From Moorella sp. E308F (GTDB lineage: Bacteria > Bacillota > DSM-521 > Neomoorellales > Neomoorellaceae), in assembly GCF_006538365.1 (NCBI RefSeq), contig NZ_BJKN01000003.1, positions 124,432-188,431 of the forward strand: a stretch of 64,000 nt of DNA, in the 5' to 3' direction. Each line of letters starts with the position of its first letter. The stretch's first letter is position 1. The notes beneath the pieces were generated by a model that ran no database searches, had not been told where the DNA came from, and worked only from the letters and a program-made list of their open reading frames with translations. The position numbers and the translations under genes were made by a program. This document shows positions 1-64,000 of the stretch, piece after piece.

Positions 1-1
1 A

Positions 2-868
2 GATGAACCGGCGGCAGCGGGGGATATTGTCGTCATTGATTTTAAAGGGACGGTAGAAGGCCAGCCTTATCCAGGTTTAGAAGGAAATAATTATCATCTG
101 GAATTGGGGTCGGGTACCTTTGTCCCCGGCTTTGAGGAACAACTGGTAGGTGCCCGTCTAAACGAGGAACGTACCGTTACCGTTACCTTCCCTGCCGACT
201 ACCACAAAGAAGACCTGGCGGGCAAGGAAGCCGTCTTCCAGGTTGCCATCCGGGGCATTAAACGAAAAGAGCTGGCCCCTCTGGATGATGAATTTGCCAA
301 AGACGTCAGCGAGTGCGAGACTCTAGCCGAACTGCGCCAGGATATCCGCCGCCGGCTGGAAGAGAGACAGCGGCAAGAGATTGACGCTGCCGTAAGGCAA
401 GCTGTAGTGGCCAAGGCCGTAGCGGCAGCCACGGTGGATTTACCGGAAATCATGGTTAAACGGCGGATCGAATCCCGGCTCAGGGAACTGGAACGCAACC
501 TGCATGCCAGGAAAATAACCCTGGGGGAGTTCTTAAATAATACTGGTAAGACTATGGATGATTTAGAGAAAGAATTCCAGCCCGGGGCGGAAAGGGATGT
601 AAAGACCGAACTGGTGCTGGAAGCCATTGCCAAGGCCGAAAATATTGCGGCCACGGAAGAAGACATTGAGGCGGAAATTGAGAAGATGGCCAGGATCTTC
701 CGCCAGGATGCAGCCGAAGTACGGAAGAATCTGGGCGACTTGTCCCTCCTGAAATACGATATAATGATTAAAAAGACCATAGATTTTCTGGTCGAGCACA
801 GTGTGGCCGTACCTCCCCGGGAAGGCGGAGAAGGGGAGACAGGAGAAACTGCTGCGACGGAAGGCTAA
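2..868 (+). CDS. tig: Trigger factor, 5'-truncated by the window edge
   Basis: Ribosome-associated chaperone with peptidyl-prolyl isomerase activity that meets nascent chains at the exit tunnel. The frame is open from base 2 and codes 288 residues; a full trigger factor has about 430, so the N-terminal ribosome-binding domain lies outside the window. Visible at the start is the FKBP-like PPIase domain (GDIVVIDFKG, then FVPGFEEQLVG), followed by a long charged helical C-terminal chaperone domain and an acidic Glu/Gly-rich tail. It is followed closely by clpP and clpX, the usual tig-clpP-clpX order in Firmicutes, which supports the call. Confidence 0.95.
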   Translation, partial: DEPAAAGDIVVIDFKGTVEGQPYPGLEGNNYHLELGSGTFVPGFEEQLVGARLNEERTVTVTFPADYHKEDLAGKEAVFQVAIRGIKRKELAPLDDEFAKDVSECETLAELRQDIRRRLEERQRQEIDAAVRQAVVAKAVAAATVDLPEIMVKRRIESRLRELERNLHARKITLGEFLNNTGKTMDDLEKEFQPGAERDVKTELVLEAIAKAENIAATEEDIEAEIEKMARIFRQDAAEVRKNLGDLSLLKYDIMIKKTIDFLVEHSVAVPPREGGEGETGETAATEG

Positions 869-922
869 AAGGAGTAGAAGCGGTTGTGGAAGGAATTTTT
901 CACCATGGAGGTGGGGTAAGGA

Positions 923-1522
923 GTGTCAATCCTGGTACCGGTAGTAGTTGAGCAGACCAACAGGGGCGAGCGGGCCTACGACATTTATTCCCGCTTGCTG
1001 AAAGACCGGATTATCTTCCTGGGAAGCGCCATTGACGATCATGTAGCCAATCTGGTGATTGCCCAGATGCTATTCCTGGAGGCAGAAGATCCCGATAAAG
1101 ATATCCACCTGTATATCAACAGTCCTGGTGGTTCCATCTCAGCCGGGATGGCTATCTTTGATACCATGCAGTATATCCGGCCCGATGTTTCCACCATCTG
1201 TGTCGGCCTGGCAGCCAGCATGGGCGCTTTTCTCCTGGCTGCCGGTGCTAAAGGCAAGCGTTTTGCCCTGCCCCACAGTGAAATTATGATTCACCAGCCC
1301 ATGGGTGGCACCCAGGGGCAGGCGGTGGATATCGAGATTCATGCCAGGCGTATCCTGGCCATCCGGGATACATTAAACCGTATTTTAAGCGATATTACCG
1401 GTAAACCGGTGGAACAGATTGCCAGGGACACCGACCGCGATCATTTCATGACCGCCCAGGAAGCGAAGGAGTACGGTTTAATTGATGAGGTGATCACCAA
1501 GCGCGAGTTGCCCGGTAAATAG
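923..1522 (+). CDS. clpP: ATP-dependent Clp protease proteolytic subunit
   Basis: Serine protease that forms the tetradecameric chamber of the ClpXP protease. The 199-residue length is standard. The catalytic triad is visible: Ser99 in GLAASMGAF, His124 in MIHQPMGG, and Asp173 in the RDTDRDHF segment. The start is GTG at 923, preceded by a GGTAAGGAG-like ribosome site. It lies 54 bp after tig and 23 bp before clpX, so the three are probably co-transcribed, and ClpX next door is its unfoldase partner. Confidence 0.97.
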
Positions 1523-1545
1523 GGACAGCGAGGTGAACTAAAACC

Positions 1546-2805
1546 ATGTATAAATACACGGACGATAAGGGCCAGCTGAAGTGTTCTTTTTGTGGTAAAC
1601 TTCAGGACCAAGTCAAAAAGCTGGTCGCCGGTCCTGGCGTCTATATCTGCGACGAATGTATTGAGCTGTGCAATGAGATAATCGAAGAAGAACTGAGCGA
1701 GGATCTGAACCTGGAAATGGGCGAACTGCCAAAACCCAAAGAGATCCGGGAAATCCTCGACCAGTATGTCATCGGCCAGGATAAAGCCAAGAAAGCCATG
1801 GCGGTAGCCGTTTACAACCACTACAAGCGCATCAACCTGGGCATGAAGATGGATGACGTCGAGCTCCAGAAGAGTAACATCATCATGCTCGGGCCCACCG
1901 GCAGCGGTAAAACACTCCTGGCTCAGACCCTGGCCAAGATCCTGAATGTACCCTTTGCCATTGCCGACGCCACTTCCCTTACGGAAGCCGGTTATGTAGG
2001 CGAGGATGTGGAGAACATCCTGTTAAAGCTAATTCAGGCGGCCGACTACGATGTGGAGAAGGCGGAAAAGGGTATCGTCTATATCGATGAAATAGATAAA
2101 ATCGCCCGCAAGTCGGAAAATCCGTCCATTACCCGGGACGTATCGGGCGAAGGTGTCCAGCAGGCCCTCCTCAAAATCCTGGAAGGGACCATTGCCAGTG
2201 TACCTCCCCAGGGAGGGCGCAAGCATCCCCATCAAGAATTCATCCAGCTGGATACCACCAATATCCTCTTCATCTGCGGCGGCGCCTTCGACGGCCTGGA
2301 TAAGATCATCAAAAACCGCATCTCCCAGAAGACCATGGGCTTTGGTGCCGAAATTCACGGTAAAAAAGACATCCAGGTAGGCGATATCTTAAAGCAGGTC
2401 CAGCCGGTCGACCTATTGAAGTACGGTTTGATCCCCGAGTTTGTCGGCCGCCTGCCGGTTATCGTCACCCTGGATGCCTTGGACGAAGATGCCCTGGTCC
2501 GGGTCCTGACAGAACCCCGCAACGCCCTGGTGAAGCAGTACCAGAAGCTGTTTGAAATGGACGGAGTCACCCTTGAGTTTAAAGAAGATGCCCTGCGGGC
2601 CATTGCTAAGGAAGCCCTGAAACGAGAAACCGGCGCCCGGGGCTTAAGGGCCATCCTGGAAGAGATAATGCTTGACGTAATGTATGAAATACCTTCGCGG
2701 AACAACATCACCAAGTGTATCGTCACTAAAGATGTGGTCATGCGCAAGGAAGAGCCCCTGCTTTTGACGGTAGAAAGGAAGAAGAAAAAAGAAGAAACAG
2801 CTTGA
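1546..2805 (+). CDS. clpX: ATP-dependent Clp protease ATP-binding subunit ClpX
   Basis: AAA+ unfoldase that recognises substrates and feeds them into ClpP. The 419-residue protein has the N-terminal zinc-binding domain (Cys13, Cys16, Cys35, Cys38), a Walker A motif GPTGSGKT near residue 118, Walker B IVYIDEID near 180, and the sensor and C-terminal small domain with the TGARGLR segment. Typical family length. A strong intrinsic terminator follows, so this ends the tig-clpP-clpX unit. Confidence 0.97.
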
Positions 2806-2820
2806 TGATAAAGGATGATA

Positions 2821-2852
2821 AAGGCGGTAGCGGGAAAGCTACCGCCTTTTTG
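2821..2852 (+). terminator. Rho-independent terminator after clpX
   Basis: An 11-bp perfect stem (AAGGCGGTAGC with GCTACCGCCTT), six-base loop, then a T-run. It separates the clpX unit from lonB. Confidence 0.9.
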
Positions 2853-2918
2853 GATAAAATCTTCCTTTCCGGATAAAACTTTAGGTAATCGAGATATCCG
2901 GAAAGGAGTAAAAGACCA

Positions 2919-4637
2919 ATGTATGAATGGGGTCAAGGTCTGGGAGGAGTATTAAGTTTTATCCAGATATTTTTTGCCGTGGTAATCGGCCTCTATTTCT
3001 GGAACCTTTTGCGCAACCAGCAGGGCAACCGGGTCGCTGTCGAGAAGGAATCCCGTAAAGAACTGGAGAAACTCCAGCGTATGCGGGAAATATCCCTGTC
3101 GGAGCCCCTGGCGGAAAAGACGCGTCCCACCGCTTTTGAGGAAATAATCGGCCAGGAAGAAGGCCTGAAAGCCCTCAGGGCCGCCCTCTGCGGCCCCAAC
3201 CCCCAGCACGTTATTATCTACGGACCCCCAGGGGTAGGCAAGACGGCGGCCGCCCGCCTGGTTCTGGAAGAAGCCAAAAAAAACCCCCTTTCCCCCTTTA
3301 AAGAGACAGCCCGGTTTGTCGAAGTGGACGGGGCGACCTCGCGTTTTGATGAACGAGGCATTGCCGATCCCCTGATAGGTTCCGTGCATGACCCCATCTA
3401 CCAGGGTGCCGGTCCCTTAGGCATGGCCGGTATTCCCCAGCCCAAACCCGGTGCCGTTACCCGCGCCCATGGCGGCATCCTGTTTATAGATGAAATTGGC
3501 GAGCTGCATCCCATCCAGATTAACAAGCTCCTCAAAGTCCTGGAAGACCGGAAGGTGATCCTGGAGAGCGCTTACTACAGCACGGAAGACAGCAACATCC
3601 CCAGCCATATTCATGACATTTTCCGGAACGGCTTGCCGGCCGATTTTCGCCTGGTAGGAGCGACGACCCGCTTGCCCCAGGAAATCCCGGCCGCCATCCG
3701 GTCGCGCTGCCTGGAAGTTTTTTTCCGCCCCCTGCAGGCAGAAGAAATCGGCATCATTGTCCGCAATGCGGCCAGGAAGATAAACTTAACCATTTCCACA
3801 GCCGCCGTAGAAATAATCAAACAGTATGCCACCAACGGCCGCGAAGCCGTTAACATGGTGCAGCTGGCAGCCGGCCTGGCCCTGACGGAAAAGCGCCAGG
3901 AGATTACCCGCGAAGATGTGGAATGGGTGGTAACCAGCTGCCATTATACCCCCCGCCAGGACGGCCGGGTTTCATCTGAGCCCCAGGTGGGCGTGGTCAA
4001 CGCCCTGGCCGTCTACGGTCCCAGTATGGGCCTTTTAGTAGAGATGGAGGCCAGCGTCAATTTTGCCGGCCACCGCCGCGGCCAGGTTACCGTTACGGGC
4101 GTCATCGAGGAAGAAGAAAGCGGAAGTAGCGACGGCCGCCGAATGCGGCGCCGGAGCATGGCCCGCAATGCGGTGGATAATGTATTGACCGTCCTGCGCA
4201 AGCTCTTACCGGTAGATGTGCGGGATTATGATATTCACCTCAATTTTCCCGGGGGAGTACCGGTAGATGGCCCTTCCGCCGGTATCAGCATGTTAACGGC
4301 TGTTTATTCCGCCTTTACGGATATACCGGTTAACAACCTGGTAGCCATGACCGGGGAAGTTTCTATCCGGGGCACTGTCCGGCCGGTGGGCGGCGTGGTG
4401 GCCAAGGTAGAAGCGGCCCGCCTGGCCGGGGCGAAAAAAGTGCTCATTCCAAAAGATAACTGGCAGGAAATATATCGCTCTTTTACGGATATCCAGGTAA
4501 TACCCGTTCAAACAGTCAATGAGGTCCTGGAACAGGCCTTAATGCCGCGGACAAAGTCTAGCAGCCATGAAAGTTTCAAATCCCGTCCCCAGGTTTTAAG
4601 CGCAACGCCTTTGCCGTCTCATCCTTTAAGCTGCTAA
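2919..4637 (+). CDS. lonB: ATP-dependent protease LonB
   Basis: Membrane-anchored Lon-type protease of spore formers; in Bacillus the homologue is forespore-specific (family knowledge). The 572-residue protein starts with one hydrophobic segment (about residues 10-28), then an AAA+ domain with Walker A GPPGVGKT (about 102-109) and Walker B ILFIDEIGEL (about 187-196), and ends with a Lon protease domain. The Lon Ser-Lys dyad is visible: Ser in DGPSAGIS (about 453) and Lys in VVAKVEAARLAG (about 495). A GGAAAGGAG ribosome site precedes the ATG. It sits directly upstream of classical lon, the same pairing as in Bacillus. Confidence 0.95.
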   Translation: MYEWGQGLGGVLSFIQIFFAVVIGLYFWNLLRNQQGNRVAVEKESRKELEKLQRMREISLSEPLAEKTRPTAFEEIIGQEEGLKALRAALCGPNPQHVIIYGPPGVGKTAAARLVLEEAKKNPLSPFKETARFVEVDGATSRFDERGIADPLIGSVHDPIYQGAGPLGMAGIPQPKPGAVTRAHGGILFIDEIGELHPIQINKLLKVLEDRKVILESAYYSTEDSNIPSHIHDIFRNGLPADFRLVGATTRLPQEIPAAIRSRCLEVFFRPLQAEEIGIIVRNAARKINLTISTAAVEIIKQYATNGREAVNMVQLAAGLALTEKRQEITREDVEWVVTSCHYTPRQDGRVSSEPQVGVVNALAVYGPSMGLLVEMEASVNFAGHRRGQVTVTGVIEEEESGSSDGRRMRRRSMARNAVDNVLTVLRKLLPVDVRDYDIHLNFPGGVPVDGPSAGISMLTAVYSAFTDIPVNNLVAMTGEVSIRGTVRPVGGVVAKVEAARLAGAKKVLIPKDNWQEIYRSFTDIQVIPVQTVNEVLEQALMPRTKSSSHESFKSRPQVLSATPLPSHPLSC

Positions 4638-4735
4638 AGCTATTGCAATAAGACGAATAATGCCGTAGAATATATTAGAATAATTACCTGGACAGATAAA
4701 AGTATATACAAGGGAGCACCGTGGAGGTGTAAAGT

Positions 4736-7048
4736 TTGAGCCGGATCCTTCCCCTGTTGCCCCTGCGAGGGGTTATTGTTTTTCCTTACACGGTAATTCA
4801 CCTGGATGTCGGGAGGGAACGTTCGGTCAGTGCCATTGAGGAGGCAATGCTAAGGGACCGGGTTATTTTCCTGGCCATGCAGAAGGAGGCCCAGGATGAC
4901 GATCCCGGGGAAGATGATATATATACTACCGGGACGATAGCTGAGATAAAGCAATTATTAAAATTACCCGGCGGCACCATTCGTATCCTGGTTGAGGGTA
5001 TCCGGCGGGGAAAGATTAAGGAATATTTGAGCCATGATCCCTTCCTTAAAGTCGAAGTTGAGGAGGCTCCGGAGCCTGCCGAAACTTCCAGCGAAATCGA
5101 AGCCCTCATGCGCTGCCTGATCGATGAATTTGAGACCTATGTAAAGATGTCCAAAAGAATCCCCCCGGAGACGGTAGTGGCTGTCGTTAGCCTGGAGGAA
5201 CCGGGACGGCTGGCCGATGTGGTAGCTTCCCACCTTAACCTTAAACTGACGGATAAACAGGCCGTCCTGGAAGCGGTAGATATTAAGGAACGCCTGAACC
5301 TCTTGTGCGAGATCCTGGCCAAGGAAAAGGAAATTCTGGAACTGGAACGCAAGATCAACTTGCGCGTCCGCAAGCAGATGGAAAAGACCCAGAAAGAGTA
5401 TTACCTGCGCGAGCAGATGAAAGCCATCCAGAAAGAGCTGGGGGAAAAGGATGAAAGGGCAGCCGAAGTTGAGGAATTGCGGCAAAAAATTGAAGCAGCC
5501 AGGTTGCCCAAAGAGGTGCGGGAGCGGGCTTTAAAAGAAGTTGAGCGTCTGGAAAAAATGCCGCCCATGGTTGCCGAGGCTACGGTTGTCCGCAACTACC
5601 TGGACTGGCTTTTGAGTTTACCGTGGAACAAGCAAACCCGGGACCGCCTCGATATAAAAGTGGCCGAGCGCATCCTGGATGAGGATCACTATGGCTTACA
5701 GGAAGTCAAGGACCGCATCCTGGAATACCTGGCCATCCGCCAGCTGGCCAGGAAGATGAAAGGCCCCATCATCTGCTTTGTCGGGCCGCCGGGGGTAGGC
5801 AAGACATCCCTGGCCAAATCCATTGCCCGGGCCCTGCAGCGCAAGTTTGTGCGCATATCTTTAGGCGGGGTTCGGGATGAAGCCGAGATCCGGGGCCACC
5901 GGCGCACCTATGTGGGCGCCCTGCCGGGGCGGATAATCCAGGGTATGAAGCAGGCAGGTACCAGGAACCCGGTCTTTTTACTGGATGAAATCGATAAACT
6001 GAGCAGCGACTTTCGCGGCGACCCGGCTTCCGCCCTGCTGGAAGTCCTGGACCCGGAACAGAACTATATGTTTAGCGATCACTATATTGAAGCTCCCTTT
6101 GATCTCTCCAGGGTAATGTTTATTACCACGGCCAACGTCGAATACTCCATCCCGCGGCCGCTCCTTGACAGGATGGAGGTTATCCGCATCCCGGGTTATA
6201 CCGAAGAGGAAAAAGTTAAAATCGCCGCCCTGCACCTGGTGCCCAAACAGATCAAGGAACACGGCCTGAAAAAGGACCAACTGGAAATATCAGAAAATGC
6301 CCTGCGCCGGATTGTACGGGAATACACCCGGGAAGCCGGGGTGCGCAACTTGGAACGGCAGATTGCCACCATTTGCCGTAAAACGGCCCGGGATATTGTC
6401 AGCGGTAAAACTAAAGCAGTTAGAATTACCGCCGGTAATGTAGAAGATTACCTGGGTATACCCCGTTACCGGCACACAGAAGCTTTCCAGAATGAGATGG
6501 TAGGGGTGGCCAACGGGCTGGCCTGGACTGAGGCCGGAGGCGAGGTGCTCAATGTAGAAGTTTCCGTTATGAAAGGCAAGGGTAACCTTACCCTGACGGG
6601 GAAACTTGGTGACGTCATGAAAGAATCGGCCTACGCCGGCTTCAGCTATATTCGCTCCCGGGCAGACACCCTGGGGCTGGAAGCCGACTTCCATGAGAAG
6701 CATGACCTGCACATCCATGTGCCCGAGGGTGCCATCCCCAAGGACGGGCCCTCTGCCGGAATCACCATGGCCACGGCCATGGCCTCGGCCCTTATGGGGG
6801 TACCGGTGAAAGGTGATGTGGCCATGACGGGCGAGATTACCCTCCGGGGCCGGGTGCTGCCGGTAGGCGGTATTAAAGAAAAGATCCTGGCTGCTCACCG
6901 GGCAGGGGTGAAAAACATCATTCTTCCCCGGGAGAATGAAAAGAACCTGGAGGACATCCCGGCCAATATCCGGCGCAAGCTCAACTTCATCCTGGTGGAG
7001 CATATGGATGAAGTCCTCAAGGAAGCCCTGGTGAGGAAAGAAGAATAA
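4736..7048 (+). CDS. lon: ATP-dependent protease La (LonA)
   Basis: Cytoplasmic hexameric protease that degrades misfolded and short-lived regulatory proteins. 770 residues in the usual order: N-terminal LON substrate domain (starts [15 protein letters not shown]), coiled-coil linker (about 190-270), AAA+ module with Walker [10 protein letters not shown] (about 353), and the protease domain with Ser in [10 protein letters not shown] (about 674) and Lys in [14 protein letters not shown] (about 716). The start is TTG at 4736 behind GTGGAGGTG. The 98 bp from lonB hold no terminator that I can see. Confidence 0.97.
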
Positions 7049-7058
7049 CAGACAATAC

Positions 7059-7088
7059 TTGACAGCAAGAGGCAGAAATCAGTAAGAT
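7059..7088 (+). promoter_or_regulatory. Possible sigma-A promoter between lon and valS
   Basis: TTGACA at 7059-7064 and TAAGAT at 7083-7088 with an 18-bp spacer. The -35 is perfect and the -10 is fair. A terminator lies only about 35 bp further on, so a transcript from here would be very short unless it reads through. Confidence 0.4.
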
Positions 7089-7153
7089 AGTACCGTAGAG
7101 AGCGCCATTAAGGCTTATCTCCCCTCGTCCGTCCGGGCGGATGGGGGTTTTTT
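7075..7153 (+). promoter_or_regulatory. Possible degenerate T-box 3' part with terminator upstream of valS
   Basis: The stretch GAAATCAGTAAGATAGTACC followed by GTAGAGAGCGCC resembles the specifier-distal end of a T-box leader, where the consensus core is GGTGGTACCGCG. It is followed by a GC-rich hairpin (7121-7147) and six T residues, as in T-box terminators. There is no room for a Stem I between the lon stop (7048) and this point, and the TGG of the core is not conserved. What is certain is the terminator; the T-box ancestry is inference. Confidence 0.35.
7121..7153 (+). terminator. Intrinsic terminator between lon and valS
   Basis: CCCC-TCCG arms pair with CGGA-GGGG with small internal mismatches, followed by TTTTTT at 7148-7153. 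It could end the lon transcript or act as an attenuator for valS. Confidence 0.7.
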
Positions 7154-7158
7154 GTAGT

Positions 7159-7370
7159 GGGCTGGCTTTGTTTTCGCTCGCTCCGTGGTCCTCGCGGAGC
7201 GGCCTAAGGCTCAGCCTCCGGCTCGGGCGGGGTTCCCGGCCTATTCGGCATCCTTGCCTTTAGAATCCGGCCTCGGACATCCTGTCCTCGGCCCCGCCCT
7301 CGCTCTTCGGCACAGCCTGCGGCCGCTAAGCCGCTCGGACCAAGTCGCTCGCTCAAAACAAAAGCCAGCC
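7159..7370 (-). repeat. Long copy A of an interspersed repeat with terminal inverted repeats
   Basis: About 212 bp bounded by GGGCTGGCTTTG and AAAGCCAGCC. Read on the minus strand it matches the element at 12163-12371 along its whole length, including the shared blocks GAGCGAGCGACTTGGTCCGA, GGGGCCGAGGACAGGATGTC, GCAAGGATGCCGAATAGGCC and GACC-CGGAGCGAGCGA. It fills the stretch between the terminator and the valS ribosome site. It carries no gene of its own, though the valS frame happens to stay open through it. Confidence 0.85.
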
Positions 7371-7403
7371 AGGGTAAGTAATGATTCCGAGGAGGCAAGC
7401 GTT

Positions 7404-10046
7404 TTGGCTGCGCTAGATAAGGTCTACGATCCTAAAGCCGTAGAAGAAAAATGGTACCGCTACTGGACGCAAAAAGGCTATTTCCGCGGTCCCCTGCCGG
7501 CAGCGGGCCAGCAACCCTTCAGCATAGTTATGCCCCCGCCCAACGTTACCGGGAGCCTGCACCTGGGACATGCCCTGGATAATACCTTGCAAGACATCCT
7601 TACCCGCTGGCACCGTATGCGGGGGGATGCCACCCTGTGGGTGCCGGGTACCGACCATGCCGGTATAGCCACCCAGGCCCGGGTGGAAGAAGAGCTGGCC
7701 AAGGAAGGTTTGAGCAAATATGACCTGGGCCGGGAGAAGTTCCTGGAGCGAGTCTGGGCCTGGAAGAACGAGTACGGTGACCGCATTACCAGGCAGCTGC
7801 GCCTCTTAGGTACCTCCTGCGACTGGAGCCGGGAGCGTTTTACCATGGACGAGGGCTGCTCCCGGGCCGTGCGCGAGGTCTTTGTCCGCCTCTACGAAAA
7901 GGGCCTTATATACCGGGGCAACTATATTATTAACTGGTGTCCCCGCTGCCAGACCACCATTTCCGATATCGAGGTGGAACACGAGGAAGAGGACGGCCGC
8001 CTCTGGTATATCCGCTATCCCTTTAAAGACGGTAGCGGCAGTATCACCGTGGCCACCACCCGACCGGAAACCATGCTGGGCGATACGGCCGTAGCCGTGA
8101 ACCCGGAGGACGAACGTTACCGGGACTTAATCGGGAAAACCCTGATCCTCCCCCTGGTCAACCGGGAAATCCCCCTGATCGCCGACAGCTACGTCGATCC
8201 TTCCTTTGGTACCGGTGCTGTCAAAATTACCCCGGCCCATGATCCCAACGACTTTGAAGTGGCAGCCCGGCATAATCTCCCCGCCATTACCGTCATCGGC
8301 AAGGACGCGGTGATGACGGAAGAAGCAGGTCCCTACGCGGGTATGGACCGCTACGCCTGCCGCGAGAAAATAGTTAGTGACCTGAAAACCCAGGACTTCC
8401 TGGTCAAGGTGGAAGACCACACCCATGCCGTGGGGCACTGTTATCGCTGTGGTACTGTGATTGAGCCCCTGGTCTCACCCCAGTGGTTCGTGCGCATGGC
8501 TCCGCTGGCGGCACCGGCCATCCGGGCAGCGAAAGAAGGCAAGGTACGATTTATCCCGGAACGCTTCACGAAAATATATCTGAACTGGCTGGAGAATATT
8601 CGCGACTGGTGCATATCCCGCCAGCTCTGGTGGGGCCACCGCATTCCCGTCTGGTACTGCCAGCAGTGCGGTGAAGAAATATGCGCCGTAGAAGACCCTG
8701 TGGAGTGCCCGGCCTGCGGCAGTACAGCCCTGGAACAGGATCCCGATGTCCTGGATACATGGTTCAGCTCCGCCCTCTGGCCTTTTTCCACCCTGGGATG
8801 GCCGGAAGACACACCGGAACTGAAAACCTTCTATCCTACTTCCGTCCTGGTAACAGGCCGGGATATCATCTTTTTCTGGGTCGCCAGGATGCTTTTCATG
8901 GGCCTGGAGTTCATGGGCCAGGTGCCCTTCCGCGAGGTTCTTATCCACGGCCTCGTCCTGGACGCGCAGGGGCGCAAGATGAGCAAATCCCTGGGAAACG
9001 GCGTCGATCCCATGGAGGTTATCGAAAAATATGGCGCCGACTGCCTGCGCTTTATGCTGGTTACCGGCAACACGCCGGGGAACGATCTCCGTTTTCATCC
9101 CGAACGCCTGGAGGGCACCCGCAATTTCACCAATAAAATCTGGAATGCGGCCCGCTTTGCCCTCTTGAATCTAGAGGACTTTAAACCCGTGCCCCTTGAA
9201 CCAAAAGAGCTGGCCCTGCCCGACCGCTGGATTTTAAGCCGTTTGAACCGGCTTATTCGCGAGGTCACGGAGGGCCTCGAGGCCTATGAAATCGGTGAAG
9301 TGGCCCGGCTCCTTTATGACTTTTTCTGGGGTGAATTTTGCGACTGGTATATTGAACTAATCAAACCCCGCCTGTACGGCAAGGATCAAAAAGCCCGGCA
9401 GGTGGCCCAGGGAGTCCTCGTGGAAGTCCTGGGTAAAAGCCTGCTGCTCCTCCATCCCTTTATGCCCTTTATTACCGAAGAAATATGGCAGCATTTACCG
9501 GGAAAAAGAGAGAGCATCATGATCAGCTCCTGGCCCCGGGCTTTGCCGGAGCTGGATGACGATGACGCAGAGAAGGCCATGGCACTCGTAATGGCTGTCA
9601 TCAGGGCTATCCGCAACCTGCGCAGCGAAATGAATATACCCCCGGGACGGCCGGCCGAGGTTATCCTGGTAGCAGAAGCGGAGGAAGATCGACAGATATT
9701 GCAGCAGGCCTCCCTTTACCTGGAAGTGCTGGCGGCGGCCAGCCCGGTGCAGGTGAAGGCTGCTTTATCCCAGCCACCCGCCCGGGCGGCAACGGCGGTC
9801 ACCGGCGGCGTCCAGGTGTTCCTGCCTCTGGCGGGCCTTATCGACCTGGAAAAGGAACAGGCCCGCCTGGAAAAGGAACTCAAGAATACCCGGGCCGAGC
9901 TGGAGAAGGTGGAAAAGAAACTGGCCAGGGAAGACTTCCGCACCAAAGCCCCGGCGGCCATTGTAGCCAAGGAAGAAGCCCGGGCGGCAGAATTAAAGAG
10001 CAAGATAACGGCTTTGAGCCAGCGCCTGAGCTTCCTAAAGGGTTAG
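7404..10046 (+). CDS. valS: Valyl-tRNA synthetase
   Basis: Class Ia synthetase charging tRNA-Val, with editing of mischarged threonine. I start it at TTG 7404, which has AGGAGG at 7390-7395 eight bases upstream and gives 880 residues, the normal length. The frame is open 73 codons further upstream but that part is the repeat element, not protein. Visible are the HIGH motif HLGH (about residue 53), the CP1 editing domain, zinc-type cysteines (CPRC near 173; CQQCGEE and CPACG in the 410-440 area), KMSKS (about 525) and a C-terminal Lys/Glu-rich coiled coil that clasps tRNA. folC follows by 11 bp. Confidence 0.96.
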
Positions 10047-10057
10047 GAGGCGAAGGG

Positions 10058-11380
10058 GTGGATTATAAAGAAGCCCTTGAATTTTTGAGGCGGCTGACAA
10101 AATTTGGCTTTAATCTGGGCCTGGAGCGGATTAGAGAACTCACCCGCCGCTGCGGTGTGCCCCAGGAACGGTTGCGTTTTATCCACATTGGCGGGACCAA
10201 CGGCAAGGGTTCGGTAGCCGCCATGGTTGCCAGTATCCTGAAGGAGGCCGGTTACCGGGTAGGTCTTTTTACTTCACCCCACCTGCATTCCTATACCGAA
10301 CGGATGCGGATTAATGGCGTGCCTATCCCCGAAGAGCGCCTGGCAGCTCTCCTGACATGGTTTAAGCCGGTATTAGAGGCCATGGTGGCCGCAGGTTATG
10401 AACACCCGACGGAATTTGAAGTAAGTACGGCGGTGGCGCTGAAATATTTTGCCGAAGAGGGTGTTGACCTGGCAGTCCTGGAGGTCGGTTTAGGAGGGGC
10501 TATCGATTCTACCAATGTTATATCTTCAGCCCTGGTAAGTTGCATTACCAATGTAGGCATGGATCACATGGAGTACCTGGGGAACAATATAGCTGAGATC
10601 GCCAGGGTCAAGGCCGGTATCATCAAAGACGGCGGCGTCGTGGTGACTGCGGCCCGTCGCCCCGCGGTCCTGGAAGAAATCAGCCGTACCTGCCGGGAAA
10701 AGGGAGCCACCCTTTACCGCGTGGGCCGGGATGTCACTTGGCAGGAGCGCCGCGTCTCCCTGGCCGGGGGCGAGTTTGACCTGCAGGGCCTGCTGGGAAC
10801 TTATGAGGGCCTTAAAATCTCCCTGCTGGGCAGGCACCAGCTGGAAAATGCCGCTACAGCCGTTACTGTGGTTGAAGCTGCCGTGCGCCACCATGGCCTT
10901 GGGGTTACAGAAGAGCATATCCGCCATGGCCTGGTGCAGGCCTCCTGGCCGGGGCGGCTGGAAATTATGCACCGGGAGCCCATGGTAGTCATCGATGGCG
11001 CCCATAATGTTGATGGGGCCAGGACTCTCCGTCGGGCCCTGGAAGAATTATTCTCTTACCGGCGGCTGATCCTGGTGCTGGGTATGCTGGCTGACAAGGA
11101 GCGCGAAAAGGTAGTGGCCGAGCTGGCCCCGAAGTCCGCAGTGGTAATTGTTACCCGGCCCAATAATCCCCGTGCCGGAAACTGGCAGTCCCTGGCGGGC
11201 TTTGTGCGCCGGTATGGAGAACAGGTAGAAGTTATTGAAGAAATTCCTGAAGCCCTGGACCGCGCTTTGAATATTGCCGGTCCGTCTGACCTCATCTGTG
11301 TAACAGGATCATTGTACATGGTGGCAGATGCCAGAGAATGGCTTAAGAAGCTTAAAAAAGAGGATTCTATCTGCCGGTAG
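10058..11380 (+). CDS. folC: Folylpolyglutamate synthase / dihydrofolate synthase
   Basis: Mur-ligase-type ATP-dependent enzyme adding glutamate to dihydropteroate or tetrahydrofolate; in an acetogen it would serve the large folate pool of the methyl branch of CO2 fixation (inference). 440 residues. The P-loop GGTNGKGSVAAM (about 46-57), the TSPHLHSYTERMRING segment, the HMEYLGN ion-binding region and the C-terminal DGAHNVDGA motif are all present. GTG start behind GTTAGGAGGCG. It follows valS closely, the common valS-folC pairing of Firmicutes. Confidence 0.95.
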   Translation: MDYKEALEFLRRLTKFGFNLGLERIRELTRRCGVPQERLRFIHIGGTNGKGSVAAMVASILKEAGYRVGLFTSPHLHSYTERMRINGVPIPEERLAALLTWFKPVLEAMVAAGYEHPTEFEVSTAVALKYFAEEGVDLAVLEVGLGGAIDSTNVISSALVSCITNVGMDHMEYLGNNIAEIARVKAGIIKDGGVVVTAARRPAVLEEISRTCREKGATLYRVGRDVTWQERRVSLAGGEFDLQGLLGTYEGLKISLLGRHQLENAATAVTVVEAAVRHHGLGVTEEHIRHGLVQASWPGRLEIMHREPMVVIDGAHNVDGARTLRRALEELFSYRRLILVLGMLADKEREKVVAELAPKSAVVIVTRPNNPRAGNWQSLAGFVRRYGEQVEVIEEIPEALDRALNIAGPSDLICVTGSLYMVADAREWLKKLKKEDSICR

Positions 11381-11442
11381 CGAATATCTTTTAAAGATTA
11401 TTTGTGCAAGGCCATATTGAGCCTTCAAGGGGGCAGATTCAG

Positions 11443-12090
11443 GTGAAAACCCTCAAAATTCCCGAAGCTACCATTATCCGGCTCTCGGTTTATTCCCGTT
11501 ACCTGGCCCAGGTAGACCGGCGGGGAGTGACAACCATCTCTTCCGGGGAAATAGCCGACGGCGTTGGCGTTAGTCCGGCCCAGGTACGTAAGGACCTGGC
11601 CTATTTTGGCGAATTTGGTACCCGCGGTGTAGGGTATAATGTAAAGGATCTCTACTGGCATATCATCAAGATCCTGGGCCTCAATACCACCTGGTCGGTG
11701 GTCATCATCGGTGCCGGCAACCTGGGTACGGCCCTCTCCATGTATGGCGGCTTCCGGGAGCGCGGTTTTAAAGTGGTGGGAATTTTTGATAATGCTCCCC
11801 ATAAAATTGGCTACCGTTTGAACGGCGTTGAAGTCTACCCTATGGAGCGCTTGAAGGAAATTATCGAACGGGAAAAGGCCCAGATCGCCATCATTGCCGT
11901 ACCGGCAGAGTATGCCCAGGAGGTCGCCGACCAGCTGGCCGGGACAAGCATTCAAGGGATATTAAACTTTGCTCCTCGCGTGCTCAATGTACCGGAGCAT
12001 ATTGAACTCCGTAATGTTGACCTTTCCGTCAACCTGGAACTCCTAACCTTTAACCTGGCCCTGCGCCGGAGTATGAAGGGCGTGAGATAA
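11443..12090 (+). CDS. rex: Redox-sensing transcriptional repressor Rex
   Basis: NADH/NAD+-sensing repressor of fermentation and energy genes. I choose GTG 11443 with AAGGGGG nine bases upstream, giving 215 residues; an upstream GTG at 11404 would add 13 residues with no ribosome site. Residues 1-80 form a winged helix ([17 protein letters not shown], then FGTRGVGY), followed by a Rossmann fold with GAGNLG at 90-95 and a C-terminal swapped helix. It sits after folC with a 62-bp gap and a repeat copy just downstream. Confidence 0.94.
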
Positions 12091-12162
12091 ACCCGCCGCT
12101 TCACGAGAACCAGGTACCAGGTAATGACGGCGAGCTGCCACCAGCGATGGCAGGAAAATTTA

Positions 12163-12371
12163 GGGCTGGCATTTGTCGGAAGCGAGCGACTTGGTCCGAA
12201 CGGCGAAGCGGTCTCGGCGAAGCCGAGGAGCGAGGACGGGGCCGAGGACAGGATGTCCGAGGACGGCCTTTGAGGCAAGGATGCCGAATAGGCCGTGAAC
12301 CCCGTCCGAGCCCGAGGCTGAGCCATAGACCGCTCCGTAAGGACCATGGAGCGAGCGAGACAAAGCCAGCT
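12163..12371 (+). repeat. Long copy B of the interspersed repeat
   Basis: About 209 bp from GGGCTGGCATTTGTC to GACAAAGCCAGCT, with imperfect inverted ends. It is the inverted counterpart of the copy at 7159-7370, so valS-folC-rex lie between two oppositely facing copies. Several internal palindromes are visible, for example GGACAGGATGTCC. It accounts for most of the 330-bp space between rex and maf. Confidence 0.85.
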
Positions 12372-12420
12372 GCGACGGAGTGCCATGTGGTATAAAGAAG
12401 GAAAAAGGAAGAAAATTCCA

Positions 12421-13011
12421 GTGAATAGGTTAATTCTGGCTTCGGCCTCGCCGCGACGAAGGGAACTTTTGCAACGCATAGGTTTAAACTTCGAAGTCCG
12501 CCCCAGCCAGGTGGATGAAAATAACTTCAGGGACCTGCCGCCGGCGGCCAGGGTAGAGCACCTGGCCCTGGCCAAGGCCCGGGCCGTGGCTCAAGCATGT
12601 AAAGAAGGCCTGGTACTCGGTGCCGATACCATTGTCGTCTGCCGGGGGCAGGTTCTGGGTAAACCGGCCTCAGCGGCAGAAGCCGCGGCGATGCTTTCCT
12701 TTTTAAGCGGCCGCACCCATACAGTTTATACCGGGGTAGCGGTTGTCAGGGCCCCGGGCGGCGAGGAAAAGTTTACCCACTCGCGCACCGAAGTAACCTT
12801 CCGCCACCTGGACCCCGCCGTAATTTCTGCCTACGTAGCCACAGGTGAACCCCTGGATAAAGCCGGAGCCTACGGCATCCAGGGACGTGGCGCCCTGCTG
12901 GTGGAAAGGATCAACGGCGACTACTTTAACGTCGTCGGCTTGCCCTTGGTAAAAGTGGTGGAGCTCCTAGAAGAGTTTGGCGTGGATGTGTGGGGAGGAG
13001 AGAGAGAATGA
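12421..13011 (+). CDS. maf: Maf-family nucleotide pyrophosphatase
   Basis: House-cleaning enzyme hydrolysing non-canonical nucleoside triphosphates (dTTP/UTP-type); linked to septum formation in Bacillus. I start at GTG 12421 with AAGGAAG nine bases upstream (196 residues); the longer frame back to 12346 runs into the repeat. The N-terminal LILASASPRRRELL motif, GADTIVVCRGQVLGKP, and the GAYGIQGRGALLVERINGDYFNVVGLP block are diagnostic. Stop overlaps the radC start (ATGA). Confidence 0.94.
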   Translation: MNRLILASASPRRRELLQRIGLNFEVRPSQVDENNFRDLPPAARVEHLALAKARAVAQACKEGLVLGADTIVVCRGQVLGKPASAAEAAAMLSFLSGRTHTVYTGVAVVRAPGGEEKFTHSRTEVTFRHLDPAVISAYVATGEPLDKAGAYGIQGRGALLVERINGDYFNVVGLPLVKVVELLEEFGVDVWGGERE

Positions 13012-13703
13012 CCGGGGAAGCAGCGAAAGGGACCACCATTAAAGAGATGCCGGCCGATTTGCGGCCCCGGGAAAGACTATTGAGCTCCGGGCCCCAGGCC
13101 CTGTCCAACGCCGAGCTTTTGGCCATCCTCATCCGGACGGGTACCAGGACCGAGACGGCCATCGACGTAGCAAGACGCCTGCTCTCCCGGCCCGAAGGGC
13201 TCCAGTACCTGGCCGCGGCTTCCCTGGAAGAGTTACAAAAAGAAAAAGGTATTGGGCTGGCCAAAGCAGCCGAGCTGAAAGCCGCTCTGGAACTTGGCCG
13301 GCGCCTGGCCGCCTTTAACCTATCCCGGACGGTGATTAAGAACCCGTGGGATGTAGCCGGCCTCCTCATGGACGAAATGCGCTACCTGGACCGGGAAAAT
13401 TTCCGTACCGTTTCCCTGAATACTAAAAACCAGGTAATAGGGATAGATAGTGTCTCTGTAGGCAGCCTTAATTCTTCCCCGGCCCATCCGCGGGAGGTCT
13501 TTAAAGACCCCATCCGACGCAGTGCTGCGGCCATTATCCTAGTCCATAATCATCCCAGCGGCGACCCCACTCCCAGCCAGGAAGACCTGCTGGTTACCCG
13601 GCGCCTGGTGGAGGCCGGCCAGATTTTGGGGATTGAGGTGCTGGATCATCTAATTATCGGCGACGGTCGCTTTATTAGCTTAAAGGAACGAAATTTACTA
13701 TAG
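13008..13703 (+). CDS. radC: RadC family JAB/MPN domain protein
   Basis: DUF2466 protein, metal-binding JAB1/MPN fold; biological role unsettled despite the DNA-repair name. ATG 13008 follows GGGGAGGAG and overlaps the maf stop by 4 bp. 231 residues: helix-hairpin-helix region (LQKEKGIGLAKAAELKAAL, about 70-90) and the JAB motif HNHPSGDPTPSQED (from about residue 180), giving the H-x-H-x7-S-x2-D metal site. In Firmicutes radC usually precedes mreBCD, as here. Confidence 0.94.
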   Translation: MTGEAAKGTTIKEMPADLRPRERLLSSGPQALSNAELLAILIRTGTRTETAIDVARRLLSRPEGLQYLAAASLEELQKEKGIGLAKAAELKAALELGRRLAAFNLSRTVIKNPWDVAGLLMDEMRYLDRENFRTVSLNTKNQVIGIDSVSVGSLNSSPAHPREVFKDPIRRSAAAIILVHNHPSGDPTPSQEDLLVTRRLVEAGQILGIEVLDHLIIGDGRFISLKERNLL

Positions 13704-13735
13704 TGTACACCCGCTCCAATTCTATTATTAACCTG

Positions 13736-13764
13736 TTGCCCTTACATTTATCATGTACTATAAT
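13736..13764 (+). promoter_or_regulatory. Sigma-A promoter for mreB
   Basis: TTGCCC at 13736-13741 and a perfect TATAAT at 13759-13764, spacer 17 bp, 33 bp upstream of the mreB start. Confidence 0.75.
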
Positions 13765-13796
13765 GGGTGCGAATTAAGCAGGAAGGAGCTAAAGGT

Positions 13797-14837
13797 ATGC
13801 TTTTCGCCCGGGATCTCGGGATTGACCTGGGGACGGCCAATACCCTGGTTCATGTCCGCAACAAGGGCATTGTTCTCCGGGAACCATCGGTGGTCGCCAT
13901 CCAGCGGGGAACGGGGAATGTCCTGGCCGTTGGTGAAGAAGCCAAGCGGATGATTGGCCGGACCCCTGGTAATATTGTTGCCATCCGCCCTTTAAAGGAC
14001 GGTGTCATTGCCGATTTCGATGTTACCCAGAGCATGCTGCGGTATTTTATTGAGAAATCCATTTCCAAGGGATTCCTGGTTCGGCCGCGGGTAGTGGTAG
14101 GTGTTCCTTCCGGCGTTACGGCTGTGGAAGCGCGGGCCGTCCGGGAAGCTGCCTTCCAGGCCGGGGCCAAGGAAGCCTACCTGATTGAGGAACCTATGGC
14201 GGCAGCCATCGGTGCCGGATTGCCGGTTTACGAGCCGACGGGCAACATGATTGTTGATATTGGCGGCGGTACCACCGAGGTAGCCGTTATCTCCCTGGGA
14301 GGTATTGTCACCAGCCGTTCCATTCGCATTGGCGGCGATGAAATGGATGAGGCCATCACTCAGTATATCAAGCGTACCTACAACTTGATGATCGGCGAGC
14401 GGACGGCGGAGGAGATCAAGATTGAGCTGGGAGCGGCCTTTTTTGGTGATACTGAAGAGGACAGCGCCCGCAAAGATCGCACCTATGCCGTCCGCGGCCG
14501 GGATCTGGTCACCGGGCTACCCAAGACCATTGAGATTACGGCAACTGAAGTCCAGGAAGCCCTGGCGGAACCGGTGGCCGCCATCCTGGAGGCCATTAAG
14601 GTCTGCCTGGAAAGGACGCCCCCCGAGCTTGCTGCCGACCTTATGGACCGGGGCATCGTCCTGGCCGGCGGCGGTTCCCTGCTCTGGGGTCTGGACCGCC
14701 TGGTGAGCCAGGAAACAGGCATGCCTGTGAATATGGCCGAAGACCCCTTGACAGCCGTGGCTATAGGTACGGGTAAGGTCCTGGAAAATATTGAAGTACT
14801 GAAACGAGTGCTTTTACCGGCGCAGCGCGTAGGTTAA
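13797..14837 (+). CDS. mreB: Rod shape-determining protein MreB
   Basis: Actin-like ATPase that polymerises on the inner membrane face and directs lateral wall synthesis. ATG 13797 has GGAAGGAG eight bases upstream, giving 346 residues; the longer frame from 13767 lacks a site. N-terminal [12 protein letters not shown] phosphate-1 loop, [15 protein letters not shown] phosphate-2 loop and [14 protein letters not shown] adenosine motif are present. A short hydrophobic N-terminus (MLFARDLG) fits membrane association. First gene of mreB-mreC-mreD-mrdA. Confidence 0.96.
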
Positions 14838-14852
14838 AGGGAGGGAGGAGCT

Positions 14853-15767
14853 TTGGGCCCTTATCGGCGGAAGCTCATTACCCCTCTCATCTTGATCCTG
14901 GCTGCCTTAAGTATTTATTTCATCATGCGCTGGACGGCCCTGGAACGGGGGCGCTTAAGCATTTTAGAAGGAGGCTTGCGGGATGCCCTGGCTCCGGCCG
15001 AAAGGGGTATTACCCTGGTGGTAAACAAAACCGAGGGGTGGCTGGCGGCAATCAAGAATTACAGCCGCCTCCAGGCCGAGAACCAGGCCTTGAAGCAGGA
15101 AATAGCTGCTTTAAAGGCGGCTAACATCCAGCTGGAAGAATACCGCCAGGAAAACAACCGCCTGCGCAACCTCCTTAAATTTACGGAAGTAAACGGCAAT
15201 GCCTTTGACTTTACCGTGGCCCCGGTCATCGGCCGCAACCCTTCCAACTGGTACCATACCCTTACCCTGGGCCTTGGCTCCAGGGCAGGATTGCAAAAAG
15301 ACCAGGTGGTAGTCACCTCCCAGGGAGTGGTCGGCCGGATCGTTGCCGTCACACCCCGGACGGCGGAAGTCTTGCTCATCCTGGACCGTGAAGGAGCCCT
15401 GGGTGGTATGATCCAGGTTAACCGGACGCCAGGCATCGTCGAGGGGAGCCCTGATTACCGCGGCTACCTGCAAATGATTCATATCGCCCGCGATGCCCCG
15501 GTAATGGAAAATCAGGTAGTCGTCACTTCCGGCCTGGGCGGTATTTTCCCCAAGGGCTTACTCCTGGGAACGGTGGTCAAAGTTTTGCCCGAGCCCGACG
15601 GGCTTATGAAACGGGCCATTATCGAACCATCGGTAGATTTTGACCGGCTGGAAGAAGTCCTGGTCATTACGCGGGTCAAGGGGGGCATTGAAGATGCAGT
15701 TCCTGGGGCTGGTGCTTCTGGGGCTGGCAGGACTTATCCTGGAGGCAACCCTGCTACCGGCCTTTAA
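14853..15767 (+). CDS. mreC: Rod shape-determining protein MreC
   Basis: Bitopic scaffold of the elongasome. TTG start at 14853 behind GGGAGGAG. 304 residues: short cytoplasmic tail, one membrane helix (about 10-28), a coiled coil (about 65-105, LQAENQALKQEIAALKAAN), then the beta-barrel MreC core (VIGRNPSNWYHTL, VVGRIVAV, VTSGLGGIFPKGLLLG). The core ends near ITRV; the last ~30 residues (Gly/Ala/Pro-rich) are read in the region that also codes the start of MreD, so the two genes overlap by 74 bp. Confidence 0.93.
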   Translation: MGPYRRKLITPLILILAALSIYFIMRWTALERGRLSILEGGLRDALAPAERGITLVVNKTEGWLAAIKNYSRLQAENQALKQEIAALKAANIQLEEYRQENNRLRNLLKFTEVNGNAFDFTVAPVIGRNPSNWYHTLTLGLGSRAGLQKDQVVVTSQGVVGRIVAVTPRTAEVLLILDREGALGGMIQVNRTPGIVEGSPDYRGYLQMIHIARDAPVMENQVVVTSGLGGIFPKGLLLGTVVKVLPEPDGLMKRAIIEPSVDFDRLEEVLVITRVKGGIEDAVPGAGASGAGRTYPGGNPATGL

Positions 15768-16197
15768 GATGGCAGGAGTTAAGGCCGACCTGCTAACTGT
15801 TTTCCTGACCATTTTTGCCTTCCTTAAAGGGGCACCCCGGGGAGCTGCCATGGGTTTTATCTATGGGCTGTTGGAAGACTTTTATCTGGCTAAATTCTTA
15901 GGCCTCAATGCCCTGACCAGGATGGCTACCGGTTACCTGGTGGGTTTAAGTAAAGACTGGTTAAACCATGATAACCTGCTGGGTCCCGGTATCCTCACTT
16001 TTCTAGCGACCATTGGTCAGGGGTTTTTATTTTTACTGGTGGGGCATCTTGCTGGATTTAAATATCCCTGGCTGGCCGGGATGTTAACCGTCGTTTTGCC
16101 TATGGCCTTTTATAACGGCAGCCTGGCTCTGTTGGGATACAGTTTATATCAAGGGGGAGCAGCATGGGGGACCAGGAAAAGGAAAACTGGAAGCTGA
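15694..16197 (+). CDS. mreD: Rod shape-determining protein MreD
   Basis: Integral membrane partner of MreC. I place the start at ATG 15694 (MQFLGLVLLG) with GGGGGG nine bases upstream, giving 167 residues with five hydrophobic segments, the usual size. The open frame back to 15640 is only the mreC shadow. Starts inside mreC and its end overlaps the PBP2 start by 34 bp, indicating tight translational coupling. Confidence 0.9.
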   Translation: MQFLGLVLLGLAGLILEATLLPAFKMAGVKADLLTVFLTIFAFLKGAPRGAAMGFIYGLLEDFYLAKFLGLNALTRMATGYLVGLSKDWLNHDNLLGPGILTFLATIGQGFLFLLVGHLAGFKYPWLAGMLTVVLPMAFYNGSLALLGYSLYQGGAAWGTRKRKTGS

Positions 16198-18242
16198 AAC
16201 TCTCCAGGCGCCTCAATGGCTACCTGGTAATTCTTATCTTTATCTTTATCCTCTTGACCTCCCGCCTGTTTTTTCTCCAGATTGTCAATGCCCAGGAATT
16301 CAGCAAACAGTCGGCCGAGAATCGCATCCGCATAAACCCCATTGAAGCCCGCCGGGGCGATATCCTGGATAGGAACGGCCAGGTCCTGGCCACCAGCCAG
16401 CCGGTATATGTGGTGACCATTCGCAGCATGCCCAACCAGGATCTGGATGGAGTCATTAACAACCTCTCCGCCCTGCTGGAGGACCCGGAGTTGACACCGG
16501 CGGCTATTAAAGAATTGATCAAAAATAACCCTATCCGTTACCGGTCGACGGAGATCAAAAGGCTCCCGGCCAGCGACCCGGTGGCCATTGCCACTGTGAC
16601 CAGACTCGAGGAGCACCGCCAGGACCTGCCGGGGGTAAATATTATTGAGGAACCCCAGCGTTATTACCCCTATGGACCCCTGGCCGGCCATCTCCTGGGT
16701 TACGTCGGCCAGATAACCCAGCAGGAACTAGAAGACAGGAAAGAAGAAAATTACGGCCTCAACGATAAAATAGGCAAGAGCGGTATTGAAGCCTTCCTGG
16801 AATACAGTAACGAGGGCGGCCGGGAAATAGGCCTGCGCGGCAAGAAAGGCGCCGAGCAGGTGGAGGTTGACGCCTATAACCGTAAGGTCCGGGACCTGGT
16901 AACTCTGCCGCCCACACCGGGCGATACTGTTCAGCTCACCATTGACCTGCGGCTCCAGCAAACACTGGAAAAGGCCATGGACCAGGTGATTGCTGCTACA
17001 AAGAAAAAGAACCCCAAGGCCGGCGGCGGGGCGGCGGTAGTCCTGGATGTCAAGACCGGGGCGATCCTCGCTATGGCCAGCAAGCCCGATATGGATCCCA
17101 ATGACTTTGTTAACGGCAACTATACCAGGAAGCAGGGCTATTATAACAACCCGCGCCTGAAACCCCTTTTCAACCGGGCCATTCAGGGGATTTACCCGCC
17201 GGGTTCGACCTTTAAGCCTATTACGGCCATGGCGGCCCTGGATGCCGGCGTGGTTAAGCCTCAGGATACCATTTACGACAGCGGCCGTTACTGGAAACCG
17301 GGTGGCATTACCTGCTGGGCGGTTCACGGCAATGTTAATTTATACCGGGGCATGGCCGTCTCCTGCAACACCTATTTCCAGTGGGCCGGGGAACTGGCCG
17401 GAATCGATAAAATCGACGAGGTGGCGCGGCAATTCGGCCTGGGAGAACCTACCGGGGTTATCGGCCTCCGGGGTGAAGCAGCGGGCATCCTGCCTTCACC
17501 AGAATGGAAAAAAGAGATTAATGCCCCATACTGGGACCGGTGGTTAAAAAATCAAGAAGACCGCATCGAAAAGAAGTATGCCGGTTTACTTGCGGCAGCC
17601 GCCCCGGAGGAAAAAAGCAAGCTGCTTGAGCAGAAGGAAAGGGAACTAAAGCAGGTTAAGGCCGAGTACCAGATAAACTATAACTTTAATACTACCTGGC
17701 AGCCCTTTAATACCTATAACACCTCCATAGGCCAGGGCGATAATAATTACACCATCATCCAGCTGGCCAACTATATAGCCACTCTGGCCAACGGCGGTAC
17801 CCGCTGGCGCCCCTACCTGGTAGATAAGGTAATTGGCGCCGACGGCTCGTTAAAAAAACAATACCACCCCGAGGTGGCCGGGAGGGTTACGATCTCTCAA
17901 GAAGCTATGGCCCAGGTACGGCAGGCCATGCTGGAAGTGACCCGGGCGAGTGATGGTACTGCCAGTTTCCTCTTTCGCGATTTCCCGCCCGAACTTCAGG
18001 TGGCGGCCAAGACCGGCACCGCCCAGACAGGGCTGGCCGGTGACGACAGAAATAGCGATTTTTACGGGCTCTTTGTGGCCTTTGCTCCCTTCGATGACCC
18101 GCAGATTGCTATCGCGGTTATCATCGAATACGCCCAGCACGGCGGTGATTCCGCCGGTGTGGTGGCCCGGGCAGTCCTGGCCCAGTACTTTGGCCTGACG
18201 GATATCTTAAATAAGCCTTTTAACGGCGTTTCCGTGGAATAA
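16164..18242 (+). CDS. mrdA: Penicillin-binding protein 2 (elongasome transpeptidase)
   Basis: Class B PBP that cross-links peptidoglycan with RodA during elongation. 692 residues: cytoplasmic tail, one membrane helix (about 19-38), PBP dimer domain beginning RGDILDRNGQVLATS, and the transpeptidase domain with the SxxK nucleophile motif STFK in YPPGSTFKPITAM, SCN in AVSCNTYF, and KTGT in VAAKTGTAQTG. A basic/acidic insert (about 455-500, EDRIEKKYAGLL… coiled) lies between SCN and KTG. ATG behind AAGGGGGAGC. Ends the mre operon before a terminator. Confidence 0.95.
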   Translation: MGDQEKENWKLKLSRRLNGYLVILIFIFILLTSRLFFLQIVNAQEFSKQSAENRIRINPIEARRGDILDRNGQVLATSQPVYVVTIRSMPNQDLDGVINNLSALLEDPELTPAAIKELIKNNPIRYRSTEIKRLPASDPVAIATVTRLEEHRQDLPGVNIIEEPQRYYPYGPLAGHLLGYVGQITQQELEDRKEENYGLNDKIGKSGIEAFLEYSNEGGREIGLRGKKGAEQVEVDAYNRKVRDLVTLPPTPGDTVQLTIDLRLQQTLEKAMDQVIAATKKKNPKAGGGAAVVLDVKTGAILAMASKPDMDPNDFVNGNYTRKQGYYNNPRLKPLFNRAIQGIYPPGSTFKPITAMAALDAGVVKPQDTIYDSGRYWKPGGITCWAVHGNVNLYRGMAVSCNTYFQWAGELAGIDKIDEVARQFGLGEPTGVIGLRGEAAGILPSPEWKKEINAPYWDRWLKNQEDRIEKKYAGLLAAAAPEEKSKLLEQKERELKQVKAEYQINYNFNTTWQPFNTYNTSIGQGDNNYTIIQLANYIATLANGGTRWRPYLVDKVIGADGSLKKQYHPEVAGRVTISQEAMAQVRQAMLEVTRASDGTASFLFRDFPPELQVAAKTGTAQTGLAGDDRNSDFYGLFVAFAPFDDPQIAIAVIIEYAQHGGDSAGVVARAVLAQYFGLTDILNKPFNGVSVE

Positions 18243-18270
18243 TGTCAGCTAGCGTCTCTTTTTGCTGAGA

Positions 18271-18299
18271 AGATGGGGAAAAAAGACCCCATCTTTTTT
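18271..18299 (+). terminator. Terminator after mrdA
   Basis: Eight-bp stem AGATGGGG/CCCCATCT, eight-base A-rich loop, T-run. Ends the mreBCD-mrdA unit. Confidence 0.88.
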
Positions 18300-18388
18300 C
18301 CTGCTGCGGCAGGATTTACCTCACTGGTGTAGAAAATTAATAAAGCCGAAGCGGATTCTGCCGCCCGGTATCAAGGAGGAGAAGAGGC

Positions 18389-18868
18389 GTGTTTTCTTCA
18401 ACTGGTAGTGACACCGGGGCAGGCACCCAGCAGGGGATAACGATGCCGGCTGCCAGGGGAAAACCGGGGTCGGACAACCATACCTTTCTGGTCTGCCGCA
18501 CAGTGCGTTCCGGCCAGAGGTTAGAGTACCCCGGAAATGTGGTAGTTATGGGCGACGTTCATCCTGGCGGGGAAATAGTGGCCAGCGGCCATGTTATTGT
18601 CATGGGCACCTTAAAGGGAGTAGTCCATGCCGGGGCTGAAGGCAATGAAAAGGCTGTGGTCATGGCCTTCCGGCTCCAGCCCACTCAGCTGCGGATTGCC
18701 GGCTACATTACCAGGGCTCCCGATGATGAGGTCCAGGATGTCATGGGAGAACCGGAGATCGCCCGCATCCAGGATGAAGCAGTCGTCATTGAAAAATACC
18801 AGCCCGGCGGCGAAAAGCGATGGTTAAGCAGGAGCATGATTGAGGAAGAGGAGGAACAAAATGGGTGA
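18389..18868 (+). CDS. minC: Septum site-determining protein MinC, C-terminal domain only
   Basis: Inhibitor of FtsZ assembly away from midcell, recruited by MinD. Only 159 residues, against about 210-230 for a full MinC. Residues ~35-130 match the C-terminal beta-helix domain (RTVRSGQRLEYPGNVVVMGD, GGEIVASGHVIVMGTLKG, AGAEGNEKAVVMAF, LRIAGYITRAP). The N-terminal FtsZ-blocking domain is missing: before the GTG (ribosome site AAGGAGGAG) the frame is closed by TAA at 18341, and a terminator sits upstream. The first 30 residues are low-complexity. Overlaps minD by 8 bp. Confidence 0.88.
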   Translation: MFSSTGSDTGAGTQQGITMPAARGKPGSDNHTFLVCRTVRSGQRLEYPGNVVVMGDVHPGGEIVASGHVIVMGTLKGVVHAGAEGNEKAVVMAFRLQPTQLRIAGYITRAPDDEVQDVMGEPEIARIQDEAVVIEKYQPGGEKRWLSRSMIEEEEEQNG

Positions 18869-19655
18869 AGTGATTGTCATCACTTCCGGTAAGGGCGGGG
18901 TTGGCAAAACAACTACTACAGCCAACCTCGGTACCGGCCTGGCCAGTCTGGGTAAGAAAGTTGTTTTAGTTGATACGGATATTGGTTTAAGAAATCTGGA
19001 TGTGGTCATGGGCCTGGAAAACCGGATTGTGTATGATCTTCTTGATGTCGTCGAGGGCCGTTGCCGCTTAAAGCAGGCTTTAATTAAGGATAAAAGGCTG
19101 GAAAACCTCTACCTTTTACCAGCCAACCAGACCAGGGACAAGACAGCCGTCAGCCGCCAGCAGATGATTGACCTGGTGGCCCAGTTACGCGAGGAATATG
19201 AATTTGTGTTAATCGACTGCCCGGCCGGAATTGAAATGGGCTTTAAAAATGCCATCGCCGGGGCGGAAAAGGCCCTGGTGGTTACCACACCGGAAGTTGC
19301 CGCCGTCCGGGATGCCGACCGCATTATCGGGCTCTTAGAAGCAGCCGAAATGGAGGCTCCGCGCTTGATTATCAATCGCCTGCGGCCGGATATGGTGCGC
19401 AAGGGCGACATGATGGACATCGAGGATATGCTGGAGATCCTGGCTATTGATCTCATCGGCGTGGTGCCGGAAGACGAGTATATCGTTATTTCCACCAATC
19501 GCGGCGAACCGGCAGTTCTGGATAAGCATTCCCGGGCCGGCCAGGCCTACCGTAATATCGCCCGCCGTCTTTTAGGAGAAGAAGTTCCCTTCTTGAACTG
19601 GGACGCGGGGAGCGGCATCATGGCCAGGCTCCGCAGACTGATTGGCCTGGGTTAG
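18861..19655 (+). CDS. minD: Septum site-determining ATPase MinD
   Basis: ParA-type ATPase that binds membrane in the ATP form and recruits MinC; released by MinE. ATG 18861 inside the minC end, with GAGGAGG upstream; 264 residues. Deviant Walker A GKGGVGKTTTT near the N-terminus, VLVDTDIGLRNLD, and ATPase switch LIDCPAGIEMGFKNA. The C-terminal amphipathic helix GIMARLRRLIGLG is the membrane-targeting sequence. Confidence 0.96.
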   Translation: MGEVIVITSGKGGVGKTTTTANLGTGLASLGKKVVLVDTDIGLRNLDVVMGLENRIVYDLLDVVEGRCRLKQALIKDKRLENLYLLPANQTRDKTAVSRQQMIDLVAQLREEYEFVLIDCPAGIEMGFKNAIAGAEKALVVTTPEVAAVRDADRIIGLLEAAEMEAPRLIINRLRPDMVRKGDMMDIEDMLEILAIDLIGVVPEDEYIVISTNRGEPAVLDKHSRAGQAYRNIARRLLGEEVPFLNWDAGSGIMARLRRLIGLG

Positions 19656-19671
19656 GAAGGGGGCACGCGGG

Positions 19672-19968
19672 GTGCTGGAATTTTTGCTGCGTTTTTTCGG
19701 GCGAGATATTACAGCCAGCAAAAAGGTTGCCAAGGAACGCCTGCGCCTGGTGCTGGTTCATGACCGGGCCGGTGTTTCCCCTCACCTGCTGGAAGCCCTG
19801 AAAAACGATTTAATCAACGTCATTTCCGAATACCTTGATATCGATACTACGGGGCTGGAGGTTAGCTTAAATCACGAAAATGATTCCGTGGCCCTGGTGG
19901 CCAATATCCCCATCCTCAGGGTCAAGCGCACCTTTAAAACCAGTCCGGAGACCGCCGTTAAAGCATAA
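19672..19968 (+). CDS. minE: Cell division topological specificity factor MinE
   Basis: Drives MinD ATP hydrolysis and oscillation. GTG 19672 behind AGGAAGGGGG; 98 residues. N-terminal amphipathic LEFLLRFFGR membrane segment, anti-MinCD segment (ASKKVAKERLRLVLVHDR) and the topological domain (LKNDLINVISEYLDID). Presence of MinE in a Gram-positive spore former points to Clostridia rather than Bacillus. 16 bp after minD, terminator follows. Confidence 0.95.
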   Translation: MLEFLLRFFGRDITASKKVAKERLRLVLVHDRAGVSPHLLEALKNDLINVISEYLDIDTTGLEVSLNHENDSVALVANIPILRVKRTFKTSPETAVKA

Positions 19969-19972
19969 AAGT

Positions 19973-20005
19973 ATCCCCCGGATTTTGCCGGGGGATTTCC
20001 TTTTA
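19973..20005 (+). terminator. Terminator after minE
   Basis: Nine-bp stem ATCCCCCGG/CCGGGGGAT with a six-base loop and a T-rich tail. Confidence 0.9.
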
Positions 20006-20106
20006 CCGCTATTTTGTTATAGCCCGGCCATGCTTGCTGTTATATAATAATTACGGCCCCTTATTATCATGACTATCATTGACTCCCGTGAAGGGCAGGG
20101 GAAATA

Positions 20107-21243
20107 ATGTTGGAGCGCCGCCTCTGGCGTAATCTCGATTATTATTTTGTGGGTAGCATTATCACCCTGTTATTAATTAGCCTGGCTGTTCTTAGCAGCG
20201 CTGCGGCCAACGTAGCAACAGATCCCTATTATTATGTTAAAAAACAACTGATATGGATTTTTGTTGGCCTAGCAGGGTTGACCGCAGTATTACTTATCGA
20301 TTACGGGCAACTGAAACGCTATCAGTATCCCCTGTATATCTTGAATCTAATTTTATTGTCCGCGGTTTTCTTCATTGGCCATGAAGCTAAGGGAGCCCAG
20401 CGCTGGATCAACCTGGGCCCTTTTCTCCTGCAGCCTTCCGAATTTGCCAAGACCATAACGGTCATTACCCTGGCCTGCTTCCTGGATAAACGCCGGGGCA
20501 AACTTAACCGCTGGCAGGATTTAATCGTACCCTTCGCCTATGTAGCTGTACCCATGCTGCTAATTTTAAAACAGCCCGACCTGGGTACGGCCCTGGTTTT
20601 GCTGGCCATCCTTTTTGGCATGTTGTATATAGGAGGGGCCAACCCCAGGCTGTTATTATTAATCTCCGGCGGCGGCCTCCTCCTGGTCGGACTGGCCCTT
20701 TACGCCCACTTCCATTTCGGCCTGCCCCTGCCCCTGCAGGATTACCAGCTGCGCCGGTTGGTGGTAGTCCTCAATCCCTATAACGACGGCCAGGGCGGTA
20801 CCGGTGCCGGTTACCATGTCATCCAGTCCCAGATCGCCATCGGCTCCGGCGGGTGGTGGGGGGTCGGCTTTCGCCAGGGTTCCCAGGTGCAGCTCAATTT
20901 CCTGCCGGAACACCATACCGACTTTATCTTCTCAGTAGTCGGGGAAGAGCTGGGATTCGTTCGTACTGTGGGTATTCTTGCCCTTTATTTCTTGCTCCTC
21001 TACCGCATGATTCGGATTGCTGCCCAGGCCAAGGACATGTTTGGCGCTTTGCTGGTGGGCGGCGTAGTCTCCATGTTTACCTTTCATATTTTGGTTAATG
21101 TGGGCATGACCATAGGTATTATGCCGGTGACGGGGATACCTCTGCCCCTTTTTAGCTACGGGGGGAGCGCTATGCTGGCCAATATGCTGGCCCTGGGGTT
21201 GGTTCTCAATGTTAACCTCAGGCGGCAAAAAATTCTTTTTTAG
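20107..21243 (+). CDS. rodA: Rod shape SEDS glycosyltransferase RodA
   Basis: Polytopic SEDS-family peptidoglycan polymerase partnering with class B PBP2. 378 residues with about ten membrane spans; signature segments KGAQRWINLGPFLLQPSEFAK, VLKQPDLGTALV-type loop (LLILKQPDLGTALVLL), GSGGWWGVGFRQGSQ and LPEHHTDFIFSVVGEELGF, and the C-terminal GIPLPLFSYGGSAM motif. Its PBP partner is likely the mrdA product 2 kb upstream. Confidence 0.95.
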   Translation: MLERRLWRNLDYYFVGSIITLLLISLAVLSSAAANVATDPYYYVKKQLIWIFVGLAGLTAVLLIDYGQLKRYQYPLYILNLILLSAVFFIGHEAKGAQRWINLGPFLLQPSEFAKTITVITLACFLDKRRGKLNRWQDLIVPFAYVAVPMLLILKQPDLGTALVLLAILFGMLYIGGANPRLLLLISGGGLLLVGLALYAHFHFGLPLPLQDYQLRRLVVVLNPYNDGQGGTGAGYHVIQSQIAIGSGGWWGVGFRQGSQVQLNFLPEHHTDFIFSVVGEELGFVRTVGILALYFLLLYRMIRIAAQAKDMFGALLVGGVVSMFTFHILVNVGMTIGIMPVTGIPLPLFSYGGSAMLANMLALGLVLNVNLRRQKILF

Positions 21244-21254
21244 AGTTGTTCCTA

Positions 21255-21283
21255 TTGACAAGGGGTAACCCCTTGTGTATATT
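21255..21283 (+). promoter_or_regulatory. Sigma-A promoter of groES-groEL
   Basis: TTGACA at 21255-21260, 17-bp spacer, TATATT at 21278-21283. The spacer holds a palindrome, CAAGGGGTAACCCCTTG. Confidence 0.85.
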
Positions 21284-21295
21284 AGTAATTGGCTG

Positions 21296-21322
21296 TTAGC
21301 ACTAAGCTCAGGTGAGTGCTAA
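21296..21322 (+). promoter_or_regulatory. CIRCE operator (HrcA binding site)
   Basis: TTAGCACTA, nine-base spacer, GAGTGCTAA: the classic 9-9-9 CIRCE inverted repeat with one mismatch in the left arm. It lies just downstream of the -10, where HrcA represses groESL and is relieved on heat stress. Confidence 0.95.
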
Positions 21323-21355
21323 CAACTCCTAAATGCTGTGAAAGGAGGAGTTTTC

Positions 21356-21643
21356 ATGCTTAAACCGCTTGCCGACAGGGTAGTACTTAAGGTCCTGACC
21401 GGCGAAGAAAAAACCCAGGGGGGTATTGTTTTACCGGATACTGCCAAGGAAAAGCCCCAGGAAGGGGAAGTAGTGGCCGTCGGACCGGGCAAGATCCTGG
21501 AAAACGGTACCCGGGTAGCGCCGGAAGTTAAGGTTGGCGACATAGTAGTCTTTGCCAAATACAGTGGTACTGAAGTCAAATATGAAGGCCAGGAATATCT
21601 GATTATCCGTGACAGCGACATCCTGGCCATTAAGGAAAAATAA
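21356..21643 (+). CDS. groS: Co-chaperonin GroES
   Basis: Heptameric lid of the GroEL chamber. ATG 21356 has AAAGGAGGAG six bases upstream; the GTG at 21338 is not needed. 95 residues with [11 protein letters not shown] at the start, the mobile loop ([18 protein letters not shown]) and [23 protein letters not shown]. Co-transcribed with groEL, 24 bp apart, under CIRCE control. Confidence 0.97.
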
Positions 21644-21667
21644 AGGAATTTAAAGGAGGTAGAAATT

Positions 21668-23284
21668 ATGGCTGCCAAACAGCTGGCCTTTGATACGGAA
21701 GCCAGGCGCGCCCTGGAAAGAGGTGTCAGCGCTGTTGCCCAAGCGGTGAAAGTCACCCTGGGACCGAAGGGCCGCAATGTGGTCATAGAACGCAAATTCG
21801 GTTCCCCGGTCATCACCAAAGACGGGGTTACCGTAGCTAAAGAAATTGAGCTGCAAGATCCCTATGAAAACATGGGTGCCCAGCTCTGCCGGGAAGTCGC
21901 TTCTAAGACAAACGATGTCGCCGGTGATGGAACAACCACTGCCACCGTTCTCGCCCAGGCCATTGTCCTGGAAGGCTTGAAGAATGTGGCCGCCGGGGCC
22001 AATCCCGTCTTCATCAAGAAGGGCATTGACCGGGCTGTGGAAGCTGTGGTGGAAGAAATCAAGAAGATAAGCATCCCGGTGGAATCCAAGGAGAGCATAG
22101 CCCATGTAGCCTCCATTGCCGCCAATGAGCGCGAGATTGGCGAGCTCATTGCCGATGCCATGGAGAAGGTTGGTAAAGACGGCGTCATCACAGTGGAAGA
22201 ATCCAAAGGTACGGCCACTACTGTAGAAGTAGTGGAAGGTATGGAATTCGACCGCGGGTATGTATCGCCGTATTTTGTTACCAACGCCGAGGCCATGGAA
22301 GCCGAATTTGAAGAACCCTATATACTTATCCATGAAAAGAAGATCTCGGCTATCAATGACCTGCTACCCCTGCTGGAAAAGGTAGTTCGTACGGGTAAAC
22401 CCCTGGTTATCATAGCCGAGGATGTGGAGGGCGAAGCCCTGGCCACCCTGGTGGTTAACAAGCTGCGCGGCACCCTGAACTGCGCTGCCGTCAAGGCTCC
22501 CGGCTTTGGCGACCGCCGTAAAGCCATGATGGAGGATATCGCTATCCTGACTGGTGGCACCTTTATCTCCGAGGACCTGGGTGTCAAGCTGGAGAATGTT
22601 GACCTCCACATGCTGGGCCGGGCCAAGAAGGTCAAGATTGCCAAGGAAAAGACCACCATTGTCGAAGGTTACGGTAAGAAAGATGCTATTGACGGCCGCA
22701 TAGCCCAGATTAAGAAGCAGATTGAAGAGACCGATTCCGATTACGACCGCGAGAAGCTACAGGAACGCCTGGCCAAGATGGCCGGCGGCGTAGCCGTCAT
22801 CCGTGTCGGTGCGGCTACCGAAACCGAACTGAAAGAGAAGAAACACCGGGTGGAAGACGCTCTGGCCGCTACGCGGGCTGCTGTTGAGGAAGGTATTGTC
22901 CCCGGCGGCGGTGCCACCCTGGTCCACTGCATCCCGGCGGTAGAAAAGCTCCAGGCCGAGGGCGATGAGGCTGTGGGTGTCCGGATCATCAAACGGGCCC
23001 TGGAAGAACCCCTGCGCCAGATTGCAGCCAACGCCGGCCTGGAAGGTTCGGTTATTGTAGAACGGGTACGCAACGAAAAGCCCGGCATCGGCTTCGATGC
23101 TGTCTCCGAGCAGTATGTTGACATGGTGAAAGCCGGTATTGTTGACCCGGCCAAGGTTACCCGCAGCGCCCTGCAGAATGCGGCCAGCATTGCTGCCATG
23201 CTGCTGACCACCGAAGCCCTGGTCGCCGAGATACCCAAGGAAGAAAAGAATCCTCCCATGCCGCCCGGCGGTATGGATTATTAA
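21668..23284 (+). CDS. groL: Chaperonin GroEL
   Basis: 60-kDa chaperonin forming double seven-membered rings. 538 residues. [37 protein letters not shown] (ATP site), and [10 protein letters not shown] are visible; the C-terminus ends in a short PPGGMDY tail rather than long GGM repeats. Start ATG behind TAAAGGAGG. Confidence 0.98.
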
Positions 23285-23296
23285 AGTAGAAAAGGG

Positions 23297-23328
23297 CCTG
23301 GAGGTTATGTCCTCCAGGTTCTTTTTTC
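23297..23328 (+). terminator. Terminator after groEL
   Basis: Eight-bp stem CCTGGAGG/CCTCCAGG with six-base loop followed by TTCTTTTTT. Confidence 0.9.
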
Positions 23329-23435
23329 TACCCCCTTTTTAATTAAATAAATATAAAGGCGGGTGAAAATTGCTGCCAGGAGCTACAGGCCGGCGTTAAA
23401 TGTGAAAATATGGCTTATATAATCTTAAATAGCCC

Positions 23436-23464
23436 TTGCGTTAAGAAACTATGAATAGTAAAAT
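23436..23464 (+). promoter_or_regulatory. Promoter of the thiamine operon
   Basis: TTGCGT at 23436-23441, 17-bp spacer, TAAAAT at 23459-23464, directly upstream of the TPP riboswitch. Confidence 0.6.
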
Positions 23465-23479
23465 TATAGCAAAATTAAT

Positions 23480-23575
23480 ATGGAGGGGAGCTCCTGTTAG
23501 GGGCTGAGAAAGGGCTAGTGAGCACCTGACCCTTTGACCTGATCAGGGTAATGCCTGCGGAGGGAGAGTGAACGT
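23480..23575 (+). promoter_or_regulatory. TPP riboswitch (THI element)
   Basis: Contains the conserved aptamer blocks GGGGCTGAGA, ACCCTTTGACCTGATCAGG, GGTAATGCC and GCGGAGGGA in the correct order. Binding of thiamine pyrophosphate should favour the terminator immediately downstream and switch off thiESG-hydG. Confidence 0.95.
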
Positions 23576-23580
23576 TTACG

Positions 23581-23618
23581 ACCGGTGTCCTCCTCCAAAG
23601 GAGCACACCGGTTTTTTT
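23581..23618 (+). terminator. Riboswitch-controlled terminator
   Basis: Stem ACCGGTGT/ACACCGGT with an inner CTCC/GGAG pairing, then seven T. Expression platform of the TPP riboswitch. Between it and thiE (23619-23756) a perfect hairpin AAACTGGC-GTG-GCCAGTTT (23687-23705) is the only other structure noticed. Confidence 0.9.
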
Positions 23619-23756
23619 ACTGGCAGAGGTTCTCATGAAGGCACCCTGCACCGGCGAACGAAGAAAATGAGAGATAAGTAGATCTGAAACTGGCGTGGCC
23701 AGTTTCCACAGAAATCCCACCTCTAACCTCCCACTTCGCACCTCTCATATACGGAG

Positions 23757-24371
23757 GTGTTGACCCTGGCCTGGCTTTATGTCATCACCAGCCGTCGCCT
23801 TGCTGGTGCCAGGTCTCTGGTAGACCTGGCTGCAAAGCTGGAAGGAGTAGATTACCTACAGCTGCGAGAAAAGGATTTAACCGGTAGGGAACTTTACCAT
23901 CTGGCCCTGGATATAAAGCAGGTCCTGCCGCCGGGAACACGGCTGCTGATCAATGACCGGCTGGATGTGGCCCTGGCCGCCGGAGCCGACGGGGTGCATC
24001 TGGGCGAAAACTCACTGCCGCCGGCCGTGGCCCGCAGGCTTTTAGGGCCTGAGAAAATCATGGGGGTATCCGTCCACAGCGTGACGGCCGCCCGGGAGGC
24101 GGAGAAGGCCGGTGCAGATTACCTGCTGTTCGGCCACATATTCCCGACGGCTTCCAAGGAGGGAATCCCCCCCAGGGGGGTGGGAAGCTTGCGGGAAGTC
24201 GTTGCCAGTGTTGGTATACCAATTATCGCCCTGGGCGGCATCAATGCCGCCAATGCCCGCCAATGCCTTGCCGCCGGGGTCAGGGGTGTGGCCGTGATGT
24301 CAGCCGTTATGGCTGCTTCCGACCCGGCCCGGGCTGTTGCTGAATTAAAGCAGACCCTGAATAAGAGGTGA
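23757..24371 (+). CDS. thiE: Thiamine-phosphate synthase
   Basis: Joins the HMP-pyrophosphate and thiazole phosphate moieties to give thiamine phosphate. About 204 residues, TIM barrel: YLQLREKDL, LLINDRLDVALAAGADGVHLG, GVSVHS, and PTASKEGIPPRGVG phosphate-binding segment. The start is unclear: the only GGAGG (23753-23757) overlaps the GTG at 23757 and is two bases from TTG 23760, while a CTG at 23766 would have ideal spacing. First gene after the TPP riboswitch. Confidence 0.93.
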   Translation: MLTLAWLYVITSRRLAGARSLVDLAAKLEGVDYLQLREKDLTGRELYHLALDIKQVLPPGTRLLINDRLDVALAAGADGVHLGENSLPPAVARRLLGPEKIMGVSVHSVTAAREAEKAGADYLLFGHIFPTASKEGIPPRGVGSLREVVASVGIPIIALGGINAANARQCLAAGVRGVAVMSAVMAASDPARAVAELKQTLNKR

Positions 24372-24416
24372 GGAGTGGGAGGTGGGAAACGGGAGGGTAA
24401 AGTACATGGAAATACC

Positions 24417-24471
24417 GGGCTGGCATTTGTCGGCAGCGAGCAAGCTTCTGCCGAGCGAGACAATGCCAGCC
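24417..24471 (+). repeat. Short copy C of the interspersed repeat
   Basis: 55 bp between GGGCTGGCATTTGTC and GACAATGCCAGCC with GCGAGC/GAGCGA blocks and an inner CGGCAG/CTGCCG hairpin. Compared with the ~210 bp form the middle is missing. It is followed by TACGACAGAGTT, similar to what follows copy D, and then by the thiS ribosome site. Confidence 0.8.
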
Positions 24472-24506
24472 TACGACAGAGTTGTTTGGGGGGAGGCAAT
24501 ATTATT

Positions 24507-24707
24507 ATGCGCCTGAAGGTGAATGGCGAAGAGCGGGATGTAGCGGCCGGGTTGACGGTTGCCGAACTGCTGCAGGAGCTGGGGATCGAGGGCCGTTATA
24601 TGGCCCTGGAACGCAACCGGCAGGTTGTACCCCGGCAGGACTACGCGACAACTGTTCTTGAGGAAGGTGATGAACTGGAAATCATACGTTTTGTCGGGGG
24701 AGGCTGA
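24507..24707 (+). CDS. thiS: Thiamine biosynthesis sulfur carrier ThiS
   Basis: Ubiquitin-like protein that carries sulfur as a C-terminal thiocarboxylate to ThiG. ATG 24507 behind GGGGGGAGG; 66 residues. MRLKVNGEERDVAAG, TVAELLQELGI and a C-terminal FVGGG fit the family, whose last two residues must be Gly-Gly. The longer open frame from 24375 runs through repeat copy C and is not protein. Confidence 0.93.
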   Translation: MRLKVNGEERDVAAGLTVAELLQELGIEGRYMALERNRQVVPRQDYATTVLEEGDELEIIRFVGGG

Positions 24708-24806
24708 TGCCGGCCGAAGTCACCTTGCTGTTGAGGCCAGGTCGCTGGCTGCAGGCAAATGCCAGCTATATGCAAAAGTTCAAATTGCTACAGGGAGGAA
24801 TCTTTT

Positions 24807-25583
24807 ATGAATGATAAACTGGTCATCGCCGGCCGGGAGTTCAATTCCCGCCTGATGGTCGGGACCGGCAAGTACGCCACCATGGAGCTCATGCAGCAGG
24901 CTATTGCTGCCTCAGGGGCGGAGATAGTGACGGTAGCTGTGCGCAGGATCAATCTTCAGTCTCCGGGCCCATCCCTCCTGGATTACCTCGACCTGAAGAA
25001 GATAACCCTCTTACCCAATACCGCCGGGGCCACTACCGTTGATGAAGCGGTGCGTCTGGCCCGCCTGGCCCGGGAAGCAGGCCTTTCCGACATGGTCAAA
25101 CTTGAGGTTATCGGCGACCAGGAAACCCTTTTACCTGACCCTGTGGCTACCATTGAGGCTACCCGCATCCTCGTCAAGGAAGGCTTTATTGTTTTACCCT
25201 ACACCACCCAGGACGTAGTTGTGGCCCGGCGTCTGGTGGAAGCCGGGGCGGCTACAGTTATGCCCCTGGGTTCGCCCATCGGCTCGGGGCAAGGGTTGCC
25301 CAACTTTGATGCCATTAGGCTCATCATCGACCGCGTTAATGTCCCGGTGATAGTTGATGCCGGCATCGGTGCTCCCTCCGACGCCGCCCTGGCTATGGAA
25401 ATCGGCGCTTCGGCCTGCCTGATCAATACAGCCATTGCTGAAGCTCGCGATCCTGTCCTCATGGCCACAGCTATGCGTGAGGCAGTAATTGCCGGCCGGC
25501 TGGGGTACCTCGCCGGCAGGATACCCAAGAAAACCTATGCCAGCCCCAGCAGTCCCACCGAGGGTATGATCGGCCGCGGCTAG
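24807..25583 (+). CDS. thiG: Thiazole synthase
   Basis: Condenses 1-deoxyxylulose 5-phosphate, dehydroglycine and ThiS thiocarboxylate into thiazole phosphate. ATG 24807 behind GGGAGG; 258 residues. TIM-barrel enzyme with [14 protein letters not shown], catalytic Lys in MVKLEVIGD, and [19 protein letters not shown]. The 99-bp gap from thiS holds a fragment (AAATGCCAGC) reminiscent of the repeat end but no clear element. Dehydroglycine could come from the next gene. Confidence 0.95.
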
Positions 25584-25654
25584 GAAAGACACCCTTTCCC
25601 AACGAGCCGAGGGGCGGGGGCCCCGTCACATTTCCTATTCGGAGGTGTTTGTAT

Positions 25655-27052
25655 ATGAACGTGCCGGCTTATGAATACGACGGTGAGCTGAAGGCGATAG
25701 TTGATGCCGAAGCCATCGAGGCCCTCCTGGCAACGCCGCCCCCCGGAGGAGCGGCCCTGGATGCCATTTTACGTAAGGCCCGCTCTTTAAAGGGGTTAAG
25801 CCTGGAAGAAGCAGCCGCTATCCTTAATTTAAATGATGACGCTTTGCTGCCAAAGGTTTACCGGGCGGCAGCCGAGGTTAAAGAGCGGGTTTATGGCCGG
25901 AGAATAGTTCTTTTTGCTCCCCTGTATATCAGCAATCGCTGCAGCAATAACTGTCTCTACTGCGGTTTCCGCCGCGATAACAGGGACCTTAAACGCAGGC
26001 TTCTAAGTCCGGAAGAGATTGGTAAAGAAGCCCGGGCCCTGGCTGAGCAGGGCTTCCAGCGTGTCCTCCTGGTCGCCGGTGAAGGCCGGCCGGGTGCCGA
26101 TGTTGATTACCTCTGCCAGGCCGTCGAGGCGGTTTACCGCTATTCGCCCCTGCGTATTGTCCACCTTAACGTTGCTCCCCAGACGGTGGCCGGATTTCGC
26201 CGCTTGAAGCAGGCCGGGGCCGGCGTTTACCAGTGTTTCCAGGAAACCTACCATCCTGCTACTTACCGGGTAATGCATCCTGCCGGCATCAAGGCCGACT
26301 ACGGCTGGCGCCTGACGGTCATGCACCGGGCCATGGCCGCCGGATTTGGCGACGTGGGCATGGGGCCGCTCCTGGGCCTGTATGATTACCGTTTTGAGGT
26401 CCTGGCGGCCATCAGCCATGCCCGCAGCCTGGAGGAGGCGTTCGGCGCCGGTCCCCATACCATGTCGGTGCCGCGCCTGCGGCCGGCCCTGGGGGCGGCT
26501 TTAACTGAGGTACCCTATCCTTTAAGCGATACCGATTTCCGCAAGGTTATAGCCGTTTACCGCCTGGCCTTACCATATGTCGGCCTGGTGCTCACTACCA
26601 GGGAGCGGCCGGAACTACGGGATGAGCTGGTGGATATGGGTGTTTCTCAGATTTCCGCCGGTTCCTGTGTCAGCCCGGGCGGCTACGCTGAACCTGAAGA
26701 CCCGGCCGCCCAGTTTGAAGTGGGCGACCACCGGCCTTTGAGCGCCATGGTAGCCATGCTGCTGCAACATGGCCACCTGCCCAGTTTTTGTACCGCCTGT
26801 TACCGCTCTGGCCGTACCGGTAAACGTTTTACCGCCCTGGCGCGGGAAGGTGACATCCGGCGTTTCTGCCTGCCCAACGCCATCTTGAGTTTTCAGGAGT
26901 ACCTGGTGACAAAAGCGCCGTCGGAGCTAAAGGCTGCAGGGGAAAGGGTTATTGCTGCGGCCATAGCTACCATTGCTGATAGCAACTTGCGGGAGGAGAT
27001 CATGAAGCGCCTGGAACAAACCCGCCATGGAGAGATAGATTTACATTTCTAA
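25655..27052 (+). CDS. hydG: Radical SAM tyrosine lyase, HydG-type, in the thiamine operon
   Basis: Both HydG and ThiH cleave tyrosine to p-cresol and dehydroglycine; HydG then makes CO and cyanide for the [FeFe]-hydrogenase H-cluster. ATG 25655 has GGAGGT eight bases upstream; 465 residues. Radical SAM cluster Cys96, Cys100, Cys103 (CX3CX2C). The C-terminus has Cys379, Cys382 and Cys405, the CX2CX22C auxiliary-cluster motif of HydG, and the length is HydG's (~465) rather than ThiH's (~370). Its place after thiSG argues for a ThiH role, so one enzyme may serve both, or it was recruited. Sequence favours HydG. Confidence 0.85.
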   Translation: MNVPAYEYDGELKAIVDAEAIEALLATPPPGGAALDAILRKARSLKGLSLEEAAAILNLNDDALLPKVYRAAAEVKERVYGRRIVLFAPLYISNRCSNNCLYCGFRRDNRDLKRRLLSPEEIGKEARALAEQGFQRVLLVAGEGRPGADVDYLCQAVEAVYRYSPLRIVHLNVAPQTVAGFRRLKQAGAGVYQCFQETYHPATYRVMHPAGIKADYGWRLTVMHRAMAAGFGDVGMGPLLGLYDYRFEVLAAISHARSLEEAFGAGPHTMSVPRLRPALGAALTEVPYPLSDTDFRKVIAVYRLALPYVGLVLTTRERPELRDELVDMGVSQISAGSCVSPGGYAEPEDPAAQFEVGDHRPLSAMVAMLLQHGHLPSFCTACYRSGRTGKRFTALAREGDIRRFCLPNAILSFQEYLVTKAPSELKAAGERVIAAAIATIADSNLREEIMKRLEQTRHGEIDLHF

Positions 27053-27128
27053 CACTTTCATTAGTCATACCTCCCCGGTCCGGGCATATACATAAATAAA
27101 GAAATATGCTTGTCCGGGGGGACGCAAG

Positions 27129-27863
27129 GTGCGGGATAGCTGGGACTGGGAGGAAGTTAAAGGGGCTCCCCTGGGTGGCTGGGCTGGGCCGGGGCGGACC
27201 GTACCGCCGTCACGGTTTCGACGCCGCTGGCTGCGGCAGGGGATCATTGCCGGCCTGTTATGGCTGGCCATAACCATACTTTTTCGCCTGGACGGCCCTG
27301 TGGTCCAGCCCCTGCAAATGGGCCTGCGTCATTACCTGGCCGACCCGGCGGCCGACTTTACCCCGGCCGTAGCTCAACTGGTACGTTCAGGGATGTGGCT
27401 GGATGCTTACGACCGCTGGGTTTTCCATTTTTTCAAGCCGGGAGCAGAGGCAGTCCCGGTGACTGCCGGCCAGGCTTTGCCAGCCATGGCTGTACCCCTT
27501 TCCGGGGATATCAGCCGCCCTTACGGTTGGATGGTTGCCGACGGCCAGCAATATTTCCATAATGGCATCGATATCCAGGCACCAGGGGGTTCAACTGTCC
27601 GGGCCGCCCTGGCGGGTAAGGTCATCAGGACCGGGGAGGACCCCGTCCTGGGGCTGGTCGTGGAAATCGATCACGGCCGGGGCCTGGTTACGGTATACGG
27701 CACCCTGGGCCAGGTCAAGGTCAGCCAGGGGCAGGCAGTGGAAAAGGGAAACGTGATTGCTACCCTGGCTCAAGGCCCGGTGGCCCAGCTCCATTTTGAA
27801 GTGCGGCAGGATGGCCGGCCGGTGGACCCTACAGCTTTATTAACTCCCCCAGGTAAGATGTAA
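27129..27863 (+). CDS. spoIVFA: SpoIVFA-like membrane protein with degenerate M23 (LytM) domain
   Basis: Likely the regulator that holds SpoIVFB inactive during sporulation. GTG start; 244 residues: basic N-terminus, one membrane helix (about 38-52), linker, then an M23/LytM-like domain from about 125. The domain keeps FHNGIDIQAPGG (His and Asp of the first zinc motif) but the second motif reads QLHFEV instead of HxH and the YxHL site reads VYGTL, so catalysis is unlikely, as in Bacillus SpoIVFA. It directly precedes the M50 protease gene (3-bp gap). Confidence 0.82.
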   Translation: MRDSWDWEEVKGAPLGGWAGPGRTVPPSRFRRRWLRQGIIAGLLWLAITILFRLDGPVVQPLQMGLRHYLADPAADFTPAVAQLVRSGMWLDAYDRWVFHFFKPGAEAVPVTAGQALPAMAVPLSGDISRPYGWMVADGQQYFHNGIDIQAPGGSTVRAALAGKVIRTGEDPVLGLVVEIDHGRGLVTVYGTLGQVKVSQGQAVEKGNVIATLAQGPVAQLHFEVRQDGRPVDPTALLTPPGKM

Positions 27864-27866
27864 ACC

Positions 27867-28751
27867 ATGCGCGCTGGTCGAGTGGGAACGGCAGAAATAA
27901 TTTTCAACGATTATTTTCTGCTTCTCCTGGGCCTTTATTTTCTCGTGGGGGTTTTACCCCAGGCCTTACTTTTGTTTACGGCTGTGGCCTGGCATGAAGG
28001 CTGCCATGTCCTGGCAGCCTCCCGTCTCGGCTGGAAAGTGAAGAGCGTGGAACTCTTTCCCTTTGGTGGGGTGGCACGCCTCCGGCGGCCGCAGGGGCGG
28101 GATTTTACGGACGAAGCTCTGATAGCCCTGGCCGGCCCCGCGGCCAGTTTTTTCCTGGCGCTGGGGATAACCCTTTTTGACCTGTTGCTTAACTTAACGC
28201 CGGCCTGGCTCCTTTTTTTTCGCCAGGTCAACCTTATCCTGGCCCTTTTTAACCTCTGGCCGGGCCTTCCCCTGGACGGGGGACGTATCTACCGGGCCTT
28301 GAGGGCGAAGCATACCGGGCTGTACCGGGCAACTTTGGAAGGAGTTTACGGCGGCCAGGTCCTGGCTCTCCTCCTGGGCCTGGGGAGTATTGGCGGTTTT
28401 ATCTTCCGGCTGGCGGATCTCCAGGGCCTGGCCCTGGCCTTGTTTATCTATTACGCCGCCAGGCGAGAAGGGGAGGTGGCACCCTATATGTTCTGGCAGG
28501 ATTTCTGGCGGCAGCGGGGTAAGGAAGCTGTTAAAGGGGATCAGTTTAAAACCACCAGGGTCTTTTGGCTGGCGGCCGGCCCGGGTCTCACTCTGGCCAG
28601 GGTGGCGCGCTCCTTTTCTCCTCGATCTTTCAACCTGGTAGCCGTCATCGGTAAAGGGGGACGGCTGGAAGGTATCCTAACGGAAACGGAAATCATGCAG
28701 GAGCTCCTGGAAGGAGGAAATAATACCCTGGATGTCCTGTTGCGGAGGTAG
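27867..28751 (+). CDS. spoIVFB: SpoIVFB-like M50 intramembrane metalloprotease
   Basis: Site-2-type protease; in spore formers it cuts pro-sigma-K in the mother cell membrane. 294 residues with about six membrane segments, zinc motif HEGCH (His43, Glu44, His47) and the second motif LPLDGGRIYRALRA (Asp ligand). A CBS-type domain forms the C-terminus (VIGKGGRLEGILTETEIMQELL). No clear ribosome site, so translation is probably coupled to spoIVFA. Neighbours spoIVFA, rplU and obgE reproduce the Bacillus order. Confidence 0.88.
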   Translation: MRAGRVGTAEIIFNDYFLLLLGLYFLVGVLPQALLLFTAVAWHEGCHVLAASRLGWKVKSVELFPFGGVARLRRPQGRDFTDEALIALAGPAASFFLALGITLFDLLLNLTPAWLLFFRQVNLILALFNLWPGLPLDGGRIYRALRAKHTGLYRATLEGVYGGQVLALLLGLGSIGGFIFRLADLQGLALALFIYYAARREGEVAPYMFWQDFWRQRGKEAVKGDQFKTTRVFWLAAGPGLTLARVARSFSPRSFNLVAVIGKGGRLEGILTETEIMQELLEGGNNTLDVLLRR

Positions 28752-28847
28752 GGCAGACTCGCCCCGCCTTTTTCTTTGGATACAATTTTCGTTCCCTGAT
28801 GAATGGAAGGGATGGCTATAAAAACCTTCGGGGTATATTTTTTTTTG

Positions 28848-28876
28848 ATTTCCTGTTATACTAATGACCAGGAAAT
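28848..28876 (+). promoter_or_regulatory. Inverted repeat around a -10 element
   Basis: ATTTCCTG (28848-28855) and CAGGAAAT (28869-28876) are perfect 8-bp arms with a 13-bp centre that holds TATACT (28857-28862). No good -35 is seen. It looks like an operator over the promoter of the radical SAM gene. The rest of 28752-28898 shows no gene. Confidence 0.45.
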
Positions 28877-28898
28877 TGAGTAGCGCGAGGCGAAGAAA

Positions 28899-30767
28899 TT
28901 GCAAGGTATTGAGTTGGAAAAGTTATTGACCAGGGTTAGCAAACCGGCCCGTTACCTGGGCACGGAGTGGAATGCCATTCACAAGGCCTGGGAAGAAAAC
29001 CCGGTGCGCATGGCTTTTGTTTATCCTGACCTTTACGAAGTAGGCATGTCCCATCTGGGTCTGGCCATACTTTACGGCGTCGTCAATGAGCGGCCCGGTA
29101 TGCTCATGGAGCGAGCCTTTGCCCCCGGACCGGACCTGGAGGGACTGCTCCGGGAAAACCATCTTCCCCTCTTCAGCCTGGAATCTCACCGGCCTTTAAC
29201 TGAATTTGATGTCCTGGGCTTTACCCTCCAGTATGAAATGAGTTATACTACAATTCTTAATATCCTCGACCTGGCCGGCATACCTCTTATGGCTTCGGAG
29301 CGGTCCGCGGGCCATCCTCTAGTTATCGGCGGGGGACCGGGAGTGGCCAACCCGGAGCCGGTGGCTCCCTTTTTTGATGCTTTCCTCCTGGGTGATGGCG
29401 AGGAGGCATTGCCCGAGCTGCTGGCAATGGTGGGCAGTTTAAAAAAAGAAGGGGCAATTAACGACCGCCGCCGGGTTTTAAAGGCCATAGCCAGCATGCC
29501 CGGTTTTTATGTTCCTTCCCTGTATGAAGTGGAATACAACAACGACGGTACCGTGGCCGCGGTTGTCCCCCGGGAGGAGGGCGTACCCGAGCGCGTAGTC
29601 AAACGGGTCATCCCTGACCTGGATGCAGCCTATTTTCCCACCCAACCTATTGTTCCCTTCCTGGAGGTAATTCATGACCGCATGATGCTGGAAGTCATGC
29701 GGGGTTGCACCCATGGCTGTCGTTTTTGTCAGGCCGGGGCCATTTATCGTCCGGTAAGGGAACGGGACCTATCCATCCTCCTGCGCCAGGCGGAAGAGCT
29801 GGTGCGCCATACCGGCCACGAAGAGATATCCCTTACCTCTTTAAGCACGGCCGACTACTCCCGGGTGGAGGAGCTGGCGCGGGTCCTGGCAGCTGCCTAT
29901 GCCGATCGAGGCGTCAGCATTTCCCTGCCCTCTTTACGGGTGGACGCCTTCAGCGTGCGCCTGGCGGAAGCCGTCCAGCGGGTACGTAAAAGCACCCTCA
30001 CTTTTGCTCCCGAGGCGGGCAGCCAGCGTCTGCGGGATGTGATTAATAAAGGCGTAAACGAGGAAGACATCCTGACGGCCACCGGCGAGGCTTTCCGGGC
30101 CGGCTGGCAGGCCATTAAACTTTACTTTATGCTTGGTTTACCTACGGAAAGGGAAGAAGACCTCCTGGGCATTGTTGATCTGGCGCGGCGCATTCTCGAT
30201 CAGGGTAGGAAACTGGCACCCGGGGGAAAACCGACGGTCACCGTCAGCGTTTCTTCCTTTGTCCCCAAACCCTGGACGGCCTTCCAGTGGGAACCCCAGG
30301 ACCGGGTGGAAGCAATCAAAGAAAAGCAGAAGCTGCTGCGCACCCACCTTAAAGGCCCGGGTCTGCGTTTTAACTGGCATGAGGCCGAGGTCAGCTTTAT
30401 CGAAGCGGTTCTCTCCCGGGGCGACCGGCGTTTGAGCAGGGCGATTGTGGCAGCCTGGCGCCGGGGAGCTAGATTAGAGGGCTGGTCGGAATACTTTAAT
30501 TACAGCTGCTGGGAGGAGGCTTTCCGGGAGACAGGCCTTGATCCGGCCTTTTATGCCTACCGTTCGCGCCGGGAAGAAGAAATATTTCCCTGGGACCACC
30601 TGGACTTTGGCATAGCTAAGGACTTCTTAAAAAGGGAACGCCGGCGGGCCTGGGAGGGCCTAGTCACGGCTGACTGCCGCTCGGGTCGCTGCACAGGCTG
30701 TGGCGTCTGTCCTGGCCTGGGGGTTGACCTGATCCTGAAAGGAGGGCCCCGGGACAGTGCGACTTAG
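28899..30767 (+). CDS. B12-binding-domain radical SAM protein (TIGR03960-like)
   Basis: Function not established. 622 residues, TTG start near GCGAGG. N-terminal third resembles a cobalamin-binding fold (YEVGMSHLGLAILYGVVNER, IGGGPGVANPEPVAPFFDAFLLGDGE), followed by a radical SAM domain with Cys270, Cys274 and Cys277 (CTHGCRFC) and a C-terminal tail with a Cys cluster (DCRSGRCTGCGVCPGLGV). The next gene, a DUF2344 protein, overlaps by 11 bp; the two are constant partners, fused in some bacteria (family knowledge), and sit near rng-rplU in many Clostridia. Confidence 0.85.
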   Translation: MQGIELEKLLTRVSKPARYLGTEWNAIHKAWEENPVRMAFVYPDLYEVGMSHLGLAILYGVVNERPGMLMERAFAPGPDLEGLLRENHLPLFSLESHRPLTEFDVLGFTLQYEMSYTTILNILDLAGIPLMASERSAGHPLVIGGGPGVANPEPVAPFFDAFLLGDGEEALPELLAMVGSLKKEGAINDRRRVLKAIASMPGFYVPSLYEVEYNNDGTVAAVVPREEGVPERVVKRVIPDLDAAYFPTQPIVPFLEVIHDRMMLEVMRGCTHGCRFCQAGAIYRPVRERDLSILLRQAEELVRHTGHEEISLTSLSTADYSRVEELARVLAAAYADRGVSISLPSLRVDAFSVRLAEAVQRVRKSTLTFAPEAGSQRLRDVINKGVNEEDILTATGEAFRAGWQAIKLYFMLGLPTEREEDLLGIVDLARRILDQGRKLAPGGKPTVTVSVSSFVPKPWTAFQWEPQDRVEAIKEKQKLLRTHLKGPGLRFNWHEAEVSFIEAVLSRGDRRLSRAIVAAWRRGARLEGWSEYFNYSCWEEAFRETGLDPAFYAYRSRREEEIFPWDHLDFGIAKDFLKRERRRAWEGLVTADCRSGRCTGCGVCPGLGVDLILKGGPRDSAT

Positions 30768-31458
30768 GATAAAATATAGCAAGGGCGGCCAGGCGGTTTT
30801 CCTGGGCCACTTGGAGATGCTCCGCCTGTGGCAACGGGCCATGCGCCGGGCGGGGCTTCCCCTGGCCTACAGCCACGGCTTTAACCCCCACCCGCGCCTG
30901 GCCTTCGGTCCGGCCCTGGCGGTAGGGATAGAGAGCCTGGCGGAATACCTGGACATGGAATTAACGGCACCCCTCGACCCGGTTGAGGTCAAAGATAGGT
31001 TACAGGCCGAGTTGCCGGCAGGTTTGGAAATCTTGCTGGTCTTTGCCATTTCCGACCAGGCCCCGGCCCTGACGGCCATTATTAATACTGCTGCTTACCG
31101 CGTTGCCTGGGAGGAGCCTCCCGACCCCAAAATCCTTCAGGAAAAAGCGGAAACCTTTCTTTCTCAGCCGGTGGTCCGGGTGAGCCGGCCGGGCAAAGAA
31201 GGCACCAGGGTCAAGGATATCCGGCCGGGTGTTTTCCAGCTGGCCGTTAAACCCGGAGCCACCCTGGAAATGCTCCTTGAGTGCAGTTCCCGGGGGGTTG
31301 TCCGCCCGGAAGAAGTGGTTGGCGCCATGGCCCTGGAGGGACCCTCCCGGGTGATTCGTACCGGCCTGTTTATCCGCCGGGACGGCAGGTTGCTGACCCC
31401 GGAAGAGTATGTTGACCCGCAGTTTCCGGCCCGGGGGCGAAAATGCAGCGTTTTATGA
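30757..31458 (+). CDS. DUF2344 (TIGR03936) protein, partner of the upstream radical SAM protein
   Basis: Function unknown. GTG start inside the preceding gene; 233 residues. N-terminal RIKYSKGGQAVFLGHLEMLRLWQRAMRRAGLPLAYSHGF-NPHPRLAFGPAL block is the family hallmark and resembles an RNA- or tRNA-modification fold. Translationally coupled to the radical SAM gene and followed 14 bp later by RNase G, which suggests an RNA-related role (inference). Confidence 0.82.
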   Translation: MRLRIKYSKGGQAVFLGHLEMLRLWQRAMRRAGLPLAYSHGFNPHPRLAFGPALAVGIESLAEYLDMELTAPLDPVEVKDRLQAELPAGLEILLVFAISDQAPALTAIINTAAYRVAWEEPPDPKILQEKAETFLSQPVVRVSRPGKEGTRVKDIRPGVFQLAVKPGATLEMLLECSSRGVVRPEEVVGAMALEGPSRVIRTGLFIRRDGRLLTPEEYVDPQFPARGRKCSVL

Positions 31459-31472
31459 GAAGGTAGAGATGG

Positions 31473-33158
31473 GTGAACAAGGAAATCTTAATCCAGGCAG
31501 ATGCCGAAGAGACGGCAGTGGCCGTCCTGGAGGACGGCCGTTTAATGGAGATATACCTGGAGAGGGTTACAAAAGCGCATCTGGTGGGTAACATTTATAA
31601 AGGCCGGGTGGCCAACGTTTTACCCGGTATGCAGGCGGCCTTTGTGGATATCGGCCTGGAGAAGAACGCCTTCCTTTTTGTTGATGATACCACCGGCCTG
31701 GAAGCCCTGGAGGGAGAGATGCCCGGCCGCAGCCGGAGACGCATCAGTGATGTTGTCCAGGAAGGCCAGGAGATCCTGGTCCAGGTGGTCAAAGAACCCC
31801 AGGGGAGCAAGGGTGCCCGGGTCACCACCCAGATTACTCTGCCGGGGCGTTATCTCGTCCTCATGCCTACAGTTAACTATATCGGCATCTCCCGCCGCAT
31901 CGGCAGTGAGGAGGAAAGGGAGCGGTTGAAAACTCTGGCGCGAGCGGTTAAACCGCGCCGCATGGGGTTAATCGTCCGGACGGCGGCCGCCGGCGCCGGG
32001 CTGGAAGAACTCCGGGAAGACAGCAAGGCCTTGAGCCGGGTCTGGAAACGTATTCGTGAGCTGGCCAGGCGGAGCAAAGCCCCGCGGCTGCTCCACCATG
32101 ATGTGGAACTCTCTTTACGTATTTTAAGGGATTTATACACGGAAGATGTCGATAGGCTCCTGGTCAATTCCCGGGATACCTACGACACGGTTGTAGGCAT
32201 CCTGGCCGGGCGTTCGCCGGAGCTGCGGCGGCGGGTGGTGTTAAGGGAAGGTGCCGACCTTTTTGCCCTCTACGGCGTGCAAAACCAGATAGAGCAGGCT
32301 CTGAAGCGCAAGGTCTGGCTTAAATGCGGCGGTTACCTGGTTATTGACCAGATGGAGGCCCTGACGGCCATTGATGTTAATACGGGTAAATTTGTCGGCC
32401 GCCATAACCTGGCCGACACAATCCTGACGACCAACCTGGAAGCAGCGGTGGAAGTAGCCAGGCAACTCCGCCTGCGCAACATCGGCGGTATCATTGTCGT
32501 CGACTTCATCGATATGGAAAATCCCGCCCACCAGGAGCAGGTAATAAAAGTCCTGCAAAGAGAGCTGGCCCGGGATAAAACGAAAACCCAGATCCTGGGT
32601 TTTACCCGCCTGGGGCTCCTGGAAATGACCCGGAAAAAAGACCAGCAGGAACTGGGAAGCATGCTGCAGCAGGACTGCCCCTACTGCCACGGTACGGGCA
32701 AGGTCTTGTCGGAAGAAACGGTGGCCCTCCAGGCCAGGAAAAAAATCCTGCAACTGGCCGGGGAGAGCCGGGCGCGGGCCCTGCTGGTGGAGGCCAATCC
32801 GTCTGTAGCTTCTTTGCTTATTGGCTCAGGGGGAGCCCACTTGCGCCTCCTGGAGCGGCGGGCCGGGAAACAGCTGATCATCAAGGGCGCTGAAAATCTT
32901 CACCTGGAAGAAGTAAACCTGCGGGAACTCTTCGACCTGGACGAAATCAACAATGCCGCCCCCGTCAAAGCAGGCCAGATTCTGAAAGTTACCATCGAAG
33001 GGGCACATACGACCAACAACGGTGACGGTATCGCCAGGGTGGACGGCTTTGTCCTGGATATACCCGGCGGCGCCTCTTACCTCGGCCAGGAAGTTCCGGT
33101 AGAGGTTACCCGGGTTTACCGCACCTTTGCCCGGGCGCGGCTCTTAAACGATGCTTGA
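31473..33158 (+). CDS. rng: Ribonuclease G (RNase E/G family) with C-terminal TRAM-like extension
   Basis: Single-strand endoribonuclease for rRNA maturation and mRNA decay. GTG start behind AGAAGG; 561 residues. S1 domain near the N-terminus ([23 protein letters not shown]), catalytic Asp pair in [11 protein letters not shown] (about 300) and IIVVDFIDM (about 343), and the zinc-link CPYC at Cys402/Cys405. After the usual RNase G core there is an extra ~65-residue domain ([20 protein letters not shown], then [17 protein letters not shown]) that looks like a TRAM RNA-binding fold. Upstream of rplU as in many Clostridia. Confidence 0.93.
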
Positions 33159-33184
33159 CAGGTGCTGGGAAGATGTGTTACACT
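33155..33184 (+). promoter_or_regulatory. Promoter for rplU-prp-rpmA
   Basis: TTGACA at 33155-33160 overlapping the rng stop codon, 18-bp spacer, TACACT at 33179-33184. Confidence 0.6.
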
Positions 33185-33189
33185 GCAAA

Positions 33190-33284
33190 AAGCCGCACCA
33201 GAGTTTTAAACCGCTCGCCGCAGGTTTTAAAACCTTTTTAATAAGGTGCCTGACGGTGGCGAGTCTTAGCTTGGGGGGATTTCA
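33190..33284 (+). promoter_or_regulatory. L21 leader, putative autoregulatory mRNA structure
   Basis: About 100 nt untranslated leader before rplU. CTCGCC (about 33213) can pair with GGCGAG (about 33258), enclosing a perfect AGGTTTT/AAAACCT hairpin followed by TTTTT, which resembles an attenuator. Firmicute L21 genes are known to carry a conserved L21 leader; the match here is by position and base pairing, not by alignment. Confidence 0.55.
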
Positions 33285-33285
33285 G

Positions 33286-33600
33286 GTGTACGCCATTATT
33301 ATGACCGGAGGCAAACAGTACCGGGTTAGCGAAGGCGATGTCATCCGGGTAGAAAAGCTGCCGGTTGCCGAAGGCGAAAAGGTAGTCCTGGATAAGGTGC
33401 TGGCCGTCGGCGAAGGGGCTGACCTGCAGGTAGGCACCCCTTACGTGAACGGCGCCAGGGTTACCGCTGCCGTAGAAGCCCATGGTAAGGGCAAAAAGAT
33501 AATTGTTTTCAAGTATAAGCCCAAGAAAAACTACCGGCGCAAGCAGGGTCATCGCCAGCCCTATACCCGGTTGCGGATTGAAAAAATTGAGGTGCAATGA
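33286..33600 (+). CDS. rplU: Ribosomal protein bL21
   Basis: 50S subunit protein binding 23S rRNA. GTG 33286 with GGGGGG seven bases upstream gives 104 residues starting [25 protein letters not shown] and ending with the [19 protein letters not shown] block. The open frame back to 33151 crosses the promoter and leader and is not coding. Stop overlaps the prp start by 4 bp. Confidence 0.97.
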
Positions 33601-33929
33601 TAAGGATTGTCTTCTGGCAGGAAAGGGGCGGGAGCCTTACGGGCTTCACCGTTACCGGCCATGCCGGTTACCCTCCTAAAGGCGAGGATATCGTCTGTGC
33701 CGCTGTATCGGCCCTGGCCCAGACGGCAGTTTTTAGCCTGAAGGACCATCTGGAAGAGGAACCCGGGGTAAGCATCCGGGAAGGTTTTCTGGAGTGCCGC
33801 TTACCGGCTAGCTTAAACCCCGCCGACCAGGAGAAAGCCCGGGTGATTCTCAAAACTATAGAACTGGGGCTGAAGGCTATAGCCAGCGATTACAGGCAGT
33901 ATGTAGCATTAGAATATAAAAACATCTGA
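33597..33929 (+). CDS. prp: Ribosomal-processing cysteine protease Prp
   Basis: Removes the N-terminal extension of bL27 in Firmicutes. ATG 33597 overlaps the rplU stop; 110 residues. The catalytic pair is His22 in TGHAGY and Cys34 in [11 protein letters not shown], at the same positions as in Staphylococcus. It lies between rplU and rpmA, and the bL27 here has the cleavable leader. Confidence 0.93.
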
Positions 33930-33956
33930 CTTCCGAAATCTAAGGGGGTGGGCGAG

Positions 33957-34232
33957 ATGATGATGGATTTACAGCTTTTTGCCCATAAAAAAGGTGTAGG
34001 TAGTTCCCGGAACGGCCGCGATAGTGAGGCCAAACGCCTGGGAGTAAAGAGACAGGACGGCCAGTTTGTTAAGGCCGGCAACATCCTGGTGCGCCAGCGC
34101 GGTACCAAGATCCACCCGGGCCTGAACGTTGGAATTGGCAAAGACGATACCCTTTTTGCTCTGATTGACGGCATAGTCCGTTTTGAGCGTAAAGGCCGCG
34201 AGAAGAAACAAGTAAGCGTTTATGCCAGTTAA
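33957..34232 (+). CDS. rpmA: Ribosomal protein bL27 with Prp-cleavable leader
   Basis: 50S protein near the peptidyl transferase centre. ATG 33957 with AAGGGGG eight bases upstream (two more ATGs follow in phase at 33960 and 33963). 91 residues, N-terminus [23 protein letters not shown]. The LQLFA leader before HKKG matches the site cut by Prp, encoded just upstream. C-terminal part has the [21 protein letters not shown] block. Confidence 0.96.
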
Positions 34233-34236
34233 AAAG

Positions 34237-34265
34237 AACCCCTGGAAATTTCCAGGGGTTTCTGC
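34237..34265 (+). terminator. Terminator after rpmA
   Basis: A perfect 24-nt palindrome from AACCCCTGGAAA to TTTCCAGGGGTT followed by TTT. Ends the ribosomal protein unit. Confidence 0.85.
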
Positions 34266-34339
34266 TATGGACCGGCCCGTCAGCGCCTGGGACCACGGCA
34301 GGTGAATGTGCGAAAATAATAAGGGGCGAGGTGTCTGGC

Positions 34340-34876
34340 ATGACCTGGCAGGCCGCAGAAGTAATATCTTTGCTACGCTCGCAAAGACACGATATCTTGA
34401 ACCACCTGCAGGTAATATCCGGCTATCTCCAGTTACAAAAATATGACCGGGCTTTAACATATTTGCAAGAGGTTAATGCAGAGCTGGAGCAGTTAGGCCG
34501 GCTCATGCGCCTGAAACAACCCGATCTGGCCCTGCTAAGCCTTCTTAAAATGGAACAGGTAGCTGCCAGGGGTATAACCCTGACAATAGCAGTACATACC
34601 ATGATGGAGAACCTGACCATGGATAATAATGTAGCCCTCGCCCTCTGGGAGGCAGCCTGGGACCTGGCCCTGGCCCTGGCCGGTGAAGGGAATACCCTTC
34701 AGGTTAGCCTTATTGAGCAGGAGGAAGGCTATTACCTATCCTTTAAAGTCGGAGTTCCGGCAGCAGTCCCTGCCGGAACCGTAAAACACCTGGCCGACCT
34801 GGCCGGTAGCCACCAGGTACCCTTCACCTGGCAACCGGAAACCGGAGAAATGGGACTGCTTTTGAGGAGCGGGTAG
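34340..34876 (+). CDS. spo0B: Spo0B-like sporulation phosphotransferase / sensor kinase-like protein
   Basis: Probable phosphorelay or Spo0B_a-type protein. ATG 34340 seven bases after GAGGTG (a GTG at 34331 is the alternative); 178 residues. The N-terminal helical hairpin RSQRHDILNHLQVISGYLQL has His17 in the H-box position of Spo0B/NtrB-like dimerisation domains; the C-terminal half resembles a degenerate ATPase-like fold without G-boxes. Located between rpmA and obgE exactly as spo0B in Bacillus, which carries much of the weight of this call. Confidence 0.78.
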   Translation: MTWQAAEVISLLRSQRHDILNHLQVISGYLQLQKYDRALTYLQEVNAELEQLGRLMRLKQPDLALLSLLKMEQVAARGITLTIAVHTMMENLTMDNNVALALWEAAWDLALALAGEGNTLQVSLIEQEEGYYLSFKVGVPAAVPAGTVKHLADLAGSHQVPFTWQPETGEMGLLLRSG

Positions 34877-34938
34877 TGAGGGGCCGGAGTAGCCCATGAC
34901 GTTACTCGCTGTTTTTGGCAATTAATGAAAAAGCAAGC

Positions 34939-34978
34939 GGGCTGGCTTTTGTCAGGAGCGAGCAAGACAATGCCAGCC
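34939..34978 (+). repeat. Short copy D of the interspersed repeat
   Basis: 40 bp, GGGCTGGCTTTTGTC … GACAATGCCAGCC with GGAGCGAGCAA in the centre. Followed by TGCGATAGAGTTATTTT and the obgE ribosome site. Confidence 0.8.
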
Positions 34979-34986
34979 TGCGATAG

Positions 34987-36285
<1,299 letters not shown>

Positions 36286-36318
36286 AGGTACTGAATGCCC
36301 AAAAGGTATGAATAAAGA

Positions 36319-36517
36319 TGGTATCTGGCGGAAGCGAGGGGGATAATGCCAGGCAAGGGGGTGGTGGGTACAGGCGGAAGGCGACTTGGTTCGAGGCGTA
36401 AGATACTTACGCAAAGCCGCAGCGAGGCGGCGGTGAACGGGATGGGGATCGTAACGTAGCTTCAAGGATGAGAAGTACCACGCCCCGTAATGATTGTGCA
36501 AAGAGATAAAGCCAGGC
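36319..36517 (+). repeat. Divergent long copy of the interspersed repeat
   Basis: Begins with a short-form-like unit (TCTGGCGGAAGCGAG … ATAATGCCAGGC, 36326-36354) and continues with GGAAGGCGACTTGGTTCGAG, then AGCGAGGCGG and ends near ATAAAGCCAGGCC. Order of blocks matches copies A and B but identity is much lower. It fills most of the 386-bp space between obgE and proB; the rest (36518-36655) shows no gene or clear signal. Confidence 0.5.
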
Positions 36518-36671
36518 CACCCCCGCCGCCGAGCAAGGCTGAGCGTAAAGTTTGCTAGCCGAGAACCACCGGAGCCTGAAGCCTGTACCCCCACACCCCA
36601 AAAAGCTGGAGTACAGATCAACCAGCAATCGCCGTTTTTGATAGAACCTTATTTTAGTAGGAGTGACGGGT

Positions 36672-37808
36672 TTGACGGAGAGGGAGTGCCGCGAGGCTCT
36701 ACAACAGGCCCGCAGGCTGGTAGTTAAAGTAGGCACCAGCACCCTGACCCATAAAACAGGCAAATTAAACCTCGAACGCATGGAGCGCCTGGTCCGGGAA
36801 CTGGTAGACCAGGTCAATGCCGGCCGCCAGGTTGTGCTGGTTACTTCCGGGGCCGTGGGGGCCGGCATGGGTCGCCTGGGATTGAAGGAAAAACCCCGGA
36901 CACTGCCGGAAAAACAGGCCGCTGCCGCCGTGGGCCAGGGCTTGCTCATGCATATGTATGAAAAATTGTTCAGCGATTACGGGCTGCTTGTAGCCCAGAT
37001 CCTTTTAACCCGGGACGATCTGGCCGACCGCCGCCGTTACCTCAATTCCCGCCACACCCTGGCCACCCTGTTACACCTGGGCGTGGTACCCATAGTCAAT
37101 GAAAATGATACCGTGGCCGTGGACGAAATCCGGGTTGGTGATAATGATACCCTGGCGGCCCTGGTGGCCGGCCTGGTTGACGCCGATATTTTAATCCTGT
37201 TGACGGATATCGGCGGCCTTTTTTCCTCTAACCCCTTGACTGATAGGGATGCCACTTTACTCCGGTGTGTTACAGAAATTACGCCGGAGATTGAAGCCCT
37301 GGCCGGGGGGGCCGGTTCTACCTGGTCCACCGGCGGCATGGCCACCAAGCTCCAGGCCGCGCGGCTGGCCACCAGCTTCGGCATCCCGGTAGTGATCACC
37401 AGCGGCCTGGAGGGTGGAAGAATCAGCGCCGTCCTGCGGGGGGAAGAAGTGGGTACCATCTTTATCCCCCGGGAACACCGCACCCATACCCGTAAGCGCT
37501 GGCTGGCCTACGGCCCGGGGATCCAGGGCCAGGTCCAGGTGGATGCCGGGGCCGTCAGGGCCATATGCGGGGGGGGAAAAAGCCTTTTACCGGGGGGTGT
37601 GGTGGCCGTTTACGGCGACTTTGACCAGGGAGCCATTATCAGCATAATCGATCCGGACGGCAAGGAAATTGCCCGCGGTATGTCCAACTATGCGGCCGAG
37701 GCCATTCGCCGCATCCAGGGCAGGAAAACGAAGGAGATTGTCGAAATCTTAGGCTATAAAGATTACGATGAGATCGTACACCGGGATAACATGATAGTCC
37801 TGGTTTGA
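36672..37808 (+). CDS. proB: Glutamate 5-kinase
   Basis: First step of proline synthesis. I prefer TTG 36672 with AGGAG eight bases upstream (378 residues); GTG 36663 overlaps that ribosome site. Amino-acid-kinase domain (VVKVGTSTLTH, VTSGAVGAGMGRLGL, NENDTVAVDEIRVGDNDTLAALVA, GTGGMATKLQAA-like STGGMATKLQAARLA) and a C-terminal PUA domain (VQVDAGAVRAICGGGKSLLPGGV). proA follows by 32 bp. Confidence 0.95.
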   Translation: MTERECREALQQARRLVVKVGTSTLTHKTGKLNLERMERLVRELVDQVNAGRQVVLVTSGAVGAGMGRLGLKEKPRTLPEKQAAAAVGQGLLMHMYEKLFSDYGLLVAQILLTRDDLADRRRYLNSRHTLATLLHLGVVPIVNENDTVAVDEIRVGDNDTLAALVAGLVDADILILLTDIGGLFSSNPLTDRDATLLRCVTEITPEIEALAGGAGSTWSTGGMATKLQAARLATSFGIPVVITSGLEGGRISAVLRGEEVGTIFIPREHRTHTRKRWLAYGPGIQGQVQVDAGAVRAICGGGKSLLPGGVVAVYGDFDQGAIISIIDPDGKEIARGMSNYAAEAIRRIQGRKTKEIVEILGYKDYDEIVHRDNMIVLV

Positions 37809-37840
37809 ACTTACATCTCATATACAAAGGAGTGGCTGCC

Positions 37841-39097
37841 ATGAATGTAGCCGCAGAAGTGCAGGCCAAGGGTAAGCTGGCCAGGGAAGCGGCGCGCATA
37901 CTGGCTAACCTGAACACCAGTATAAAAAATGAAGCCCTGCTGGCCATGGCCCGGGCCCTGGAGGATGAACAGGATTTTATCCTGGAGGCCAATGCCCGGG
38001 ATATGGCTGCCGGCAGAGAAAAGGGGCTTTCCCGGGCCCTGCTGGACCGCCTCCTTTTAAACGAGAAGCGCATCAAAGATATGGCCGTGAGTTTGCGGGA
38101 ACTGGTAGCTTTGCCCGACCCGGTGGGCGAAGTTACTTCCATGTGGACGCGGCCCAACGGCCTGCAGATCGGCCGCGTACGGGTACCCCTGGGGGTGATC
38201 GGCATTATCTATGAAGCCCGGCCCAATGTGACGGTAGATGCGGCGGGACTGTGCTTGAAAACCGGTAATGCCGTTATCCTGCGCGGCGGCTCCGAGGCTT
38301 TTAATTCCAACCGGGCCCTGACCCGGGTCATCAGCCGGGCGGCAACGGCCGCCGGCATACCGGAGGGGGCCATCCAGTTAATTGAGACTACCGACCGCGA
38401 AGCTGTCAATCTGCTGCTCCGGGCCAATGAATACCTGGATGTCCTGATACCGCGGGGAGGCGCCGGCCTCATCCGGACGGTGGTGGAGAACGCTACGGTG
38501 CCGGTGATTGAGACGGGTGTAGGCAACTGCCATGTCTACGTCGATGCCGCAGCCGACCTGGAGATGGCCAGAAACATCGTTATCAATGCCAAGACCCAGC
38601 GCCCCGGCGTCTGCAACGCCATGGAGACCCTGCTGGTCCACGAAAAGGTGGCGGCAGAGTTCCTGCCTTCCCTGGCGGAGGCCCTGAAGGAAAAGGGGGT
38701 TGTTTTGCGGGGGTGCGAACGCACCCGGGAACTTGTCCCCTGGGCGGAAGCGGCTACCGAAGAAGACTGGGCTACCGAATACCTGGACCTGATCCTGGCC
38801 GTCCGGGTGGTCGACAGCTTGGAAGCTGCTCTGGAGCATATCCATACCTACGGCACCAAACATTCGGAAGCCATTGTCACCAGCAATTACCAGACAGCAC
38901 GGGAATTCCTGGCCCGGGTTGATGCTGCCGCCGTTTACGTCAATGCTTCCACCCGCTTTACCGATGGTTATGAATTCGGTTTCGGGGCGGAAATCGGCAT
39001 CAGCACCCAGAAGCTCCATGCCCGGGGTCCCATGGGTCCGGAGCAGCTAACAACTTTTAAGTATATTATCTTTGGTAGTGGACAGATTCGTCAGTAA
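37841..39097 (+). CDS. proA: Gamma-glutamyl phosphate reductase
   Basis: NADPH-dependent second step of proline synthesis. ATG 37841 behind AAAGGAG; 418 residues. Aldehyde dehydrogenase fold: PLGVIGIIYEARPNVTVDAA, LIPRGGAGLIRTVVENATVPVIETGVGNCHVYVD, catalytic Cys in QRPGVCNAMETLLVH, and GFGAEIGISTQKLHARGPMG. Operon with proB. Confidence 0.96.
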   Translation: MNVAAEVQAKGKLAREAARILANLNTSIKNEALLAMARALEDEQDFILEANARDMAAGREKGLSRALLDRLLLNEKRIKDMAVSLRELVALPDPVGEVTSMWTRPNGLQIGRVRVPLGVIGIIYEARPNVTVDAAGLCLKTGNAVILRGGSEAFNSNRALTRVISRAATAAGIPEGAIQLIETTDREAVNLLLRANEYLDVLIPRGGAGLIRTVVENATVPVIETGVGNCHVYVDAAADLEMARNIVINAKTQRPGVCNAMETLLVHEKVAAEFLPSLAEALKEKGVVLRGCERTRELVPWAEAATEEDWATEYLDLILAVRVVDSLEAALEHIHTYGTKHSEAIVTSNYQTAREFLARVDAAAVYVNASTRFTDGYEFGFGAEIGISTQKLHARGPMGPEQLTTFKYIIFGSGQIRQ

Positions 39098-39134
39098 TTG
39101 TTAAAATAACAACATAGGGAACCGGGAGGGAGCT

Positions 39135-39788
39135 ATGAAGACATTTAACAACAACCGGCGGGTAGGTATTATGGGGGGGACCTTTGACCCCATTCATTTC
39201 GGTCACCTGGTAACGGCCGAAGCCGCCCGCTGGGAATTTGCCCTGGAAAAAGTGGTGTTTGTCCCTTCCGGGCGACCTCCCCATAAAAAGGACTACCCGG
39301 TCACCGATTCGGAGCACCGCTACCAGATGACGGTCCTGGCTACGGCCAGCAACCCATACTTTGAAGTATCCCGGAGCGAGATTGACCGGGAGGGCTATTC
39401 TTATACCATCGATACAGTTCTTGAGTTTCGCCGCTTTTACGGCCCTGAGGTCCAGCTTTTCTTTATTACCGGTGCCGATGCCATCCTGGAGATCTTGACG
39501 TGGAAGGATGTCGACAGGCTCCTCCAAGAGTGCCATTTTATTGCCGCCACGCGTCCCGGTTTTCAGTTGAGCCGGCCAGGGGAGTCCAGACCCATGTTAC
39601 CGGTTGAGGGTAGGCACCGTATTCATCTCATTGAAGTCCCGGCTCTGGCCATTTCTTCTACTGATATCCGCTGGCGGGTACAAAATAAAAAACCGATTAA
39701 ATACCTGCTCCCGGAGGCGGTAGAAGAATATATCCACTGCCAGGGGTTGTACCGGCCCCGGAACAGTGGCGTATATGAAAAGAGCTAG
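39135..39788 (+). CDS. nadD: Nicotinate-nucleotide adenylyltransferase
   Basis: Forms nicotinate adenine dinucleotide in NAD synthesis. 217 residues, ATG behind GGGAGGGAG. Nucleotidyltransferase motif [11 protein letters not shown] with the conserved H-x-[33 protein letters not shown], and the C-terminal [10 protein letters not shown] motif. It precedes yqeK and rsfS as in most Firmicutes, with one extra RRM gene inserted. Confidence 0.96.
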
Positions 39789-39830
39789 GACTATATACTA
39801 CTACTAACATCGAAGAAGAGGTGAAGTGCA

Positions 39831-40079
39831 TTGGTGCGTACCCTGTATGTGGGCAACCTTCCCTGGGCCACAACTGAGGAAGAACTGGCCAGGGCGTTTG
39901 CGGCCCACGGCGAAGTGTTGAGCGCGCGGATTATTACCGACCGCCAGACGGGCCGGTCCCGGGGTTTCGGTTTCGTTGAAGTTAACGATGCCGATGCCGA
40001 CCGCATGATCGCTGCCATGAATGGTACCGAACTTGGTAATCGCGTCTTAACCGTCAACGAAGCCCGGGCCCGTTCGTAA
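39831..40079 (+). CDS. Small RRM-type RNA-binding protein
   Basis: Single RNA recognition motif protein, 82 residues (TTG 39831 or GTG 39834; GAGGTGAAG upstream). RNP2 is LYVGNL at residues 5-10 and RNP1 is RGFGFVEV around 42-49; the architecture matches cyanobacterial/bacterial glycine-poor Rbp proteins. It breaks the usual nadD-yqeK-rsfS order and has its own terminator, so it may be expressed on its own or with nadD. Target RNAs unknown. Confidence 0.92.
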   Translation: MVRTLYVGNLPWATTEEELARAFAAHGEVLSARIITDRQTGRSRGFGFVEVNDADADRMIAAMNGTELGNRVLTVNEARARS

Positions 40080-40097
40080 GACCCGGATTGAGTTTAA

Positions 40098-40130
40098 CCT
40101 CCTATTTTTAAAAAAAATAGGGGGTTTTTG
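40098..40130 (+). terminator. Terminator after the RRM gene
   Basis: CCTCCTATTTTT pairs with AAAAATAGGGGG (one G-T), followed by TTTTT. Confidence 0.85.
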
Positions 40131-40156
40131 TTAGCTGCCAGGCGGAGGTTAAAAAA

Positions 40157-40723
40157 GTGAAAAAATACCTGCAGCTTCTAGCAGCTCGGCTGCCCGCAGG
40201 GCGTTACCGCCACAGCCTGGGTGTAGCTGATACCGCAGCCGGACTGGCAGTAAAAAATGGTATTGACCCGGAACAGGCCCGCCTGGCGGGCCTGTTACAT
40301 GATTATGCTCGAGATTTACCGCCGGAACAGCTCCTGGACCTGGCCGGGACTGCGGGGCTCATAACCTGTGATCTGGAAAGGCGACTGCCCGTTTTACTCC
40401 ACGGCCCCGTGGGAGCCCTGCTCCTGGAACGGGAGCTGGGGATAACCGATAAAGCCATTCTCCAGGCGGTGGCCCGACACACGGTAGGGGCACCGGCCAT
40501 GACACCGCTGGATAAAATTATATACCTGGCGGATGTCATTGAACCCGGGCGCCAGTTTGCCGGTGTCAATGCTCTTCGCAAAATAGCAGCAACTGACCTG
40601 GAGGCAGCTTTGTTGAAAGCCTTTGAAGCGAGTATTATTTACATCCTGGATAAAGAACAGCCCCTCCATCCGGCCACGGTGGAGGCGCGCAACTACATTT
40701 TACTGGCCAGGGGAGGTTATTAA
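40157..40723 (+). CDS. yqeK: YqeK-type HD phosphohydrolase
   Basis: HD-domain enzyme; YqeK homologues hydrolyse diadenosine tetraphosphate symmetrically (family knowledge). GTG start; 188 residues. Metal-binding residues visible: His19 in YRHSLGVAD, His48-Asp49 in GLLHDYARDLP, His in LLHGPVGA, and Asp in KIIYLADVIEPGR. Follows nadD and precedes rsfS by 3 bp. Confidence 0.93.
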   Translation: MKKYLQLLAARLPAGRYRHSLGVADTAAGLAVKNGIDPEQARLAGLLHDYARDLPPEQLLDLAGTAGLITCDLERRLPVLLHGPVGALLLERELGITDKAILQAVARHTVGAPAMTPLDKIIYLADVIEPGRQFAGVNALRKIAATDLEAALLKAFEASIIYILDKEQPLHPATVEARNYILLARGGY

Positions 40724-40726
40724 TTA

Positions 40727-41074
40727 ATGGATGCAGCCCGGGTAGCTGAGCTGGCGGCCAGGGCAATAGTTGAAAAAAAGGGACTGGAACCGGTAATCCT
40801 GGACCTTAGAGGTATTACCCTCATTGCCGATTACTTTGTTATCACCAGCGGTACATCGGCAACTCAGGTTCAGGCCATTGCCGGCCGGGTAGAGGAACTC
40901 CTGAGGGAAAACGGGGTAAAGCTCCTGCACCGGGAAGGCTGGGATGCCGCCCGCTGGATCTTACTCGATTTTGGCGCGGTGGTGGTACATATCTTCCAGG
41001 AAGAAGAGCGCCGTTTCTACGACCTGGAACGCCTCTGGCGGGATGCCAGGGTGATTAAAATAGATGCCGTTTAG
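40727..41074 (+). CDS. rsfS: Ribosomal silencing factor RsfS
   Basis: Binds uL14 and blocks subunit joining in poor growth conditions. 115 residues: DYFVITSGTSATQVQAIAGRVEELL, then EGWDAARWILLDFGAVVVHIFQEEERRFYDLERLW, the hallmark C-terminal block. ATG three bases after the yqeK stop. Confidence 0.95.
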   Translation: MDAARVAELAARAIVEKKGLEPVILDLRGITLIADYFVITSGTSATQVQAIAGRVEELLRENGVKLLHREGWDAARWILLDFGAVVVHIFQEEERRFYDLERLWRDARVIKIDAV

Positions 41075-41127
41075 CACAAGATAGCTATGCCGCTTTTGCG
41101 GTACCCAGCAGAAAGGATTAAAATAAA

Positions 41128-41161
41128 GGGCTGGCATTTGTTTGGAGCGAGCAATGCCAGT
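41128..41161 (+). repeat. Short copy E of the interspersed repeat
   Basis: 34 bp, GGGCTGGCATTTG … GAGCGAGCAATGCCAGT, the shortest copy. Followed by GCGCAGTTATTTTAGGG, again resembling the sequence after copies C and D, then the leuS start. Confidence 0.72.
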
Positions 41162-41205
41162 TTGGTGCGCAGTTATTTTAGGGTAAACTTTGGGAGTGAC
41201 TGGTT

Positions 41206-43695
41206 ATGGAAGCAAGGTATAATTTCAAGGAAATTGAACCCAAATGGCAGCGCCGCTGGGAAGCAAGCGACCTTTACCGGGTAACGGAAGATAGCAGCAA
41301 ACCCAAGTATTATTGCCTGGAGATGTTCCCTTACCCATCCGGAAATTTACACATGGGGCATGTACGCAATTATTCCATTGGTGATGTTGTCGCCCGTTTT
41401 AAACGCATGCGGGGCTACAACGTCCTCCATCCCATGGGCTGGGATGCCTTTGGCCTGCCGGCGGAAAACGCGGCCATCCACCGGGGGATTCCGCCGGCGG
41501 AGTGGACCTGGAGCAATATTGCCAACATGCGCCGCCAGCTCCATGCCATGGGTATCAGCTACGACTGGGACCGGGAGGTAGCTACCTGCCATCCCAGCTA
41601 CTACCGCTGGACCCAGTGGCTCTTCCTGCAGATGTACAAGCACGGCCTGGCCTACCGTAAAAAAGCCGCCGTCAACTGGTGCCCTTCCTGCGCCACGGTC
41701 CTGGCCAATGAGCAGGTAGTTGACGGCGCCTGCGAGCGCTGTCATACCCCTGTCATGCGCAAAGACCTGGAACAATGGTTTTTCCGCATCACTGCTTATG
41801 CCGAGCGGCTCTTGAACGATCTGCAAAAGCTGCCCGGCTGGCCGGAAAAAGTTAAAATCATGCAGGAAAACTGGATCGGCAAGAGTACCGGTGCCGAGGT
41901 TATTTTCCGGGTGGAAGGCAGTGGCGAGGAAATACCGGTATTTACTACCCGCCCGGATACCCTTTACGGCGTTACTTATATGGTCCTGGCTCCCGAACAT
42001 CCCCTGGTGACGAAACTGGCAGCGGGGAAACCCCAGGAAAAGGAAGTAGACCAATTTGTCCAGGCGGCTCGCTATTTGAGTGATCTGGACCGGACGGCTA
42101 CCGAGAAGGAAAAGGAAGGCGTCTTTACCGGTGCTTATGCCATAAACCCGGTCAATAACGAGCGGGTGCCCATCTGGATTGCCAACTACGTCCTCATGGA
42201 ATACGGTACCGGGGCGGTCATGGGGGTGCCGGCCCATGACCAGCGGGACTTCGAATTTGCCCGCAAGTACAACCTGCCGGTCAAGGTTGTTATCCAGCCC
42301 CAGGGGCAGGAAATTGACGGCGCTACCATGACAGCCGCCTACGTTGAGGACGGCATCATGGTCAATTCCGGTCCCTTCAGCGGATTGCCTAACCGGGAGG
42401 GCATTCATAAGGTTACTGAATACCTGGAGAGTACAGGTAAAGGCAGGGCGCGGGTGAACTACCGCCTGCGGGACTGGCTGATTTCCCGCCAGCGTTACTG
42501 GGGCGCGCCCATACCCATGATTTACTGCGATAGCTGCGGCCTGGTACCCGTACCCGAAGAAGATCTGCCGGTCATCCTGCCCGAGGGAGTGGAGTTTAAA
42601 CCGACAGGGGAATCGCCGTTAAAGAACTGCCCCGAGTTTGTCAACACCACCTGTCCCCGGTGCGGCGGCCCGGCGCGGCGGGAGACGGACACCATGGATA
42701 CCTTTGTCTGCTCCTCCTGGTATTTCCTGCGCTACACCAGCCCCCGCAGCCAGGAGCGGGCTTTTGAACGGGATAAGGTTGATTACTGGATGAACGTGGA
42801 TCAGTATATCGGCGGGGTGGAGCATGCCATCCTCCATCTCATGTATGCCCGCTTTTTTACCAAGGCCCTGTACGACTTTGGCCTGATAGGGGTTGAGGAG
42901 CCCTTCCAGAACCTCCTGACCCAGGGGATGGTCTTAAAGGACGGCAGCAAGATGTCCAAATCCAAAGGGAATGTTGTCAGCCCGGAAGAAATAATAGAGC
43001 GCTATGGCGCCGATACCGCCCGCCTCTTTATCCTCTTTGCCGCCCCTCCGGAGCGGGACCTGGAGTGGAGCGACCAGGGGGTGGAAGGTTGCTACCGCTT
43101 TTTAAACCGGGTCTGGCGTCTGGTTGCTGCTTACGCCGATGCCGTCCGCCGGGCTGGCGGCACCCCCGCGGTGAAAACTCCTGCCGACCGCGAGCTCTGG
43201 CGGCTCCTCCACGCCACCATCAAGAAGGTTACCGAGGATATCGAGCAGCGCTTTAACTTTAACACGGCCATCAGCGCCATTATGGAACTGGTCAACGGTT
43301 GCTACCGTTACCAGGACACCGTTGCTGAAAATGAACAAAACCTGCCGCTGATGGGTGAGGTTTTGCGGAAGTTAATAACCTTGCTGGCCCCCTTTGCTCC
43401 CCACATTGCCGAGGAGCTATGGCAGGGCCTGGGAGGGCGGGAGAGCGTCCACCTGGAATCCTGGCCTGCCTTTGACCCTGATGCCCTGGTGGAGGAAGAG
43501 GTAACCCTGGTGGTGCAGATCAACGGTAAAGTTAGGGACCGGGTGCAGGTTCCTGCAGGGCTGCCTGAAGAAGAAGTTAAGAAGCTTGTTTTAAAAAGGG
43601 AAAAAGTGGCCAGCCTGCTTGCCGGCCAGCAAGTGGTTAAAGTTATTGTGGTGCCGGATAAGCTGGTCAATGTCGTAGCCCGCCGGGCGAGTTGA
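41206..43695 (+). CDS. leuS: Leucyl-tRNA synthetase
   Basis: Class Ia synthetase, 829 residues. HIGH motif HMGH in [14 protein letters not shown], zinc-type CPSC…CERC segment, CP1 editing domain ([32 protein letters not shown]-like [15 protein letters not shown]), KMSKS in [13 protein letters not shown], and the C-terminal anticodon domain ending near [16 protein letters not shown] 41206; no T-box leader is visible in the 131-bp gap upstream. Confidence 0.97.
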
Positions 43696-43725
43696 AAGCG
43701 ATCCGGCCATCAAGGTTGGTAGGCT

Positions 43726-43764
43726 CCGGGAGGGCAGTCACAGGTCTACCTGCGACCCTCCCGG
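43726..43764 (+). other. Strong hairpin between leuS and the antiporter gene
   Basis: CCGGGAGGG (43726-43734) pairs with CCCTCCCGG (43756-43764), with an inner CAGGT/ACCTG stem. No T-run follows, so it is not a normal intrinsic terminator. The rest of 43696-43927 contains a possible -10 (TTAAAAT near 43881) and no convincing gene. Confidence 0.5.
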
Positions 43765-43927
43765 CTTCCAGCACAGGGCGTGATTATAAAAGGCGGTATC
43801 CCACCCCATGGGTAAAAGAAGGTATCAACGGTTCCTGCCCTGTTTTCGTCAAAAAGGCTGGAAAAATGGCTCTAGTTAGGTTAAAATGTTGCGCGTAGCG
43901 AGGGAAACTGGAGAAAGGATGGATGGG

Positions 43928-45376
43928 ATGTCTCTTAAACGAATTCTACAGTTAGTGCTGCTGGTGTTCGGTTCTTTTCTCGCCTTGAGCGATGTGGCCT
44001 GGGCATCTGGAGGAAATGAATTGGGCCATCTTTTACCCTGGTGGAGCGTACTGCCATTTGTAGGTATGTTGCTGTCCATTGCTATCTTCCCCCTGGTTAA
44101 CGTCCACTGGTGGGAGCACAACATGGGCAAGGTAAGCGCGTTCTGGGCCCTGGTTTTCTTTATTCCCTTTTTAATCGCCTTCGGCAGCGGGACTGCTTTT
44201 TTCCAGGCCCTGGAAGTATACCTGCTTGATTACCTGCCCTTTATCATTCTCCTCTTTGGCCTATTTGTAGTCTCGGGAGGAATTATCCTTCGCGGGACCT
44301 TGCAGGGAACTCCGGCCGTTAACGTATTGCTCCTCCTGGTAGGCACCGCCCTGGCCAGCTGGGTGGGAACGACGGGAGCCAGCATGCTCCTGATCCGGCC
44401 GGTGATCCGGGCCAACGAGTGGCGGCGTTATAAGGCCCATATAATTATCTTCTTTATCTTCCTTGTATCCAATATCGGCGGCTCCCTGACACCCGTGGGT
44501 GACCCGCCCCTGTTCCTCGGGTATTTAAGGGGCGTTCCCTTCTTCTGGACAATGCGATTAATTGTTCCTATGGGATTTAATGTAATTATCCTCCTGGCCT
44601 TATATTATATCCTGGATAGTTACTTTTACCGTAAAGAAAGCGTCCCGGAACTGAAGAACGAGCGGGAACCCTTGCGTGTAGAGGGGTTACACAATCTTAT
44701 TTATCTCGGCATCGTTCTTGCTGCGGTTATTACCAGCGGCATCCTGGCCAAGAACCCTGCCTTTGCCGATCTGAAAACAGGTACCCTTTACGGCATCACC
44801 CTGTTTAGACACGGGGAAGAAGCAGTGGTACTGCCTTACACCAATATAATCCGCGACCTGGCCATTCTCCTGGCAGCCTTCTTGTCTCTAAAAACTACTC
44901 CCCAGCTTATTCGCAAAGATAATCGCTTCACCTGGGGCCCCATCAAGGAAGTGGCCACCCTTTTTGCCGGTATCTTCATGACCATGATCCCGGCCCTGGC
45001 CATCCTCCACGCCCGTGGTGCGGAATTGGGCTTAACCCACCCGGCGCAGTTTTTCTGGGCCACGGGGTCCCTTTCCAGCTTCCTGGATAACGCTCCCACG
45101 TACCTGGTGTTTTTGACCACTGCCGCTAGCCTGGGAGCCGCCAGCGGCGTGCCGACCACTGTAGGGATAGTAGCTCCCAAGATGTTGCTGGCCGTATCCT
45201 GTGGGGCGGTGTTTATGGGGGCCAATACTTATATCGGTAATGCTCCCAACTTTATGGTGCGCTCCATAGCGGAAGAGAATGCCATCCGCATGCCGAGCTT
45301 CTTCGGCTATATGGCCTGGTCGATGGGTATTTTAATTCCCCTGTTTATCCTGGACACCCTCCTCTTTTTCCGTTAA
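43928..45376 (+). CDS. NhaD/ArsB-type ion transporter (probable Na+/H+ antiporter)
   Basis: Ion-transporter superfamily membrane protein. Start chosen at ATG 43928 with AAGGA eight bases upstream (ATG 43919 and 43886 are in phase); 482 residues with ~11-12 membrane segments. NhaD-like features: WWSVLPFVGMLLSIAIFPL near the N-terminus, LLVGTALASWVGTTGASMLLIRP, FLVSNIGGSLTPVGDPPLFLGYLRG, and FLDNAPTYLVF near the C-terminus, the inverted-repeat loop motifs of the family. Substrate (Na+ versus other anions) cannot be told from sequence alone. Confidence 0.85.
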   Translation: MSLKRILQLVLLVFGSFLALSDVAWASGGNELGHLLPWWSVLPFVGMLLSIAIFPLVNVHWWEHNMGKVSAFWALVFFIPFLIAFGSGTAFFQALEVYLLDYLPFIILLFGLFVVSGGIILRGTLQGTPAVNVLLLLVGTALASWVGTTGASMLLIRPVIRANEWRRYKAHIIIFFIFLVSNIGGSLTPVGDPPLFLGYLRGVPFFWTMRLIVPMGFNVIILLALYYILDSYFYRKESVPELKNEREPLRVEGLHNLIYLGIVLAAVITSGILAKNPAFADLKTGTLYGITLFRHGEEAVVLPYTNIIRDLAILLAAFLSLKTTPQLIRKDNRFTWGPIKEVATLFAGIFMTMIPALAILHARGAELGLTHPAQFFWATGSLSSFLDNAPTYLVFLTTAASLGAASGVPTTVGIVAPKMLLAVSCGAVFMGANTYIGNAPNFMVRSIAEENAIRMPSFFGYMAWSMGILIPLFILDTLLFFR

Positions 45377-45411
45377 CCCTTAACAGGATTGCCATGCAGG
45401 TAATAGCTTTT

Positions 45412-45449
45412 ATGGATAAAGCCGGTGCTCCAGCACCGGCTTTATCCAT
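45412..45449 (+). terminator. Terminator after the antiporter gene
   Basis: An 18-bp perfect inverted repeat (ATGGATAAAGCCGGTGCT and its complement) with almost no loop. Downstream, up to comEA, are a CCCC-TGCGA-GGGG hairpin near 45510 and a weak AAAAAGACGA/TCGTATTTTT hairpin near 45562-45590. Confidence 0.8.
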
Positions 45450-45622
45450 TTACTTCCCCTGACGGTACCACGTTAGCAGATGGTGGTTACTGGCAGCTTC
45501 GTACCCCTGCGAGGGGACTTTTTGATATCTATTAGTGGTAGAATATGGCGCCAATGGCAGGAAAAAGACGATTCTAGTCGTATTTTTAATTGAGTAAGAA
45601 CTTTTTACCGGGGTGATAGGAA

Positions 45623-46294
45623 GTGTGGGAATGGGACGGCCGCGTGCGCTGGCTGGCCGCAGCCCTGGTGGCGGCCTTCCTCTTCGGCGCCGGTCTCCAG
45701 TACGGCCGCTGGCAGGAACGGCAAGCGGCAAAAGAGCTGCCCCGGGTTGTGCCGGGAGATAAAGCCGCGGCGGCTCTTACCGGGGACAAACCTGCCGCTG
45801 AGGACCAGGGGGCTAACGATTCCAAACCACCGACCATCCAGGTCCACGTAGCCGGGGCGGTGCAGAGGCCCGGTGTCTACGAGCTCAAGGCCGGAGCCAG
45901 AGTCAACGAAGCAGTCAGCCTGGCAGGGTTATTACCGGAGGCCAATCCTAATGCCCTGAACCTGGCCGCGCCTTTAAATGACGGCCAGCAGGTGATTGTT
46001 CCCCGCCAGGGCGAGGCAGGGCCGGCAGGTGGTAGTAGCAATTTTTCCGGCCCGGTAACTTCTGGGGGAGGCACTGCCGGCGATACTGCTAAGACAGGCG
46101 GTAAGGTAAATATTAACACCGCCACCATGGCGGAGCTGGATAGTTTACCTGGTATAGGCCCTACCCTGGCCCAGCGCATCATCGACTACCGGAACCAGAA
46201 AGGCCCCTTCCGGACTATTGAAGACCTGCAGAATGTCTCCGGTATCGGGCCGGGCAGGTTCAACGACCTCAAGGATTTGATAACTGTTTATTGA
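45623..46294 (+). CDS. comEA: ComEA-like competence DNA-binding protein
   Basis: Membrane-anchored receptor for transforming DNA. GTG start behind GGGGTGATAGG; 223 residues. One N-terminal membrane helix (about 10-27), SLBB domain (IQVHVAGAVQRPGVYELKAGARVNEAV, about 72-115), a Gly/Ser-rich linker, and a C-terminal tandem helix-hairpin-helix domain (VNINTATMAELDSLPGIGPTLAQRIIDYR). No comEB/comEC follows, so here it stands alone. Confidence 0.93.
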   Translation: MWEWDGRVRWLAAALVAAFLFGAGLQYGRWQERQAAKELPRVVPGDKAAAALTGDKPAAEDQGANDSKPPTIQVHVAGAVQRPGVYELKAGARVNEAVSLAGLLPEANPNALNLAAPLNDGQQVIVPRQGEAGPAGGSSNFSGPVTSGGGTAGDTAKTGGKVNINTATMAELDSLPGIGPTLAQRIIDYRNQKGPFRTIEDLQNVSGIGPGRFNDLKDLITVY

Positions 46295-46402
46295 CCACCT
46301 GTGTTGATTCTTGACACACGGGTAACAGGACGGCAATACTTGACACGGGGGGAAGGTGAAGATAAACTTGCTATGTGACTAAATTCTAAGGAGAGTATGA
46401 GA

Positions 46403-47188
46403 ATGAACTACATCCAGGCCATTGTCCTGGGCCTGGTCCAGGGCCTTGGCGAGTTTTTGCCTATCTCCAGTTCTGCCCATCTGGTTTTGCTTCCCTGGTT
46501 TTTCCGCTGGCCCGACCCGGGCTTAACCTTTGATGTCGCCTTGCACCTGGGTACGCTGATTGCCGTGGTAGCTTATTTCTGGCGAGACCTTATAGAATTG
46601 GTTGTTTGCGGCTTGTTTCAACCCAGGAGCCAGGACGGCCGCCTCTTCTGGTACCTGGTTGTTGCCTCCATCCCGGGGGCCATCTTTGGTTATCTCCTGG
46701 AAGACCAGGCCGCGACGGTTTTCCGCTCGCCCCAGCTCATTGCTTTAACCCTTACCTTGATGGGTATTGGCCTGTGGTGGGCCGACCGGGTGGGTCGAAA
46801 GACCCGGCAAATGGATGATATTACCCTGGCTGACAGCATTATTGTTGGTATTTCCCAGGCACTGGCCATAATCCCCGGCGTCTCTCGTTCCGGGATTACC
46901 ATGTCCGCCGGGCTCCTTACCGGGATGCAGCGCGAGACGGCAGCCCGCTTTTCCTTCCTCATGTCGGTGCCGATTATTGCCGGGGCAGCCCTGCTGCAGT
47001 TAAAGGAATTAACCCTGGCTGCTATCAACCTGCCCTTTATCTTGGGGGTTCTGACGGCAGCCGTCGTCGGCTTTTTAGCCATCAAGTTTTTGCTCCAGTA
47101 CTTGCGCCACGGCAGTTACCTCCTATTTACCTGGTACCGTATTTGCCTGGCCGCCTTGGTGGTAGCTGTTTTATGGTTACGCCGCTAA
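46403..47188 (+). CDS. uppP: Undecaprenyl-diphosphate phosphatase
   Basis: Recycles the undecaprenyl carrier for wall synthesis; overexpression gives bacitracin resistance in other bacteria. ATG 46403 is nine bases after AAGGAG; the ATG at 46397 is too close. 261 residues, about eight membrane segments, with the family motifs GLGEFLPISSSAHL and IIPGVSRSGITMSAG. TTGACA hexamers at about 46311 and 46340 may belong to its promoter. Confidence 0.96.
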   Translation: MNYIQAIVLGLVQGLGEFLPISSSAHLVLLPWFFRWPDPGLTFDVALHLGTLIAVVAYFWRDLIELVVCGLFQPRSQDGRLFWYLVVASIPGAIFGYLLEDQAATVFRSPQLIALTLTLMGIGLWWADRVGRKTRQMDDITLADSIIVGISQALAIIPGVSRSGITMSAGLLTGMQRETAARFSFLMSVPIIAGAALLQLKELTLAAINLPFILGVLTAAVVGFLAIKFLLQYLRHGSYLLFTWYRICLAALVVAVLWLRR

Positions 47189-47210
47189 AATAGCTAAGAA
47201 ATTTTATTTA

Positions 47211-47239
47211 TTGACATTGGGGTTCCAGGTAATTATAAT
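47211..47239 (+). promoter_or_regulatory. Consensus sigma-A promoter of amtB-glnB
   Basis: Perfect TTGACA (47211-47216), 17-bp spacer, perfect TATAAT (47234-47239). Such a strong promoter with no visible repressor site suggests control at the RNA level. Confidence 0.9.
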
Positions 47240-47258
47240 AAAAACAAAATAAAATAAC

Positions 47259-47320
47259 GTAAGCAATGGTGCTTACAAGGCGATGAAGCCGCTATCATTT
47301 TTAAGATAGCGGCTTTATTA
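47259..47320 (+). promoter_or_regulatory. Attenuator 1: ANTAR-type hairpin overlapping an intrinsic terminator
   Basis: Hairpin GTAAGC-AATGGT-GCTTAC (47259-47276) has a six-base loop with A at position 1 and G at position 4, the signature of RNA bound by ANTAR antiterminators. A second small hairpin GGC-GATGAA-GCC (47279-47290) shares bases with the 5' arm of an 11-bp perfect terminator stem (47286-47296 with 47305-47315) followed by a T-rich tail, so the two are mutually exclusive. The second loop has G rather than A at position 1, which weakens the match. Confidence 0.55.
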
Positions 47321-47338
47321 TTATCCTAATGTTGGGAG

Positions 47339-47403
47339 CAAGTAAAGGCGCTAATCAGGGTGGATTGAAAGCCCCCTGGGGTAGCGCCTTTTACTTTTTA
47401 ATT
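47339..47403 (+). terminator. Attenuator 2: large terminator-like hairpin in the amtB leader
   Basis: AAGTAAAGGCGCTA pairs with TAGCGCCTTTTACTT (one bulge), enclosing a CAGGG/CCCTG inner stem, and is followed by TTTTAATTCTT. Second termination point within the same leader. Confidence 0.65.
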
Positions 47404-47428
47404 CTTTAACACCAGGGAGGGGGTAGCC

Positions 47429-47458
47429 ATGGGCAAACTGGTCAGGAAGAGATGGTAA
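47429..47458 (+). CDS. Putative nine-residue leader peptide upstream of amtB
   Basis: ATG at 47429 reads MGKLVRKRW and stops with TAA. It is preceded by AGGGAGGGGG, a strong ribosome site. It lies after attenuator 2 and 33 bp before amtB. A translated role is inference. Confidence 0.4.
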   Translation: MGKLVRKRW

Positions 47459-47491
47459 TTTCGTTTAAAAAAGTTTGGGGGAGGTAAAACC

Positions 47492-49206
<1,715 letters not shown>

Positions 49207-49376
49207 GGCAGAAGCTTGCCCGTGAGCTGGAGTAACGTCTTCTTTTGCCAGCGGTCTTTGGTTATCCCTTCGACGAGGGTAGCCGGACCGTCTTTTTTTA
49301 TCCCTGCCCGGATATTTAAGCCTGGCTCAAATGGTAAAATAAAATCATAACCGTATAAATTAAAGAAGGTGAAGCA

Positions 49377-50975
49377 GTGCTCAGAGTCACAGGTATCAAG
49401 ATACCCATAACAGATAAAGTGCCGGATCTGCAGGCCGCCCTTTTGCAAAAGCTCGGCATACCGGCCCGGGATTTACAGGGTTTTACCATTTACCGCCAGT
49501 CCCTGGATGCCCGTTCCCGGGAGATGATCTACTGGGTCTATACCCTGGATGCCAGGGTTAAGAATGAAAGCCGCCTGTTAAAGAAACATGCCTGCAATAA
49601 AACCATCTCCCGGGCTACCTACCCGGTCTATCAATTCGTCAAACCGGGCGAGGAAAAACTTGCACACCGTCCCGTAATTATCGGTACCGGGCCGGCCGGA
49701 CTTTTTGCCGGGCTGCTTTTAGCCCGCCAGGGTTACCGGCCTCTCCTCCTGGAAAGGGGTGCTGATGTGGACACCCGGACCAGGGTGGTAGCCCGCTTCT
49801 GGCAGGAAGGTCACCTGGATCCCGGCTGCAATGTTCAGTTCGGTGAGGGCGGGGCTGGTACTTTTTCTGACGGCAAGCTGACGACTTTAATTAACGATCA
49901 CCGCTGCCGTTTCGTCCTGGAGGAATTGGTACGGTGCGGGGCACCGGAGGAAATTCTGTATTATTACCGGCCCCATATCGGCACCGATATTCTGCGGTAT
50001 GTAGTTAAAAATTTGCGTAATGAAATAATTCGCCTGGGAGGCGAGGTTTGTTTTAACGCCCAGGTTACCGGTATCGAAATAGGGGACAACCACCTCCAGG
50101 GCCTGGTTATAAATGGTACGGAAAAGCTGCCGGCAACGGTGGCCGTTCTCGCCTGTGGCCACAGTGCCAGGGATACTTTTAAATTGCTGGTAGAGCGAGG
50201 GGTGCAGGTGGGCCCCAAACCCTTTTCTATCGGGGTACGCATTGAACATCCCCAGGACCTGATTAATGTTGCCCAGTACAAGCAATTTGCCGGCCTGGAG
50301 GGACTGGGACCGGCCGACTATAAACTGGCCTACCACGCACCTAACGGCCGCTCGGCCTATACCTTCTGCATGTGCCCCGGGGGCACCGTGGTGGCTGCCG
50401 CCTCGGAACCCGGCGGTGTGGTGACCAACGGCATGAGCACCTACGCCCGGGATGGGGAGAATGCCAACAGCGCCCTCTTAGTGGGAGTAACGCCGGAGGA
50501 TTTTGGCAGCGATCACCCCCTGGCCGGGGTCGAGTTCCAGCGCCGCTGGGAACGCCTGGCTTTCCAGCTGGGAGGGGAAAATTATCATGCCCCGGCCCAG
50601 ATGGTGAGCGACTTCCTGGCTGGGCGGCCTTCTGAACAACTGGGCAAAGTTAAGCCTACCTATCGCCCGGGGGTAACCCTCCAGGAGCTAAAAAAATGCC
50701 TGCCTGATTATGTAGTGGCCACTTTAAGGGAAGCCATAACCGTTTTTGACCGCAAGGTTTACGGCTTTGCCCTGCCGGAGGCGGTGCTGACCGGGGTGGA
50801 AACCCGCAGTTCTTCTCCGGTACGCATCTGGCGCGATGAACGATTTGAGGCCAGCATAGGGGGCCTTTACCCGGCGGGCGAAGGGGCGGGGTATGCTGGA
50901 GGTATTGTCTCCGCCGCTGTCGACGGCCTTAAGGTAGCTGAAGCCATCGTCAGCCGCTACCGGCCGCTAGAGTAG
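49377..50975 (+). CDS. FAD-dependent dehydrogenase of the COG2509 type
   Basis: Uncharacterised flavoprotein. GTG start after AAGAAGGTGAAG; 532 residues. A ~95-residue N-terminal domain (ITDKVPDLQAALLQKLGI, RQSLDARSREMIYWVYTL) precedes a Rossmann FAD motif VIIGTGPAGLFAGLLLARQG (about 99-118), then LERGADVDTRTR, CNVQFGEGGAGTFSDGKLTT and a C-terminal YPAGEGAGYAGGIVSAAVDGLK. Homologues are found next to glmS/glmM or standing alone in Clostridia; substrate unknown. The 170-bp gap upstream shows only a -10-like TAAAAT. Confidence 0.9.
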   Translation: MLRVTGIKIPITDKVPDLQAALLQKLGIPARDLQGFTIYRQSLDARSREMIYWVYTLDARVKNESRLLKKHACNKTISRATYPVYQFVKPGEEKLAHRPVIIGTGPAGLFAGLLLARQGYRPLLLERGADVDTRTRVVARFWQEGHLDPGCNVQFGEGGAGTFSDGKLTTLINDHRCRFVLEELVRCGAPEEILYYYRPHIGTDILRYVVKNLRNEIIRLGGEVCFNAQVTGIEIGDNHLQGLVINGTEKLPATVAVLACGHSARDTFKLLVERGVQVGPKPFSIGVRIEHPQDLINVAQYKQFAGLEGLGPADYKLAYHAPNGRSAYTFCMCPGGTVVAAASEPGGVVTNGMSTYARDGENANSALLVGVTPEDFGSDHPLAGVEFQRRWERLAFQLGGENYHAPAQMVSDFLAGRPSEQLGKVKPTYRPGVTLQELKKCLPDYVVATLREAITVFDRKVYGFALPEAVLTGVETRSSSPVRIWRDERFEASIGGLYPAGEGAGYAGGIVSAAVDGLKVAEAIVSRYRPLE

Positions 50976-51039
50976 CTGCCTTTGCCGCCGGGACGCAGGT
51001 ATAAACAGGTGCAGCCGGGCATATATTTATTGCAGTTAA

Positions 51040-51056
51040 ATGCAATGGATTTGCAT
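51040..51056 (+). promoter_or_regulatory. Operator 1: ATGCAA-N5-TTGCAT palindrome
   Basis: Perfect six-bp arms around a five-base centre, inside AT-rich flanks. Same sequence arms and spacing as operator 2, 67 bp downstream; it lies upstream of the -35. Confidence 0.7.
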
Positions 51057-51073
51057 TAATGGACGGGAAACCC

Positions 51074-51102
51074 TTGCCTTCATGGACTTATTGTGCTATC
51101 TT
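51074..51102 (+). promoter_or_regulatory. Promoter of fur-cbiMQO
   Basis: TTGCCT (51074-51079), 17-bp spacer, TATCTT (51097-51102), flanked by two identical operator palindromes. Confidence 0.5.
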
Positions 51103-51106
51103 ATAG

Positions 51107-51123
51107 ATGCAAATCGTTTGCAT
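51107..51123 (+). promoter_or_regulatory. Operator 2: ATGCAA-N5-TTGCAT palindrome
   Basis: Perfect palindrome immediately downstream of the -10 (about +1), ideally placed for repression. Arms are identical to operator 1 and resemble the Nur (nickel-responsive Fur) box TGCAA-N5-TTGCA described in Streptomyces. Confidence 0.7.
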
Positions 51124-51138
51124 TTAGGCGGTGCATTC

Positions 51139-51570
51139 ATGGCTGGGAGGAATAATCTCGAGGAAACCCTTGCCGGAAGCGGTTACAAGCTGACCAGGCA
51201 GCGAAAGGCAATACTGGCGGCCCTGGCCACAACCGGAGAGCACCTTACCGCCGAAGAGGTGCATCAGCGGGTACAAATGACGTGCCCGGAGCTGAACCTG
51301 GCCACGGTTTACCGCAATCTGAACCTGTTAGCCGACTTAAAACTTATTGGTCGGGTGGATTTTGGCGACGGCCGCGCCCGCTTTGAAGCCCGGGCCGAAC
51401 ATCATCACCACCTCTTCTGCCTTAGGTGCGGCCGGGTCATAGAACTTTCTTCCTGTCCGGTGCAGCTGGATGAGAGTCTGGCCAGGAAGCACCGCTTCCT
51501 GGTAACCGGGCACCAGTTTGAAGCCTACGGCTACTGCCTGGACTGTGAGAAGTGCAAAGGAGGGTCCTAG
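51139..51570 (+). CDS. Fur-family metalloregulator
   Basis: Metal-dependent repressor. ATG 51139 gives 143 residues; the frame back to 51040 crosses both operators and is not protein. Winged-helix with LTRQRKAILAALATTGEHLTAEEVHQRV and LATVYRNLNLLADLKLIGRV, metal-sensing EHHHHLFCLRCGRVIEL, and two CxxC zinc sites (CLRC, and CLDCEKC near the C-terminus). Autoregulation and control of the downstream cbiMQO are implied by the palindromes. Nickel (Nur) or cobalt sensing is inferred from context; Zur or Fur proper cannot be excluded. Confidence 0.92.
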   Translation: MAGRNNLEETLAGSGYKLTRQRKAILAALATTGEHLTAEEVHQRVQMTCPELNLATVYRNLNLLADLKLIGRVDFGDGRARFEARAEHHHHLFCLRCGRVIELSSCPVQLDESLARKHRFLVTGHQFEAYGYCLDCEKCKGGS

Positions 51571-51574
51571 AGCC

Positions 51575-52312
51575 ATGAGTCACCTCCATATTCCCGACGG
51601 GGTCATCGCTCCTGCCTGGCTGGTCGTGGGTTATGCCGTTACGGCCCTTGCTTTAGCCCTGGCTGTCAGGCAAGCCGGTAGGGAAGACCTCAGGAAGAAA
51701 CTACCCCGCCTGGGATTCGTCAGCGCCTTTATGCTCCTGGCCATGAACGTACCCCTGGGATTACTCCCGGTGCACCTGAATTTAACGGTCCTGGCGGGCA
51801 TTCTCTTGGGGCCCTGGCTGGGTCTGGTGGCGGTTTTTATAGTCAATCTCATCCTGGCCCTCACGGGCCACGGTGGAATTACTGTTGTGGGCCTGAATAC
51901 CCTGGTGGTCGGCAGTGAGGCGATTATGGGTTATTACTTATTCTTCGCTTTCAGGCAACGATTCCGCCCGGTAACGGCAGCAGCGGCCGCCACCTCCCTG
52001 GCCCTGGTTTTTTCCCTTTCCCTGATGTTTGCTACGCTGGGCCTTACCCGGATAGACCCGGTCCTGGTCTTCTACGAAGACCATCATGAAGAACAGGTAG
52101 TAGAAGCCAGCGGACCGGACATAGCCGCTGCCGGGAATGAAATGCACAACGAACCTGGGATATCCCTGGCGCGCCTGCTCCGGGTCGTCCTGCCTATCAG
52201 CCTGGCAGGTATAATTGTTGAGTCTGTGGTAACGGCCCTGATCATAGGTTACTTATTAAAAGTAAGACCCGGTTTAATCGACGGCCCGGCTCCACCGGTG
52301 GCTACGGAATAG
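51575..52312 (+). CDS. cbiM: Cobalt/nickel ECF transporter substrate-binding subunit CbiM
   Basis: S-component that captures Co2+ or Ni2+ at its N-terminus. ATG 51575 behind AAAGGAGGG, 4 bp after fur; 245 residues with ~7 membrane segments. The HIPDG metal motif is present but starts at residue 5 (MSHLHIPDG) instead of residue 2, so the canonical N-terminal Met-His site is displaced; His3 may substitute. Other landmarks: MNVPLGLLPVHLNLTVLAGILLGPWLG, ALTGHGGITVVGLNTLVVG. A long His/Glu-rich periplasmic loop (EDHHEEQVVE) follows. No separate CbiN or NikN gene is present. Confidence 0.88.
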   Translation: MSHLHIPDGVIAPAWLVVGYAVTALALALAVRQAGREDLRKKLPRLGFVSAFMLLAMNVPLGLLPVHLNLTVLAGILLGPWLGLVAVFIVNLILALTGHGGITVVGLNTLVVGSEAIMGYYLFFAFRQRFRPVTAAAAATSLALVFSLSLMFATLGLTRIDPVLVFYEDHHEEQVVEASGPDIAAAGNEMHNEPGISLARLLRVVLPISLAGIIVESVVTALIIGYLLKVRPGLIDGPAPPVATE

Positions 52313-52335
52313 ATTTTTCGAGAGAGGGCGAAAAA

Positions 52336-53040
52336 ATGCACCTGGCGGATATTGACTACCTGGCTTTCCGGGGCCATAGTTTCTGGCACCGGGCTTCGGC
52401 CACGGCCAAGATACTTTTTACCATCGCAGTAATTGCTGCCGTGGTACTGAGCAGCAAGCTTTTACCCCTTGTCTTAACCCTGGTTTTGCTGCTGGCCCTG
52501 CTGATCACGGCCGGTATACCCCTGCGCCGCTTTGTACACATACTTTTCTACCCGGCCTTTTTGGCCGGCGTTTTTGCCATGAGCCTGCCGGGTAACGGCT
52601 GGACGGGGCCGGTTCTGGTAATTCTTAAAGCAATCACTGCTGCCACTTCCATGGTCCTGTTGTTAACCACTACCGGTGTCCCCGCTATCTTTGCCTGTTT
52701 GCGGAGATGGCTACCGCCGTTCATCGCCGACGCCCTCTTTTTGACCTACCGTTCCTTCTTTATTCTCTTAGACCGGCTTGATAATTTTCTGACGGCCCTG
52801 AAGGTTAAGGGCGGCTATAACCCCCTCAAATTAATAGTCAACATGCGCAATGCGGCCGCTGCCCTGGGGGTGCTGCTAATCCATTCCCTGGATACCAGTG
52901 AGCGGATGTATCACGTACTGGCCCTGCGGGGCTACCGGCCGGGGAGTTTTTATGAAGGTAAATGGTACCAGCCTACCTGGTATGATCTGGGCCCCTTGCT
53001 GGCCGGGCTGGCTGTCCTTCTCTGGGTGGTGATGCTATGA
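52336..53040 (+). CDS. cbiQ: ECF transporter transmembrane T-component CbiQ
   Basis: Couples CbiM to the ATPase. 234 residues, five to six membrane segments; N-terminal LADIDYLAFRGHSFWHRASATAKILFT and the coupling-helix region AALGVLLIHSLDTSERMYHVLALRGYRPG with its Ala-Arg-Gly type motif. The ATGA overlap with cbiO indicates coupling. Confidence 0.92.
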   Translation: MHLADIDYLAFRGHSFWHRASATAKILFTIAVIAAVVLSSKLLPLVLTLVLLLALLITAGIPLRRFVHILFYPAFLAGVFAMSLPGNGWTGPVLVILKAITAATSMVLLLTTTGVPAIFACLRRWLPPFIADALFLTYRSFFILLDRLDNFLTALKVKGGYNPLKLIVNMRNAAAALGVLLIHSLDTSERMYHVLALRGYRPGSFYEGKWYQPTWYDLGPLLAGLAVLLWVVML

Positions 53041-53927
53041 CGGAAGTGGTCAGGGTTAAATGCCTGCGCCATGTCTACCCGGACAAAACGGAGGTGAGAT
53101 TCTGCGGGCTGGATTTTGTGGTCCGGGCCGGGGAGAGAGTAATGATTCTTGGTCCCAACGGTTCGGGAAAAACTACTCTCCTGGCTCACCTTACCGGCCT
53201 GCTTAAACCTGTTGAAGGCGAGGTCCAGGTCCTGGGGGTGGACCCGGTCAGGGAATTTGCTTCCTTGAGGCGGCGGGTGGGGGTGGTCTTCCAAAACGTG
53301 GATGAACAGATTATCGGGCCTACGGTCTGGGACGACATCGCCTTGGCTCCCAGGAACAGCGGTTTAAAGCCCGGTGAAGTCAGGGAACTGGTGGAGAACA
53401 TCCTCCGGGCCATGGACATTTATCACCTGAAAGATAAAATCCCCCATTACCTGAGCGGGGGTGAGAAAAAGAAAGTGGCCCTGGCGGGGGCCATGGTCAT
53501 GCGGCCCGAATTGCTTCTTCTGGATGAGCCCTTCGACGGCCTGGATCCCCGGTCGAAAAGGGAAATAATCCATCTGCTGGATCGATTTAACCACCAGTTC
53601 GGCACCACCATAGTGATGACCAACCATGATATCAACCTGGTGCCCTTGGTCGCCGACCGGATATATGTAATCAGCGAGGGCGTGATCCTGATGCAGGGCA
53701 GCCCGCGTGAGGTCTTTGCCCGGCTGGATATCTTACGCCAGGCCAACCTGGAACCTCCCCTCCTGGTGGAGCTCTTTGCCCATCTTTCCCGGGAGGGTAT
53801 ACCTGTAAACTTACCCCTAACCCTGGAAGAAGCCAGGCAGGAGCTGCTTCCCCTCTTAAAATCCGGCCTAACCTGCGCCCGTTATGAGGAAAGGGAACCC
53901 AAAAGGGTGGCCTGCCTGGAAGGCTAA
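53037..53927 (+). CDS. cbiO: ECF transporter ATPase CbiO
   Basis: ABC ATPase energising metal uptake. 296 residues: Walker A GPNGSGKTT, Q-loop VFQNVDEQIIG (ECF-type), signature LSGGEKKKVALAGA, Walker B LLLLDEPFDGLD and the switch His in VMTNHDINLV. A ~60-residue C-terminal tail follows. Its stop overlaps that of folB on the opposite strand by 4 bp, with no terminator between. Confidence 0.95.
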   Translation: MTEVVRVKCLRHVYPDKTEVRFCGLDFVVRAGERVMILGPNGSGKTTLLAHLTGLLKPVEGEVQVLGVDPVREFASLRRRVGVVFQNVDEQIIGPTVWDDIALAPRNSGLKPGEVRELVENILRAMDIYHLKDKIPHYLSGGEKKKVALAGAMVMRPELLLLDEPFDGLDPRSKREIIHLLDRFNHQFGTTIVMTNHDINLVPLVADRIYVISEGVILMQGSPREVFARLDILRQANLEPPLLVELFAHLSREGIPVNLPLTLEEARQELLPLLKSGLTCARYEEREPKRVACLEG

Positions 53928-54295
53928 GGGCCTTTCCGGCGGCGCCGGATTTCTACGGCGGCGTAATTGAAGGTCCCGGGCAGGGGTGCCCGGGGTTTTT
54001 TTACCCGCACCAGCACCTCTTCTACCGGGAAGCTGGTGAGGATTTTTTGCGCTACAGCTTCCGCCAGGGCTTCCAGGAGTTTAAAGCGTTGCCCGGTGAC
54101 GGTCTCCCGAATCAGGCGATAAACCGCATCGTAATTAACCGTGGCCTGCAGGTCATCAGCCTGCCCGGCCGGGGCGAGGTCCAGGTAGAGTTCGGCATCG
54201 ACGATGAAGGGCTGGCCGAGCTCTGCCTCGGCAGGGTGGCAGCCGTGGAAGGCATAGAATTCCAGCCCGTCCAGGATTATTTTATCTTTAACCAT
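53924..54295 (-). CDS. folB: Dihydroneopterin aldolase
   Basis: Folate pathway step giving 6-hydroxymethyl-dihydropterin. Start at 54295 (MVKDKIILDGLEFYAFHG) with GGAGGG five bases upstream; ATG 54307 is an alternative. 123 residues with the GLEFYAFHGCHPAEAELGQPF motif, Glu/Tyr catalytic region VNYDAVYRLIRE, and LLEALAEAVAQKIL. Downstream partner of folE, 30 bp apart. It is convergent with cbiO. Confidence 0.94.
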   Translation of the reverse strand: MVKDKIILDGLEFYAFHGCHPAEAELGQPFIVDAELYLDLAPAGQADDLQATVNYDAVYRLIRETVTGQRFKLLEALAEAVAQKILTSFPVEEVLVRVKKPRAPLPGTFNYAAVEIRRRRKGP

Positions 54296-54325
54296 AAAGC
54301 CCTCCATGGAGAAAGGTTTAGCCAG

Positions 54326-54883
54326 TTATTTGCCCCGGATCAGCGCCATAGCCTCGGCCCGGGCGGCCTGGTCACGGCGGAAAAGGCCGCGGACGGCGGA
54401 GGTGATGGTCAGGTGCCCGGGCTTTTTGACCCCCCGCATACTCATGCATAAATGCTCGGCTTCAATGACTACTACCACGCCGTAAGGGTCCAGCTTCTCC
54501 ATGATAATATCGGCGATTTGCGACGTTAAACGCTCCTGGACCTGGGGCCGCCGGGCGGCAATGTCCACTACCCGCGCCAGCTTGGAGAGGCCCGTAATCT
54601 TACCACGCGGTATATAGGCAACATGGGCTTTCCCAAGGAAGGGGAGAAAATGGTGCTCGCAGATGGAATAGAGGGGGATATCCTTGACCAGCACCATTTC
54701 TTCATGGTGCTCATCAAAGACTACCGTCAGTTCTTCCCCCGGGTCGCGGTTGATACCGGCAAAGATCTCGGCGTACATATCGGCAATACGACGCGGCGTT
54801 TCCCTCAAGCCTTCCCGCTCCGGGTCTTCACCTACGGCCTCGATGAGCATCCTTACCGCCTGGCGGATTTTTTCTTTATCCAT
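54326..54883 (-). CDS. folE: GTP cyclohydrolase I, FolE1 type
   Basis: First step of folate synthesis. ATG at 54883 behind GGGGAGG gives 185 residues. Zinc ligands are visible in [11 protein letters not shown] (Cys, His) and [11 protein letters not shown] (Cys), plus [16 protein letters not shown]. Transcribed divergently from the globin sensor with a shared ~135-bp intergenic region. Confidence 0.96.
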
Positions 54884-55019
54884 AATTCTTCCTCCCCGGC
54901 GAATTACCATTGTTTTTTGTCATTAAAACATATATCTTACGGCCAGTCAATTCTATGGAGAAGGAATATGGTTTTCAAAAGCGAAATATGTTTCATCAGG
55001 AGAATGCGGGGGTGGAAAT

Positions 55020-55754
55020 ATGGCCATTGCGGCTACCTATGCCGAGCAATTGCGTTTTTTGGGTATTGGCGAGGCGGAGCTGGCCCTGATGCACGCAGAA
55101 AGAGATATTTTTATGAAAGAAGCTGATACTGTAGTTAAAAACTTTTATGATCAGCTTGTTCAGTATCCGTACCTGGATGCTTTAATTAAAAACCACAGTA
55201 CGATAGAACGACTATCAAAGACCCAGAAAGCTTATTTTATCAGCCTTACTTCCCCGGTCATAGATCAAGAATACATATCCTGGCGCCTGCGCATTGGTAA
55301 GAAGCACCAGGAAATCGGCCTCTATCCCAAGTGGTACCTGGGGTCCTATCGCCTTTACTTCAGTGAGCTTCACCGCATTATCTGGCACTACCATGGCGAT
55401 GATCCCGATCTGGCCCTGCGCTTGCTGGAGGCCTTTACCAAAAGGATTGTCTTTGACATGCAGCTGGCCATTGAAAGCTATATTATTGACCAGCTCCAGC
55501 ACCTGACCCGTTTCCATGATGAAATCGCTGCCGTAGCCAGGATTATCGGCGATATCGCCGAGCAGACGAAGATCCTGTCCCTCAATGCCTCCATCGAAGC
55601 GGCCCGGGCCGGGGAGCACGGCCGCACCTTCACGGTGGTGGCCCAGGCGGTACGGGACCTGGCGGCCCGGACTTCCCAATCGGCCAAAGATATCACCCAG
55701 AAGGTCCAGGAGAACCACCGCATCCTGGCCAGAATGCAGCAAAAGGAGAAGTGA
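55020..55754 (+). CDS. Globin-coupled sensor with a short methyl-accepting-type signalling domain
   Basis: Heme-based gas sensor. 244 residues. Residues 1-155 form a sensor globin; the proximal heme ligand is very likely His96 in [20 protein letters not shown]. The remaining ~80 residues match only the hairpin tip of an MCP signalling domain ([36 protein letters not shown]). Full HemAT proteins have ~430 residues, so the coiled-coil arms and methylation helices are missing. It is soluble, with no membrane segment. The next gene (ubiD) begins 8 bp after its stop. Confidence 0.88.
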
Positions 55755-55761
55755 GAAAGAG

Positions 55762-57198
55762 TTGCCCCATGAGGATCTGCAGGCTTATCTTGCCTGCCTG
55801 GAACAAAAAAGACTGCTCCACCGGGTGAAGGTAGAAGTCGACCCGGTGCTGGAAATTGCCGCCATAACCGACCGGGTAGTGAAAAAAGGGGGGCCGGCCC
55901 TCCTCTTTGAACGGGTAAAGGGCTCACCTTTACCTGTAGCCACCAATCTTTTCGGTAGTGAGGAGCTGGTGAAAGCGGCCCTGCAGATCGCCGACCTGGA
56001 AGAACCGGCTGCGCGATTGAGGGCTTTACTCGATTTACCTGGAAAGGCCGGCGGCTGGCTGGAGAAATTGAAAAGCCTGCCGCGCCTGGCCGAACTGGGC
56101 CGTTTTCTTCCGCGCCGGGTCAAAACCGCCCCCTGCCAGGAGGTGCGGGTTGACCCTCCTTCCCTGGCGGAACTGCCGGTACTGCAGCTCTGGCCGGAAG
56201 ATGGCGGTCGCTTTATTACCCTGCCCCTGGTTTTCACCCACGACCCGGTCACCGGCCGTCGCAATGTAGGCATGTACCGCATGCAGGTATTTGATGATCG
56301 CACCACCGGCATGCACTGGCAGCTCCACAAGGACGGGGCGGAGCACCTGCGCAAAAGCCAAGGCCGCCTGGAAGTAGCCGTAGCCCTGGGGGCCGACCCG
56401 GCCGTGATTTATGCCGCGACTGCTCCCCTGCCGCCGGGATTTGATGAAATGCTTTTCGCCGGGTTCTTACGCCGGGAACCGGTGGAGATGGTCCCGGCCT
56501 TAACGGTGAATGTCGAAGTGCCGGCCCGGGCGGAAATCATCCTGGAAGGTTATGTGGACGTCCATGAAAGGCGGCTGGAAGGCCCCTTCGGCGACCATAC
56601 AGGCTACTACTCGCCGGCCGACTATTACCCGGTTTTCCACCTTACCTGCCTGACAATGCGGCGCCGCGCCGTTTACCCGGCCACGGTGGTGGGGCCGCCG
56701 CCCATGGAAGATGTCTATTTAGGCAAAGTAACGGAACGGCTCTTTTTGCCCCTGATCCAGCTCCAGCTGCCGGAGGTTGTGGACATTAACTTCCCGGCCG
56801 AGGGGGTATTCCACAACTGTGTCATCGTCTCCATCCGCAAAAGTTACCCCGGCCAGGCGCGTAAAGTCATGCACGCCCTCTGGGGCATGGGGCAGATGAT
56901 GTTTACCCGGCTGATCATTGTCGTTGACGACGACGTGAATGTGCATGATCTTCAAGAAGTGCGCTGGCGTGTTCTAGGCAACATTGAACCCCGACGGGAT
57001 ACGGTAATCGTGGACGGGCCGGTGGACATCCTCGATCATGCCTCCGCCTATACAGGTTACGGCAGCAAGATGGGGCTGGATGCTACCCGGAAGCTGCCGG
57101 AAGAAGGGTACCCGCGGCCCTGGCCCCGGGAAGCGCGCATGAGCCGGGAGATTTTGGAACGCATCGACAGGAAGTGGCACGATTATGGCCTGCCGTAA
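55762..57198 (+). CDS. UbiD-family prenylated-FMN decarboxylase
   Basis: Probable aromatic-acid decarboxylase of menaquinone synthesis. I start at TTG 55762 (478 residues), because residues upstream in this frame are the globin gene read out of phase; the ribosome site is weak (GAAAGAG), suggesting coupling. UbiD landmarks: RNVGMYRMQVFDDRTTGMHWQLHKDGA, LEGPFGDHTGYYSPADYYPVF, and MKxGLDATRKLP near the end. No UbiX (prFMN synthase) gene is in the window. UbiA homologue overlaps by 14 bp. Confidence 0.9.
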   Translation: MPHEDLQAYLACLEQKRLLHRVKVEVDPVLEIAAITDRVVKKGGPALLFERVKGSPLPVATNLFGSEELVKAALQIADLEEPAARLRALLDLPGKAGGWLEKLKSLPRLAELGRFLPRRVKTAPCQEVRVDPPSLAELPVLQLWPEDGGRFITLPLVFTHDPVTGRRNVGMYRMQVFDDRTTGMHWQLHKDGAEHLRKSQGRLEVAVALGADPAVIYAATAPLPPGFDEMLFAGFLRREPVEMVPALTVNVEVPARAEIILEGYVDVHERRLEGPFGDHTGYYSPADYYPVFHLTCLTMRRRAVYPATVVGPPPMEDVYLGKVTERLFLPLIQLQLPEVVDINFPAEGVFHNCVIVSIRKSYPGQARKVMHALWGMGQMMFTRLIIVVDDDVNVHDLQEVRWRVLGNIEPRRDTVIVDGPVDILDHASAYTGYGSKMGLDATRKLPEEGYPRPWPREARMSREILERIDRKWHDYGLP

Positions 57199-58042
57199 GC
57201 TGAAGATCTTCCTGGAAATGATCAAGTTTGAGCATACCATTTTTGCCCTCCCCTTTGCTTACCTGGGTGCTTTCCTGGCGGCCGGCGGCCGGCCGACTCC
57301 GGCCCAGCTTGGCTGGATTACCTTGGCCATGATCGGGGCGCGGACGGCAGCTATGTCGTTAAACCGCCTCATTGACCGCCATATTGATGCCTTGAACCCG
57401 CGCACGGCCGGCCGGGCCCTGCCCCGGGGGCTTTTGTCCGTAGCCGAAGTGTGGCTGTATACCCTTCTTTCCTTTGGCCTTTTATTTTATGCCGCCATGC
57501 AGTTAAACTGGCTCTGTGTGCAGCTGCTGCCCATTGCCGTTTTTGTCCTGGTTATTTATTCTTATACCAAACGCTGGACCTGGGCCTGCCATCTGGTCCT
57601 GGGGCTGGCCGATGCCCTGGCTCCCGTGGGAGCGTGGGTGGCTGTCCGGGCGACCATGGACCTGCCGGCCATAGTCCTGGGCCTGGGCATGGGGAGCTGG
57701 GTGGCGGGGTTTGATATTATCTACGCCTGCCAGGATTACGATTTTGACCGGGAGTACGGCATTCATTCTATACCAGCCCGTTTTGGCAAGGCCCGGGCCC
57801 TGATTATCGCCCGCTGCCTGCATGCCTTCGCCATCCTGATGCTCGCCCTGGTGGGCGTGCTCCTGCACCTGGGTTTAATCTATTTCCTGGGGGTATTGCT
57901 GGCGGCCGTAATCTTAATCTATGAGCATCGTTTAGTTTCCCCGGAAGACCTGTCGCGCTTGAACCTGGCCTTTTTAAACTTGAATGGCTATTTAAGCGTA
58001 CTCATGTTTGTTTTTACCTTTCTGGCGTTAACCTGGCGGTAA
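57185..58042 (+). CDS. UbiA-family prenyltransferase (MqnP-like)
   Basis: Membrane prenyltransferase, 285 residues, ~8-9 membrane segments. The first Asp-rich motif is NRLIDRHIDALNPRTAGRALPRG and the second is DYDFDREYGIHSIPARFG, both needed for Mg-diphosphate binding. With the adjacent UbiD homologue it probably prenylates the aromatic acid in the futalosine-type menaquinone pathway (inference from pairing). ATG overlaps the UbiD stop. Confidence 0.9.
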   Translation: MACRKLKIFLEMIKFEHTIFALPFAYLGAFLAAGGRPTPAQLGWITLAMIGARTAAMSLNRLIDRHIDALNPRTAGRALPRGLLSVAEVWLYTLLSFGLLFYAAMQLNWLCVQLLPIAVFVLVIYSYTKRWTWACHLVLGLADALAPVGAWVAVRATMDLPAIVLGLGMGSWVAGFDIIYACQDYDFDREYGIHSIPARFGKARALIIARCLHAFAILMLALVGVLLHLGLIYFLGVLLAAVILIYEHRLVSPEDLSRLNLAFLNLNGYLSVLMFVFTFLALTWR

Positions 58043-58069
58043 AGGGTTACTGGAAAAAGGAGTGAAAAA

Positions 58070-59053
58070 ATGCGCGGGAAACGCTTAATCTTCTTTTTGC
58101 TAACCTTGCTTATGGTTTTAATGGCAGCCGGCTGCAGGGCACCGGGAGGTAAGGCCAGGGGAAAGGAAAGCCTGAAGCTGGGCCTGATCCCGGTAGAAGA
58201 CAACTTCCCCTTTTTTGTCGCCGAGCAGGAAGGCCTTTTTGCCAGGGCCGGGCTGAAGGTCGAGTTAGTACCCTTCAACAGCGCCCGGGAGCGCGACCTG
58301 GCCCTGCAGGCCAAAAGCATTGACGGGGAAGTGGCGGACATTGTGGCCACGGCCCTCCTGCGGAAAGGCGGGACGCCGGTCAAAATCGTCTCCCTGACCA
58401 TGGGGGCAACACCGTCCGAAGGACGCTTCGCCCTGGTTACCCGGCCGGGCTCCGCTGTCAGCCGCCCGGAACAGCTCAGGGGAGCAACCGTGGGCATTTC
58501 GGAAAATACCATCATTGAATATATCGCCGACAGGCTTCTGCAGGGCGCGGGGGTAGAACCCGGCAGCGTGCAGAAGGTGGCCGTGCCCCAGATCCCGGAA
58601 CGCCTGCAGCTGCTCCTGGGGGGCAGGCTGGAAGCAGCCCTGCTGCCCGATCCCTTTGCCACCCTGGCCGAGAAAAAAGGCGGCCGGGTCATCCTGGACG
58701 ATACGAAAATTGACCGCAATTTGTCCCAGGTGGTCCTTATCTTCCGGGAAGAAACCATCAAGGAGAAAGGGCCCGCCATCAAGAAGCTGCTGCAGGTTTA
58801 TGCCGAGGCAGCCGGTCTGGTAAGCAGCCATCCGGATAAGTACCGGGAGCTATTTATTACCAGGGCCAGGATTCCCGCAGAGCTCAAAGATACGTACCTG
58901 TCACCCAAATTTTCATCACCAGGGGTGCCGGCAAAAACCGAGGTAGCCGATGTCCAGGAGTGGATGGTGGCTAAAAAATTACTGCCGGCGGCATACAGCT
59001 ACGAAGAACTGGTGGACCCCACCTTTGTCCCTGCTGGCAGGGAGAATAAGTGA
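58070..59053 (+). CDS. ABC transporter substrate-binding lipoprotein (NMT1/SsuA-like)
   Basis: Binds an unknown small organic substrate outside the membrane. 327 residues, lipoprotein signal with lipobox AAGC and Cys22. Periplasmic-binding fold of the NMT1/THI5 class (LKLGLIPVEDNFPFFVAEQEGLFARAGLKVELVPF, IDGEVADIVAT, VGISENTIIEYIADRLL, LLPDPFATLAEKKGG). Overlaps the ATPase gene by 4 bp and follows ubiA by 27 bp, so substrate may relate to the menaquinone genes or be independent. Confidence 0.88.
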   Translation: MRGKRLIFFLLTLLMVLMAAGCRAPGGKARGKESLKLGLIPVEDNFPFFVAEQEGLFARAGLKVELVPFNSARERDLALQAKSIDGEVADIVATALLRKGGTPVKIVSLTMGATPSEGRFALVTRPGSAVSRPEQLRGATVGISENTIIEYIADRLLQGAGVEPGSVQKVAVPQIPERLQLLLGGRLEAALLPDPFATLAEKKGGRVILDDTKIDRNLSQVVLIFREETIKEKGPAIKKLLQVYAEAAGLVSSHPDKYRELFITRARIPAELKDTYLSPKFSSPGVPAKTEVADVQEWMVAKKLLPAAYSYEELVDPTFVPAGRENK

Positions 59054-59790
59054 TCCGGGTTTTTAATCTTGATTACACCTATTACACCGGCGGGGGGGCC
59101 GTACCGGCGCTGGTTGACATCAACCTCACCGTACCGGCGGGGCAGACCTGTGTCCTCATAGGCCCTTCGGGTTGCGGTAAAACAACCCTGCTCTACCTGC
59201 TGGCCGGTCTTTTGCAGCCTGCCGGGGGGGAAATATGGATCGGCGGGGAAAGAATAAAAAAGCCGCGGCAGCGGACGGCGATTATTCTCCAGGATTATGG
59301 CCTCCTGCCCTGGAAAACGGTGTGGGAGAACGCGGCCCTGGGCCTGGCCCTGCGGAAGTTCACCGCTCGCCAGCAGCAGGAGCGCCTGCAGCCTCTGCTG
59401 GCCGGTCTGGGGCTGGCCGGCCTGGAAAAACGCTATCCGGCCCAGCTGAGCGGGGGACAGAAACAACGGGTGGCTATTGCCAGAGCCCTCTCCCTGGAAC
59501 CGGATGTCCTGCTGATGGACGAGCCCTTTTCCGCCCTGGATGCCCTGACCCGGGAGAGCCTGCAGCAGACCCTGGTAGAAATACAAAACCAGCGCCGGCT
59601 GACTACCGTGCTGGTTACCCATAACATCGAGGAAGCCGCTTTTCTGGGACAGCAAATTATTGTCCTGACAGGAGCGCCGGGACAGGTAAAGGCGGTCCTG
59701 GCCAACCCGGGGGCGGGAAGGGAGGATTACCGTTTTACCCCTGAATTCCATCAACTTTGCTCCCGCGTGCGCCAGCTCCTGCGAAAATAA
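59050..59790 (+). CDS. ABC transporter ATP-binding protein (nitrate/sulfonate/pyrimidine-precursor class)
   Basis: Energises the importer. GTG start overlapping the preceding stop; 246 residues. Walker A GPSGCGKTT, Q-loop LQDYGLLPWKTV, signature LSGGQKQRVAIARALS, Walker B LLMDEPFSALD, and the switch His in VLVTHNIEEAAFL. Typical of SsuB/TauB/ThiZ ATPases. Confidence 0.93.
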   Translation: MIRVFNLDYTYYTGGGAVPALVDINLTVPAGQTCVLIGPSGCGKTTLLYLLAGLLQPAGGEIWIGGERIKKPRQRTAIILQDYGLLPWKTVWENAALGLALRKFTARQQQERLQPLLAGLGLAGLEKRYPAQLSGGQKQRVAIARALSLEPDVLLMDEPFSALDALTRESLQQTLVEIQNQRRLTTVLVTHNIEEAAFLGQQIIVLTGAPGQVKAVLANPGAGREDYRFTPEFHQLCSRVRQLLRK

Positions 59791-59838
59791 ATGTAGCACC
59801 TAATATTAGCACCGTGTCGCGGGGAGGTGTATAGTCCC

Positions 59839-60585
59839 GTGCCGGATTCCCGCCGGGCCCTATCCTACCTGGCGTCCATTCTTTTTTTATTTAGCCTCTG
59901 GTGGCTTGTGGCCGTATGGATCAACAACCCGGGCCTGCCGGGTCCCTTGCCGGCCTTCCGGAGCCTGGTTAAGGCGGGATGGCCGGAACTGGCCCGGCAC
60001 TTTTATATCAGCACCTATCGGGTACTGGGAAGCCTGGCTCTGGCCCTTATAATTGGAGTACCTTTAGGCCTCCTGGCCGGCCGCCACCGGGCCTTCGATT
60101 CCTTCCTGGCGCCCCTGGTCTATCTGCTTTACCCGGTTCCCAAGGTAGCCCTTTTACCTGTAGCCATGGTCCTCTTAGGCATTGGTGACACCACCAAGAT
60201 GCTGGTCATTTTCCTGGTCATTGTCAACCAGATCTTGATTACAACCCGGGACGCGGCCCGGCAGATCCCGCCCCAGCTGCTGCTGTCCGTTGCTTCCCTG
60301 GGGGCCGGGAAAATCAGCCTCTACCGCCAGGTAATAATACCTGCCTGCCTGCCGGAGATCATTACTGCCAGCCGCATATCCCTTGGCAGTGCTATATCCG
60401 TTCTATTTTTAAGTGAGACAATTGCTGGGAACAGCGGCCTGGGCTATTTTATCCTGGACGGCCTGTTCCGGGCCGACTACGGCGCCATGTTTGCCGGGAT
60501 ACTAGCCATGGCCGGCATGGGATTGGTGCTGTACATGATGCTTAATTTCCTTGAATATCTCCTCTGTCCATGGCAGCGGCTATAA
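59839..60585 (+). CDS. ABC transporter permease (SsuC/TauC-like)
   Basis: Membrane channel of the importer, about 248 residues, six membrane segments. The EAA-type coupling loop is SVASLGAGKISLYRQVIIPACLPEI. GTG 59839 follows GGGGAGG by 12 bases; GTG 59827 overlaps the ribosome site. The 3' end overlaps the convergent minus-strand gene by 44 bp. Confidence 0.9.
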   Translation: MPDSRRALSYLASILFLFSLWWLVAVWINNPGLPGPLPAFRSLVKAGWPELARHFYISTYRVLGSLALALIIGVPLGLLAGRHRAFDSFLAPLVYLLYPVPKVALLPVAMVLLGIGDTTKMLVIFLVIVNQILITTRDAARQIPPQLLLSVASLGAGKISLYRQVIIPACLPEIITASRISLGSAISVLFLSETIAGNSGLGYFILDGLFRADYGAMFAGILAMAGMGLVLYMMLNFLEYLLCPWQRL

Positions 60586-61195
60586 CTTGACGCCCCGGCC
60601 TCTGGCTTTCGACCACTGTTTTTGCCAGGCGTCGGGCCTCCTGGACGACCTGCCAGGCGGGGTCGTCCAGGACTGTGTCCCTGGCGGCGATAATCTTCAC
60701 CACCTGGTCGATAATCTCTGGTTCGAGGCCAACCCTGGTCATGATCTCCCTGGCCAGGGCAGTGCTGCTTGCTTTTTCTCCGGCTGCACCCAGGTCGTAG
60801 AAGAGGCAGGCGGCGATGGCCACCAGGGGCTGCACGCCTTCTTCCCTGGCTATTTTTTCGGCAAAGCCGGCGGCCTTTAAAGCCAGGTTGAGCAATTCCC
60901 GGTGGTGGAAAAGATTTTTCCGGGCTTCCACTTCCAGCTTATCGCGGATCACCCGGGGCTGGCGCTGGTAAACAGCGGCCATGTCGCCCAGGCACTTGCT
61001 GGCGTAGGAACACCAGGCGGCACAGCCGGGATCAAAGCGGGGATTGGTTACCAGCTTGCGGCAGTGGGGACAGCGTAAGTTTACGTCGTCTTTCCAGAAC
61101 TCAATCAGCCCGCCGCAGTGGGGGCAGGGTTCCTCGAAAATATCGTCGGGCTTCCAGTAGCGCCGGTCCTGGCCGGGGCAGCGTCCCAGGCTCAT
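60542..61195 (-). CDS. Zinc-ribbon plus degenerate HD-domain protein
   Basis: Function unknown. 217 residues. The N-terminal part has seven Cys (24, 27, 42, 45, 58, 62, 68), including CPHC…CPHC of zinc-ribbon type and CAAWCSYASKC. The rest is an all-helical HD-like domain, but the HD pair is replaced by Tyr-Asp in AACLFYDLGAAGEK, so a metal-dependent phosphohydrolase activity is doubtful. Ends inside the permease gene. Confidence 0.72.
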   Translation of the reverse strand: MSLGRCPGQDRRYWKPDDIFEEPCPHCGGLIEFWKDDVNLRCPHCRKLVTNPRFDPGCAAWCSYASKCLGDMAAVYQRQPRVIRDKLEVEARKNLFHHRELLNLALKAAGFAEKIAREEGVQPLVAIAACLFYDLGAAGEKASSTALAREIMTRVGLEPEIIDQVVKIIAARDTVLDDPAWQVVQEARRLAKTVVESQRPGRQVIAAAMDRGDIQGN

Positions 61196-61294
61196 TTTTG
61201 GGTCCCCCCTTCAAAAATGTTACCTGCATACTAATACACAGGCTTCCAGACAGCTATGATGGAGATCACATAGAAAGGGGATTTACCAGGATAA

Positions 61295-62527
61295 ATGCCA
61301 CCTGCAGACAAAGTAAAAAAAGTTTCTCTTCTGATCATTACCAGCTTGCTCCTCCTTTTAAACAGCGCAGTACCCGCACTGGCTGCAAGTACCGCCGGCC
61401 CTCCCGAACTTACGGCTGCGGCAGCGGTACTGATGGATAGAGCTACGGGAAAGGTGCTCTTCGCGAAAAATCCCGACGAACGCAAGGCTCCGGCCAGTAC
61501 CACGAAAATCCTCACCGCCATGATTGCCCTGGAAAAAGGCCATTTAAATGATGTGATCACTGTGGGACCAAACCCGCCCCGGGTGGATGGGACCCGGGTC
61601 TACCTGGTGGAAGGGGAGAAAGTCACCCTGGAAAACCTCCTTTACGCCATGCTCCTTAATTCCGGTAACGATGCCGCCCTGGCTATAGCCGAACATTACG
61701 GCGGTTCCCAGGAAGGCTTTGCCCGGCTGATGAATGAAAAGGCCGCTTCCCTGGGCGCCTTGAATTCCCACTTTGTTACGCCCAGTGGTCTGTCGGACCC
61801 TAACCATTATACCACCGCCCGGGATCTGGCCATCATCGCCCGGGCCGCCATGCAGAATGAAACCTTTCGCCGCATAGTAGCTACCAGAACCCGGCCCTGG
61901 CACGGCCAGGAATGGGAAACAACCCTGGTCAACCAGAACAAACTCCTCTGGAACTATGAAGGTGCCGACGGCGTCAAAAACGGGTATACTTCCGAGGCCC
62001 GCTTTACCCTGGTAGGCTCGGCTACCCGGGAGGGGCAGAGCCTTATTGCCGTTGTTCTCGACGAGCCCAGTGCCCGGGCGGCCGAGGAGGACGTGGCTGC
62101 CCTCCTGGACTACGGCTTTAAGGAGTTTCGTTCTTTTCAGCTGGTCCGGCAGGGTGAGATAGTAGCCGTAGTGGACACGGGCAACGGAAAAAAGATAGAA
62201 CTGGCCGCCGCCGGTGACCTGGCTGTAGTCCGCAAAAATGATAACAGCAGCCCCCCTACCGGCCAGCTGGAGTTATCTTCCCTGAAAGGGCCTCTACCTG
62301 CAGGTAAGCGAGTAGGGGAGATGGTTTTCCGGCAGGATGGGGAAGTAATAGGCCGCGTCGATATCATCAACCGCCAGCCCATCCCGGCCCGTTCCCTTAG
62401 CCTCAGCGATTGGTGGCTGCGGCTGAGTCTGGTAATGGGGGCGTTCTTCCTTTTATACCGCCAGGCGCAGGTTAAGCGGCAGCGCCGGCGGGTCTTCCGG
62501 AGCCGGGTTTTCAGCGATTACCCCTGA
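61295..62527 (+). CDS. dacF: D-alanyl-D-alanine carboxypeptidase (DacF/PBP5-like)
   Basis: Class C low-molecular-weight PBP trimming peptidoglycan stem peptides. 410 residues; signal peptide ending near LAAST. Catalytic SxxK is Ser68-Lys71 (ASTTK), SxN is Ser123-Gly-Asn125 (NSGNDAALA), while the third motif is KNG (about 228, DGVKNGYTSEA) instead of KTG. Peptidase C-terminal beta domain (FRSFQLVRQGEIVAVV) and a final membrane anchor with basic tail. Whether it is vegetative or sporulation-specific is not visible. Confidence 0.92.
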   Translation: MPPADKVKKVSLLIITSLLLLLNSAVPALAASTAGPPELTAAAAVLMDRATGKVLFAKNPDERKAPASTTKILTAMIALEKGHLNDVITVGPNPPRVDGTRVYLVEGEKVTLENLLYAMLLNSGNDAALAIAEHYGGSQEGFARLMNEKAASLGALNSHFVTPSGLSDPNHYTTARDLAIIARAAMQNETFRRIVATRTRPWHGQEWETTLVNQNKLLWNYEGADGVKNGYTSEARFTLVGSATREGQSLIAVVLDEPSARAAEEDVAALLDYGFKEFRSFQLVRQGEIVAVVDTGNGKKIELAAAGDLAVVRKNDNSSPPTGQLELSSLKGPLPAGKRVGEMVFRQDGEVIGRVDIINRQPIPARSLSLSDWWLRLSLVMGAFFLLYRQAQVKRQRRRVFRSRVFSDYP

Positions 62528-62587
62528 GCCCATTAAGGCCGCCCGGCCGCAGCCAGCCCCTGCTGGACGTACTGCTACCCGGACATA

Positions 62588-64000
62588 TCAGGAGAGGAAG
62601 TTGCTTCCGGGCCGGATAGCCAGGGGAATGCCCAGGGCTCTGGCCGATACCGGGTTCAGGGCAGCCAGGTCGGTCTTGTTGACCTGGCGGACGGATTTCT
62701 TGCCCAGGGCCCGCACTCCTTCCATGATCTCGGCGTTGCACGCCCGTAAAAAATTGGCCAGATTATGGGCCGCCTTGTCTACATCCAGCCGGTCCTGATA
62801 GCGCCCCCGGGCAAAAACCACCTCGACCGGAGGTTCCCAGGGCATGGCTTTCAAGACCTGGGTGTGGGTGAGGGCGAAGAGGGCGATGGTACCGATATAT
62901 ACGGCGTCAGCCCCCAGGGCCAGGATTTTTAAAAAGTCGCCCGGGGTAACCAGCCCACCGCCGGCGATGAGGCTTACTTTGTCTTTTACCCCCTGTTTTT
63001 TTAGAAAAGTGGCCGCGCGGTTGACGGCGTAAACCGTGGGCACGCCAAAGTCATCCTGGACGATGGGCGGTGAGCCCTTGCTGGCCGCCCCGGCTCCATC
63101 GATGGCAATAAAGTCGACGCCTGCTTCCAGGAGGATGGCCAGGTCCTGCTCCAGGTCGTTGCCGGCACCGATTTTAGCGCCGATGGGGACACCGCCGGTC
63201 AGGTGGCGTAACCTGGTGACCAGGGGCGGCAGGTCTTTTTGCGGATCTTTAATGCCGGGCATACGGGCATGGGTAACAGCCGCCTGGCCGGGCTTGAGCC
63301 CCAGGAGGCGGTGTCCCCGGGGAGGTATCTCTTCATAATTGCTGCTGTGGCCCAGGCCGCCGATGGCTGCCTGGCCGAACTGGACCTCTATCATATCGGC
63401 CTGTTTTAGTATGTCCGGGTGATGATTCCAGCCGCCGCGGGTGTACTGGAGGATGAGGTGTCTGGCAGCCTCTCTCTCGGAAGGCAAGAAAGGCCCTTCC
63501 CCGGTATTGGTGGCTGTACCGGCCAGGCTGGCCCCCCTGGCCAGGGCTATCTTGGCCTTTTCGCTTAAGGCCAGCCCGTAGGCCATGCCGGAAACGATGA
63601 TGGGCATGCTTATTTTCAGGGGCCTGGCCGCCCGGGGCCCCAGGGTTACCTTTGTATCAACGGGAACGTTTTCCTCAACAGGAAGCCTGGCCAGCTGCGC
63701 CAGGTTAAAAATGAGGCCGTCCGTACCGGGGGAACGCCAGGGGCTGCCGAAAGGACGGTGGATGAGCTTCCCCTGCTGGGCGCGCAAATTGGTCTCCACA
63801 ATTTTCTGGAGACCGGTACGGGCGGCGGCCGAGACAAACTCCCAGAAATTTTCCTCATACGGATCGGTCATCACGATTTTAAGAAAAGAATCGTGCAGGC
63901 GGTTCAGGAGGGGACGGCTGAAAAGCCATAGCCCCAAAAAGGTGAGGCCCGCCGAACCCAGGGCCACTTTCCAGAGATCGGTACTTCCGGCTTTTCTATT
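62588..64000 (-). CDS. FMN-binding glutamate synthase-like protein, 5' end at the window edge
   Basis: GltS-type FMN domain protein (COG0069, archaeal-type), 471 codons to the window edge; the frame is still open at base 64000, so the start may lie outside (GTG 63967 is one candidate). A single hydrophobic segment comes first (LGSAGLTFLGLWLFSR). FMN/Fe-S region: SMPIIVSGMAYGLALSEKAKIALARG, NTGEGPFLPSE, QFGQAA-GGLGH, HLTGGVPIGAKIGAGND, and IAGGGLVTPGDFLKILALGADAVYIG. The usual C-terminal CxxGIC-type cluster is not evident (a lone CNAEI), so it may lack the Fe-S centre. Substrate unknown. Confidence 0.8.
   Translation of the reverse strand, partial: NRKAGSTDLWKVALGSAGLTFLGLWLFSRPLLNRLHDSFLKIVMTDPYEENFWEFVSAAARTGLQKIVETNLRAQQGKLIHRPFGSPWRSPGTDGLIFNLAQLARLPVEENVPVDTKVTLGPRAARPLKISMPIIVSGMAYGLALSEKAKIALARGASLAGTATNTGEGPFLPSEREAARHLILQYTRGGWNHHPDILKQADMIEVQFGQAAIGGLGHSSNYEEIPPRGHRLLGLKPGQAAVTHARMPGIKDPQKDLPPLVTRLRHLTGGVPIGAKIGAGNDLEQDLAILLEAGVDFIAIDGAGAASKGSPPIVQDDFGVPTVYAVNRAATFLKKQGVKDKVSLIAGGGLVTPGDFLKILALGADAVYIGTIALFALTHTQVLKAMPWEPPVEVVFARGRYQDRLDVDKAAHNLANFLRACNAEIMEGVRALGKKSVRQVNKTDLAALNPVSARALGIPLAIRPGSNFLS

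Follow-up and report, generated by a model that had tools for sequence, protein, structure and literature searches.

The ammonium transporter gene amtB of Moorella sp. E308F, followed by the P-II gene glnB, is preceded by a leader that extends from a promoter at 47211 to the amtB start at 47492 of the window, the whole 64,000-nucleotide stretch of DNA that was analysed. The question raised by this leader is what decides whether a transcript begun at its promoter reaches amtB. We consider it quite probable, from sequence comparison, that the leader is an ANTAR-controlled transcription attenuator, and probably a double one. The elements, in 5′ to 3′ order, are as follows.

47211–47239, + strand: sigma-70 promoter, TTGACA-17-TATAAT, matching the consensus at 12 of 12 positions
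47259–47276, + strand: P1, recruitment hairpin of unit 1, GTAAGC[AATGGT]GCTTAC, loop with A1 and G4; held-out covariance model, all pairs kept in five species
47279–47290, + strand: P2, antiterminator hairpin of unit 1, GGC[GATGAA]GCC, loop with G1 and G4; held-out covariance model, relatives
47286–47315, + strand: T1, terminator with an 11-bp stem, AAGCCGCTATC/GATAGCGGCTT, then TATTATTA; the preferred fold once transcribed
47324–47337, + strand: P1′ of the probable ANTAR unit 2, TCCT[AATGTT]GGGA, loop with A1 and G4; pairs kept in five species
47341–47352, + strand: P2′ of the probable unit 2, AGT[AAAGGC]GCT, loop with A1 and G4; overlaps T2
47340–47396, + strand: T2, terminator with T-rich 3′ end CTTTTACTTTTTAATT; fold about -31 kcal/mol
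47429–47458, + strand: nine-codon ORF, MGKLVRKRW, with a strong ribosome site (SD GGAGGGG at 47416–47422)
47492–48829, + strand: amtB, ammonium transporter (PF00909, E 1e-125; TIGR00836 above cut-off)
48868–49206, + strand: glnB/glnK, P-II signalling protein (PF00543, E 3e-30)

A paired hexaloop at the first terminator

A sequence-only reading of this DNA had described a consensus promoter, a first hairpin with the A1/G4 hexaloop AATGGT, and a small second hairpin sharing bases with an 11-bp terminator. All three are present: the promoter is a perfect sigma-70 match, whose hexamers and 17-bp spacing are conserved in the leaders of four relatives, the first hairpin is P1, and the second is P2, whose 3′ arm lies inside T1. 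P1 and P2 are adjacent hairpins with stems of 6 and 3 bp (the criterion was at least 3 bp), each closed by a hexaloop and joined by a linker of 2 nt. The 5′ arm of T1, AAGCCGCTATC, takes bases from both the loop and the 3′ arm of P2. The folding energy of T1 is -31.6 kcal/mol, versus -12.0 kcal/mol for P1 and P2 alone.

The fold of the whole leader beats 200 of 200 shuffles (z -5.0). A scan by shape only, over both strands of the window, returned 14 places in the 64 kb, with the two leader units ranking 7th and 12th by score; shape alone therefore proves nothing, and the scan was dropped as proof. The significance of the leader derives from a held-out covariance model, from the relatives, and from a cognate ANTAR gene. 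A search of the leader against Rfam gave no family above threshold, only sub-threshold chance matches. Elsewhere in the window, Rfam identifies a TPP riboswitch (23474–23582) and a ribosomal protein L21 leader (33199–33276), both ordinary.

The covariance model, R1, was built from 13 paired hexaloops in glnA and other amt leaders of the genus, with the amtB clade studied here left out; in one training row (glnA4, L144), P1 is not in register. Across the 13 leaders the R1 stems have 96% pairing and 23 double-sided changes; shuffles gave 6.7 such changes, and slid controls no more than 6. A model that has not seen this clade still detects unit 1, as the sequence-only reading would have it: unit 1 is the top match in the whole window, at 18.9 bits (E 5e-4), with the next at 11.8. 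R1 also picks unit 1 in two leaders that are not in the model, that of G008 at 23.5 bits and that of G004 at 20.3 bits. All 16 pairs of units 1 and 2 are kept in five species and are mostly invariant. Within the amtB clade these five species have no covariation or compensatory changes, because the sequences are too alike. Two MAFFT alignments, A4 and A6, were set aside with their loops out of register.

All four leader loops have G at position 4, and this G is kept in the five species. Position 1 is less constant. The P2 loop is GATGAA here and in three relatives and AATGAA in G004. The expectation of paired A1/G4 loops is thus borne out for P1 and not for P2, which begins with G; similarly, in the relatives the loops are kept while position 1 varies from A to G. 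This G1 is a point against the ANTAR reading. PMC3369931 reports that mutation of loop A1 lowered induction in vivo in Enterococcus faecalis, and that cutting the eutP linker to 3 nt, which may be set beside the 2 nt of unit 1, reduced induction; its 2012 search definition, as given there, has A1 in both loops. A 2021 survey describes A1 as a majority trait of ANTAR-target loops. In 77 loops compiled from the genus by a search rule that imposed G at position 4 and A or G at position 1, position 1 is A in 65 and G in 12; position 2, which the rule left free, is A in 74. In the EutV-RNA structure, A1 makes no protein contact and G4 stacks on Tyr164 (PMC8934654), so that a G1 loop is plausible.

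The second terminator and the short ORF

The sequence-only reading had placed a further large terminator-like hairpin downstream and spoken of two serial attenuators. T2 is that hairpin, and both terminators are present. What had been overlooked is the hexaloop pair P1′/P2′ overlapping T2. Just as P2 overlaps T1, P2′ overlaps an intrinsic terminator, and with this pair the other terminator probably belongs to an ANTAR unit as well, the second in the leader, rather than to some other kind of device. The stems of unit 2 are 4 bp (P1′) and 3 bp (P2′), and both loops have A1 here. The P1′ stem is 7 bp in G008; the P2′ arms are AGC/GCT in G008 and GGC/GCT in G004, and T2 is present in both with diverged sequence.

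We regard it as likely, judging from these comparisons, that unit 2 is indeed an ANTAR unit. In the alternative reading, ANTAR control is confined to unit 1; T2 is a terminator that is controlled otherwise or simply serves as a back-up, and unit 2 has its hexaloops by chance. Several observations favour this. R1 gives no match to unit 2 in the window search, P2′ has just three pairs, and P1′ and P2′ together are thermodynamically weak (-2.3 kcal/mol). Chance look-alikes occur in shape-only scans, and of the window's 294 hairpin-plus-T sites, 14 (about 5%) carry such a loop. However, five species retain both hairpins of unit 2, with their G4, although the inner part of T2 has changed. Moreover, similarly placed G4 hexaloops occur at second terminators of other amt leaders. 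A search for amtB in genome contigs matched only remoter organisms, and their upstream regions were scanned for hexaloops. Within the genus, leaders of the other amt clade have the hexaloop on the 5′ arm of the second terminator: GGAGC[AACGGG]GCTCT in L015, GGAGT[AAAGGC]GCTCC in L017, and GGAGT[AATGGG]GCTCC in L018, where T2 is without a good T tract. In other genera, the second-terminator hexaloop is TAGC[AAAGGC]GCTA in G013, and GGGC[ACAGGC]GCCC and GGGGC[AAGGGC]GCCCT in G021; that of G020 was recognised by eye. Assessed by script and inspection, these hexaloops are support and not proof. On this evidence, control of unit 1 alone appears rather improbable, though it is the alternative that survives best.

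The leaders of the other clade differ in detail. A possible P1′ in L015, L017, and L018 sits inside the 3′ arm of T1 itself, no P1′ was seen in the amt leader of G013, and several genera have a unit 2 for which no clear recruitment hairpin is evident. L015, L016, L017, and L018 share a kept block immediately before the amt start, TGTGGGCAAYGCCGTCC ... GGAGGCTCCCACA, with an extra hexaloop, GGGC[AAYGCC]GTCC. Pairing of TGTGGG with CCCACA would also be possible around the ribosome site, and this region is possibly a further, translational level of control.

The location of the leader suggests a different explanation, that T1 and T2 merely end the transcript of uppP (bacA), a same-strand gene that closely precedes the leader, with its end at 47188, and that amtB is expressed from elsewhere. 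We think this very improbable: the perfect promoter, kept in relatives, is situated after uppP and before T1, the interval from T2 to amtB yielded no consensus promoter, and the paired loops would be left unexplained.

The nine-codon ORF with a strong ribosome site, noted in the sequence-only reading, is present, and a short ORF with such a site is kept in position in all five species. Ribosome-mediated attenuation through its translation, independent of ANTAR, is nevertheless scarcely credible, since the ORF is 3′ of both T1 and T2 and its translation cannot gate them, and its sequence is not conserved (MGKLVRKRW, MGKQVRKSW, MMKAE). At the same place, the species whose AmtB is 88% identical carries a 5-codon ORF of unrelated sequence. 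The conserved short coding sequence upstream of its terminator that marks a leader-peptide attenuator was not found in this leader, and the idea of a peptide-specific leader finds no support. A ribosome-loading or protective role of the ORF is possible.

Returning to the proposed double ANTAR attenuator, its operation would be as follows. RNA polymerase would start near 47246 and make P1. If active NitR-like protein, the putative ANTAR regulator described below, is absent, P2 would yield to T1, and transcription would stop near 47320. If the protein is present, it would bind the hexaloops and hold P2; given that P2 shares bases with T1, T1 would then be blocked. A polymerase reading through would meet the second copy, P1′-P2′-T2, and face the same choice again. 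Two bypass events would thus be needed, presumably with less leakage and a sharper response. Here, binding, antitermination, and the response of unit 2 are what we infer from sequence, together with the signal, nitrogen limitation, which is deduced from the target genes.

The NitR-like protein and the nitrogen regulon

The sequence-only reading had called for an ANTAR response regulator. The genome contains exactly one ANTAR gene (79.8 bits), a nitR-like gene immediately followed by a glnA, one of four in the genome, and by a class II amidotransferase gene. Its product consists of a receiver (5e-14) and an ANTAR domain (1e-21). The gene is present in 10 of 11 genus genomes, the eleventh being 58% complete, and across the order ANTAR and amt genes mostly co-occur. 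In G013, amt and the ANTAR gene are adjacent and divergently oriented. The amt frame there (L224, 98–595) is split in pieces, the first of 165 aa, and this amt may be decaying or mis-sequenced. G016 has a similar amt leader (L148), in which both hexaloops begin with G, yet no ANTAR gene was found in that genome, reflecting either loss or an assembly gap.

NitR aligns with mycobacterial Rv1626 (1s8n, 1.2e-37) and with EutV (6wsh/6ww6, 1.4e-26). Of the EutV RNA-contact residues defined in PMC8934654, Arg142, Lys143, Lys149, Glu160, Tyr164, and Met172 are kept in NitR, and Lys147 is replaced by Arg. In the receiver, the phospho-acceptor Asp (EutV D54) and the Lys are kept. The metal-holding acidic pair is replaced by S or C and by A or S in ten genus proteins. 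Since this pair is missing, the signal to NitR may not be ordinary phosphorylation, and classical phosphorylation control appears doubtful.

Paired hexaloops are also found in this genome ahead of glnA2, glnA4, asnB, an amidotransferase gene, and nitR itself. The R1 scores are 46.3 bits for the glnA2 leader, a training member, 21.1 bits for asnB, 20.4 bits for glnA4, and 15.3 bits for the amidotransferase gene, which has a full terminator. Having been drawn up by model searches, this list may lack some members; a fast first pass overlooked both the site in the window and the nitR leader. Matches to R1 inside coding regions (e.g., C2:752612 and C1:1216293) were judged noise.

Some of these leaders have features of their own. 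The asnB leader (L177, about 1490–1560) has GGGGTTGC[AAGGCC]GTGACCCC and GGGC[AACGGC]GTCC, and asnB is likely a regulon member. In L183 (about 1495–1570), a full ANTAR unit with terminator precedes a gene for a PuuD-like class I amidotransferase, and a permease gene lies farther downstream. In glnA4 leaders (L179/L004; L140, L142, L143, L145), the first hairpin has a 7-base loop, GATGCAT or GATGGAT, where G002 has the hexaloop GATGTT. In the present genome, the start of glnA4 is overlapped by an ORF about 17 codons long. The glnA3 leader (L008/L003; relatives L127–L134) has a kept stem resembling AAAG.GCGTCC...GGGGCGCTTTC, and no ANTAR loops were seen in it.

The pair just ahead of nitR is GGGC[AAAGGG]GTCC and GCTAC[AACGGC]GTAGC (L006, 4640–4760, minus strand), and it is kept in all genus genomes with the gene (relatives L109–L117). 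This leader is without a terminator, and a G run resembling a ribosome site lies just downstream of the pair, an arrangement which suggests that NitR may limit its own synthesis at translation.

The sequence evidence covers the anatomy of the amtB-glnB leader, its conservation, the regulon, and the single ANTAR gene. The antiterminator reading stands on the match to the held-out model, the loops kept in relatives, and the ANTAR gene beside glnA. The genome's only ANTAR protein is most likely the regulator of the amtB-glnB leader, and the nitrogen regulon, amtB-glnB included, seems to be run by it. It is tempting to go further and suppose that the amt leaders of the order are relay attenuators, in which an ANTAR dimer would pass from unit 1 to the antiterminator hairpin of unit 2, that NitR would limit itself through the terminator-less pair at the nitR ribosome site, and that its activation would not involve classical phosphorylation of the receiver but, for example, a partner such as glutamine synthetase or P-II. 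This combined proposal is speculative, and we consider it unlikely as a whole.

Comparison with known ANTAR systems

The serial layout is an interesting and unusual feature of the amtB-glnB leader. Ammonium uptake, P-II, several glutamine synthetases, and asparagine synthetase appear here to be coordinated by a single RNA-binding protein through transcription attenuation, in a system small enough to be tested. Serial units, and second units with or without a P1, allow a natural experiment on the transfer that has been proposed for an ANTAR dimer, from the recruitment to the antiterminator hairpin, and on the real need for the conserved A1.

The type of switch is known. ANTAR elements were predicted in 2012 ahead of ammonium transporter, P-II, and glutamine and glutamate synthase genes in Desulfotomaculum acetoxidans and D. 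reducens, and the former has 13 attenuation systems in six transcription units, which implies several per unit (PMC3369931). Multiplicity is thus probably known too. The text of that paper holds no statement on two systems in series before one amtB, and its supplement may list a relative of the present organism. A literature search for Moorella and ANTAR found nothing relevant. As far as could be checked against these sources, an amtB leader with two explicit units, the recurrence of such leaders across the order, the G1 loops, and the receiver without an acidic pair are new.

The nasF leader of Klebsiella is another nitrogen operon leader under ANTAR antitermination, but NasR carries a nitrate-sensing domain, whereas NitR carries a receiver. 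Actinobacterial ANTAR RNAs, for which control at translation is known, overlap the ribosome site (PMC8164766) and resemble the terminator-less pair ahead of nitR; the amtB leader, in contrast, uses terminators. A further close parallel is the eutP leader of E. faecalis, controlled by EutV/EutW. It likewise has a pair of hexaloop hairpins, and part of the second is used by an intrinsic terminator. EutV and NitR are both receiver-ANTAR proteins with nearly the same RNA-contact residues, although the NitR receiver is without the acidic pair. The amtB leader differs from that of eutP in serving nitrogen assimilation, in probably having two units, and in the G1 of one loop.
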